Made by a program: the position numbers and the translations under genes. A stretch of 36,284 nucleotides of DNA. Origin: SAR116 cluster bacterium AG-325-I21. GTDB taxonomy: Bacteria > Pseudomonadota > Alphaproteobacteria > Puniceispirillales > Puniceispirillaceae. The stretch covers positions 1 through 36,284 of the forward strand of contig QBYK01000017.1 in assembly GCA_003282865.1 (NCBI GenBank). Direction: 5' to 3'. Shown piece by piece: positions 1-36,284 of this stretch. The first letter of the stretch is position 1. Each line of letters opens with the position of its first letter. Below the pieces are notes generated by a model. The model had not been told where the DNA came from. It did no database searches and was given only the letters and a program-made list of their open reading frames with translations.

Positions 1-273
1 GACACAATTATCTGTCGGTGTGAGGCTGTTACCAAGGCGGATATCACCACTGCCCTTGGCAGTGGCGCGACAGGACCAAACCAGCTAAAGGCTTTTAGCC
101 GCGCTGGTATGGGGCGTTGTCAGGGGCGCACTTGTGGGCTGATTGTCCAAGAAATGATCGCTAATCATACTGGCCAATCAATGGAAGCGATTGGCTATTA
201 CCGCTTACGCCCGCCGGTAAAGCCAATTACGTTGGCCGAGCTTGCCAGCTTAGAGGGTGCATGGCCACAGTAA
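1..273 (+). CDS. BFD-like [2Fe-2S] oxidoreductase subunit, C-terminal end (partial)
   Basis: The reading frame is open from the first base of the window to a TAA at 271-273, so only the last 90 residues are present. They contain four cysteines in the order C-x-C (residues 5 and 7 of the fragment), then 32 residues, then C-x4-C (40 and 45). This is the BFD-like [2Fe-2S] pattern found at the C-terminus of alpha subunits of HcnB / OoxA (octopine or nopaline oxidase) type enzymes. Such subunits work with a FAD beta subunit, and the next gene, overlapping by 13 bases, is exactly that partner. The substrate cannot be read from this fragment; an amino acid, opine or imino acid is likely. The upstream FAD/NAD domain lies outside the window. 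Confidence 0.8.
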   Translation, partial: DTIICRCEAVTKADITTALGSGATGPNQLKAFSRAGMGRCQGRTCGLIVQEMIANHTGQSMEAIGYYRLRPPVKPITLAELASLEGAWPQ

Positions 274-1421
274 ATGACGTCACAGTTAAGGTTAGAAGAA
301 GCACGGCAGCCTCAACGAGGCCTGTTGTTATAATAGGTGCTGGCATCCAGGGCTGTGCAACGGCTTTTTTTCTTAGCCAGCGGGGGCAATCGGTTATTGT
401 ACTCGACAAGGACCACGTTGGGCGCCATGCGTCGGGGGTGAATGCTGGCGGAGTTAGACGTCTCGGACGTGACATTAATGAAATACCACTGTCACTTGCG
501 GCGATGGATTGGTGGCACCAGATCGACCAATTGCTCGATATTGAGGATGGGTTTCATCAACAATTCTATGTCAAAGTGGCGCTTGATAACGCAGGTGCCA
601 GCCTTGCTGGGAGTCGTATACAGCAATTGGAAAAAGCTGGATTTAAGCATGAAATTTGGGTGGAACCTGAACAGCTTCATCGGCGTATTCCGCATTTGAC
701 GAAATCCATTATTGGAGGTGTGCTTGTCGAGGGCGATGGTTGGGCTTTGCCATGGAAGATTACTCGTGCTTTTTATGAACAGGCGGTTAAACTTGGTGCT
801 GAATTCCGGATACCAGTTAGCGTGCAGTCAGTGGATTATGTTGGTGACCATTGGCAGGTTACGACTAATGCTGGCAGGCTGGAGACGGACAATGTAGTCA
901 ATTGCGCTGGTGCATGGGGGGCGCAGATTGCAAAAATGGTTGGTGATGACATGCCGGTTAAGGCACATGCCCCAATGCTAGTTATTACCGATCAACAACC
1001 TATGTTTCTTGATGCGGTTATTGGAGTTATGGGAGGCACATTGTCACTCAAACAACTTGATAACGGTTCAATGGTGATTGGTGGTGGTATGCGGGGTGTG
1101 GCAGATCCAGACCAAAATAAAACTCAGCTTACCCCTATTGGTCTCAGCAAATTTGTCATGACGGCAGGTCGGGTTTTCTCGCATTTGCGCGATGTTTCAA
1201 TCCTGCGGGCATGGGCCGGAATTGAGGGCTATACTGCTGATAATCTGCCCTTTATCGGAAGGGGTAGACAACCGGGAATTATTCATGGATTTGGATTCTC
1301 TGCGCATGGGTTTCAGCTTGGCCCGGGAGTTGGAGAGGTGCTCGCTGATCTTGTTATGGCCCGCCAGCCACGGGTTGATCTCTCGTCATTTGCGCCGCAC
1401 CGTTTTTCAAAGCTGCCGTAA
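261..1421 (+). CDS. FAD-dependent oxidoreductase, DAO family (HcnC/OoxB-like beta subunit)
   Basis: This 386-residue protein has a dinucleotide-binding motif near residues 23-36 (VVIIGAGIQGCATA) followed by an acidic strand end (VLDKD), as in D-amino-acid-oxidase-fold (DAO) flavoproteins. The C-terminal FAD-contact segment is present too (AWAGIEGYTADNLPFIG, then GFSAHGFQLGPGVGEV). Length matches beta subunits of hydrogen cyanide synthase / opine oxidase / proline dehydrogenase-like complexes. The ATG overlaps the end of the [2Fe-2S] subunit gene by 13 bases, indicating one operon and translational coupling. It probably oxidises a C-N bond of an amino or imino acid and passes electrons through the iron-sulfur partner. 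The substrate is unknown. Confidence 0.88.
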   Translation: MATVNDVTVKVRRSTAASTRPVVIIGAGIQGCATAFFLSQRGQSVIVLDKDHVGRHASGVNAGGVRRLGRDINEIPLSLAAMDWWHQIDQLLDIEDGFHQQFYVKVALDNAGASLAGSRIQQLEKAGFKHEIWVEPEQLHRRIPHLTKSIIGGVLVEGDGWALPWKITRAFYEQAVKLGAEFRIPVSVQSVDYVGDHWQVTTNAGRLETDNVVNCAGAWGAQIAKMVGDDMPVKAHAPMLVITDQQPMFLDAVIGVMGGTLSLKQLDNGSMVIGGGMRGVADPDQNKTQLTPIGLSKFVMTAGRVFSHLRDVSILRAWAGIEGYTADNLPFIGRGRQPGIIHGFGFSAHGFQLGPGVGEVLADLVMARQPRVDLSSFAPHRFSKLP

Positions 1422-1442
1422 CCTGGCATTGCTCAAAACCAA

Positions 1443-2738
1443 TCATTTTGTCGTTGTTTTAAACTTGTCTTGAATCGCATAAAAATTCATTGCCAATGGT
1501 AGGAACCATGGATCGCCGGAATAAAATGGCATTGTGCGGAATGGCACGCCCTGGAAGACACTGTCCTGCAGATCATCAAGTACCATATGCGCTGCTTTTT
1601 GTCCCAGCCAGCGAGCCCATACGGTTCCCGAACCGCAAAAGCCAGCTGGGTAAATAACCCCGTCATGCACGGCCAGCTTTGGTAACTGGTCAAACGGGAA
1701 AGCCACAAAGCCAAACCAATGATTTGAAATAGAAACTCCGGAAAGTTGTGGAAAAATTGAAGTCAGACCACTAATCAGACGATCGCGCGCCTTAGTTGGG
1801 TCTGGGCTCATTCGGCGGCCCCCTAATAGAATTCTTTTACCATCAGGTGATGGCCGGTAATAATGTCCAAGCTCTAGCGCTTCGCTATACATGTTTAACC
1901 CTGGCATCAAGCTTCGCACCATGTTTTCACCGAGTTCTTTGGTTGCGATCATTTCAGAAATTACTGGCACTAAACGGCGGCGCAGCCATGGTTGTCCTTT
2001 ATCAGTATAAGCATTTGTGGCACTGATAACGTGACCGGCACTGATTAACCCTCGACTGGTTTCGACGCGGAAGTCCGATGTTGTTGACGTTTGATTTGTC
2101 TTGCTAACTGAAAGCACTTTGGTTTGGGTTGAAATCTTGACGGACTCGGCTAGCGCAATCTTGCACATGCCGTTTAACAGTTTTGCTGGATGGATGCCGC
2201 CGATATCATCCCGCAAAATGCCTCCGCAATAGCGCGATGTGTCAATATAATCGGGTAAGTCCGCTCGCTCGAAAACTTTGGTTTTGATATTAAGGAATAC
2301 ATTGAGCTTTTCGGCGGCGCGTTTCATGCTCTCAAATGAATCTGGGCGTAAGGCACCAACCAATCGCCCACAATTTTGCAAGTCACATTCAATTTTTTCT
2401 GCCTTTATGAAATCAAAAAGGTCTTCACGCGCGGTTTTTCCTTCGCGGTAAAATGCCGTTGCTTTTTCCTTACCAAATTTTTTGGTGAGTTTATCGAGTG
2501 AGACTCGGAGGTTACCGCTTGTTATGCCTCCGTTACGCGTTGAAGCCCCCGATCCAATCTGATCGCGTTCAAGAATAACCACATCAAGTCCAGCTCTCGC
2601 CAGTGGTATTGCGGCTCCAAATCCAGTATAGCCGCCGCCAATAATTACCACATCAGCGCGCGTTGGCCAGCTATCCATTTCAAAGTCCTGGGGTGGTGCG
2701 GCAGCCCACCAATAGGGTTCACTAGAAATATTTGTCAT
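1443..2738 (-). CDS. FAD-dependent oxidoreductase, PuuB/DAO-like
   Basis: The gene encodes a single-chain FAD oxidoreductase. The N-terminal segment SEPYWWAAAPP followed by ADVVIIGGGYTGFGAA and the ASTRNGG motif are typical of gamma-glutamylputrescine oxidase / sarcosine-oxidase-like proteins that oxidise amines or N-substituted amino acids. The C-terminus has the expected FAD contact (GFCGSGTVWARWLGQKAA). The frame extends upstream to an ATG at 2831 (462 residues), but neither start has a convincing Shine-Dalgarno. I chose the ATG at 2738 (431 residues) because family members begin shortly before the PYWW motif; the longer start remains possible. It converges on the previous gene with only 21 bases between stops, so it is not in that operon. 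Polyamine or amino-acid nitrogen scavenging is a reasonable role. Confidence 0.82.
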   Translation of the reverse strand: MTNISSEPYWWAAAPPQDFEMDSWPTRADVVIIGGGYTGFGAAIPLARAGLDVVILERDQIGSGASTRNGGITSGNLRVSLDKLTKKFGKEKATAFYREGKTAREDLFDFIKAEKIECDLQNCGRLVGALRPDSFESMKRAAEKLNVFLNIKTKVFERADLPDYIDTSRYCGGILRDDIGGIHPAKLLNGMCKIALAESVKISTQTKVLSVSKTNQTSTTSDFRVETSRGLISAGHVISATNAYTDKGQPWLRRRLVPVISEMIATKELGENMVRSLMPGLNMYSEALELGHYYRPSPDGKRILLGGRRMSPDPTKARDRLISGLTSIFPQLSGVSISNHWFGFVAFPFDQLPKLAVHDGVIYPAGFCGSGTVWARWLGQKAAHMVLDDLQDSVFQGVPFRTMPFYSGDPWFLPLAMNFYAIQDKFKTTTK

Positions 2739-2933
2739 GCCAGCATCCACTTCTGTCGTGGTTTGATAGGCTTGTTTGGCCGATGGATATAGTTCATGCA
2801 AATGCAAATTGATAACATTGGAAGCTTGCATTTTTTAGCAGATTTTGTTGGAGAAGCATGTAAAAATACGTCAGGGATACCATTTATCTGCAAATACTAT
2901 TTATTTTTCACGACTTCTTGGGGAAATCAACCA

Positions 2934-3218
2934 ATGATACGTATTCTGCTAATCGTTATAATTCTTATCCCTTTTAATCAGTCAGCTATAGCGCATAAAT
3001 GCATCTTAACTGGCAATAGCGTGGCTGAAATCACGGTATATAATGCGTGTAAAAATGATCTTGCATTTGGAAATGCTAGCCATGACAGCGCAGCATTAAC
3101 TATATCGCCTGAAACATCAGACTACATCGAAAACTTGGAGGCAGAAAATGAGTCTTTAAAGGCTAAACTTCTACTTTTAAGAGGACGTTTAATCGATTTG
3201 GCGCGCATCCTTGATTAG
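2934..3218 (+). CDS. Small exported coiled-coil protein, unknown function
   Basis: I do not recognise this 94-residue protein. It starts MIRILLIVIILIPFNQSAIA followed by HKC, a good signal peptide with likely cleavage after AIA, so it is probably periplasmic. The last ~35 residues (IENLEAENESLKAKLLLLRGRLIDLARIL) have a heptad pattern with E, L and K typical of a short coiled coil. An open frame extends upstream to 2796, but the ATG at 2934 has a GGGG stretch about 10 bases upstream and places the signal peptide at the N-terminus. It stands alone between a divergent oxidoreductase gene and a broken transporter. Confidence 0.55.
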   Translation: MIRILLIVIILIPFNQSAIAHKCILTGNSVAEITVYNACKNDLAFGNASHDSAALTISPETSDYIENLEAENESLKAKLLLLRGRLIDLARILD

Positions 3219-3389
3219 GCATTTACATATTTTTTCCAGTGTTTGATGCTGCAATAGTTCTTTGACAATAATCACTGTACATAACAATCAGGCAGTTTGA
3301 GAAATTGCCCGACTTTCTCTCTTGCGTTTCGGTTACCCTCGCGACTCGCAACCAAGTGATAATTCCGTTTTTTGAATTACAGAGCAAAA

Positions 3390-4275
3390 ATGACAAAACC
3401 TATTGCCACAATCTTGGTCCTTTGCGGGGCCTCATTGAGGAGCTTCGTCGGAGTGTTAATACGATTGCTTGATGACGCAACTGATTTTCAAATTTTATTC
3501 TATAGATCAATCAGCCTTAAATTGGTTGTGTTTGTGGTAATTTGTATCCGGCGCAAAGCTAACCCGCTAACCTTTTTCAAATCAATTGACAAGCATGACC
3601 TCTTAATGGGCGGTTGGCTTGCGGCTGCTTTTACCACATATATTTTTGCCATGTTGTTAAGTTCAGTCGCATCAACTTTGCTGATTATCACAGTTGCCCC
3701 TTTTCTTGCCGCAGTTATTGCGTGGAATTGGATTGGGGAAATACCCCGCTTGGTGACATGGCCAACCATGACTGTTGCAACCTTTGGTATCGGTTTGATG
3801 GTTTATGATGGTGCTAACCTCGGTTATTCACTTGGCAATATCTGTGCGTTTATATCCGCATTTTGCTTTGCCGTTATGTTGGTGGTGGCAAGGCGTAGCC
3901 GGAAGATAGATGTGTTAGGTGGTACTTTTATGGCTGGAGTTTTTAGTATCCTGCTTGGAGGTTTAACTTCGCTTATTTTTGATGGCGATTTGGCAATCAG
4001 CCAATTGGACATTTTGATAATATCATTTATGGGCGCTTTCACTATTGGAATAGGAATAGCCTTAATAACAACGGGGACTGCTTACATCCCTGCTGGCGAG
4101 GTGAGCTTGTTAGTGCTGATAAAGATTCCTCGGTCTAATTTGGCCTTGAGTGTTCTTGGATGAACCAGTCACTAATTATGAGGTCGTTGGTGGAACAATC
4201 ACACTTCTTGCCGTTATGGTATTCACAGTTTATGCCAGCAATTCAAAAGGGCGGCCTGGGCGTGAGGGACTCTGA
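3390..4275 (+). pseudogene. DMT (EamA-like) drug/metabolite exporter, disrupted near the 3' end
   Basis: From the ATG at 3390 the protein reads as a drug/metabolite transporter with repeated hydrophobic helices (two EamA halves). Around codon 247 the frame runs into PRSNLALSVLG and stops at 4161-4163. The family's usual ending is found in the next frame immediately downstream (VFLDEPVTNYEVVGGTITLL, then AVMVFTVYA and a short polar tail), ending at 4273-4275. That frame itself has a TGA at 4147-4149 just where the expected W-x-W-V-F would be. So at least one frameshift (about 4125-4146) and one nonsense change separate the last ~40 residues, including the final helix, from the rest. Either the gene is decaying or the assembly has errors; two independent lesions favour decay. 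A TTG at 3372 is an in-frame alternative start. Confidence 0.72.
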
Positions 4276-4364
4276 CCCATGATCATAGCTGATGTAGAAT
4301 AAGACAGGTGTGCTTTCAATGACGGCACTTACATATACCGCTTCTTGGAGGTTTTGGCTAATTT

Positions 4365-5492
4365 TTACGCATCATGGGTAAATGGTAATACCGCTACCGA
4401 TGCTCTGCGGGCTATTCCATCAGGCGTATGAACCATCAGTGAGGTGCCAATGTCCCAATGCGATCGTGCGATCATTGAAAGACCAATATTACAGTCAAAA
4501 CGTGGTGAAAAAATTCCTGATGTGATTTGCCCAACTTCCTCCCCGTCAAGGGTTGTTAACGGAAATGGTTCGCCGCAGGGTGGCGCCTTACCTCCACCAA
4601 ATCGAACCCCACTAAGCCGCTGGGTAGGACCAATGTTGGCGATACGCTGCAGTGCTGTTTTACCAATGTAATCAATTTCACCGCCAAGATGGCATAGCCG
4701 GCCAAAACCACATTCGAAGGGATTATTAGCACGAGTAAATTCATTGCCATACGACATCAGCCCGCCTTCAATTCGCTCAATCAGATTAGGACAACCGGGG
4801 GCTATGTTATACTTTTGGCCTTCCTCCCAGATCATGTCCCAAAGAGCTGTGCCAAGGTGGCCGCCTTGAAGGTAAATTTCAAAACCACCCTGCTTGCTAT
4901 AACCGGATCGGGCAATCAACTGGCGTGTGTCCAGAAAATCAAACATCGCAAAGCCAAAGTATGGCAAATCATGAATTTTATGGCCGAATAGGTTAGCCAT
5001 TAATGCAATTGCTTTTGGGCCTTGGACGGCTAGGGGAGAGACATCTGGCTCTTCAATTTGAACGTCAAGGCGCATGCCATGTGCCAATCCTTTTGCCCAT
5101 AATAGTATATCGGAATCGGCAATTGACAACCAGAACCGGTCATTATCCAGTTTTTGCAAGACTGGATCATTTAGCATGCCAGCCGCGTCATCAATTAGTG
5201 GAATATATAGCCCTTGTCCAAACTGTGCTTCACGAAGGTCTCGTGGCGTCATTGACTGAACCAGCTTTGATGCATCGGGCCCTGTAATTTCAACCTGACG
5301 TTGACAGCTAACATCCCAGATTTGCACATTTTCGCGAAGATGCCAGTAATCATCCTCAACTGATGAAGCGAAGGCCTTGGGTAACAGCATATGATTTACA
5401 ACACTGAACCCGCGCACGCCGTGCGCTTCAACACGGTCGGTATATGGTGTTCGCCTGATGCGGCGCGACATGTTCAAACCCGATTGACTCAT
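4365..5492 (-). CDS. dmdA: Aminomethyltransferase-fold protein, DMSP demethylase (DmdA)-like
   Basis: This 375-residue protein belongs to the GcvT fold. It matches what I recall of dimethylsulfoniopropionate demethylase in several blocks: RRIRRTPYTDRVEAHGV, then VVNHMLLP, ITGPDASKLVQSMTPRDL, WLSIADSDILLWAKGL, VSPLAVQGPKA, ARSGYSKQGGFEIY and CPNLIERIEGGLMSYGNE. DmdA moves a methyl group from DMSP to tetrahydrofolate, giving methylmercaptopropionate in the cytoplasm. Length (about 370) agrees. The start is supported by GGAG five bases before the ATG. It is the last gene of a minus-strand run, 52 bases after the HIUase-like gene. DmdA-like paralogues of untested function are common in marine alphaproteobacteria, so another N- or S-methylated substrate is possible. 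No DmdB/C/D genes lie nearby. Confidence 0.75.
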   Translation of the reverse strand: MSQSGLNMSRRIRRTPYTDRVEAHGVRGFSVVNHMLLPKAFASSVEDDYWHLRENVQIWDVSCQRQVEITGPDASKLVQSMTPRDLREAQFGQGLYIPLIDDAAGMLNDPVLQKLDNDRFWLSIADSDILLWAKGLAHGMRLDVQIEEPDVSPLAVQGPKAIALMANLFGHKIHDLPYFGFAMFDFLDTRQLIARSGYSKQGGFEIYLQGGHLGTALWDMIWEEGQKYNIAPGCPNLIERIEGGLMSYGNEFTRANNPFECGFGRLCHLGGEIDYIGKTALQRIANIGPTQRLSGVRFGGGKAPPCGEPFPLTTLDGEEVGQITSGIFSPRFDCNIGLSMIARSHWDIGTSLMVHTPDGIARRASVAVLPFTHDA

Positions 5493-5544
5493 TTGGCTCC
5501 AGTCTACCTTTTAATTTTATGATTAATGGCCTTAAATCTATAGG

Positions 5545-5892
5545 TCAACTGGACCACCAGCAGGAATAGCTGTTGGGCGACATGATTACGGGGATATGGT
5601 AGCGCGCTTCAGGGTCTGGCATGGTAAAGCGAATAACAATTTCCTCGAGTATCTGAACGCTACCGCGCGGCGACAACTGTCCTTTAAAGTAGGCACCGCT
5701 AGCAATCAACATTTCATATTTTCCACCCGCGATAGCATCTACATCTTGGATAAATCGACCGCCATCATCGCTAAAAGCTGCAAAGACTGTTTTCCGACCC
5801 TCAGCCACATCCATATGAACCAGTTTTACGCCAACGGCGGCCGCATGAGTGCCATTGGTGCCGTCGAGAAAGTGCGATGAAAGCACTGCCAT
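5545..5892 (-). CDS. Transthyretin-like protein, 5-hydroxyisourate hydrolase family
   Basis: The 115-residue protein has the layout of HIUase: the N-terminal LSSHFLD block with His7, Arg46 in DDGGRF, the GAYFKG segment, and His99 in DPEARYHIPVIMSP. In the family these residues line the active site that opens 5-hydroxyisourate in urate breakdown. The normal C-terminal YRGS tetrapeptide is here WWSS, keeping only the final serine, so catalysis may be altered or the substrate different. An AGAGAG Shine-Dalgarno precedes the ATG, and it begins 21 bases after the TPP-enzyme stop, so it belongs to that operon. No other urate-pathway gene (uricase, OHCU decarboxylase, allantoinase) is in the window, which makes a plain urate role uncertain. 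Confidence 0.78.
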   Translation of the reverse strand: MAVLSSHFLDGTNGTHAAAVGVKLVHMDVAEGRKTVFAAFSDDGGRFIQDVDAIAGGKYEMLIASGAYFKGQLSPRGSVQILEEIVIRFTMPDPEARYHIPVIMSPNSYSCWWSS

Positions 5893-5913
5893 TGCTCTCT
5901 ACCCCCGGTCTGG

Positions 5914-7656
5914 CTATTCAATCGACGCTTTATCGCGCTTGGATGTTGTGGCCAATACAATTGGACTAATTACGCCCTTTACTTTGACGTTCACACACGC
6001 CGTTTTTCCACTGGCAATCGCTCTTTTTACCGCGGGGACAATATCTTTCCGCCGCGTGACAAGTTCGCCGTGTCCACCAAGTCCTTCAAACATCGTATGA
6101 AAAGGGATATCACGGAAATCAGTTGCATAATGAGTACCGCTTTCAAATAGGCGTTCTTGCTGCTGAGAGATACAATCAAGGCCCCCATTGTTATCAATAA
6201 CCACGGTGATGGGCCGGTTTTCTTGAAACGCTGCCTCTATCGATAGGCCACCGGATAGGAACGCTCCATCACCGCTGATCAGAACGACATTTTTATCCTG
6301 GTGTATATTTTTTGCCGAAACGGCGAAAGACACGCCAACGCCAAGTAGACTAAATGTTCCCGGATGGAGAATGCCCCCCAGTTTCTTACCTTGGTATCCA
6401 GCAAGATTAACTGCAATTTCCGACCAGAAATGTGTATTCCCCCCATCAATCACAAGCCAATCCTCATCACCCATTGCTTGCTGAACGTCCATTGCCAATT
6501 GCAGCGGGTGAATGCGGCCACCAAAGTTGGGGGCGTTGGAGTCTTCAGCAACATCTGCGAGCATTTTTGTTACCCATTCGCCACGACGTTTGCGGTTCAA
6601 ATCATACCAGCTTCTATCGACGGTGAAATCTGGGCTATCGCTAAGTGCAATCAAGGCTTTTAAAAAAGCGCTAGGGTCACTAAGAAGTGTAAAATCGGCC
6701 GCGCGGTTAAAGTCAATTTCTTCATGCGAGCCATTGATGCAGACAAGTTGTGTTGTATCGGGAAACAGAGGTGCATTTCCAAAATTCATCTGGTTATCAA
6801 GGCGGGCACCCACCATTAGAACAAGATCTGACTCGTTGAACGCATCGGCTGAGGGATGATATTGATGGACATCAGCAAGCCCCATATAGGCTTCGCATTC
6901 TTCGCCAAGCAATTTCTGGTGATACGGAATGTTAAATACAGGAATACCAAGGGTGCGCCCGGCTTCTTCCAGGTAGGCCTCGGCGCATGACCACCATACG
7001 CCGTGCCCACCAATGAGGACTGGGCGGCTGGCAGCCTCCAGCTTTTTTAAAACTATTTCCAGGCGCGATGGGTCTGGCCAAGCACGAGATGGTGCCTGCG
7101 ACGTTAAATCAAACGGGCGTTCTTGGCGCCCGGCATCTTCAGGAAAAGATGAAAACATCAGATCGACGGGTAGGCTTAGATGCACTGCACCCGGGTAGCC
7201 GTTAGTGGCAATCTTGTAGGCGCGGTCGACAAATTCATTGATTCGGTCGCCCTCTGTTATGGTGGCACTGTATTTTGTCAGTGGAGCGGCAATTGCGACA
7301 TCGTCAATCTCCTTGAATCCACCGGAGCCTTGGCGTTTTAGCGTGCTTGAACCGGTAACAAAAATAACAGGAGAGCGTTCACCCCATGCCTCCATCATTG
7401 CCGGAACAGCATTGGCAAATCCCTCTGGCCCAACAAGGCAAACCGCTGGCTTGCGAGTAATGCGTGTGTGTCCATCGGCAAAATGGCCGGCAACCTGCTC
7501 ATGCGGGCAGTTGATCACCTTCATCTGACATTCCATGAAACCTTCTAGGGCAGGATTGCAGAAGCCGCCAGACAAGGTAAAGACATGTTCCACTCCTTTT
7601 TCCTGAAGGGCCCGGGCCAATAGAGCTCCCCCGCGTATTCTTCTCGACTCACTCAT
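5914..7656 (-). CDS. Thiamine-diphosphate enzyme (acetolactate synthase / 2-oxoacid decarboxylase family)
   Basis: The 580-residue protein has the three-domain layout of the acetolactate-synthase superfamily. The pyrimidine-binding domain carries the activating glutamate Glu53 (CPHEQVAGHFADG). A central Rossmann-like domain follows. The C-terminal PP domain has the diphosphate/Mg motif GDG (462-464) ending in Asn489-Asn490. The presence of Glu53 argues against classical glyoxylate carboligase, which has valine there. It overlaps the 2-hydroxyacid oxidase stop by four bases (ATGA), and AGGAAGG lies upstream of the ATG. The obvious working model is that the oxidase makes a 2-oxo acid which this enzyme decarboxylates or condenses. 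Benzoylformate-, phosphonopyruvate- or sulfopyruvate-type substrates cannot be told apart here. Confidence 0.85.
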   Translation of the reverse strand: MSESRRIRGGALLARALQEKGVEHVFTLSGGFCNPALEGFMECQMKVINCPHEQVAGHFADGHTRITRKPAVCLVGPEGFANAVPAMMEAWGERSPVIFVTGSSTLKRQGSGGFKEIDDVAIAAPLTKYSATITEGDRINEFVDRAYKIATNGYPGAVHLSLPVDLMFSSFPEDAGRQERPFDLTSQAPSRAWPDPSRLEIVLKKLEAASRPVLIGGHGVWWSCAEAYLEEAGRTLGIPVFNIPYHQKLLGEECEAYMGLADVHQYHPSADAFNESDLVLMVGARLDNQMNFGNAPLFPDTTQLVCINGSHEEIDFNRAADFTLLSDPSAFLKALIALSDSPDFTVDRSWYDLNRKRRGEWVTKMLADVAEDSNAPNFGGRIHPLQLAMDVQQAMGDEDWLVIDGGNTHFWSEIAVNLAGYQGKKLGGILHPGTFSLLGVGVSFAVSAKNIHQDKNVVLISGDGAFLSGGLSIEAAFQENRPITVVIDNNGGLDCISQQQERLFESGTHYATDFRDIPFHTMFEGLGGHGELVTRRKDIVPAVKRAIASGKTACVNVKVKGVISPIVLATTSKRDKASIE

Positions 7657-8846
7657 TCGGCGGCCCTTCCTGACATAACAGTATTTGGAAGATTGCTCGG
7701 GTGTTTTGCAAGGCAGGTTTCGTCAATCATGTTTGGTCGCTGTTGACCAATAAGCCCCATGACCGCGCTCGTTTCACGACTAATCATGTCAATAACATTA
7801 GATAGCCCAGTTCCTCCACCTGCTCCCAGCCCGTACATGGCACTGCGGCCAAGCATAACAAAATCTGCGCCTGTGGCTAGCGCTTTGACAACGTGTTCGC
7901 CGTTACGAACCCCACTGTCAAAAATCAATGGTATGGTTGGACCAACAGCTTGTTTTATTTCCAGCAATGATTCGATTGCTGGTGGTGCGGCATTCAGCTG
8001 ACGGCCTCCATGGTTAGAAACATAGATTGCATCAGCGCCCATTGATTTTATACGAATTGCGTCATCCGAATGTTGCACACCTTTCACGACTAACTTGCCA
8101 TGCCAGCGGTCGCGTAAAGTGACGAGAAATGACCAATCGGCCTCGGCCCGACTCGCATTACGCACAAACGTTGTATTGTTGCTGGACGTAGCATAATTCA
8201 TTGGACGTGGCATGCCGTTGCGAAGCGCATGTGCCAAAGTTGCCATGGACCATTGCGGGTGTGTCGCCAAATCCCATAGTTGTTGGAGGCCCCAGCGCAT
8301 TGGAAAGGTAAAACCGTTTCGAAGGTCCCGTAGCCGCACTGATGGGATTGGCACATCAACCGTTAATATCAGCACTTCATAAGCTGCCGCGGCGGCTCGA
8401 TCGACCAACTCATTGACAAAATCACCAGACTGGTCAGCATAAAGCTGGAACCAGGCGTGCCCCTCGGCGATTTCATTAATTTGTTCCAAAGTCATTGAGG
8501 ATGCGGTTGAAACGCAGAGTGGCATTTTCCGTCGTGCTGCCTCGACCGCCAAATCCCGGTCAGCACCGGGCCATGCAAGGCCGCACATTCCCATTGGCGC
8601 AATGCCAAAAGGCAGACCGGTCTCAAGACCAAGGACAGTGCTGGAAAGACTGCGGTCGCTGACATCAACAAGAACACGCGGCATCAGCCGTATCTCATCA
8701 ATGGCTGCTGAATTTAAACCGCATAAAGTTTCATCCCCAGAAGATCCATCAATGAAGTCAAACATCATCCGTGGCAAGCGCTTTCGCGCCTGTTGCCGCG
8801 CATCATCAACCGAAAAAAGCTGTTTGCCCAAAACTTGACCCTTCAA
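7653..8846 (-). CDS. FMN-dependent alpha-hydroxyacid oxidase/dehydrogenase (LldD/glycolate oxidase family)
   Basis: This 397-residue protein is a full-length FMN-dependent 2-hydroxyacid oxidoreductase. Recognisable blocks are the N-terminal RKRLPRMMFDFIDGSSGDE, the FMN segment FGIAPMGMCGLAWPGADRDL, WFQLYADQ, LTVDVP, VVKGV with the active-site lysine region, and the catalytic base His279 in YVSNHGGRQLN. The phosphate-binding end is DSGVRNGEHVVKALATGADFVMLGR. The family oxidises lactate, glycolate, mandelate or longer 2-hydroxyacids to 2-oxo acids. It is the first gene of the minus-strand operon and is read away from a LysR gene, so that LysR is its likely regulator. The short poorly conserved tail after MGLIG is not diagnostic. 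The substrate is not resolved. Confidence 0.88.
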   Translation of the reverse strand: MKGQVLGKQLFSVDDARQQARKRLPRMMFDFIDGSSGDETLCGLNSAAIDEIRLMPRVLVDVSDRSLSSTVLGLETGLPFGIAPMGMCGLAWPGADRDLAVEAARRKMPLCVSTASSMTLEQINEIAEGHAWFQLYADQSGDFVNELVDRAAAAAYEVLILTVDVPIPSVRLRDLRNGFTFPMRWGLQQLWDLATHPQWSMATLAHALRNGMPRPMNYATSSNNTTFVRNASRAEADWSFLVTLRDRWHGKLVVKGVQHSDDAIRIKSMGADAIYVSNHGGRQLNAAPPAIESLLEIKQAVGPTIPLIFDSGVRNGEHVVKALATGADFVMLGRSAMYGLGAGGGTGLSNVIDMISRETSAVMGLIGQQRPNMIDETCLAKHPSNLPNTVMSGRAAE

Positions 8847-8948
8847 ATAATTGCACGAGATTTTAACAAACCGACAAAATATAATGCAAATATAATTATT
8901 GGATGAATTGATAGAAAAAAGTTATCATTGAGACTTTAGGAGATGTTA
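8847..8948 (-). promoter_or_regulatory. Divergent promoter region between 2-hydroxyacid oxidase operon and LysR gene
   Basis: About 100 bases separate the two divergent starts. The stretch 8879-8900 is AT-rich and imperfectly symmetric (ATAATG...ATAATTAT), which fits a LysR-type T-N11-A operator overlapping both promoters. The assignment rests on gene arrangement; no exact -10/-35 pair was fixed. Confidence 0.4.
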
Positions 8949-9869
8949 ATGAATTTTAGACAGCTAAAGGCATTTGATACCGTTATGCGACTTGGCTCGA
9001 TCACAGGTGCGGCAAAAGCATTAAATGTCTCTCAACCAAGTGTTACTCGGTTGGTTCGCGAGTTGGAGACGCACGTGGGATTTGCTTTGTTTATGCGTCG
9101 TGGACGCGGCGTTGCAGCAACGGTTGAGGCTCGTCGTTTTCATCAGGCAGTCGAAAGTGCATTTTTAAATATTGAACGCCTCGATGATTTGGCCTCAACA
9201 ATTCGCAAAACCGCAGTGGGTAAACTTTCAGTCGGGGTCACCCCAACATTTTCGTTGTCGCTGCTCCCAGACGTCCTTGGCCAGCTTCGGAAGGAGGAAG
9301 ATGACACGCATACAATCGTCTATATTCATAATACGCCTGCAATTGTCGATGCAGTGCGCCTACAACAGTTTGACATTGGTATCGTGTCGCGATCACCACC
9401 CTACACTGGAGTCTATAGCCTTTACCAGACAGAGGTAAATTATGTTGCTCTTGTCCCTCAAAATCATCCCCTTGCGGCATCAACGGACAGATTGGATTTG
9501 CGTGAGGTTGCTGGTCGTGAGGAATTCATTACCTTTGGCAATGTCTATCCGCTAGAAATGCAGGGTATGGATGAGGATTTAGCGATACAGTTTCAAAGCA
9601 AGGCAAAGTTCAGTGTGGCGAACGTTTTGGCAGCGACTGCTCTTGCTCGAGCGGCTGGGGTACCAGCTTTGGTAGATCCGTTTTCGGCTCGCATGTCGGC
9701 TAGTGGAGGTGGCATGGTTATTCGTCCAATCCAACAAAAGCTGACATATCATATTGGCATTATAACACGCGGTATTGAGGTCATGACTCGTGAAACACGC
9801 CAATTGGCCGATGCGATAATTAGCAGGTTTGAGACTGACCCACTCATCGTTGCTGGTGGTCAATCTTGA
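8949..9869 (+). CDS. LysR-family transcriptional regulator
   Basis: The 306-residue protein begins MNFRQLKAFDTVMRLGSITG and continues AAKALNVSQPSVTRLVRELE, the classical N-terminal LysR winged helix-turn-helix (residues ~3-60). The rest is a periplasmic-binding-like effector domain of normal length (starting about residue 90 with GKLSVGVTPTFSLSLLP). An ATG at 8943 is in frame, but the TAGGAG at 8937-8942 touches it, whereas the ATG at 8949 has proper spacing and gives the usual family start. Divergent placement next to the 2-hydroxyacid oxidase gene suggests that it controls that four-gene operon in response to a substrate or intermediate, as is usual for LysR regulators. Confidence 0.9.
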   Translation: MNFRQLKAFDTVMRLGSITGAAKALNVSQPSVTRLVRELETHVGFALFMRRGRGVAATVEARRFHQAVESAFLNIERLDDLASTIRKTAVGKLSVGVTPTFSLSLLPDVLGQLRKEEDDTHTIVYIHNTPAIVDAVRLQQFDIGIVSRSPPYTGVYSLYQTEVNYVALVPQNHPLAASTDRLDLREVAGREEFITFGNVYPLEMQGMDEDLAIQFQSKAKFSVANVLAATALARAAGVPALVDPFSARMSASGGGMVIRPIQQKLTYHIGIITRGIEVMTRETRQLADAIISRFETDPLIVAGGQS

Positions 9870-9959
9870 CGATTTACACCAAGCTGTGTTGAGAGAACGG
9901 TGCAGAGTCGGTTGTCACTCTCCCTATCAATGTAGTAGGCGCGATGTGATACCAGAATG

Positions 9960-10679
9960 TCATGTCACTTGATATCCAAGAGCAATTGGCTGTACGTCGA
10001 CCTTGTTTCGATTGGTTTTGACCGAATATGCATTTGCCGTAGCCCCGCGCGCGCTAATTATGTTGGTGACGATCCCTTCACATATATGGACGGCGACTCC
10101 ATCATCAATAGCCAAGCCAGCGGCTAGGCGGCCATTGGCAATCTGCCGCTCAAAAGCGCTTTTGCGGGACGGTTCGTTGCTGAAATGCGGGCAAACACTG
10201 CCACCCAATAGGCCAAGGCCTGTATAGAGGGCATAGCCATCTTTGGCGGAACCCAATAACAACTGGGAAAACCAACAAATCGCTCCAGCACTTACACCGC
10301 TGAGAATAAGGCCGTTATGCGCTGATTGAATGAGAATTTTGTCAATGCCCGTTTTCTGCCAATGGGCCAGCATTTCCATGGTGGCTCCACCACCAACATA
10401 AAGGATGTCCAGACCATTCAAAAAAAAAGTTGTCTCGGCAAGATTTGCGTCAAGAGGTAGTGCTGCTAGGTTCGCGCAGCCATCAAAGCGTTCGTAAAAC
10501 CTGGCAATCTTGGCAGGGTTATCATTGCTTGCGTGACCGATATATCCAATCCTGACTTTGGCAATTGGTCCCGCCAAAGCCAGAAGGTGATCTTCAAGAA
10601 TTGCGTCTTGTGGGTAGTTATCTTTGGGATGGGTAAACCCGCCCCCACCTACAGCAAAAATTTGCACTGGGTTACTCAA
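9960..10679 (-). CDS. Peptidase E-like protein (family S51, class-I amidotransferase fold)
   Basis: The 239-residue protein starts with a GGGG motif (FAVGGGGFTHP). It carries the nucleophile elbow LSGVSAGAICWF with Ser130, followed by CPHFSNEP with His165, the arrangement of the alpha-aspartyl dipeptidase PepE / S51 family. A GGGAT motif at 97-100 forms the usual oxyanion-side turn. The known family hydrolyses Asp-X dipeptides in the cytoplasm; cyanophycinase is a related alternative but is usually longer. It lies next to and divergent from the peptide-type ABC transporter operon, which fits a role in processing imported peptides. The AT-rich gap beyond its start holds the transporter promoter. 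Confidence 0.8.
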   Translation of the reverse strand: MSNPVQIFAVGGGGFTHPKDNYPQDAILEDHLLALAGPIAKVRIGYIGHASNDNPAKIARFYERFDGCANLAALPLDANLAETTFFLNGLDILYVGGGATMEMLAHWQKTGIDKILIQSAHNGLILSGVSAGAICWFSQLLLGSAKDGYALYTGLGLLGGSVCPHFSNEPSRKSAFERQIANGRLAAGLAIDDGVAVHICEGIVTNIISARGATANAYSVKTNRNKVDVQPIALGYQVT

Positions 10680-10942
10680 TCTCCGCTCTTTTCAATAATA
10701 GTTTCTTATTATAGTTGAATCATTCCACGTCGGATAATAAGTTGCATTTCAAATAACCATAACAACATATTTGTGTTGAAGATCAATTTGCTTGAACAAT
10801 GCATAATAAGCAATTCGAATGTAAGGAATGAATATATCTGTTTTTTGTATGAAAGCATTCGGAAATTATATTTGTTATCGTTTACTTGGAAACTCATACT
10901 TCATCGGTTAAAAGGGAAAAAAAAGTTCGGGGTCATAGGGTC

Positions 10943-11035
10943 ATGAACGTCTCCGAAAAAATCGATAGCGTGTCCCGGCTAATGCGTGAATTGTGTATAG
11001 CCTGGTCAGATGTTATGAGGAGGAATAATCAATGA
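10943..11035 (+). CDS. Possible 30-residue leader ORF overlapping the binding-protein start
   Basis: An ATG at 10943, preceded by AGGG, opens a frame of 30 codons (MNVSEKIDSVSRLMRELCIA, then ten more residues). It ends in TGA at 11033-11035, overlapping the ATG of the binding-protein gene as ATGA. The Shine-Dalgarno of the downstream gene (GAGGAGG, 11017-11023) lies inside this ORF. The arrangement would allow translational coupling or leader control of the transporter operon. It could be chance; only conservation would decide. The rest of the 10680-10942 gap is AT-rich and shows no other gene. Confidence 0.3.
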   Translation: MNVSEKIDSVSRLMRELCIAWSDVMRRNNQ

Positions 11036-12513
11036 AAAAATGGCTTATCGCGTCAGCAATGACGGCGGCGTTAGTTGGAACGAGCGCAATTGCCGCCCCG
11101 AGTGGTACGTTCAAGCAAGCACATGAATACGGTTATGGTGACAAATCAAGCCTGGACCCAGCATCGCGTGGCCGGGTAATGCAGATTACTGAAAAACTTA
11201 TGAGTCGGTTAATCCGCCCTGATATGAAAGGATCACCAAGCCCAGATTTGGCAACTTCATGGAGCGCCAATGGCGCGGCGACTGAATGGACGATGAAATT
11301 GCGCACAGGTGTAAAATTTCATGATGGAAGCGCATTTGATGCGGGTGATGTTATCTACACTTTCAATCGCGTTCTAAACCCAGAAAATAAGTCACCGGCC
11401 CGCTCAGCGATCAAGATGATCGAAAAGATGGAAGCGATTGATAGCGCGACTGTAAAATTTTCGCTATCTACACCTTTTGCCGACATGCCGCTACAGCTGA
11501 TGGATTATCGTTTGCGGATAATTCCAGAGGGCTCTGGCGATAGCATCGCCACTTCCGGTATTGGTACTGGTCCATTCAAGCTGGTTTCATTCGACGCAGC
11601 TGGTGTAACCAAGTTGCAAGCCAACATGGATTATTGGGAGGGTGCACCGGGCGTTGCTAAGATGGAAATAATTGGTATTGGCGATGGACAGGCCCGTATG
11701 CAGGCACTGCTTGGTGGACAGATTGATTTTGAAAATACTGTCACCAATCAGCAAAAACCCATGTTTGCTAGCAGTAATAAATTTAAGATGATGGAAGTGC
11801 CAACCGGTAACTGGCGTGGTCTTGTTTTTCGAACAGACGTTGCGCCATTCACAGATGTGCGTGTTCGTCAGGCAGTCCGTATGGCAGCCGATCGTGAAGA
11901 TTTGGTCAAGTTGATAATGGGCGGAGCGGCATCTATTGCATGTGACACACCGGTTAAGCCTGACGATCAGTATCGCGCTGATATAAAATGCCCACAGGAT
12001 ATTGCTGGTGCAAAGAAGTTGCTGTCTGACGCCGGATATCCAAATGGAATTGATGTTGACGTTTATGTAGCAACGCTTGAGCCAACATGGCCGATTTTGG
12101 CAGAGGCCTATCAGCAGCAGGCCGCAAAAGCGGGCATCCGTGTTACCATAAAGCAGGTCCCATCCGACGGTTATTGGAAGGATACATGGATGCAGAAAAG
12201 TGTGTCAGCCACTCGCTGGAACGAGCGCCCGGCAGATTCTGCGCTCCATGAGATCTATCTTTCGACCGCTAAATGGAATGAGTCTTATTACAAGGATGCC
12301 GATTTTGATGCGATGCTCGCAAAAGCACGTCGTGAGCTCAATTTTGAAAAGCGAAAAGCGCTTTATGTTGGGGCGCAAGAGCACCTGTATGAGACCACTG
12401 GTACCCTAATCCCTTATCATGTCTCTAAGTTGTATGTCATGAATTCACGGGTTAGTGGTATTGATGCAGTGGAGAATCATACTATTCGGTGGAATAAAGT
12501 AACGGTCAAATAA
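11032..12513 (+). CDS. ABC transporter substrate-binding protein, family 5 (peptide/opine type)
   Basis: The 493-residue protein starts with a signal peptide (MKKWLIASAMTAALVGTSAIA, cut before APSG). It then shows the family-5 layout of DppA/OppA/NikA proteins: SLDPASRG near the mature N-terminus, a WTMKLRTGVKFHDGSAFDAGDVIYTFNRVL block around residues 85-115, GTGPFKLVSF, VRQAVRMAADREDLVKLIMGG and a C-terminal TGTLIPYHVSKLYVMNSRVSG region. A strong GAGGAGG lies eight bases before the ATG. It is periplasmic and delivers a peptide or similar solute to the permease pair encoded downstream. The genes that follow share its strand, separated by a hairpin that would let this subunit be made in excess. 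Confidence 0.93.
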   Translation: MKKWLIASAMTAALVGTSAIAAPSGTFKQAHEYGYGDKSSLDPASRGRVMQITEKLMSRLIRPDMKGSPSPDLATSWSANGAATEWTMKLRTGVKFHDGSAFDAGDVIYTFNRVLNPENKSPARSAIKMIEKMEAIDSATVKFSLSTPFADMPLQLMDYRLRIIPEGSGDSIATSGIGTGPFKLVSFDAAGVTKLQANMDYWEGAPGVAKMEIIGIGDGQARMQALLGGQIDFENTVTNQQKPMFASSNKFKMMEVPTGNWRGLVFRTDVAPFTDVRVRQAVRMAADREDLVKLIMGGAASIACDTPVKPDDQYRADIKCPQDIAGAKKLLSDAGYPNGIDVDVYVATLEPTWPILAEAYQQQAAKAGIRVTIKQVPSDGYWKDTWMQKSVSATRWNERPADSALHEIYLSTAKWNESYYKDADFDAMLAKARRELNFEKRKALYVGAQEHLYETTGTLIPYHVSKLYVMNSRVSGIDAVENHTIRWNKVTVK

Positions 12514-12544
12514 GCGTTTAATATCGTTTCCTAGACTACGTAGT

Positions 12545-12588
12545 GGGCCAGTGACCAATTCTGATTAAAATCGGTTTTGCACTGGCCC
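12545..12588 (+). terminator. Intercistronic hairpin after the binding-protein gene
   Basis: A perfect nine-base inverted repeat (GGGCCAGTG at 12545-12553, CACTGGCCC at 12580-12588) encloses a loop of about 26 bases that can pair a little further (ACC with GGT), and is followed by TTT. It sits between the binding-protein stop and the first permease. It probably acts as a partial terminator or 3'-end protector that sets binding protein above permease, as is common in such operons. Confidence 0.55.
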
Positions 12589-12634
12589 TTTCATCACCTG
12601 CCAATCCGACCAATTGCAAATAGGGACACAGTCG

Positions 12635-13594
12635 ATGCTGTTGATGTTGATCAGACGGGTCCTCCTAGGGCTTGTAACAGTTTGTATTGTGTCTTTGATT
12701 ATTTTTGCGGGTGTGGAAATCCTGCCTGGTGATGCGTGTACTCAGTTTTTGGGTGAATATCAGGCGGATGATGAACTGCTGGCGCAGTGTCGGAAGGACC
12801 TTGATTTGAACCGACCAGCGATTGATCGCTTTGCTGAATGGGCTGGAGGAGCTATGACTGGCGATCTTGGCCTTGCGGTGGATGGCAAAACAAAGATCAG
12901 CTTAATTGTAGGGGACCGTTTGCAGAATTCTCTTCTGCTGGCGCTATGTGCAATGGGTATTGGCGTGCCCTTGGCGCTGATGCTGGGAGTCATCACAGGA
13001 TTATGGCGTGACCGTATGCCTGATTTGATTGGATCCACATTGGCTATCTTTGCGATGACCATTCCTGAATTTGTGTCGGCAACCTTATTAATCCTGATTT
13101 TTAGTATCTGGCTTGGATGGCTTCCCGGTATTGTTTTAACCTCAGCCAGTGCACCAGCTGCTGAATTTTTCCCCGAAATCTTGTTACCTGTCATCGTTTT
13201 GTCGTTGGTGATGTGTGCCCACATCATGCGGATGGTTAGATCATCCGTGATTGAGGTCATGGCCGGGGACTATATACAAATGGCAACGTTAAAGGGTGTT
13301 CCATATTGGCCTATGGTGTTCCGACATGCGTTACCGAATGCGCTATTACCCGCAATTAATGTGGTTGCGTTGACAATCGCATGGTTGCTAGGCGGGGTTG
13401 TGGTAATTGAGGTGGTGTTTAATTATCCTGGGCTTGGTAGGTTGATGATTGATTCCATCTCTGATCGTGATTTGCCAGTAGTTCAGTCAATCGCACTAAT
13501 TGTTGCTAGTGTTTATGTTTGTGTGAATCTGGCAGCAGACCTTTTAACTATGCTGGCCAATCCAAAGCTGCGCACAATGTATACGAGGAAATAA
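12635..13594 (+). CDS. ABC transporter permease, DppB/OppB family
   Basis: The 319-residue membrane protein has an N-terminal helix (LIRRVLLGLVTVCIVSLIIFAGVEILPGD) with the LPGD motif that is characteristic of DppB/OppB/NikB permeases. About five more helices follow, and the EAA-type cytoplasmic loop reads YIQMATLKGVPYWPMVFRHALPNALLPAIN. It ends in the typical NLAADLLTMLANPKLRT. The open frame reaches back to a TTG at 12614, but the ATG at 12635 has AGGGA about nine bases upstream and starts just before the first helix. It pairs with the next gene to form the membrane pore. Confidence 0.92.
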   Translation: MLLMLIRRVLLGLVTVCIVSLIIFAGVEILPGDACTQFLGEYQADDELLAQCRKDLDLNRPAIDRFAEWAGGAMTGDLGLAVDGKTKISLIVGDRLQNSLLLALCAMGIGVPLALMLGVITGLWRDRMPDLIGSTLAIFAMTIPEFVSATLLILIFSIWLGWLPGIVLTSASAPAAEFFPEILLPVIVLSLVMCAHIMRMVRSSVIEVMAGDYIQMATLKGVPYWPMVFRHALPNALLPAINVVALTIAWLLGGVVVIEVVFNYPGLGRLMIDSISDRDLPVVQSIALIVASVYVCVNLAADLLTMLANPKLRTMYTRK

Positions 13595-14478
13595 TGACTA
13601 GCGTGGCGCATCAAAAGCTTCAAACAGGGAGTCGTGCGGCTGTCATTTTTAAGGATTTGGTGTCACGACCATCTGGCTCGATTGGGCTTTCATTGGTGAT
13701 CTTCCACGTTGGGTTGGCACTCATTAGTCCGTTAGTTGTCCCATTTGATTACAAATTACAAAACTCTGCATTAATGCTAAGCCAACCAAATGCAATTCAC
13801 TGGCTCGGCTCTGATCATCTGGGGCGGGATGTATTCTCGCGGACCCTTATGGGTGGACGTGAGGCATTGTTGGTTACAGGCGTTGCTACTCCGCTAGCAG
13901 TGATTTGGGGTGGTTTTGTGGGTATTATGTTCGGGCTTGTCGGTGGGCGGGTCGACGAGGTTTTGATGCGCATTGTTGACGCTTTTTTGTCGCTGCCATG
14001 GATTTTGAAAATGCTGGTGCTAATTGTCACATTTGGAACTGGTATTGAAGTTTTGATCCCCACCCTTGCGTTTTTCTATGGCATTCCGGTTATCCGTATT
14101 GCGCGGGCTGCAACGCATGATGTAATCGCAAGAGACTTTGTATGGGCAGCCAAGGCGCGCGGACATGGCAGGGTTAGCATCATTTGGCGAGAATTGTTGC
14201 CGAATGTATTGGACACTTTGATGGTGGAGGGGGCAATGCGCTGGTCATGGATGTTGCTGGCCTTTTCATCACTTTCGTTTCTTGGCTTTGGTGTGTCCCC
14301 GCCAACTCCTGATTGGGGATTAATGATTTCGGATGCACGCGGCTTTATGTCATTTGCCCCCTGGGGTGTAATTGGCCCTGTGATTGCTCTTTCGTCGCTC
14401 ATCATTGGTATCAATCTCACTGCCGATGCCCTTGCCAAGGCGCTTGGCATTGATCGCGCTCAGAAGGCGCCAATGTAA
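13594..14478 (+). CDS. ABC transporter permease, DppC/OppC family
   Basis: The 294-residue second permease has the DppC N-terminal pattern: a short cytoplasmic lead, one helix (IGLSLVIFHVGLALISPLVVPFD), then HWLGSDHLGRDVFSRTLMGGREAL, a near-diagnostic block. The EAA loop is ARDFVWAAKARGHGRVSIIWRELLPNVLDTL, and the C-terminal helices end GINLTADALAKALG. The ATG at 13594 overlaps the stop of the first permease by one base and has GAGGA upstream. Longer in-frame starts upstream fall inside the previous gene and are rejected. It forms a heterodimeric channel with the DppB-like protein. Confidence 0.92.
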   Translation: MTSVAHQKLQTGSRAAVIFKDLVSRPSGSIGLSLVIFHVGLALISPLVVPFDYKLQNSALMLSQPNAIHWLGSDHLGRDVFSRTLMGGREALLVTGVATPLAVIWGGFVGIMFGLVGGRVDEVLMRIVDAFLSLPWILKMLVLIVTFGTGIEVLIPTLAFFYGIPVIRIARAATHDVIARDFVWAAKARGHGRVSIIWRELLPNVLDTLMVEGAMRWSWMLLAFSSLSFLGFGVSPPTPDWGLMISDARGFMSFAPWGVIGPVIALSSLIIGINLTADALAKALGIDRAQKAPM

Positions 14479-14479
14479 T

Positions 14480-16498
14480 ATGAGCAAGCAACCTTTCATA
14501 AGTGTGAAGGATTTATCAGTTGGCTATAATAGCAGAAGTGGCTCAACCATTGAGGTTTTGCGTAATGTCAGCCTCGATATAAATCGTGGGGAAAGCATAG
14601 GCCTCGTTGGTGAGAGTGGATCTGGCAAAAGTACGCTTGCACTGGCTGCGATGGGGTATTTCAAGCGTGGTTTGAGGGCGCTTGCTGGCAGTGCACATTT
14701 TGATGAAATTGATGTCCTGGCGCTCAATCGTGATGAATTACAGAAAATCCGTGGTGGCCGTTTGGCTCTTATTCCGCAGAATTCTGGTCAATCTCTCACA
14801 CCAACAATGCGGATTGGACAACAAATTAATGAGGCTTTGCAACTTCATAGCAAAGTCAACGCGAGACAGTTTCAAAGCCGGGTTATTGAGTTGCTGGCAC
14901 AGGTGAGACTGCCTGATCCAACTGCTCTCATTACCCGATACCCGCATGAATTATCAGGTGGTCAGCAACAGCGTGTGGCAATCGCTATGGCCTTGGCTGG
15001 CGAACCGGACGCGCTGTTGCTCGACGAGCCAACAACTGGGCTTGATGTGACAACTCAAGCGCATATTCTGGAATTGTTGCGCGAGCTTGCGCAAAAACGG
15101 AATATGGCGATGCTTTATGTAAGCCATGATCTGGGGGCTATTTCGCGCGTATGTGACCGGGTAGTAGTGATGTACGCGGGTGAAATTGTCCTAACTGGAA
15201 CCGCGCGGCAGGTTCTACTTGCGCCACGCCATCCCTACGCGCATGGCTTGTTGACATCAATCCCGCGTTTGAATCAGACAAGCCTTCCGCTAGCCCTTGA
15301 TGGACGCCCACCTATGCCGGGTGAGGCAATTAATGGTTGTGCTTTCGCTGATCGGTGCGCTCTCGTTGATGAAAAATGCCGGACGACACCGCCTGACCTG
15401 CATCCCATTCCCAGTGGCGAAAATGTTCGCTGTTTCAAAAGTGATATGATTTCGGATATGCCTGCTCTCAACGTTAAGGCTGGGCAGAGGAATAGTGCAA
15501 GGCCAGATGCTGAGAGTGCCGCACTTGGGCTTGAAAGTCTTGCGATTAGCTACGAAAAAAAGGATTGGTTATCATCGCTTTTGACGCCGGGCGCTACACC
15601 ACGGCCGGCAACTGTTGATGCAATCAACATTAAGATTCAAAGAGGGGAAACATTGGGTCTCGTTGGTGAAAGTGGGAGTGGGAAGTCTACAATTCTAAAA
15701 GCAATTGCTGGGTTGATATCGCCAAGAGAGGGTGTTTTGACTCTCCATGATGATATCATTTTGACACCGCGTGTTGAAGACCGGCCAGCACCGACGCTGC
15801 GGCAAATCCAGTTAATTTTTCAAAATCCTGATGACAGTTTAAATCCGCGCCATACCGTGGCACAAATTCTGGCTCAACCATTACGACTCTATTACAGCCT
15901 CTCGGGGAGCGCGCTGCATGATGCCAGTGCGGACTTGCTTGAACGCGTTCGTCTTGGCGCGCATTATCTAGATCGGCTTCCAAGCCAGTTATCGGGGGGT
16001 GAAAAACAGCGTGTAGCCATCGCACGCGCGTTTGCCGCTGAACCCGAAATTGTGCTTTGTGACGAGGTAACATCGGCACTTGATGTTTCTGTACAGGCAG
16101 CAGTGCTGGACCTACTTGATGAATTAAAAACTCAGCAAGGCACAACCTATATTTTTGTTTCACACGATTTAGCAGTTGTGAAAGCCATTTCGGATCGAGT
16201 TGCCGTTTTGTATCAGGGTCGGTTGTGCGAGATCGGGCCTGCTGATGCGGTGTATAAGGCGCCATTTCATCCCTACACTGATGTTCTGTTGGGGGCTGTA
16301 TTGGAACCCGATCCAGACATCGCACCAATATTGAGCGCTGATGATGTTGTTGAGTTGTCGCCACCTGCAAGAGGGTGTTGTTTCCAGAGACGATGTCCCC
16401 GTAAGCTAGGTGATATATGTGATCACGAAACACCGCCAGTCCGTGAACTCGCTGATGGCCATGTCATCCGCTGCCATGTCCCCGCATCCGATCTTTAA
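14480..16498 (+). CDS. Fused double ATP-binding protein of peptide-type ABC transporter (DppD-DppF fusion)
   Basis: The 672-residue protein contains both ATPase subunits in one chain. Domain 1 has Walker A GESGSGKST (44-52), signature LSGGQQQR from 158 and Walker B LLLDEP (179-184). It is followed by the cysteine-containing oligopeptide C-terminal extension (CAFADRCALVDEKC). Domain 2 has Walker A GESGSGKST (396-404), signature LSGGEKQR from 504 and Walker B VLCDE (525-529), with valine where proline is usual. It has its own Cys-rich tail (CCFQRRCPRKLGDIC). It starts one base after the previous stop. A fused DppDF form is common in alphaproteobacteria. It powers import through the two permeases from the cytoplasmic face. 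Confidence 0.93.
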   Translation: MSKQPFISVKDLSVGYNSRSGSTIEVLRNVSLDINRGESIGLVGESGSGKSTLALAAMGYFKRGLRALAGSAHFDEIDVLALNRDELQKIRGGRLALIPQNSGQSLTPTMRIGQQINEALQLHSKVNARQFQSRVIELLAQVRLPDPTALITRYPHELSGGQQQRVAIAMALAGEPDALLLDEPTTGLDVTTQAHILELLRELAQKRNMAMLYVSHDLGAISRVCDRVVVMYAGEIVLTGTARQVLLAPRHPYAHGLLTSIPRLNQTSLPLALDGRPPMPGEAINGCAFADRCALVDEKCRTTPPDLHPIPSGENVRCFKSDMISDMPALNVKAGQRNSARPDAESAALGLESLAISYEKKDWLSSLLTPGATPRPATVDAINIKIQRGETLGLVGESGSGKSTILKAIAGLISPREGVLTLHDDIILTPRVEDRPAPTLRQIQLIFQNPDDSLNPRHTVAQILAQPLRLYYSLSGSALHDASADLLERVRLGAHYLDRLPSQLSGGEKQRVAIARAFAAEPEIVLCDEVTSALDVSVQAAVLDLLDELKTQQGTTYIFVSHDLAVVKAISDRVAVLYQGRLCEIGPADAVYKAPFHPYTDVLLGAVLEPDPDIAPILSADDVVELSPPARGCCFQRRCPRKLGDICDHETPPVRELADGHVIRCHVPASDL

Positions 16499-16514
16499 CA
16501 TCGAAGAGACAAAA

Positions 16515-17273
16515 ATGAGTGTCAACCAATCAATTATCGATATATTAGCTCCAACAGGAGTTTTGCGGGCGGCGATCAATTTAGCAAATTTTTTGCTTGT
16601 ATCGGGGACCCGTGCGGATGGCACGCCAAATGGGGTGTCGCCTGATGTTGCGAGACGCATTGCTGCTGCATTGGATTTGCCTTGTGAATTTGTGCTGTTT
16701 GAAGGTCCGGGCCAACTGGCCGATAAGGTTGATAATGATGTCTGGGATATTGGCAATATTGCCATTGAAAAAGCACGCGCTGAGACGATAAATTTCAGCG
16801 ATCCATATGTACAGATTGACGCTAATTTTCTGGTTAGGCAGGATGCGCCATTAACAGACAACGCGTCGATTGATGCGGCAGGTGTGACAATTGCGGTCTA
16901 CAGGAGTAGTGCATATGATTTGTGGTTAAGCGAGACATTGCTAAATGCTAAGATTGTCAGATATGAATCGATTGAAATTTCGCATGAAATGTTTCGGCGG
17001 GGTAAAACGGATGTGCTTGCCAGCCTGAAACCAAAATTGCTGAATGATATGTCTAGGCATGATGGCTACCGGATGGTTGAGCCGTCATTTACAGGGATTC
17101 AGCAGGCCGTTGGGATTGCTAAACATCGGTTGGATCATTCGAGGTCAAGTTATACGGGCGCTTCAGCTATGGCTTTCATAAATGGGGTGATTTCAGAAAT
17201 GATCAAGGATGGAGCGTTGGCTGATTCGTTGAAAATTCACGGGGTTGTCCACAACCTCAGTATACCTTGGTAA
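16515..17273 (+). CDS. Family-3 (amino-acid type) binding-protein-like protein without signal peptide
   Basis: The 252-residue protein resembles SBP_bac_3 domains: LAPTGVLRAAINLAN at the start, RADGTPNGVSPDVARRIAAAL, VWDIGNIAIEKARAETINFSDPY, a second lobe beginning VTIAVYRSSAYDLWL, and QQAVGIAKHRLD near the end. There is no signal peptide: the first 20 residues (MSVNQSIIDILAPTGVLRAA) are already the folded domain. The frame upstream to 16410 overlaps the ATPase gene and gives no convincing signal either. The ATG at 16515 has GAAGAGA upstream, 16 bases after the ATPase stop, so it is the last operon gene. A cytoplasmic solute sensor or an enzyme on this fold (for example cyclohexadienyl-dehydratase-like) are alternatives to a transport subunit. 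Confidence 0.7.
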   Translation: MSVNQSIIDILAPTGVLRAAINLANFLLVSGTRADGTPNGVSPDVARRIAAALDLPCEFVLFEGPGQLADKVDNDVWDIGNIAIEKARAETINFSDPYVQIDANFLVRQDAPLTDNASIDAAGVTIAVYRSSAYDLWLSETLLNAKIVRYESIEISHEMFRRGKTDVLASLKPKLLNDMSRHDGYRMVEPSFTGIQQAVGIAKHRLDHSRSSYTGASAMAFINGVISEMIKDGALADSLKIHGVVHNLSIPW

Positions 17274-17356
17274 AACAATATGAGGCTCTCGTGATCATAA
17301 ATTTATGCGTTGTATTATCGAGTGGTCTAAACACTTTAAGTATGCGAGGTAATGAT

Positions 17357-17611
17357 ATGATTGGAACAATCGTACAATTTATTAAACAAGATGGTAGCAG
17401 TCAGCAGACTATGAGTATTGACCAACCTCCCCGTGTTGTAATTGATGCAATTAGGCACGGCACACCCAAATTTGTACGAGATCAGTTAACGTCAGGCACC
17501 GTTGAAACTATTGATGTTTTGAGAACAGAATTAAATGAGGAGAAACATCCACAAGGCAAGGGTGAGAGGGTTGAAACCATACTCGTGAATACCCTGGATT
17601 GGTTGAAATGA
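17357..17611 (+). CDS. Hypothetical protein, 84 residues
   Basis: I do not recognise this protein. The ATG at 17357 is preceded by GAGGT at good spacing. The product (MIGTIVQFIKQDGSSQQTMS at the start) is soluble and mixed in charge, and ends VETILVNTLDWLK. It has no signal peptide or membrane helix. It is the first of four unknown genes in AT-rich DNA that begins just after the transporter operon. Longer starts at 17267 and 17342 are in frame but less well supported. Confidence 0.45.
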   Translation: MIGTIVQFIKQDGSSQQTMSIDQPPRVVIDAIRHGTPKFVRDQLTSGTVETIDVLRTELNEEKHPQGKGERVETILVNTLDWLK

Positions 17612-17712
17612 CAGAAAGTACTATACTCAATCCACAAATGCGTTTGTGTTTGATATCTGCACAAGCAGTCGAGTCCCCTGATTTTTTGGGCATGTAGAGG
17701 GGCTTGAAATTG

Positions 17713-18030
17713 ATGATTATTTCACCCAAAAAAAAGAAATGCATTGTTGAAGTTGGTGTATACAATGGCCAGAAACACGAAACAATTTGGAGGATGGGGG
17801 AGTTCTCTGTTGACGCATTGCCCCAAACTGAGAGTGATGGCTCCATAACACTTGATCCCTCAACATTACTAGGGCGATGGGATGAATGGGAAACGACAAT
17901 TCCAACGGATTTACGACGTTGGAATATTGATAAAGAACCTATCGAGAGCGAAGATTTTAAGGAGCACTACAAAATTTTACACTATAAAATTTTAAATGGA
18001 TTTGAAGTGAATGGAGTTAGAGGCTTGTGA
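17713..18030 (+). CDS. Hypothetical protein, 105 residues, with a tandem HYKIL duplication
   Basis: No family is recognised. From the ATG at 17713 the protein reads MIISPKKKKCIVEVGVYNGQ and continues as a soluble, tryptophan-containing chain (TIWRMGEF, LGRWDEWE, DLRRWNID). Near the C-terminus two 15-base units repeat in tandem (17965-17994, one mismatch), giving HYKILHYKIL. A TTG at 17704 is an in-frame alternative. The TGA is at 18028-18030. No operon link is evident apart from the shared strand with its neighbours. Confidence 0.45.
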   Translation: MIISPKKKKCIVEVGVYNGQKHETIWRMGEFSVDALPQTESDGSITLDPSTLLGRWDEWETTIPTDLRRWNIDKEPIESEDFKEHYKILHYKILNGFEVNGVRGL

Positions 18031-18077
18031 AGATTTATGATTTTTCAAAGACTGAATGACAGAACTCTTTTGAGGAT

Positions 18078-18302
18078 ATGGGTTTTATCAAATTTCGGAT
18101 AATTTCAACAATTTGTTGGTTTTCTTTTCCAGTGTCCTTGGCATTTAGTTACGTCACCCATGGTTCAATTCGAACTAAGCAATTAGTCAACGCCTTATTA
18201 CATGACTTTCTACAAACACTTTTCACCATAATTATTGTGATTTGCGTCGTAGTCTTCGGGTTCTATCGATATGCATCTGGCTTCTTGTTGAACATTGCAT
18301 AA
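18078..18302 (+). CDS. Small predicted membrane protein, 74 residues
   Basis: The protein is not recognised. It has two hydrophobic stretches: residues ~5-25 (KFRIISTICWFSFPVSLAFS) and ~48-65 (TLFTIIIVICVVVFGFYRY), separated by a polar, charged loop, so it is probably a two-helix inner-membrane protein. GAGGAT lies just before the ATG and supports translation. The gene sits alone in low-GC DNA, 47 bases after the previous stop. Confidence 0.45.
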   Translation: MGFIKFRIISTICWFSFPVSLAFSYVTHGSIRTKQLVNALLHDFLQTLFTIIIVICVVVFGFYRYASGFLLNIA

Positions 18303-18406
18303 TTGGTTCATGCATCATTTTAATTTTGCTTTCCTAAACAATACAAAGCAGAGCATTTGCTTATGCAGGTTCTATGGAATTTCATCCCAAAGCCAATAAA
18401 ACAACC

Positions 18407-19336
18407 TCATAACGCATCACGATTTTTAGGGAATTTAATTAAAGTTTGGTGAGATGAGGTGTTTTCTCTTCTATTCTTTGATAAGTCATGGCGACTTAGC
18501 TGTATATTATTGAAAAGCGATAAGTAGTGATCGATAGGATTGTCAACATCTTTGCTATGTTTGGCAATTTCGTTTTCATGTTTCCACCAACGCTTATCAC
18601 CATTATTTATTGTTGATATCCACTGATTTCCATCTTCATTGCGATGCAACCCGACAACTCCGTCTAGACCATCAAATTCTGGCAGCGTGACGTGAATGAA
18701 ATTTGTATTATAGAGGTGGCCCTCAAGGTGCATTTTAAGGTTTGAGTGACCGCTTAAATCAATACCGAGCCTCATAGCGGCACGCCTTCGTGTGCGTTTG
18801 TCCAAGCGAAGGTATATGATTTGCTTTTTCGAAAATTGTGAGTAATTCGTATTGAGAAACTTGGTCGTCCTTTCTGTTAAAAATTTTTCACGCTCAGATT
18901 GGACCTCAATAGAAGCTTGAAAACGATCACGCTCGGCAAATAAATCAACTTTATTACTGATGTCTTCCGCCCAAACCTCCTGTTTCCAAACTCGCTCCAT
19001 GATGAGTTGTTCAACTGTATTTGGCGCATTTCTGCCATCCATCGGGAATGCGAGAAGCCGCGCCCCAGGTGGATCAATGTAGATTTCGTTAAAATGAGTC
19101 TTGGTCGATGCCTGTGTGCCGGAGCGGATTACCGCCCTAATGTTTTTAGTCATAAAAGTTTTACATTTCGCTAAAACATGTGGCCATCTATGATAAACTT
19201 TTCTCATTCGGAGCTGTAAATTGGCCTCATTGGATATTTCGACCCAACCCTCGAACTCGCGCACTGCCGTGATATAGCCAAACTCTGTTAGAGTAAAAGA
19301 TCTATTTTTGAGAGATATGGAGGAATCAATGGTCAT
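18407..19336 (-). CDS. Hypothetical protein, 309 residues
   Basis: I do not recognise this protein. It is soluble and rich in Arg, Lys and Trp, with no signal peptide or membrane segment. Visible features are an N-terminal beta-rich part (SFTLTEFGYITAVREFEGWVEI), a central charged, helical section around ERDRFQASIEVQSEREKFLTE, a basic patch (LRLDKRTRRRAAMRLGIDLSG) and a C-terminal beta part (GNQWISTINNGDKRWWKHENE). The basic patch could bind nucleic acid, but nothing proves it. No good Shine-Dalgarno precedes the ATG. It is isolated in AT-rich DNA next to decayed genes, which suggests an accessory gene. Confidence 0.5.
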   Translation of the reverse strand: MTIDSSISLKNRSFTLTEFGYITAVREFEGWVEISNEANLQLRMRKVYHRWPHVLAKCKTFMTKNIRAVIRSGTQASTKTHFNEIYIDPPGARLLAFPMDGRNAPNTVEQLIMERVWKQEVWAEDISNKVDLFAERDRFQASIEVQSEREKFLTERTTKFLNTNYSQFSKKQIIYLRLDKRTRRRAAMRLGIDLSGHSNLKMHLEGHLYNTNFIHVTLPEFDGLDGVVGLHRNEDGNQWISTINNGDKRWWKHENEIAKHSKDVDNPIDHYLSLFNNIQLSRHDLSKNRRENTSSHQTLIKFPKNRDAL

Positions 19337-19723
19337 TTTTTATAGACATAGATGATTGGGTGATGCGTTTTTTTACTAAACATTAGTCAGTTAAAGTAAC
19401 ATTAGTTCCTGCCCAAATAAAATAGATTATTTATCTATTTTTAAGGCTTTTATTCGGCTACCACTCCACTCGTGCCCTCTTTTTCAGTGCCGTCTCATCA
19501 CTCAAAAATATATCTTTTTTCCAATTACATTTTTCCTGAGCTCGTTAAACTCTATATTACTTATCAGTGAGTTTGGTCTGAGTGGCGTTGCTTCAGCGGC
19601 GTGAGCGTAGTTATCAAAGATATCGAGTTTTGTTTCCAAATGTAATTTATTAGCTGTGATATTAAATGATACGAAATTACCTCAAAATAATCCAAGTAGA
19701 AAAATATCGAAATGGAGGTCTTT
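19337..19723. other. AT-rich gap without a recognised gene
   Basis: This ~390-base stretch has frequent stops in all frames and no repeat or RNA gene that I could recognise. Its last bases contain GGAGG (19714-19718), the Shine-Dalgarno of the decayed flavin-reductase-like gene that follows. Confidence 0.5.
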
Positions 19724-20415
19724 ATGCATTATGCGCCCGGACTGGAGTCCTGCCAATTGTCATTTTCATCATTCAAACCTTGTACAGCACCGCGTCCAAT
19801 TGGCTGGCTCTTAACAATTTCGGTGAATTGTGTACTCAGCCTTGCACCATATAGTCAGTGGCAAAATCTTTCTTTTGACCTACCACTTGTGATGTTTGCT
19901 GCAAACCAACTCAGCAATGGAGGACGAAAACACACCGTAATTAATGAAGAAGAAACGCGTTAGTTTGTCTGGAATATGGCAACTTATGCTTTGCGGGATG
20001 CAGTGAATTTGTCTGCGATTAAATGTCCTGTAGAGTATGACGATCTTGCGCAGGCAGGGGTAACTACTTTGGCCTCAATCAACGCACCCTGTTCGCGGGT
20101 GAAGGAAAGCCCTGCACATTTTAAATGGTGGTGCCTTTCTGCGCATTGGCCGCAGGGAAATTTAAATCACGGTTGGGTTGACGTGGTCTATGGTGAGGTT
20201 GAAGTATTCACACCTCGGATGAGGTGAACATACGGGATGGCAAAATTGATATTACTCAAATCCGGCCTCTGGCCCGTTTGGGTTATTATTATTACGCCTC
20301 GGTAACCGATATTTTTGAGATACGTATTGTGGGGGCATCGGGCCTGGGTGCGGATGGGCTTGACGTTGGATTCAGAAACACCGATTGGCTGACATGTGGA
20401 CAGTCTAGCTTATAA
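19724..20415 (+). pseudogene. Flavin-reductase-like (FMN-binding split barrel) pseudogene
   Basis: Behind a perfect GGAGG the sequence starts MHYAPGLESCQLSFSSFKPC and runs into TAPRPIGW and NLAPYSQWQN-like text (here SLAPYSQWQNLSFDLPLVMF). These are hallmarks of flavin-reductase-like proteins that bind FMN. An in-frame TAG at 19961-19963 interrupts EETR*FVWNMATYALRDAV, where relatives read about ETGEFVWN. The same frame continues through INAPCSRVKESPAHF. Near 20207 one base is missing: the continuation IHTSDEVNIRDGKIDI and IRPLARLGYYYYASVTDIFE is in the next frame, ending at 20413-20415. Nonsense plus frameshift mean it cannot give a full product. It converges on, and slightly overlaps, the decayed hutC. 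Confidence 0.8.
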
Positions 20416-20990
20416 CTTCGTGCGCTTGCTATGGCCAGCATGAAACACAAGTTCGACTATTGTTACTGCTTTTTCGTGAACCCATGTTGTGCATGAAATT
20501 ACAAACAGGGCTGTGTTGGGCTCTGTTTCCAAAAGCGTTGCCTAATGCTGACTAGCATTCGGTTCTCGAGAACATAGGGTTTGCCATTGGCCTCATGTAG
20601 CGCAACGACACGAAGAAATTGGACATGGTCCAAGAGGGAGAATTTTTGGGCCAATATGGTGGGGGCGGCTCCGCTCCGCTGGCTAAGCAAATGATAACTG
20701 TATAATTTCCCGTTTGCCTCAATTTCGTTGCGTATAAGAGGGATTGATGGGGTCGCCTTACTTATAGGATGCAGTGCAACACGTGTACCTGCTTTCCGAC
20801 GTTGGTCAAGCAGGCCAACCTCGGCAAGAGTTCAAAGCGCACGGTTCACGGTAACACGGGCGCACCCCAATTCGACAGCAAGATCAGCCTCATTTGGAAT
20901 GGATTAACCAGGTCACCACTCACGAGTGTCGATGCGCCGCTCCACCTCGGTCATCACATCCCGCCAAGTTGTTCTGGTTGATCTGCTCAT
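20410..20990 (-). pseudogene. hutC: Histidine-utilisation repressor HutC (GntR family), decayed
   Basis: Read from the ATG at 20990, the frame encodes a GntR helix-turn-helix followed by a UTRA ligand domain in the HutC pattern: SIPNEADLAVELGCARVTVN, then LAEVGLLDQRRKAGTRVALH, and later QKFSLLDHVQFLRVVALHEA. Three in-frame stops interrupt the DNA-binding domain: TGA at 20915-20913, TAA at 20906-20904 and TGA at 20834-20832. Around 20540-20550 a frameshift moves the end of the protein (TLLETEPNTALFVISCTTWV, then HEKAVTIVELVF) into another frame that stops at 20410-20412. HutC normally represses hut genes and is relieved by urocanate. It ends just before hutF, on the same strand but reading from its own start. 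Confidence 0.85.
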
Positions 20991-21008
20991 TAATAACGGG
21001 CCGCTGGA

Positions 21009-22379
21009 TCAAAGATCATGGCGTAGAGACGCCAAAGCTTGGATGTAGGCTGATGTGATCTTATCATGGGCTATGTGGCGGCCAGCAGTAACAAGATGCC
21101 GTCCGGCAGACCATACATCATGAACGAGATGGTCATCGCCGGCAAAGATAAAGCTGTCAATTAACTGATCCTTGGACCGACCTGAAAGGGTTGCTGCTTT
21201 TTTGTCGAGGGCCATCAGGTCGGCCCAGTACCCGGGGGCAATTTGGCCTGTGTGGCGGCCAGCAGCCTGAGCACCACCAGCAATCATGTTGTCGAGCATG
21301 TGGCGCCCTGTTGACGCACTTGAAGTGGCTAAAGCTGCACGTGACCCATCGCGAAGCCGCTGTGAATATTCAAGACTCCGCAATTCTTGAGACAACGAAA
21401 TACGAATATTGGAGTCAGATCCGATAGCAATCATTCCGCCCGCCTCAAACCAACCAACCCCATCAAAAACCCCATCACCGAGACTAGCTTCAGTTATTGG
21501 ACACAGTCCCGCAATCGCACCGGTTGCTGCAAGGCCACTTGTTTCTTGGGGTCGCATTTGGGTGCAATGTATGAAACAGCAATCTGGACCTACATCAAAA
21601 TTATCTAAAACCCAATCAACAGGGCGTGCACCAAGGTGATGAGTAACCTCTTCAACCTCTGCGTGTTGTTCTGCCAAATGCATGTGAAATGGCCCTCCAT
21701 TAGCAAGCATGCGAGTTAGGCTAAGGTTATGAGGGGCCACTGCGCGAAGGCTATGGGGTGCAACACCAAAAGCAGTGTCGGCAGGTAAATTGTCAAGCCC
21801 GCTCCGAACGCCATCACACAAGATGGCAAAACCGTCCAGATTATTGTAGAAACGGCATTGGCCACGAATCAGTGGGCTCATATCACAACCGCCATATTGA
21901 TAATGGACAGGAAGTATGGTTAGTCCGATGCCCGTTGTCTCGGCAGCTGCCATGATGCGTTCAGCCATCTCGCCACGGTTGTTATAGGGCTTGCCATCAG
22001 GTGCATGATGGAGATAGTGAAATTCTACATTAGTAGCATAGCCAGCCTCCAGCATTTCCATTTGCACCAACGCGGCAATGGCCTCAATGTGGTCTGGGGT
22101 CAATTGGTCAAGGAACAGATACATCAGTTCGCGCCAAGTCCAAAAACTGTCTTTGGGTTTGTTGCTGCGATGTTCTGTCAATCCAGCCATTGCCCTCTGA
22201 AAGGCATGGCTATGTGCGTTCACGGGGGCTGGCAGAAGGCAGGAAACATTGAATTTGGCAGTAGCATCGGTGACATCTGCAGCTACTTTGGCAATACGCC
22301 CAATGTCATCAAGTTCGACGAGAACATTCTCTGTCCACCCATCAGGTAAAAGTGCAGTTTCCGCGTGAATTTTCAGCAT
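21009..22379 (-). CDS. hutF: Formimidoylglutamate deiminase
   Basis: The 456-residue amidohydrolase converts N-formimino-L-glutamate to N-formyl-L-glutamate plus ammonia in the five-step histidine pathway. It starts MLKIHAETALLPDGWTENVL. The metal-binding HxH (His56, His58) is in LPAPVNAHSHAFQRAMAGL. Further metal or substrate blocks are GVAPHSLRAVAP, HMHLAEQHAEVEEV, CFIHCTQM and IAIGSDSNIRISLSQELRSLEY, all HutF-like rather than HutI-like. I chose the ATG at 22379, preceded by AGGAAA; an upstream in-frame start at 22442 lies beyond the promoter. No hutH, hutU, hutI or hutG is in the window. The frame appears undamaged although the adjacent repressor has decayed. Confidence 0.92.
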   Translation of the reverse strand: MLKIHAETALLPDGWTENVLVELDDIGRIAKVAADVTDATAKFNVSCLLPAPVNAHSHAFQRAMAGLTEHRSNKPKDSFWTWRELMYLFLDQLTPDHIEAIAALVQMEMLEAGYATNVEFHYLHHAPDGKPYNNRGEMAERIMAAAETTGIGLTILPVHYQYGGCDMSPLIRGQCRFYNNLDGFAILCDGVRSGLDNLPADTAFGVAPHSLRAVAPHNLSLTRMLANGGPFHMHLAEQHAEVEEVTHHLGARPVDWVLDNFDVGPDCCFIHCTQMRPQETSGLAATGAIAGLCPITEASLGDGVFDGVGWFEAGGMIAIGSDSNIRISLSQELRSLEYSQRLRDGSRAALATSSASTGRHMLDNMIAGGAQAAGRHTGQIAPGYWADLMALDKKAATLSGRSKDQLIDSFIFAGDDHLVHDVWSAGRHLVTAGRHIAHDKITSAYIQALASLRHDL

Positions 22380-22401
22380 CTTCGTTTCCTGTTGACAGTT
22401 T

Positions 22402-22430
22402 ATTATGTATGTACAAATAAATAAATTCAA
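22402..22430 (-). promoter_or_regulatory. Predicted sigma70-type promoter of hutF
   Basis: On the minus strand TTGAAT (22430-22425) and CATAAT (22407-22402) are separated by exactly 17 bases, close to the -35 and -10 consensus. Transcription would start about 10-20 bases upstream of the hutF ATG region. The HutC-type operator overlaps the -10 box. Confidence 0.6.
22406..22415. promoter_or_regulatory. HutC-type operator (TGTA-N2-TACA)
   Basis: TGTATGTACA matches the TGTA-N2-TACA palindrome known for HutC binding in hut operons. It covers the -10 side of the hutF promoter, a classical repression position, 27 bases upstream of the ATG. The neighbouring hutC copy is broken, so the site may now be vestigial or served by another repressor. 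Confidence 0.6.
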
Positions 22431-22717
22431 AGCGCGAAGCAAGGACCCTTCTTGAAGGCATTAATCACAAATGCAGCGGTGGCGCTGGTGGATGATCAAC
22501 TGACCAATGCGGCTGAAAAAGGGGGTTACTGACGGGTCATATGATCTGGCCCACATGGCTATCTGTTTATGCAGAATTTCTTGATAAGTGCCTTTGGAAA
22601 CTTTTCATTGCCCTTAAAGAAAAATTGTAGCTTTGTATCTTCGCAGCAATATTTCCTTTAACCAAGTATTAGAAAATGCCATCATTTATTTAGCCATGTT
22701 GGAGGGAAATACTTTTT
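22431..22717. other. Gap between hutF and the nitroreductase gene, with a possible coding remnant
   Basis: At 22453-22533 the + strand reads LKALITNAAVALVDDQLTNA and a few more residues before TGA. This is protein-like text with no start or family I can name, possibly the tail of a lost gene. The remainder is AT-rich leader DNA ending in GGAGGG, the Shine-Dalgarno of the nitroreductase gene. Confidence 0.3.
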
Positions 22718-23545
22718 ATGCCTCAAACTTTATCTGAGTTAGTTTCGAGAAGATTTGGAGAGCACGTAGAGCTTGATCAAGAGCAGTCATTTTCTGATAC
22801 CCACATTCTGCAATTGCAACATCGGTCATGTCGTCGTTTCCTCCAAACACCAGTCCCCGAAGAGACCTTAAGATTTCTTCTTGCATGCAGTTTATCTGCC
22901 CCGAGCAAATCCGACTTGCAGCAAGTCAGCATCATACATCTAGAGTCGAAAGACTCACGTAACTTTATTCATTCAGTCCTCCCATCTATGCCCTGGATTA
23001 AAACCGCACCTGTTTTTCTACTTTTTTGTGGTGATAGTCATCGCATTCAAACAGTTTGTGAGATGCACAACACAACCTTTGCTCACGATCCCCTTGACGC
23101 ATTCTTAAATACAGCAACTGATACAGCCATGGTTCTCCAAAATTTTATTATTGCGGCTGAAGCAGCGGGATTGAGATGCTGTCCGATTAGTGCAGTTCGC
23201 GAATTTACTGAACCGGTAGCCAAATTCTGCCAAATGCCGGACGGCGTCTACCCATTAGCCGGGTTGTGTCTGGGGTATCCTGAAGAGTCGCCAGATATAA
23301 GTATACGTCTGCCAATGTCGGCATCCTTCCACAAAGATAAATATAATGAGAAAAACTTGAAAGCCGACATCATGGATTATGACAAACGTCGCGAAGAGAT
23401 AAACCCATACGAAAGCCAAAGGCAGATTGACCTATATGGCCCCTCAGACTCATACGGTTGGTCAAGCGATAAGGCTCGCCAAACCTCAAACACAGAAAGG
23501 CTCTCGTTTAAAAGCTATATTCTTAAGCATGGTTTTAGAATCTGA
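22718..23545 (+). CDS. Nitroreductase-family FMN oxidoreductase
   Basis: The 275-residue protein has the nitroreductase FMN-binding start: a helix, then HRSCRRFLQTPVPEETLRFL and LACSLSAPSKSDLQQVSII. Relatives carry R-S-x-R contacts to the FMN phosphate in the same place. The central DTAMVLQNFIIAAEAAGLRCCPISAVRE and the GLCLGYPEE turn are typical of NADPH-dependent NfsA/NfrA-like members. The C-terminal ~60 residues (KNLKADIMDYDKRREEINPY onward) resemble the arm that packs on the partner subunit in that group. GGAGGG lies about ten bases before the ATG. It would be a cytosolic flavin enzyme reducing nitro or quinone compounds; the natural substrate is unknown. It appears to be monocistronic. 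Confidence 0.85.
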   Translation: MPQTLSELVSRRFGEHVELDQEQSFSDTHILQLQHRSCRRFLQTPVPEETLRFLLACSLSAPSKSDLQQVSIIHLESKDSRNFIHSVLPSMPWIKTAPVFLLFCGDSHRIQTVCEMHNTTFAHDPLDAFLNTATDTAMVLQNFIIAAEAAGLRCCPISAVREFTEPVAKFCQMPDGVYPLAGLCLGYPEESPDISIRLPMSASFHKDKYNEKNLKADIMDYDKRREEINPYESQRQIDLYGPSDSYGWSSDKARQTSNTERLSFKSYILKHGFRI

Positions 23546-23711
23546 CCTAGGCCGCCGATTTTAACTTTGTAAAAATATTTTTGAGAAGAGACCAAAATCA
23601 AAAAATTGATCTATATCCCAATATATTTTTATAAACACGGCTTTGGCTAGGGTGGTGATATTATGATTGGCCTTGTTGGCATCCAAACAAATGGACCCAA
23701 AGGGGTGAACA

Positions 23712-24089
23712 TTGATAGCTGATGTTTTACTATTGATCCATTTTGGTCTTGCTGCGTTTGTTACTATTGGCTTTTTCATTATTCCAATCGGCTACAGCCT
23801 TGGTTGGAAATGGATAAGAAAAAGAAATTTGAGGCTACTTCATCTTTTTCTCATAGGCGTTATAACTATTGAGACCATTTTAGGTTTGACGTGCCCACTC
23901 ACATTTTTAGAAAACATGTTTCGGGATGTTGATTACTCGCTGTCTTTCATGTCTCATTGGGTTGCGCAGGTCTTGTATTGGGATTTACCCAGCCAAGTTT
24001 TTATTTTTCTTTACTCAACGTGCTTAGGTTGGGTGTTAATTTTATGGAGACTTTGTCCCCCAATTGAAAAGATCAAAGAGGTTTACTGA
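23712..24089 (+). CDS. DUF2784 family membrane protein
   Basis: The 125-residue protein has four predicted helices. It shows the DUF2784 pattern: an N-terminal ADVLLLIHFGLAAFVTIGFF helix, a basic turn WKWIRKRNLRLLHL, TIETILGLTCPLTFLENMFR with a conserved Cys-Pro, and a final helix ending in WRLCPP. The function of the family is unknown. The start is TTG at 23712, with AGGGGTG upstream. It is followed after one base by another small membrane protein gene, so the two probably form an operon. Confidence 0.75.
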   Translation: MIADVLLLIHFGLAAFVTIGFFIIPIGYSLGWKWIRKRNLRLLHLFLIGVITIETILGLTCPLTFLENMFRDVDYSLSFMSHWVAQVLYWDLPSQVFIFLYSTCLGWVLILWRLCPPIEKIKEVY

Positions 24090-24090
24090 G

Positions 24091-24483
24091 ATGCTCAGCT
24101 ATTCAATTATAGTGCTAATCATATTTGGAAACTTGATTTATGCGTATCAATGTATTTTCCAAACACGCACTTACATTGAGAAATATGGCTTTGGTGAAGG
24201 AAGTGCAATTATGACAAGACTTGTTGGCACTTTCGCTGCTGGTTTCGCGGTTACTCTAATTGTTGCTTTATTCAGTTCTATCGAGGGTGCTTGGCTGCTG
24301 TTCGTTTATGGCTTTGTGCAGGCTTGTATTGGCGCTGTTGTTTGCTTCCAAACCATCCATAGCCACTGGGGTGCTGTTGACGGGGTAAAGACATCTGCTG
24401 AAGGATACGTTGCCCCTACTATAATAGCATTTTTGAACTTAATGGTGCTTGTTACAGGTTGGGAAGTTTTATTTAAGATTTGA
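24091..24483 (+). CDS. Predicted four-helix inner-membrane protein, 130 residues
   Basis: The family is not recognised. Four hydrophobic segments are visible: MLSYSIIVLIIFGNLIYAYQ, then VGTFAAGFAVTLIVALFSSI, a stretch around AWLLFVYGFVQACIGAVVCF, and VAPTIIAFLNLMVLVTGWEV. The ATG at 24091 follows the DUF2784 stop by one base, with AGAGG upstream; an earlier in-frame start at 24064 would overlap that gene. Tight spacing suggests that the two membrane proteins work together. Its stop lies 65 bases before the first tRNA-like repeat. Confidence 0.55.
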   Translation: MLSYSIIVLIIFGNLIYAYQCIFQTRTYIEKYGFGEGSAIMTRLVGTFAAGFAVTLIVALFSSIEGAWLLFVYGFVQACIGAVVCFQTIHSHWGAVDGVKTSAEGYVAPTIIAFLNLMVLVTGWEVLFKI

Positions 24484-24547
24484 CATCGCACAAATGTGCC
24501 AATGCGTCGAGCCGGCGGGATGGAATTTTCATATTGCAATGTTGGTA

Positions 24548-24670
24548 GCGCACTCGAGAGGATTCAACCCTCTGCCTTCGGGGGCAAACCCGGATAAGTT
24601 CCGCGCCAATTCCAGAAAAAGCTTCGGTGGATGATGCAAAACATAAACATTATTAATGGTCTAGATGAAG
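24548..24670 (-). repeat. tRNA-Arg-like dispersed repeat, copy A
   Basis: Read on the minus strand, the copy ends like a tRNA: CCCCCGAAGGCAGAGG, a shortened T-arm (GGTTGAATCCTCTCGAG) and TGCGC, as in the 3' half of a tRNA-Arg(CCG). Its 5' part shares GGTGGATGATG..ACATTA..GATGAAG text (in + orientation) with copies B and C. The fold is too damaged for a working tRNA. The rest of the 24484-24857 gap is AT-rich with no gene seen. Confidence 0.7.
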
Positions 24671-24857
24671 TGGAATAAAAGGCCAAAAACATCTGGGTTG
24701 GAGTGTATTCGAAGCAAGATTCAAAAATACATGACCCTAAGAATATGAATGCATGAATATATTTCATTTTCCGCAGTTGCTGTATTGCTATCTAATTTGC
24801 TCACTTCAAATTTTCTCACGGGTTTGAAAGTACTAAAATCAAATACCTCGTGCCCGA

Positions 24858-25595
24858 TCAATTGTTAAATTCAAATTTGGGTAAAGCTGCCAGGCTCTTT
24901 TTTAGTGAGTCTGCCCATTCCCTCGATACCATCCGGAAGTATTCGTTGTCTTCAGTAATTTTATGTGTTTTGGCTTCACTAAGGCTATTATTTATGTAAA
25001 CGAACAAGTCCAGTGGCAACCCGACGCTCAAGTTAGCTTTTATCGTTGAGTCAAATGACACCATTAATAATCTGATAGCGTCTTCGAAACTCATTTCTGA
25101 TTCGAATGCTCTAACTAGAATTGGCCTGCCATACTTGGTTTCTCCAATCTGGAAAAACGGCTTTTTATGAGATACTTCTATGAAATTTCCCTCTGGATAA
25201 ATTAGATAGAGTGCCATTTCATTGTTATTTATCTGACCACCTAAAATGAAATTTGCTGAAAATTTATTTTCAGCTTTTTGATGCCATTTCGATGAGACAT
25301 CTATAACTTCGGCGAGAGTTTGACTCACAATTCGCGCAACCTGGAACATTGTTGGAGCAGTCAAGATGGATTGACTGCCATTATTTTTGTCCTTTATTTG
25401 CTCTGATAAAGTTTTTATCACCGCCTGGCTTGTGGCTAAATTTCCCGCTGTAGTAAGCAAAATCTGCCTGTTTCCCGGAATTCCCCACGAAAAAGTTTTT
25501 GGATAACTTGAGATATTATCTAGGCCACCATTGGTCAGAGTATCTGACATAAAAATCAACCCACGTGACAATTTTAAAGCAACACAATATGACAT
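24858..25595 (-). CDS. Anbu proteasome-type peptidase
   Basis: The 245-residue protein is a proteasome-beta-fold (Ntn hydrolase) Anbu homologue: MSYCVALKLSRGLIFMSDTL, then TNGGLDNIS, a lysine at SYPKTF, and LLTTAGNLATSQAVIKTL. In Anbu and proteasome subunits the residue after the initiator Met becomes the N-terminal nucleophile, with partners equivalent to Asp17 and Lys33; here the aspartate (SD, residue 18) and lysine (33) are in place. The nucleophile position is Ser2 rather than the usual threonine. It is the last gene of a four-gene minus-strand operon with transglutaminase, alpha-E and ATP-grasp proteins, the known Anbu neighbourhood thought to concern peptide ligation or cross-linking. 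It is cytosolic and self-assembling; the substrate is unknown. Confidence 0.88.
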   Translation of the reverse strand: MSYCVALKLSRGLIFMSDTLTNGGLDNISSYPKTFSWGIPGNRQILLTTAGNLATSQAVIKTLSEQIKDKNNGSQSILTAPTMFQVARIVSQTLAEVIDVSSKWHQKAENKFSANFILGGQINNNEMALYLIYPEGNFIEVSHKKPFFQIGETKYGRPILVRAFESEMSFEDAIRLLMVSFDSTIKANLSVGLPLDLFVYINNSLSEAKTHKITEDNEYFRMVSREWADSLKKSLAALPKFEFNN

Positions 25596-25611
25596 TTTAA
25601 TTAGACCTTAA

Positions 25612-26427
25612 TTACTGTTGATTGAACGTAATCTCAGTTTTTATTTGTTCTTCACCATTACCGATCCGGACGCCTGATATCGGGATAACATCAGCATAAT
25701 CAAAACCGGTCGCGAGTCTTACATAGCGTCCATCTGGTGCAATGCCGTTTGAAATATCAAAGCCCACCCAACCCAAGCCGGTTATGTAAACTTCCGCCCA
25801 GGCATGGGTCGCCACTTGGGTTTCGTTTTTACCATTCGATAAATATCCACTAACATACCTTGAACTGAAACCTAATAAACGCGCCGAAGTGATAAATGCA
25901 TGGGTGTGGTCTTGGCAAACACCAGCTCCAATTTCCATTGCAATTTCTGCAGTGGTGTTGATATCGGTCTTCCCTTTGGAGTATTTGATACTCTCTAAAA
26001 TACGCGTTGAGAGTTCATATAGAATATCGAGGCCACCGTTTTGATGGATAGGGATGGTTCCTTTGATACTTTTGCTTAATTCACGGAGTCGCGGACCAGG
26101 TTTGGATAAAGCTGTGTGGTTTTTGTATAGCTCGATTGGAAGGTTACTATCATGTGCGCCGAAGATACCGTTGTTATCAGTGACATCTATTTCACCACTG
26201 CATGTGATTTCCATACTTGTTACGTCAGTATCATTTACACACAAATGTAACTTGTTGCCGTGGTAATCAAATGAGTCGATTACCAGTTTACCACCGTCAA
26301 TGTCGATTTGCCACTTAATGACTTTCTGATTCAACGAACTACATGGTGCTAAGTGGAGCCGCTGGACCACCGATCTTGGTATAGCTTCAAAATCAAATAC
26401 TGTTTTATGTTTGATCAAATTTATCAT
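25612..26427 (-). CDS. Transglutaminase-like cysteine peptidase of the Anbu operon
   Basis: This 271-residue protein has an N-terminal beta-rich domain (HKTVFDFEAIPRSVVQRLHL, the bacterial transglutaminase N-domain) and a catalytic core with the papain-like triad Cys171 (GAGVCQDHTHAF), His208 (VATHAWAEVY) and Asp224 (GWVGFDISNG). I chose the ATG at 26427 because it overlaps the alpha-E stop as ATGA, a standard coupling signal; a GTG three codons upstream is the alternative. In the known operon type this enzyme is assumed to cut or form isopeptide bonds in a peptide product. It is followed 16 bases later by the Anbu gene. Confidence 0.9.
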   Translation of the reverse strand: MINLIKHKTVFDFEAIPRSVVQRLHLAPCSSLNQKVIKWQIDIDGGKLVIDSFDYHGNKLHLCVNDTDVTSMEITCSGEIDVTDNNGIFGAHDSNLPIELYKNHTALSKPGPRLRELSKSIKGTIPIHQNGGLDILYELSTRILESIKYSKGKTDINTTAEIAMEIGAGVCQDHTHAFITSARLLGFSSRYVSGYLSNGKNETQVATHAWAEVYITGLGWVGFDISNGIAPDGRYVRLATGFDYADVIPISGVRIGNGEEQIKTEITFNQQ

Positions 26428-27365
26428 TGTTTGCACAAATTAAAATCGCTGGCGATTGTTAAGCTCAGTAGATTGTTTTTTACGATATGATCTGCAATGA
26501 ATTCGCGCAGTTTGATCCTTTTATCAACTGAGTTAGAGTGGTGTAGCGCGGTCCATATCTGAGAAGCGGCATTTAGGCTATCATAATCTGAGCAATAAGA
26601 ATTAGAGAGATCTTCAAGATTTAATTTAATTTCTTTGTAACAGAAGTGTATTGAGCGAGGCATTCTTTCGTCAAATATCAAAAAGTTCGCGACGCTGATT
26701 GGGTCCAAACGCCCTTTTTTGAGCCAATTAAATGAGCGCCATGCAGCGAGTGATCTTAACATGACCTCCCATTGGCTTTGATCCTCACTACCCCCAATGA
26801 CCCTGGCGGTTGGCAGCAGTTGGTAATATTTGGAGTCCATAATCCTGAGCGTGTTGTCAGCTCTTTCAATATAGGTGCCAAGGCGAAGAAAATTGAATAT
26901 GTCATTGTGGAGCATTGTTCCGTATAACGCCCCGCGGAAAAGAGAACTACCTCTCACTATCCCCTCAAGGACAGCGGGAAGGTCTCGGATATTCGTTGGC
27001 CGTTTCAGTGCTGTTTCGCATGCAATCCAACTTTCATTCAGTGAAAGCCACACTTCTTGAGTGAGCGCCGTCCGAACCGAGCGTCCGTTCTGTCTTGCCT
27101 TATATACTAGCGAGAGGATACTGTTCAAATTGTCCCTGTCACGCAGCAAAAAATTAATCACGTTGGTGACGGTGGTTTCGTCGTATTTTTGGCTAAAGGT
27201 GCAGCCGGAACCGGTGTCAGAAATTATAGTTGTCCACTCATCTTTCCCATCATCTTCTTTGGACAAGGCATAGTGAAAGGCTGCCTGAATACGCCGAGCG
27301 ATGTTTTCACTCCTTTCTAGGTACCGTGCCATCCAAAACAAACTATCTCCATGGCGTCCAAGCAT
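26424..27365 (-). CDS. Alpha-E domain protein
   Basis: The 313-residue, mostly helical protein starts MLGRHGDSLFWMARYLERSE and continues NIARRIQAAFHYAL, the defining alpha-E motif (relatives read about LYWMGRYLERAENTARLL). Further matching blocks are LREFIADHIV near the end and NFLRLGTYIERADNTLRIMD around residues 160-180. Its length is typical. The molecular activity is unknown; it always occurs with the circularly permuted ATP-grasp protein and often with transglutaminase. The start codon directly abuts the ATP-grasp stop, so translation is probably coupled. Confidence 0.9.
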   Translation of the reverse strand: MLGRHGDSLFWMARYLERSENIARRIQAAFHYALSKEDDGKDEWTTIISDTGSGCTFSQKYDETTVTNVINFLLRDRDNLNSILSLVYKARQNGRSVRTALTQEVWLSLNESWIACETALKRPTNIRDLPAVLEGIVRGSSLFRGALYGTMLHNDIFNFLRLGTYIERADNTLRIMDSKYYQLLPTARVIGGSEDQSQWEVMLRSLAAWRSFNWLKKGRLDPISVANFLIFDERMPRSIHFCYKEIKLNLEDLSNSYCSDYDSLNAASQIWTALHHSNSVDKRIKLREFIADHIVKNNLLSLTIASDFNLCKQ

Positions 27366-28775
27366 TTATGCTCTCAATACCCATGTGTCTTTGGTGCCCC
27401 CACCTTGACTTGAGTTTACTACCAAAGATCCCTTTTTTAGTGCGACACGTGTTAGACCACCTGGTGTGACCTTAATTTCATTTGGTGAAACGAGCACGAA
27501 TGGCCTCAAATCAACATGGCGTGGAGCGAGTCCATTTTTTGTAAGTGTCGGCACAGTGGATAGTGCAAGCGTGGGCTGCGCAACATATTTTGCAGGGTTA
27601 GCTCTCAGCTTTCGTGTAAATTCTGAAAGTTCCCTTTTGCTCGCTGCAGGACCAACGAGCATGCCGTAACCCCCAGATCCATGGACTTCTTTAACGACCA
27701 GTTCATTTAGGTTTTCTAAAACATAGGTCAAATTTTGTTTGTCGGCACAGCGCCAGGTTGGAATGTTTTTTAGTAAAGGTTTTTCACCCATGTAAAATTT
27801 TATAATTTCTGGGATGTAGGAATAGATTGCTTTGTCGTCACTAATCCCACTTCCTGGCGCATTGGCAAGTATTACGGCGCGACTGCGATATGCGTCAAAG
27901 AGGCCTGGCGCGCCGAGGAGACTGTTTGGATCAAAGGAGAGCGGATCGAGGAAATTGTCATCAATGCGCCGATATATTATGTCGACAACCTCTGTACCCT
28001 TCGTGGTTCGGATTACAACTTTTCCGTCATAGATCTCTAAATCTGAGCCTTGGATGAGTTCAATCCCCATTTCATCTGCAAGAAATGAGTGCTCATAATA
28101 AGCAGAGTTATGAATGCCTGGCGTCAATAGCGCAACATTTGGACTCTCAATATGAGAGTTTGCACATGCGACAAGTGACTCAAAGAGTTCCTTTGGGTAA
28201 TTATTAATGGGCCTTATCTGGTGGGTTGTAAAAAGCTCTGGAAACATGTGCTGCATCGTGGAACGATTTTCAAGCATGTAGGAAACGCCCGAAGGAACCC
28301 TTGCATTATCCTCTAGTACAAAAAAATCCTCGGGGCCTGTCCGAACAATATCCACTCCAACAACATGTGTGTAAACGCCGCCAAGTGGAGTAAAACCGCA
28401 CATTTGGGGGAGAAAAGCCTCGTTTCTGTGGATAAGTTCAGCGGGAATGATTCCAGCGCTTATGATTTCCTGCTCGTTGTAAATGTCGCAAAGAAAGGCA
28501 TTTATCGCGCTGACCCGTTGTTTTATACCCCGTTCTAAAACTCGCCATTCATCGGCTGAGAGTATCCTTGGTATGAGGTCAAATGGTATAAGCCTTTCTT
28601 CAGCCTCTTTCTGACCATAAACGTTGAATGTAATTCCAACTCGACGAAACATTTCTTCGGCTTTTACCGATTCTTTTGAGAGTTTTTTTAAATCTTGGTC
28701 ATCTAACCAGTCAGAAAGGTTTTTATAAGTGGCGCGGCCAGTTTCCCCCTCGAAGCCCATCATCTCATCAAACAT
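27366..28775 (-). CDS. Circularly permuted ATP-grasp type 2 protein
   Basis: The 469-residue protein is the first gene of the Anbu operon. Family hallmarks include FDLIPRILSADEWRVLERGI, then FLCDIYNEQEIISAGIIPAE, PLGGVYTHVVGVDIVRTGPE, FVLEDNARVPSGVSYMLENR, and YRRIDDNFLDPLSFDPNSLL in the ATP/Mg domain. Also present are ELVVKEVHGSGGYGMLVGP and, near the C-terminus, LRPFVLVSPNEIKVTPGGLTRVAL followed by VVNSSQGGGTKDTWVL. Such enzymes are inferred to form peptide or amide bonds using ATP. All expected glycine- and acid-rich motifs look intact, so activity is likely. The first 25 residues before the conserved domain are variable. The start faces the repeat-B intergenic region, where the promoter must lie. 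Confidence 0.92.
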   Translation of the reverse strand: MFDEMMGFEGETGRATYKNLSDWLDDQDLKKLSKESVKAEEMFRRVGITFNVYGQKEAEERLIPFDLIPRILSADEWRVLERGIKQRVSAINAFLCDIYNEQEIISAGIIPAELIHRNEAFLPQMCGFTPLGGVYTHVVGVDIVRTGPEDFFVLEDNARVPSGVSYMLENRSTMQHMFPELFTTHQIRPINNYPKELFESLVACANSHIESPNVALLTPGIHNSAYYEHSFLADEMGIELIQGSDLEIYDGKVVIRTTKGTEVVDIIYRRIDDNFLDPLSFDPNSLLGAPGLFDAYRSRAVILANAPGSGISDDKAIYSYIPEIIKFYMGEKPLLKNIPTWRCADKQNLTYVLENLNELVVKEVHGSGGYGMLVGPAASKRELSEFTRKLRANPAKYVAQPTLALSTVPTLTKNGLAPRHVDLRPFVLVSPNEIKVTPGGLTRVALKKGSLVVNSSQGGGTKDTWVLRA

Positions 28776-28986
28776 CGGATCTACCCCAGAAGGTAAAAAC
28801 TTCTTATATATAAAACTAAAGGAAGCGACATAGCGAAAAAAGAGTTATTTTTTGCTATCTGTTATGCAAAAAACGCATCAGTCTACCCCGGCTGCAAAAT
28901 TTAGCTTGCTCGCAATAATTACGAGCGAGAGAGTAATTCTGACGTTTAATTTTTTACAATTTAACTATAATTTATCGAGAAACATA

Positions 28987-29119
28987 TGGCACACTCGAGA
29001 GGATTTGAACCTTTGATCTCTGCCTTCCGAGGGCTGCTCTGATGAATTCCCAGCTAATATCCAAGAAAGCTTCGATTGTTGATAAGTGATATTAAGATCA
29101 CTACTGATCTAGATGAAGC
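28987..29119 (-). repeat. tRNA-Arg-like dispersed repeat, copy B (best preserved)
   Basis: On the minus strand the copy reads TAGCTGGGAATTCATCAGAG, then CAGCCCTCGGAAGGCAGAG, a T-arm GGTTCAAATCC, an acceptor end TCTCGAGTGTGCCA and an encoded CCA. This follows a tRNA-Arg(CCG) almost from the D-arm to the 3' end, with a ruined acceptor 5' half. About 50 bases of shared leader precede it. It lies between the divergent ATP-grasp and sulfatase genes. The rest of this 520-base gap (28776-29297) is AT-rich and holds their promoters but no gene that I can see. Confidence 0.75.
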
Positions 29120-29297
29120 AGCTTAGTTTTTAAAATGGACGAGATTTAAAATAATAAGACGTTCCCTTTTTGCTATTGAAATTATTATTTCAATCTAATT
29201 AACTTTGCACTGAGGAAACAGCTCTGAGGTCCTCGCCCCTTCGGATGATGTTGTTTCTCTGAAAACGTACATTTAGATATTTAAAAGGTGGATCGTC

Positions 29298-30836
29298 ATG
29301 AAACGTCCAAATTTTGTATTCATTACTTCAGATCAGCAGCGAGGCGACTGTTACGGATTTATGGGGCGAAAAGTAAGGACGCCTCATTTGGATCAACTCA
29401 GGGGGGAGGGGATGCACTTCCGAAATTGCATTACTCCTTCCCCGGTCTGCCAACCTGCAAGAGCCGCAATTCTGACTGGGAAGTTGCCAAAAACTAATGG
29501 GGTGAAAGATAACGGTATTGATCTGCGGACGGAACGTGGAGAACTTGGATTTGCAGCCGCATTGACAAATGTTGACTATGATACCGCACTAATTGGTAAA
29601 GCTCATTTCGCAACCACTCAAACTTTTTCGCCGCAGACATCAGCGGAGTGTAAAACTGGCTCAGCGGATTATCCTCCAAATTGGAATGGCCCATATATGG
29701 GCTTTCAACATGTTGAGCTTCTCACTCAGGGGCATTGGCACAAGATCAGGCCACCCGTGACTCCGCCCAGCGGTCAACACTATGAGGATTGGTTTTTCAA
29801 TGTTGTTGGGAAGGAAAGCGCATTTGAATTATGGAAGTCTGAGACCAGAAAGGGTGTCGGGGCTGCACAAACTTGGGCGTCAGCACTCCCTGTTGCCTGG
29901 CACAACTCAACCTGGGTTGCAGATCGATCAATCCATTGGTTATCGAATAGGCATGAAAGTAATCCTTTCTGTCTTTGGATTTCATTCCCTGATCCTCATC
30001 ACCCGTTTGATTGTCCGGAACCATGGAACCTTTTGCATAATCCTGAGGATGTGGATTTGCCAAAATTTTTGGAGAAAGATTTAAATGATCGGCCATGGTG
30101 GCACAGACGTTCTCTAGAGTCTGAGCCTGATTTGAGCGATCCAGTTTTAAAGCGATTTCGCAAACAAGGATCGAGGATGCCTGATCAAAGTGAGACTCAA
30201 CTTCGTGAGATGACTGCAAACTATTATGGAATGATATCATTGATTGATCACAATGTTGGTCGTGTGATCGCTTATTTGAGAGAAAAAGATATTTTGGATG
30301 AGACAATCATTATTTATACGTCTGACCATGGTGATCACATGGGTGAGCGTGGATTGTATTTGAAAGGACCAATGTTGTATGACTCGCTTATAAATGTTGG
30401 CATGATAGTTCGCGGTCCCGCGGTTGCCGCTGGACGGAGTGAGGATGCACCCATTACGACTTTAGATGTTGGCGCTACTTTGTGTGATTATGCAGGAACG
30501 TCGCTACCAACAGAGGCGCAAAGTGTTTCGTTGAAAAGCTGTTTTGAGGGTGCAGGTTCTCCCCATGATGCTGTTTATTCTGAATGGGATGTTGCGCCAA
30601 GCAGATGTGGCGTAAGGCTAGATTTGCGCACTGTGCACACTGGTACAGCAAAATTAACAATCGAGCTTCAGTCTGGTGATGGCGAGTTGTACGATCTACA
30701 GTCTGATAGGAATGAAATGAAAAACCTTTGGAATGATCCGGTAGCGGCTGAACTTCAAAATCATATGACGAACCTACTTTGGTCGAGGCCGGGCATTGAA
30801 CTAAATGAATTTGACGAACCAATTGGAGTAGCATAA
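29298..30836 (+). CDS. Sulfatase (alkaline-phosphatase superfamily, formylglycine type)
   Basis: The 512-residue protein starts MKRPNFVFITSDQQRGDCYG with metal ligands Asp12 and Gln13. It carries the sulfatase signature CQPAR (Cys51-Arg55) followed by AAILTGKLPKTNGV; Cys51 would be changed to formylglycine by a maturase. The second metal site is at IIYTSDHGDHMGERGLYLKG. Other expected blocks are WISFPDPHHPFDCPEPW and LYDLQSDRNEMKNLWNDP at the C-terminus. There is no signal peptide, so it is probably cytosolic, as in choline-sulfatase-like enzymes; the substrate (sulfate ester or phosphonate-like) is unknown. No maturase gene is in the window. AAAGGTGG precedes the ATG. Two tRNA-like repeats flank it as direct repeats. 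Confidence 0.9.
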   Translation: MKRPNFVFITSDQQRGDCYGFMGRKVRTPHLDQLRGEGMHFRNCITPSPVCQPARAAILTGKLPKTNGVKDNGIDLRTERGELGFAAALTNVDYDTALIGKAHFATTQTFSPQTSAECKTGSADYPPNWNGPYMGFQHVELLTQGHWHKIRPPVTPPSGQHYEDWFFNVVGKESAFELWKSETRKGVGAAQTWASALPVAWHNSTWVADRSIHWLSNRHESNPFCLWISFPDPHHPFDCPEPWNLLHNPEDVDLPKFLEKDLNDRPWWHRRSLESEPDLSDPVLKRFRKQGSRMPDQSETQLREMTANYYGMISLIDHNVGRVIAYLREKDILDETIIIYTSDHGDHMGERGLYLKGPMLYDSLINVGMIVRGPAVAAGRSEDAPITTLDVGATLCDYAGTSLPTEAQSVSLKSCFEGAGSPHDAVYSEWDVAPSRCGVRLDLRTVHTGTAKLTIELQSGDGELYDLQSDRNEMKNLWNDPVAAELQNHMTNLLWSRPGIELNEFDEPIGVA

Positions 30837-30849
30837 CAAATAAGAGTCT

Positions 30850-30981
30850 TGCGCACTCGAGACACTTCGAACCTCTGACCTTTGCCTTCGGGGAGCTAAT
30901 CCGATAGATTCTTAGCTAATTTTCAAGCAAGCTTTGGTTGATGATTCGTAACATTAGCATCACTAATAACCGATATGAAGC
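30850..30981 (-). repeat. tRNA-Arg-like dispersed repeat, copy C
   Basis: The copy begins 13 bases after the sulfatase stop. On the minus strand the tRNA-like part reads CCCCGAAGGCAAAGGTCAG, then AGGTTCGAAGTGTCTCGAG and TGCGC. The 5' part matches copy B over AGCTAAT...AAGCAAGCTTTGGTTGATGA and ATTA..ATCACTAAT..GATATGAAGC (in + orientation). The remaining sequence up to 31163 is AT-rich without a gene. Confidence 0.72.
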
Positions 30982-31163
30982 CTATTGTCATTTTTGCTGA
31001 GACGATGTGGAGCAGCTTTGGAGTAACATTTTGTTATCGAGAATTTTCGTAAATGAAAATTTTTTTAGAGTGTTTGAAAATTAGATCACTTCGCTTTGCG
31101 GTTGACTAATGGATTCCCAATTACATAATGCTAGAATTAAATTATTGTTTTTATTATAAATTT

Positions 31164-31508
31164 TTATACTCTGAGTAATTCTTCTGTGTTTTTGGCCAAA
31201 CTAAGGTCTAATGCATGAATGTTACCTATCTTGTGTGACCACCAATCAACCCTTGTTTTTCCAAATTCTATCGTGATACGGGGATGATGATTATACCGCT
31301 CTGCAACGTCACCAACTTCAGCCGCAAAATCTGCAGCTTCAGCAAAATCGGGAAAATTAAATGTTCGGGTCAAGAAAGTTGTATCTGACTCAGTTTTTAT
31401 TTCCCATTCCGGGTGAGATCCCATAAACGTGTTGATTTGTTTCTCATCTGCTTTTTGAGCATCTTCAGAACAAGCCTCGCAGACTAAATCGTCTATTTCT
31501 TTATCCAA
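31164..31508 (-). CDS. phhB: Pterin-4a-carbinolamine dehydratase
   Basis: The 114-residue protein has the DCoH/PhhB active-site block YNHHPRITIEF (His74-His75-Pro76) and VDWWSHKIGN (Trp90, His92) followed by LDLSLAKNTEELL. It dehydrates 4a-hydroxytetrahydropterin, recycling the cofactor of aromatic amino-acid hydroxylases. The N-terminal 25 residues with a Cys pair (CEACSEDAQ) are typical of the bacterial form. The start is a TTG at 31508 with AGAGG seven bases upstream; no ATG is in frame there. It is divergent from a three-gene pterin operon 99 bases away. No phenylalanine hydroxylase gene is visible nearby. Confidence 0.88.
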   Translation of the reverse strand: MDKEIDDLVCEACSEDAQKADEKQINTFMGSHPEWEIKTESDTTFLTRTFNFPDFAEAADFAAEVGDVAERYNHHPRITIEFGKTRVDWWSHKIGNIHALDLSLAKNTEELLRV

Positions 31509-31607
31509 AGTAAACCTCTTTCATTTTTTGTTGTCTGATAGCTATGCGGCAATTAGTCAGATGTTATTGAAGTCAATCTTGAGGTCAACATAAATCTGGA
31601 GGTTATG

Positions 31608-32324
31608 ATGAATGTTCTGGTGATTGGGTCAGCACCCGACGCGACTCAGGCGCGCGATTGGGATATGAGAGCTTTTGATCAAGTCGTTGTAATAAACAAC
31701 GCTTGGCGGGCTGCGATCCATTGGAATGAGTTGATTTTTCCATATGATTTTCCAGACGAGAATAAGCCTGCTAAGCTTCTTAACCATCAAAAATTTGTGA
31801 CTGAAGATCAATTTGTACCTGCACAAAATTTATTTGGTGGTTTTGTATATGCAGGCGCCACGATGGCATTCACAGCTGGCTATTGGTCGCTCGCGAACCA
31901 TTTACCTACTAAAATGTGTTTCTTAGGTTGTAACATGCATTACAGTAATAGCGGCCCAACCCACTTTTATGGGACGGGACAGCCAGACCCCCTCCGAGTT
32001 GATATTACACTTACGTCTCTGAGGGCTTGCTCACATAGGCTGCTCATTCTCGCTAAAATGCGAGGCTGTGACATCGTGAGTCTGTCTGCTGGGAAGACCA
32101 ACTTGCACGTACCGCAGATTAATTTTGACGAATTGTTAGAGTACCAGCCTGCATTTTCTATCTCTTGGGAAAAAATGAATCAGGCTCTAAAATATGAGAA
32201 AACTCTGAACTACTACGTTGAGGATGGTCGGTATTGGCTTCAAGAAAATTTTTTTTGCCGAGATAAATTGGAACGATTAGATCGGATTTGGGTTGATGCC
32301 CTAACACCAGTTCCAGTGAATTAG
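31608..32324 (+). CDS. Unknown protein with a DUF115/sialyltransferase-like nucleotide-binding start
   Basis: The 238-residue protein is not firmly recognised. It starts MNVLVIGSAPDATQARDWDM and goes on RAFDQVVVINNAW, similar in pattern to the GxGPS... nucleotide-binding start of DUF115/MptE-like proteins and GT42-type sialyltransferases. A middle block, VYAGATMAFTAGYWSLANHL then KMCFLGCNMHY and THFYGTG, resembles the matching second motif of those folds. DUF115 includes archaeal 6-hydroxymethylpterin diphosphokinase, which would suit a neighbour of folE. This is inference from motif shape. Two ATGs occur in tandem; the second (31608) is better spaced from TGGAGG. It is followed after 15 bases by the DHFR-like gene. 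Confidence 0.5.
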   Translation: MNVLVIGSAPDATQARDWDMRAFDQVVVINNAWRAAIHWNELIFPYDFPDENKPAKLLNHQKFVTEDQFVPAQNLFGGFVYAGATMAFTAGYWSLANHLPTKMCFLGCNMHYSNSGPTHFYGTGQPDPLRVDITLTSLRACSHRLLILAKMRGCDIVSLSAGKTNLHVPQINFDELLEYQPAFSISWEKMNQALKYEKTLNYYVEDGRYWLQENFFCRDKLERLDRIWVDALTPVPVN

Positions 32325-32339
32325 CACAAAGGTGAGTAT

Positions 32340-32825
32340 ATGTTTTGCTCGATATTGGCTTGTGGTCAAAATGGTGAAATTGGGTTGAATGGTGAGCTTC
32401 CATGGGAGGGCCAGTACCCTGAGGACAGGGAGTTTTACGAAGGTCAGACTGAACTTGCACTTAGAATTGGGACAAGAGGCGCTATCGCTCATTTTTCGCC
32501 AAATAGGCCCTCCTGTCTAATTTCGACGAACGTGCAAAAGCCCAGACACTGCAGTTATGTTTATAATTGGAAAAAACTTTCGGTGGAACAAATTTTTGCT
32601 GACATAGAAGAGCGGGTTAAGCTTCAAACAAAAATCATCGTTGGTGGCGTTAAATGGTATCACGCGTCGGCGAGCTTTGTTGATAGGATTTACCTTACCC
32701 GAATAGGAAAAAGCTTTAACAGCGATCGAAAAGTCGACTTATCCATCATTTTAGCCGGAAGGAAAAAAACTTCTTCTCTTTCCGTGCGACACAATTCTGA
32801 ACTCATCTTTGAAACTTGGGAGTAA
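32340..32825 (+). CDS. Divergent dihydrofolate-reductase-like protein
   Basis: The 161-residue protein has the start of a DHFR (ILACGQNGEIGLNGELPWEG, then QYPEDREFYEGQ), with an acidic residue where the substrate carboxylate-binding Asp lies. It also has a DHFR-like C-terminal part (IIVGGVKWYHASASFVDRIY followed by LTRIGKSF). The usual NADPH-contact block GRxTxxS is replaced by RIGTRGAIAHFSPNRPS, so cofactor binding or function may differ. Length is normal. It sits between the unknown gene and folE with short gaps (15 and 3 bases), so it is in one operon. It may reduce a dihydropterin rather than folate; a separate housekeeping folA would be expected elsewhere. Confidence 0.7.
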   Translation: MFCSILACGQNGEIGLNGELPWEGQYPEDREFYEGQTELALRIGTRGAIAHFSPNRPSCLISTNVQKPRHCSYVYNWKKLSVEQIFADIEERVKLQTKIIVGGVKWYHASASFVDRIYLTRIGKSFNSDRKVDLSIILAGRKKTSSLSVRHNSELIFETWE

Positions 32826-32828
32826 AAA

Positions 32829-33428
32829 ATGGATCTAGGTAATCACGTTAACAAAGAGCAAAGGCTCCAGCGCACCAAATCAGAGGCTGAAGAAGCGGTC
32901 AGGGTATTGCTTGAGTATATGGGAGAAGATCCGGCTAGAGAGGGCCTGAGCGAAACTCCAGAAAGAGTAGTTCGCGCATGGTCAGAATATTGTGTAGGAT
33001 ATTCGTCTGACCCCGCAACAATTCTCAAGAAAACGTTTGAGAATCCTGAAAAATATTCGGAGCCTGTTGTTTTAAGGGATATCTCTTTTGTTTCTCATTG
33101 CGAGCATCACTTAGCTCCAATCAATGGTGTTGTGGATGTTGCTTATGTGCCATCGGAGCGAATTGTTGGTATCTCAAAAATAGCCAGAGTTGTGGAGTGT
33201 TTTGCTAGAAGGCTACAGACGCAGGAAACGATGACAGCGCAAATTGCAAACTGCATACAAGACAGTCTAATGCCTGCCGGAACGGCAGTGAGATCACGTG
33301 CCACCCATGCGTGCATGACAAACAGGGGAGTTTGCAAATCAGGTACTTTACTGACCGCTACCGCCTTCAAGGGTGTATTTTTGAGTGATCTAGCCCTCAA
33401 ACATCAATTTCTGAGTGGGCAGATTTAA
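32829..33428 (+). CDS. folE: GTP cyclohydrolase I
   Basis: The 199-residue enzyme converts GTP to 7,8-dihydroneopterin triphosphate, the first step of folate and tetrahydropterin synthesis. Matching blocks are EAVRVLLEYMGEDPAREGLS, then ETPERVVRAWSEY, the zinc and substrate motif FVSHCEHHLAPINGVVDVAY (Cys91, His94) and THACMTNRGV with zinc ligand Cys162. RIVGISKIARVVECFARRLQ is also standard. It starts three bases after the DHFR-like stop, whose last codons supply GGAG as the ribosome-binding site. As the last gene of this operon it likely feeds a dedicated pterin, since the block lacks folB, folK and folP. A hairpin lies about 120 bases downstream. Confidence 0.93.
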   Translation: MDLGNHVNKEQRLQRTKSEAEEAVRVLLEYMGEDPAREGLSETPERVVRAWSEYCVGYSSDPATILKKTFENPEKYSEPVVLRDISFVSHCEHHLAPINGVVDVAYVPSERIVGISKIARVVECFARRLQTQETMTAQIANCIQDSLMPAGTAVRSRATHACMTNRGVCKSGTLLTATAFKGVFLSDLALKHQFLSGQI

Positions 33429-33548
33429 CGAAGATTTCGCAAAGTCGAGGGGAGCTAAACCACTTAAGCCTACTTTTTGAGAGTTGTGGTGGCAACTGCT
33501 GGGGGTTTTGTTCAACACTAATTTGAGAAACTAATCGCATTGTCCTCA

Positions 33549-33572
33549 ATTTGTTCCAATTTTGGAGCAAAT
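33549..33572. promoter_or_regulatory. Inverted repeat downstream of folE
   Basis: ATTTGTTCC and GGAGCAAAT form a nine-pair stem (one G-T pair) around a six-base loop. There is no T-run after it, so it is either an operator-like palindrome or a weak 3'-end hairpin. Confidence 0.4.
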
Positions 33573-33671
33573 ACATCAATAATCGACAGTGCATTTTTTG
33601 CACCGCACCTATTCTAGGCTTACATTTGCATTTCTCGTCGCAAGGCATATCTAAGCACCAAGGAGATTTGG

Positions 33672-33869
33672 ATGTTTTTGGCGCAGATGCTGCTTTTCAG
33701 TTTGACAGCGGCCAGATGTATTGGAGTTGAGGACGAAATTGGATTGGTCGCAAACGTCAACGCATGTGAAAAGCGAAAAGAAGCAATGGTCAATGAAGCA
33801 CGAGAGATAATCCCATTCTTGGTTGTAGTGCACGTCGACTGTAAAGTAATAAAAGGTTTCGCTGTATAA
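33672..33869 (+). CDS. Small protein, 65 residues, possibly exported
   Basis: Not recognised. The ATG has a strong AAGGAG seven bases upstream. The product starts MFLAQMLLFSLTAARCIGVE, a possible short signal peptide or lipoprotein-like start with one Cys, followed by charged sequence with a second Cys (NACEKRKEAM) and a hydrophobic end (PFLVVVHVDCKVI). It lies after the folE operon with a 240-base gap. An overlapping opposite-strand frame (33620-33925) was judged a shadow. Confidence 0.4.
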   Translation: MFLAQMLLFSLTAARCIGVEDEIGLVANVNACEKRKEAMVNEAREIIPFLVVVHVDCKVIKGFAV

Positions 33870-33997
33870 ATCTTGATCAATTGTTTCTGGGAGTTTTGGC
33901 TTAACCCCTTAACTTTAACGACCAAAATTTGAACGAAAGATGCAACACAGATTAACTTTGCGTTTTAATTGTACAGAAATGATTGAGGGTCGCACTT

Positions 33998-34168
33998 GTG
34001 GAAAGACTAATTTCTAACTCATCAAACCTTAGTGTTGCCATCAAATATGATTGTGAGTGTGGTAGATCACCAAACGTCAAATGTCTTGGTTGGCACAAAC
34101 TTAACGATGTTGAATACAAACGGCGGCTGGCGCTTTACCCCGGAAAACGCAGGAATAAGGCTGCTTGA
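33998..34168 (+). CDS. Possible small Cys-containing protein, 56 residues
   Basis: The frame starts best at a GTG (33998) with GAGGG eight bases upstream. The product contains CECGRSPNVKCLGWHKLND and then VEYKRRLALYPGKRRNKA, a compact C-x-C...C pattern with a basic tail that could bind metal or nucleic acid. No family is recognised, and its small size leaves doubt that it is translated. Confidence 0.3.
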   Translation: MERLISNSSNLSVAIKYDCECGRSPNVKCLGWHKLNDVEYKRRLALYPGKRRNKAA

Positions 34169-34291
34169 AATAGAAATTTTTTGGTGATCGCTGACAGCAT
34201 CAATGGTGATGATACTAAAGACTGCAAACTAATTCCTCATGCACTGGCGTTTGCGACCCAGAGCTTAACAATCAGGATCGCGTAAAAGTGA

Positions 34292-34382
34292 TGGCGCACT
34301 CGAGAAGAGGTTCGATGCCTTATCCCAGCACTAGCAAGTAACTGATTCTAGCTATAACAATAGCTTAGTAGACCATCATAAA
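34292..34382 (-). repeat. tRNA-Arg-like dispersed repeat, copy D (most degenerate)
   Basis: On the minus strand the copy keeps only the tRNA end, CATCGAACCTCTTCTCGAG then TGCGCCA with an encoded CCA. It has a vague match upstream (AGCTATTGTTATAGCTAGAA) to the other copies. It sits in a 446-base gap (34169-34614). Further along this gap, 34432-34578 reads on + as WTVDHGLGLLWAFLVRTILV and more up to a TGA. This could be a membrane-protein remnant, but no start is visible. Confidence 0.55.
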
Positions 34383-34614
34383 TGGTCAACTATCAAAACC
34401 TTACCCGCAACCTTGCCTGAACGCTGTTCAATGGACCGTGGACCACGGACTGGGGTTACTTTGGGCGTTTCTGGTCAGAACGATTTTAGTAGCGGGATTG
34501 GGTCGGACCTTGAGTCTTAGCCAAAAGATCTTTGCTGGGTTGTTGAATTTAAGGCGCAGTGATATCATTGAGTTATGAATGGTTCGTTTGGTCGATGTTT
34601 TGAGGTAAATTCTT

Positions 34615-35658
34615 ATGCTGCCCGGACATATTAACATCCCCGCTGCATGGTTTGGTGCAGATCTAGCAAACAAATCTGATATTTGGCATTACAAGCTTCA
34701 AGATGAAGAAATTGGCGAGTTAATAACAGCCGCGAACAAATTTTGTGAATCTGGAGAAGAATTGGGGAAGATTAACCCACAAAACTTTGTATTAGATAAA
34801 TTTGCGGTCAGGCTCTCTGAACTCCAAGAGGAGCTGAGAACAGGGATTGGATTCAAACTTGTTTCTGGTTTACCGGTGGATCAGTTGACCCCTGAATTGT
34901 ACTCTACAGTTTTTTGTGGCTTGGGTAGCTTCCTGGGTAAGGCGAGGTCCCAGAATGCTGCTGGACACCTGTTAGGTCACGTTCGAGATACTGGGGCGAG
35001 TGCCAAAGACCCATCCGTCAGAATATATCAAACCTCTGCGCGTCAAACCTTTCATACTGACCGTTCAGATGTTGTAGGCCTGTTGTGCATTCGAGAGGCT
35101 AAAGAAGGAGGCGACTCATTATTGGCTTCCAGCGTGACTGCATTCAACGAAGTAATGAGGAAGTCGCCAAGCTTGGCTGAAATGCTGATGCGGCCGGTAG
35201 CATATGATCGCCGTGGAGAGATACCGACTGGTCAAAAGCCTTATATGACGATACCGGTTGTCAATTGGTACAAGGGAAAACTCACCTGCATATACCAAAG
35301 GGAATACATCATATCCGCCCAACGATATGAAGATGCGCCAAAGCTAACAAAATCACAGATTGAAGCTTTTGACCTTTTTGATGAGGTTTTAAATGACGAT
35401 AAAATAAACCTCAAAATGAGGTTAAGACCTGGTGACATGCAGTTTGTTTATAATCACAGTCTTTTTCACGATCGAACCGGTTTTGTCGATTGGCCCGAGC
35501 CTGAAAAAGCACGGCATCTGTTGCGCCTCTGGATCTCATTGCCCGGCGATAGAGAATTACCGCCGACCTTTTCACAAGCTTATGGAAAACTTGATGTAGG
35601 TGATCGTGGTGGTGTCGTAACCAAAGAGACAGTTCTCCACGCCCCAATAGATGCCTAA
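34615..35658 (+). CDS. TauD/TfdA-family Fe(II)/2-oxoglutarate dioxygenase
   Basis: The 347-residue protein has the facial triad of TauD-like dioxygenases: His147-x-Asp149 (TFHTDRSDVVGLLC) and the distal His285 in YNHSLFHDRTGF, followed by RHLLRLWISLPGDRELPPTF with the 2-oxoglutarate-binding arginine in the 300-306 block. It would hydroxylate a small substrate in the cytoplasm using O2 and 2-oxoglutarate. The N-terminal 80 residues and overall length suit the branch that differs from taurine dioxygenase itself (about 280). The start ATG follows GAGGT. It is monocistronic. The substrate is unknown; a sulfonate or quaternary amine would fit a marine scavenger. Confidence 0.88.
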   Translation: MLPGHINIPAAWFGADLANKSDIWHYKLQDEEIGELITAANKFCESGEELGKINPQNFVLDKFAVRLSELQEELRTGIGFKLVSGLPVDQLTPELYSTVFCGLGSFLGKARSQNAAGHLLGHVRDTGASAKDPSVRIYQTSARQTFHTDRSDVVGLLCIREAKEGGDSLLASSVTAFNEVMRKSPSLAEMLMRPVAYDRRGEIPTGQKPYMTIPVVNWYKGKLTCIYQREYIISAQRYEDAPKLTKSQIEAFDLFDEVLNDDKINLKMRLRPGDMQFVYNHSLFHDRTGFVDWPEPEKARHLLRLWISLPGDRELPPTFSQAYGKLDVGDRGGVVTKETVLHAPIDA

Positions 35659-35716
35659 TGATAACATGCGTAGATCTTGCACAATTAGACTTAACAATTA
35701 AATCGGTTACTAAACA

Positions 35717-35772
35717 CTCTTAGTACTAAGAGACACTTTAGACATCCGGGGATCTCTTTATGTCTCTAGAGA
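35717..35772. promoter_or_regulatory. Cluster of palindromes after the dioxygenase gene
   Basis: CTCTTAGTACTAAGAG (35717-35732) is a perfect 16-base palindrome. AGAGACA (35729-35735) pairs with TGTCTCT (35761-35767), and TCTCTAGAGA (35763-35772) is another palindrome. They could form alternative hairpins at the mRNA 3' end or act as protein sites. No T-run marks a clear terminator, and the rest of 35659-35908 shows no gene. Confidence 0.4.
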
Positions 35773-35908
35773 ACACTCTCAGAGTATTTTGGGATATTCT
35801 TTTAATAGATCCTTTTTTCAAGTCTTAAAAAGTGGCGACCCAACTAGGGAATGACATCAGAGACATTCGAAGCAGAGTTATGATGAATAGAGTCTGCACA
35901 AGGGGTTA

Positions 35909-36265
35909 CTATGTTGTTCGCAAACAATTAATGATAGGTGACCAAAAAGCCCACGAGATATTGCAATATATGTCGGTAAAGTGACCGATCAGGTGGGCTA
36001 CAATGAAGCAAGGCAATAGGACAAAAATTGTATGATCAATATTAAAGCCAATGGTGTGCATCAGAATGAAGATGACTGGCCCCATGAGCGCTGCACCATT
36101 AAGTATTAGAAGTGCTCGAGCTGTAAATAGCGAACATGCCACTGCAGTTCCCCACACAATAATTCGTAGTGCTTTTGATGGATTGCAGCATGCCCAGTAA
36201 GCTTTTTTCACTAAATTTGTTGCAGCATCAACCGTCATTTTGATTGTTACCGCTTGTATGTTCAT
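35909..36265 (-). CDS. Predicted small inner-membrane protein, 118 residues
   Basis: No family is recognised. After a basic, Cys-containing N-terminal part (KKAYWACCNPSKALR) there are two to three hydrophobic segments: IIVWGTAVACSLFTARALLI, then LMGPVIFILMHTIGF, then TIFVLLPCFIVAHLIGHF, ending in a short polar tail. Histidines occur inside the later helices (HTIGFNIDH, AHLIGHF), which might bind metal or heme, but this is speculation. No good Shine-Dalgarno precedes either the ATG at 36265 or the one at 36238. The gene is close to the window edge. Confidence 0.45.
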   Translation of the reverse strand: MNIQAVTIKMTVDAATNLVKKAYWACCNPSKALRIIVWGTAVACSLFTARALLILNGAALMGPVIFILMHTIGFNIDHTIFVLLPCFIVAHLIGHFTDIYCNISWAFWSPIINCLRTT

Positions 36266-36284
36266 AGAACGAGGATAAACGGGG

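Follow-up and report, generated by a model that had tools for sequence, protein, structure and literature searches.

Displaced tRNA-Arg(CCG) 3' halves between small metabolic units in a SAR116 genome, very probably remnants of successive integrations

The window, by which we mean the whole 36,284-nt stretch of DNA analyzed here, belongs to a genome assembly (G000) of 2.16 Mb in 122 contigs that is 79.7% complete. Toward its right end, metabolic genes lie in units of 1.7 to 4.3 kb between four places, A to D, that resemble the 3' half of tRNA-Arg(CCG) (Table 1). As a yardstick for scoring these places we used the genus's own tRNA-Arg(CCG), taken from seven intact genes in six relatives, and the chance level was set by 40 shuffled windows, the best of which reached a local score of 26. 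Scores of 32 to 69 against this maximum establish that the four minus-strand resemblances reported in the preliminary description are real. The encoded CCA end is retained in B and D, as reported there, and is lost in C.

Table 1. Sites and units of the array, with positions in the window and the evidence for each.
Feature	Position	Strand	Evidence
Copy A, tRNA-Arg(CCG) 3' half, decayed and gapped	24548..24584	-	local score 49
Copy A, leader, read as P arm	24585..24678	-	alignments; model R1 match 24545-24678, but A is in the model's training set
Copy A, arm-like direct repeat, degraded	24699..24717	-	4/17 mismatches; 0.2% of 500 shuffles as good
Unit A-B: proteasome-type protease, transglutaminase, Alpha-E, and ATP-grasp genes	24679..28984	.	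Pfam; no integrase by tblastn
Copy B, tRNA-Arg(CCG) 3' half with CCA end	28987..29033	-	local score 69
Copy B, leader, read as P arm	29034..29126	-	alignments; model R1 match 28985-29126, by construction
Copy B, arm-like repeat, doubtful, at the expected place	29136..29154	-	6/17 mismatches; 13% of 500 shuffles as good; not significant
Unit B-C: single sulfatase gene (29298-30836, +)	29127..30846	.	Pfam; no integrase found
Copy C, tRNA-Arg(CCG) 3' half without CCA	30851..30891	-	local score 62
Copy C, leader, read as P arm	30892..30988	-	alignments; model R1 match 30847-30988, by construction
Copy C, arm-type direct repeat TTACTCCAAAGCTGCTCCA	31008..31026	-	1 mismatch
Unit C-D: Pterin_4a, unknown protein, DHFR_1, and GTP cyclohydrolase I genes	30989..34289	.	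Pfam
Copy D, final 22-24 nt of tRNA-Arg(CCG) plus CCA	34292..34315	-	score 32 versus shuffled 26; no arm

The repeated unit is larger than a tRNA half, as first proposed: A, B, and C can be aligned over about 135 to 140 nt, and the non-tRNA leader that they share is about 90 nt long rather than the roughly 50 nt originally assigned to it. Copy D stands only in part, since its tRNA end scores beyond the shuffles but nothing else of the unit accompanies it, the leader included, and it was not reported at E ≤ 10 in a whole-genome search with R1, a sequence-only model built from A, B, C, and E. The last of these is a fifth copy, outside the window in the same genome (contig C32, 10453–10595), so the family does have a further member. 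With B as the BLAST query against the whole genome, E was matched at 71% identity (E-value 2.4e-11) and A at 69% (E-value 1.8e-6); C is absent from that list and was found by ungapped alignment (73% over 131 nt) and by R1. Over the 15 pairs formed by A, B, C, E, and two copies from a congeneric genome (G013), the tRNA half has a mean pairwise identity of 76% and the leader (48–135 nt from the 3' end) one of 64%, against 49% beyond the unit, both at 180–270 nt and at 300–390 nt. The homology of these copies is confined to about 135 nt.

No copy is a working tRNA, in agreement with the earlier reading: ARAGORN predicts none in the window, and Rfam gives none at its gathering score, with B reaching 13.3 bits against a cut-off of 29. 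A conserved RNA was also considered and set aside, RNAalifold having returned for four copies a weak fold with two-sided changes in 1 of 21 pairs and no convincing covariation.

Searched in 61 genomes of the family, R1 has matches of some kind in 46. Although built from the window's genome alone, it recovers the two full copies in G013, sites a and b, at E-values of 1.4e-23 and 4.5e-18; many of its other matches are tRNA-Arg genes (ARAGORN, at the loci examined). ARAGORN also calls a tRNA-Arg(TCG), probably spurious, on the strand opposite to site b (L088, 2187–2284, minus). A leader-only model, R2, built from eight sequences of G000, G013, G020, and G043 and run over 136 genomes, has matches in 42 of them, the strong ones (E ≤ 7.1e-15) being the eight building sequences only. 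We treated the remaining R2 matches (E 0.0027 to 0.1) as noise, including one at E 0.008 beside a tRNA-Arg(CCG) gene of G006.

Alignment of longer flanks brought out, upstream of the leader, the direct repeat TTGCTCCAAAnnTGCTCCA. Eleven sites were examined, and in seven of them (C, G013a, G013b, G020a, G020b, G022, and G043) it starts 171–182 nt before the tRNA 3' end with 0–2 mismatches. The poorer repeats of A and B, compared with shuffles in Table 1, start 173 and 170 nt before the tRNA 3' end, respectively; no recognizable arm lies upstream of D or E, and a downstream (P') arm was found after none of the copies A to E. The arm consensus was derived from the same copies that were scored at these 11 sites, and the independent test is therefore a search for the pattern across the order, in 136 genomes. 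Allowing at most one mismatch, this search found it 10 times, in 8 of the genomes, whereas the reversed control pattern occurred once. A tRNA-Arg(CCG) gene or half lies no more than about 200 nt from nine of the ten occurrences; the tenth, in G088, is inside an open reading frame.

Four of the nine tRNA-adjacent arms were newly found by this search and lie downstream, 46–48 nt after the CCA, following an intact tRNA-Arg(CCG) in G022, G037, and G050 and a displaced half in G004. In G037 and G050, the start of a tyrosine-recombinase reading frame touches or overlaps the downstream repeat; the G037 protein matches PF00589 (E 3.4e-26), and in G050 the contig ends within the frame. Repeats that flank a core beside the integrase gene are the usual attP layout of tyrosine recombinases, and arm repeat, tRNA, and integrase start are arranged here as in an integrase attachment site.

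Among viral contigs, 22 carry the exact upstream (P) form of the arm; in 9 of them a related integrase starts at most about 320 nt away, and in the other 13 the stretch examined shows no related integrase. The one exact P' form that was searched in viral contigs gave 0 matches. In contigs L367 and L413, two arm copies 230 nt apart flank what appears by eye to be a tRNA 3' end. Relatedness of the integrases was confirmed for the best 80 of 578 in the named genomes and the best 80 of 597 in the viral contigs. Within the window itself, a search allowing up to three mismatches gave 3 arm matches where 0.26 are expected: one is that of C, and neither of the other two (25342–25360 and 33552–33570, each with three mismatches) adjoins a site. 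By eye, further candidate repeats (TTTACTACAA, TTGACACAGT, and TTAATACACA) were picked out upstream of other halves at tRNA-Arg(CCG).

The units between the window's sites contain no integrase or integrase stump that tblastn with integrases could find, and the only two integrase matches in the window at E ≤ 1 are weak and lie at 8.5 and 17.9 kb. Because of this we call the units remnants rather than islands. Relatives retain more. The order in G022 is tRNA, arm, integrase stump, DUF2784 gene, upstream arm, and attR-like half, in a unit of 1.06 kb; its stump keeps the first codons of the gene (20 residues, 65% to the G037 protein, E 0.001), and its DUF2784 gene is 72% to that of the window at 23712–24089. 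After site b of G013 lies the stump of a related but different integrase, with a stop (49 residues, E 3e-7 at best). G004 keeps its arm, but none of seven integrases matches after it, and in the G013 and G020 copies the arms are intact beside integrase-less units. For the gene set of unit A–B there is a counterpart in G021 (37–67% identity), where a tRNA-Arg(CCG) half lies about 230 nt past the last gene; the leader of this half is a different one. We note the place in this genome, which is of another genus: the transglutaminase, Alpha-E, and ATP-grasp set ends there beside the half on L186 (7387–7444 and 7673–11651).

The tRNA-Arg(CCG) gene itself was not found in the 79.7%-complete assembly. 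The gene usually upstream of it in relatives is present on contig C91 (75% identity), and the 760 nt that follow it, to the contig end (C91:3851–4611), contain no tRNA; the tRNA may have been lost or moved in this genome. To the left of A, the window carries a block (nitroreductase, DUF2784, and a gene that we call gene2) whose gene order is also found in G002 and G012, at a distance of about 3.7 kb from an intact tRNA-Arg(CCG); neither of these genomes has a site beside gene2. On the strength of this synteny, the window is probably the tRNA-Arg(CCG) hot spot, and the tRNA would lie to the right of the window. Copy E is on a separate contig without a tRNA-Arg, and both G013 sites are oriented opposite to that genome's tRNA. 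Just before A, a frame at 24064–24483 (+) encodes a protein without a Pfam match whose homologues, 81–90% identical, are in another family of the order (f3), a degree of identity that suggests horizontal transfer.

We consider it very probable that the repeats are decayed attR sites from successive integrations at tRNA-Arg(CCG), which together form an additive stack. An origin in old integration (att) sites had been listed first among three possibilities, and it is well supported by the tRNA halves, the leader, the arm repeats, and the neighboring integrases in relatives. Serial insertions of elements with tyrosine recombinases would have targeted the 3' half of tRNA-Arg(CCG). Every insertion would restore the tRNA at one end, and the opposite end would keep the displaced 3' half joined to the element's P arm, which would comprise the leader and the arm-type direct repeats. 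The displaced halves would then be free to decay, and the loss of integrases while metabolic cargo was kept would yield a stack of short integrase-less units. We infer that the units of the window originated by this route, and infer likewise their order and the binding of a recombinase to the repeats.

Measured by what defines such structures, the array has the displaced 3' tRNA fragments of a remnant island (A to D) and arm-type repeats beside the core (C and A), with no integrase gene in the intervals; it resembles an additive island in its several tRNA ends, which separate different sets of cargo; and it lacks the tyrosine recombinase that a tycheposon carries in its element. Some observations count against a stack of attR sites. 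If the units were stacked at the tRNA, D would be the youngest site, yet it is the most decayed. Copy E on another contig and the reversed G013 sites need rearrangement under this reading. The missing tRNA-Arg(CCG), the absence of a recognizable arm at D and E and of a significant one at B, the lack of P' arms and of any integrase stump in the window, and the arm-like places away from the sites are further points against it.

A displaced 3' tRNA fragment is known to mark the far end of an integrated element, and tandem arrays of this kind are on record (Islander, PMC4383910; PMC9897764), as are tRNA gene fragments described as attR sites (PMC9897764). The sites of the window share the displaced fragment with Islander islands, but the method as set out in PMC4383910 accepts only intervals that hold an integrase and requires the tDNA to be intact; neither an integrase nor the intact tRNA gene was found here. 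The flexible island fGI-2 of ‘Ca. Methylopumilus’ (Methylophilaceae) is, like the window, additive, with recurring tRNA ends and variable, partly metabolic content (PMC10872708); its repeated end is the last 20 nt of tRNA-Lys, and the passages on it cited here mention no shared leader or arm repeats; in the window the tRNA is Arg(CCG). Tycheposons, as characterized in PMC10872708, resemble the window as tRNA-bordered cargo islands of marine bacteria, but they measure 4–200 kb and carry a tyrosine recombinase gene, which the units of 1.7–4.3 kb described here lack. Read in this way, the array is an ordinary kind of genome scar and an unusually legible example of it.

Alternatively, the units may be cargo cassettes between attachment sites that are still mobile although not autonomous, using the integrase of a different element in trans, and not the remains of elements that each had an integrase of their own. 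The small size of units without a detectable integrase would suit this, as would the G022 unit, with one DUF2784 gene between the tRNA and the attR-like half, and the intact arms beside integrase-less units in G013 and G020. A model exists in the microcin H47 island of Escherichia coli (PMC3191183), which is small, has attachment repeats, and lacks a recombinase gene of its own; it differs from the window in that its excision and integration were shown experimentally and in that the abstract does not call its repeats tRNA-derived. The first integrase codons in G022 and the stump with a stop in G013 are, however, what decay leaves, and A to E are degraded and without P' arms, so we judge this alternative quite improbable. 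In its general form, which is improbable too, this putatively marine lineage would shift single genes and small operons as cassettes lacking an integrase. Their recombination sites would be tRNA-Arg halves with arm repeats, and integrases recognizing TTGCTCCAAA arms would mobilize them in trans; if true, this would be an integron-like traffic that uses a tRNA site.

Duplication of tRNA-Arg(CCG) genes followed by decay to pseudogenes, the second origin suggested initially, would account for the similarity to a tRNA, and G006 does have two tRNA-Arg(CCG) genes. However, only the 3' half of each copy is tRNA, and many intact tRNA-Arg(CCG) genes of relatives match R1 only from model position 90 or 91. 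The leader common to the copies is therefore not the tRNA gene's own 5' flank, and we regard duplication as unsupported and highly improbable, with one possible exception in its favor, a G006 gene that matches from position 18 at 47.1 bits. The second intact G006 gene (L101, 14166–14242, minus) is followed by a truncated-looking integrase frame (13079–13828) and has a weakly leader-like 5' flank. The third suggestion, a SINE-like tRNA-derived retroelement, fits a tRNA part joined to a non-tRNA part in several copies, one on another contig, but is unsupported and extremely improbable, given four full copies plus D in 2.16 Mb rather than many dispersed ones, a 3' half in place of a whole tRNA, no tRNA fold or convincing covariation, and a leader that arm repeats and integrases account for, ending in the better copies in direct repeats of the integrase type. 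A literature search found no paper on SINE-like bacterial repeats, from which we do not claim that none is in print.

With the repeats read as fossil attR sites, what seemed an odd repeat can be read as a record of islands inserting again and again at a single tRNA gene, and metabolic operons are linked to island traffic at tRNA-Arg(CCG). Moreover, the arm motif can be used to seek integrase-less island remnants, which a method that requires an integrase, such as Islander as outlined in PMC4383910, rejects.

Other degenerate or half tRNAs occur elsewhere in the genome, at C19:21459–21522, C9:25491–25512, C32:3426–3479, C36:18388–18459, C24:14167–14226, and C70:3220–3319 and 5889–5961. A further sequence, at C37:8558–8648, is called a selenocysteine tRNA by ARAGORN and scores 28 bits in the general tRNA model of Rfam, just under the cut-off. 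By eye, the C24 remnant is a worn copy of a nearby tRNA-Arg(TCT), and that on C19 is the 3' half of a tRNA-Glu, 5.5 kb from the intact gene.
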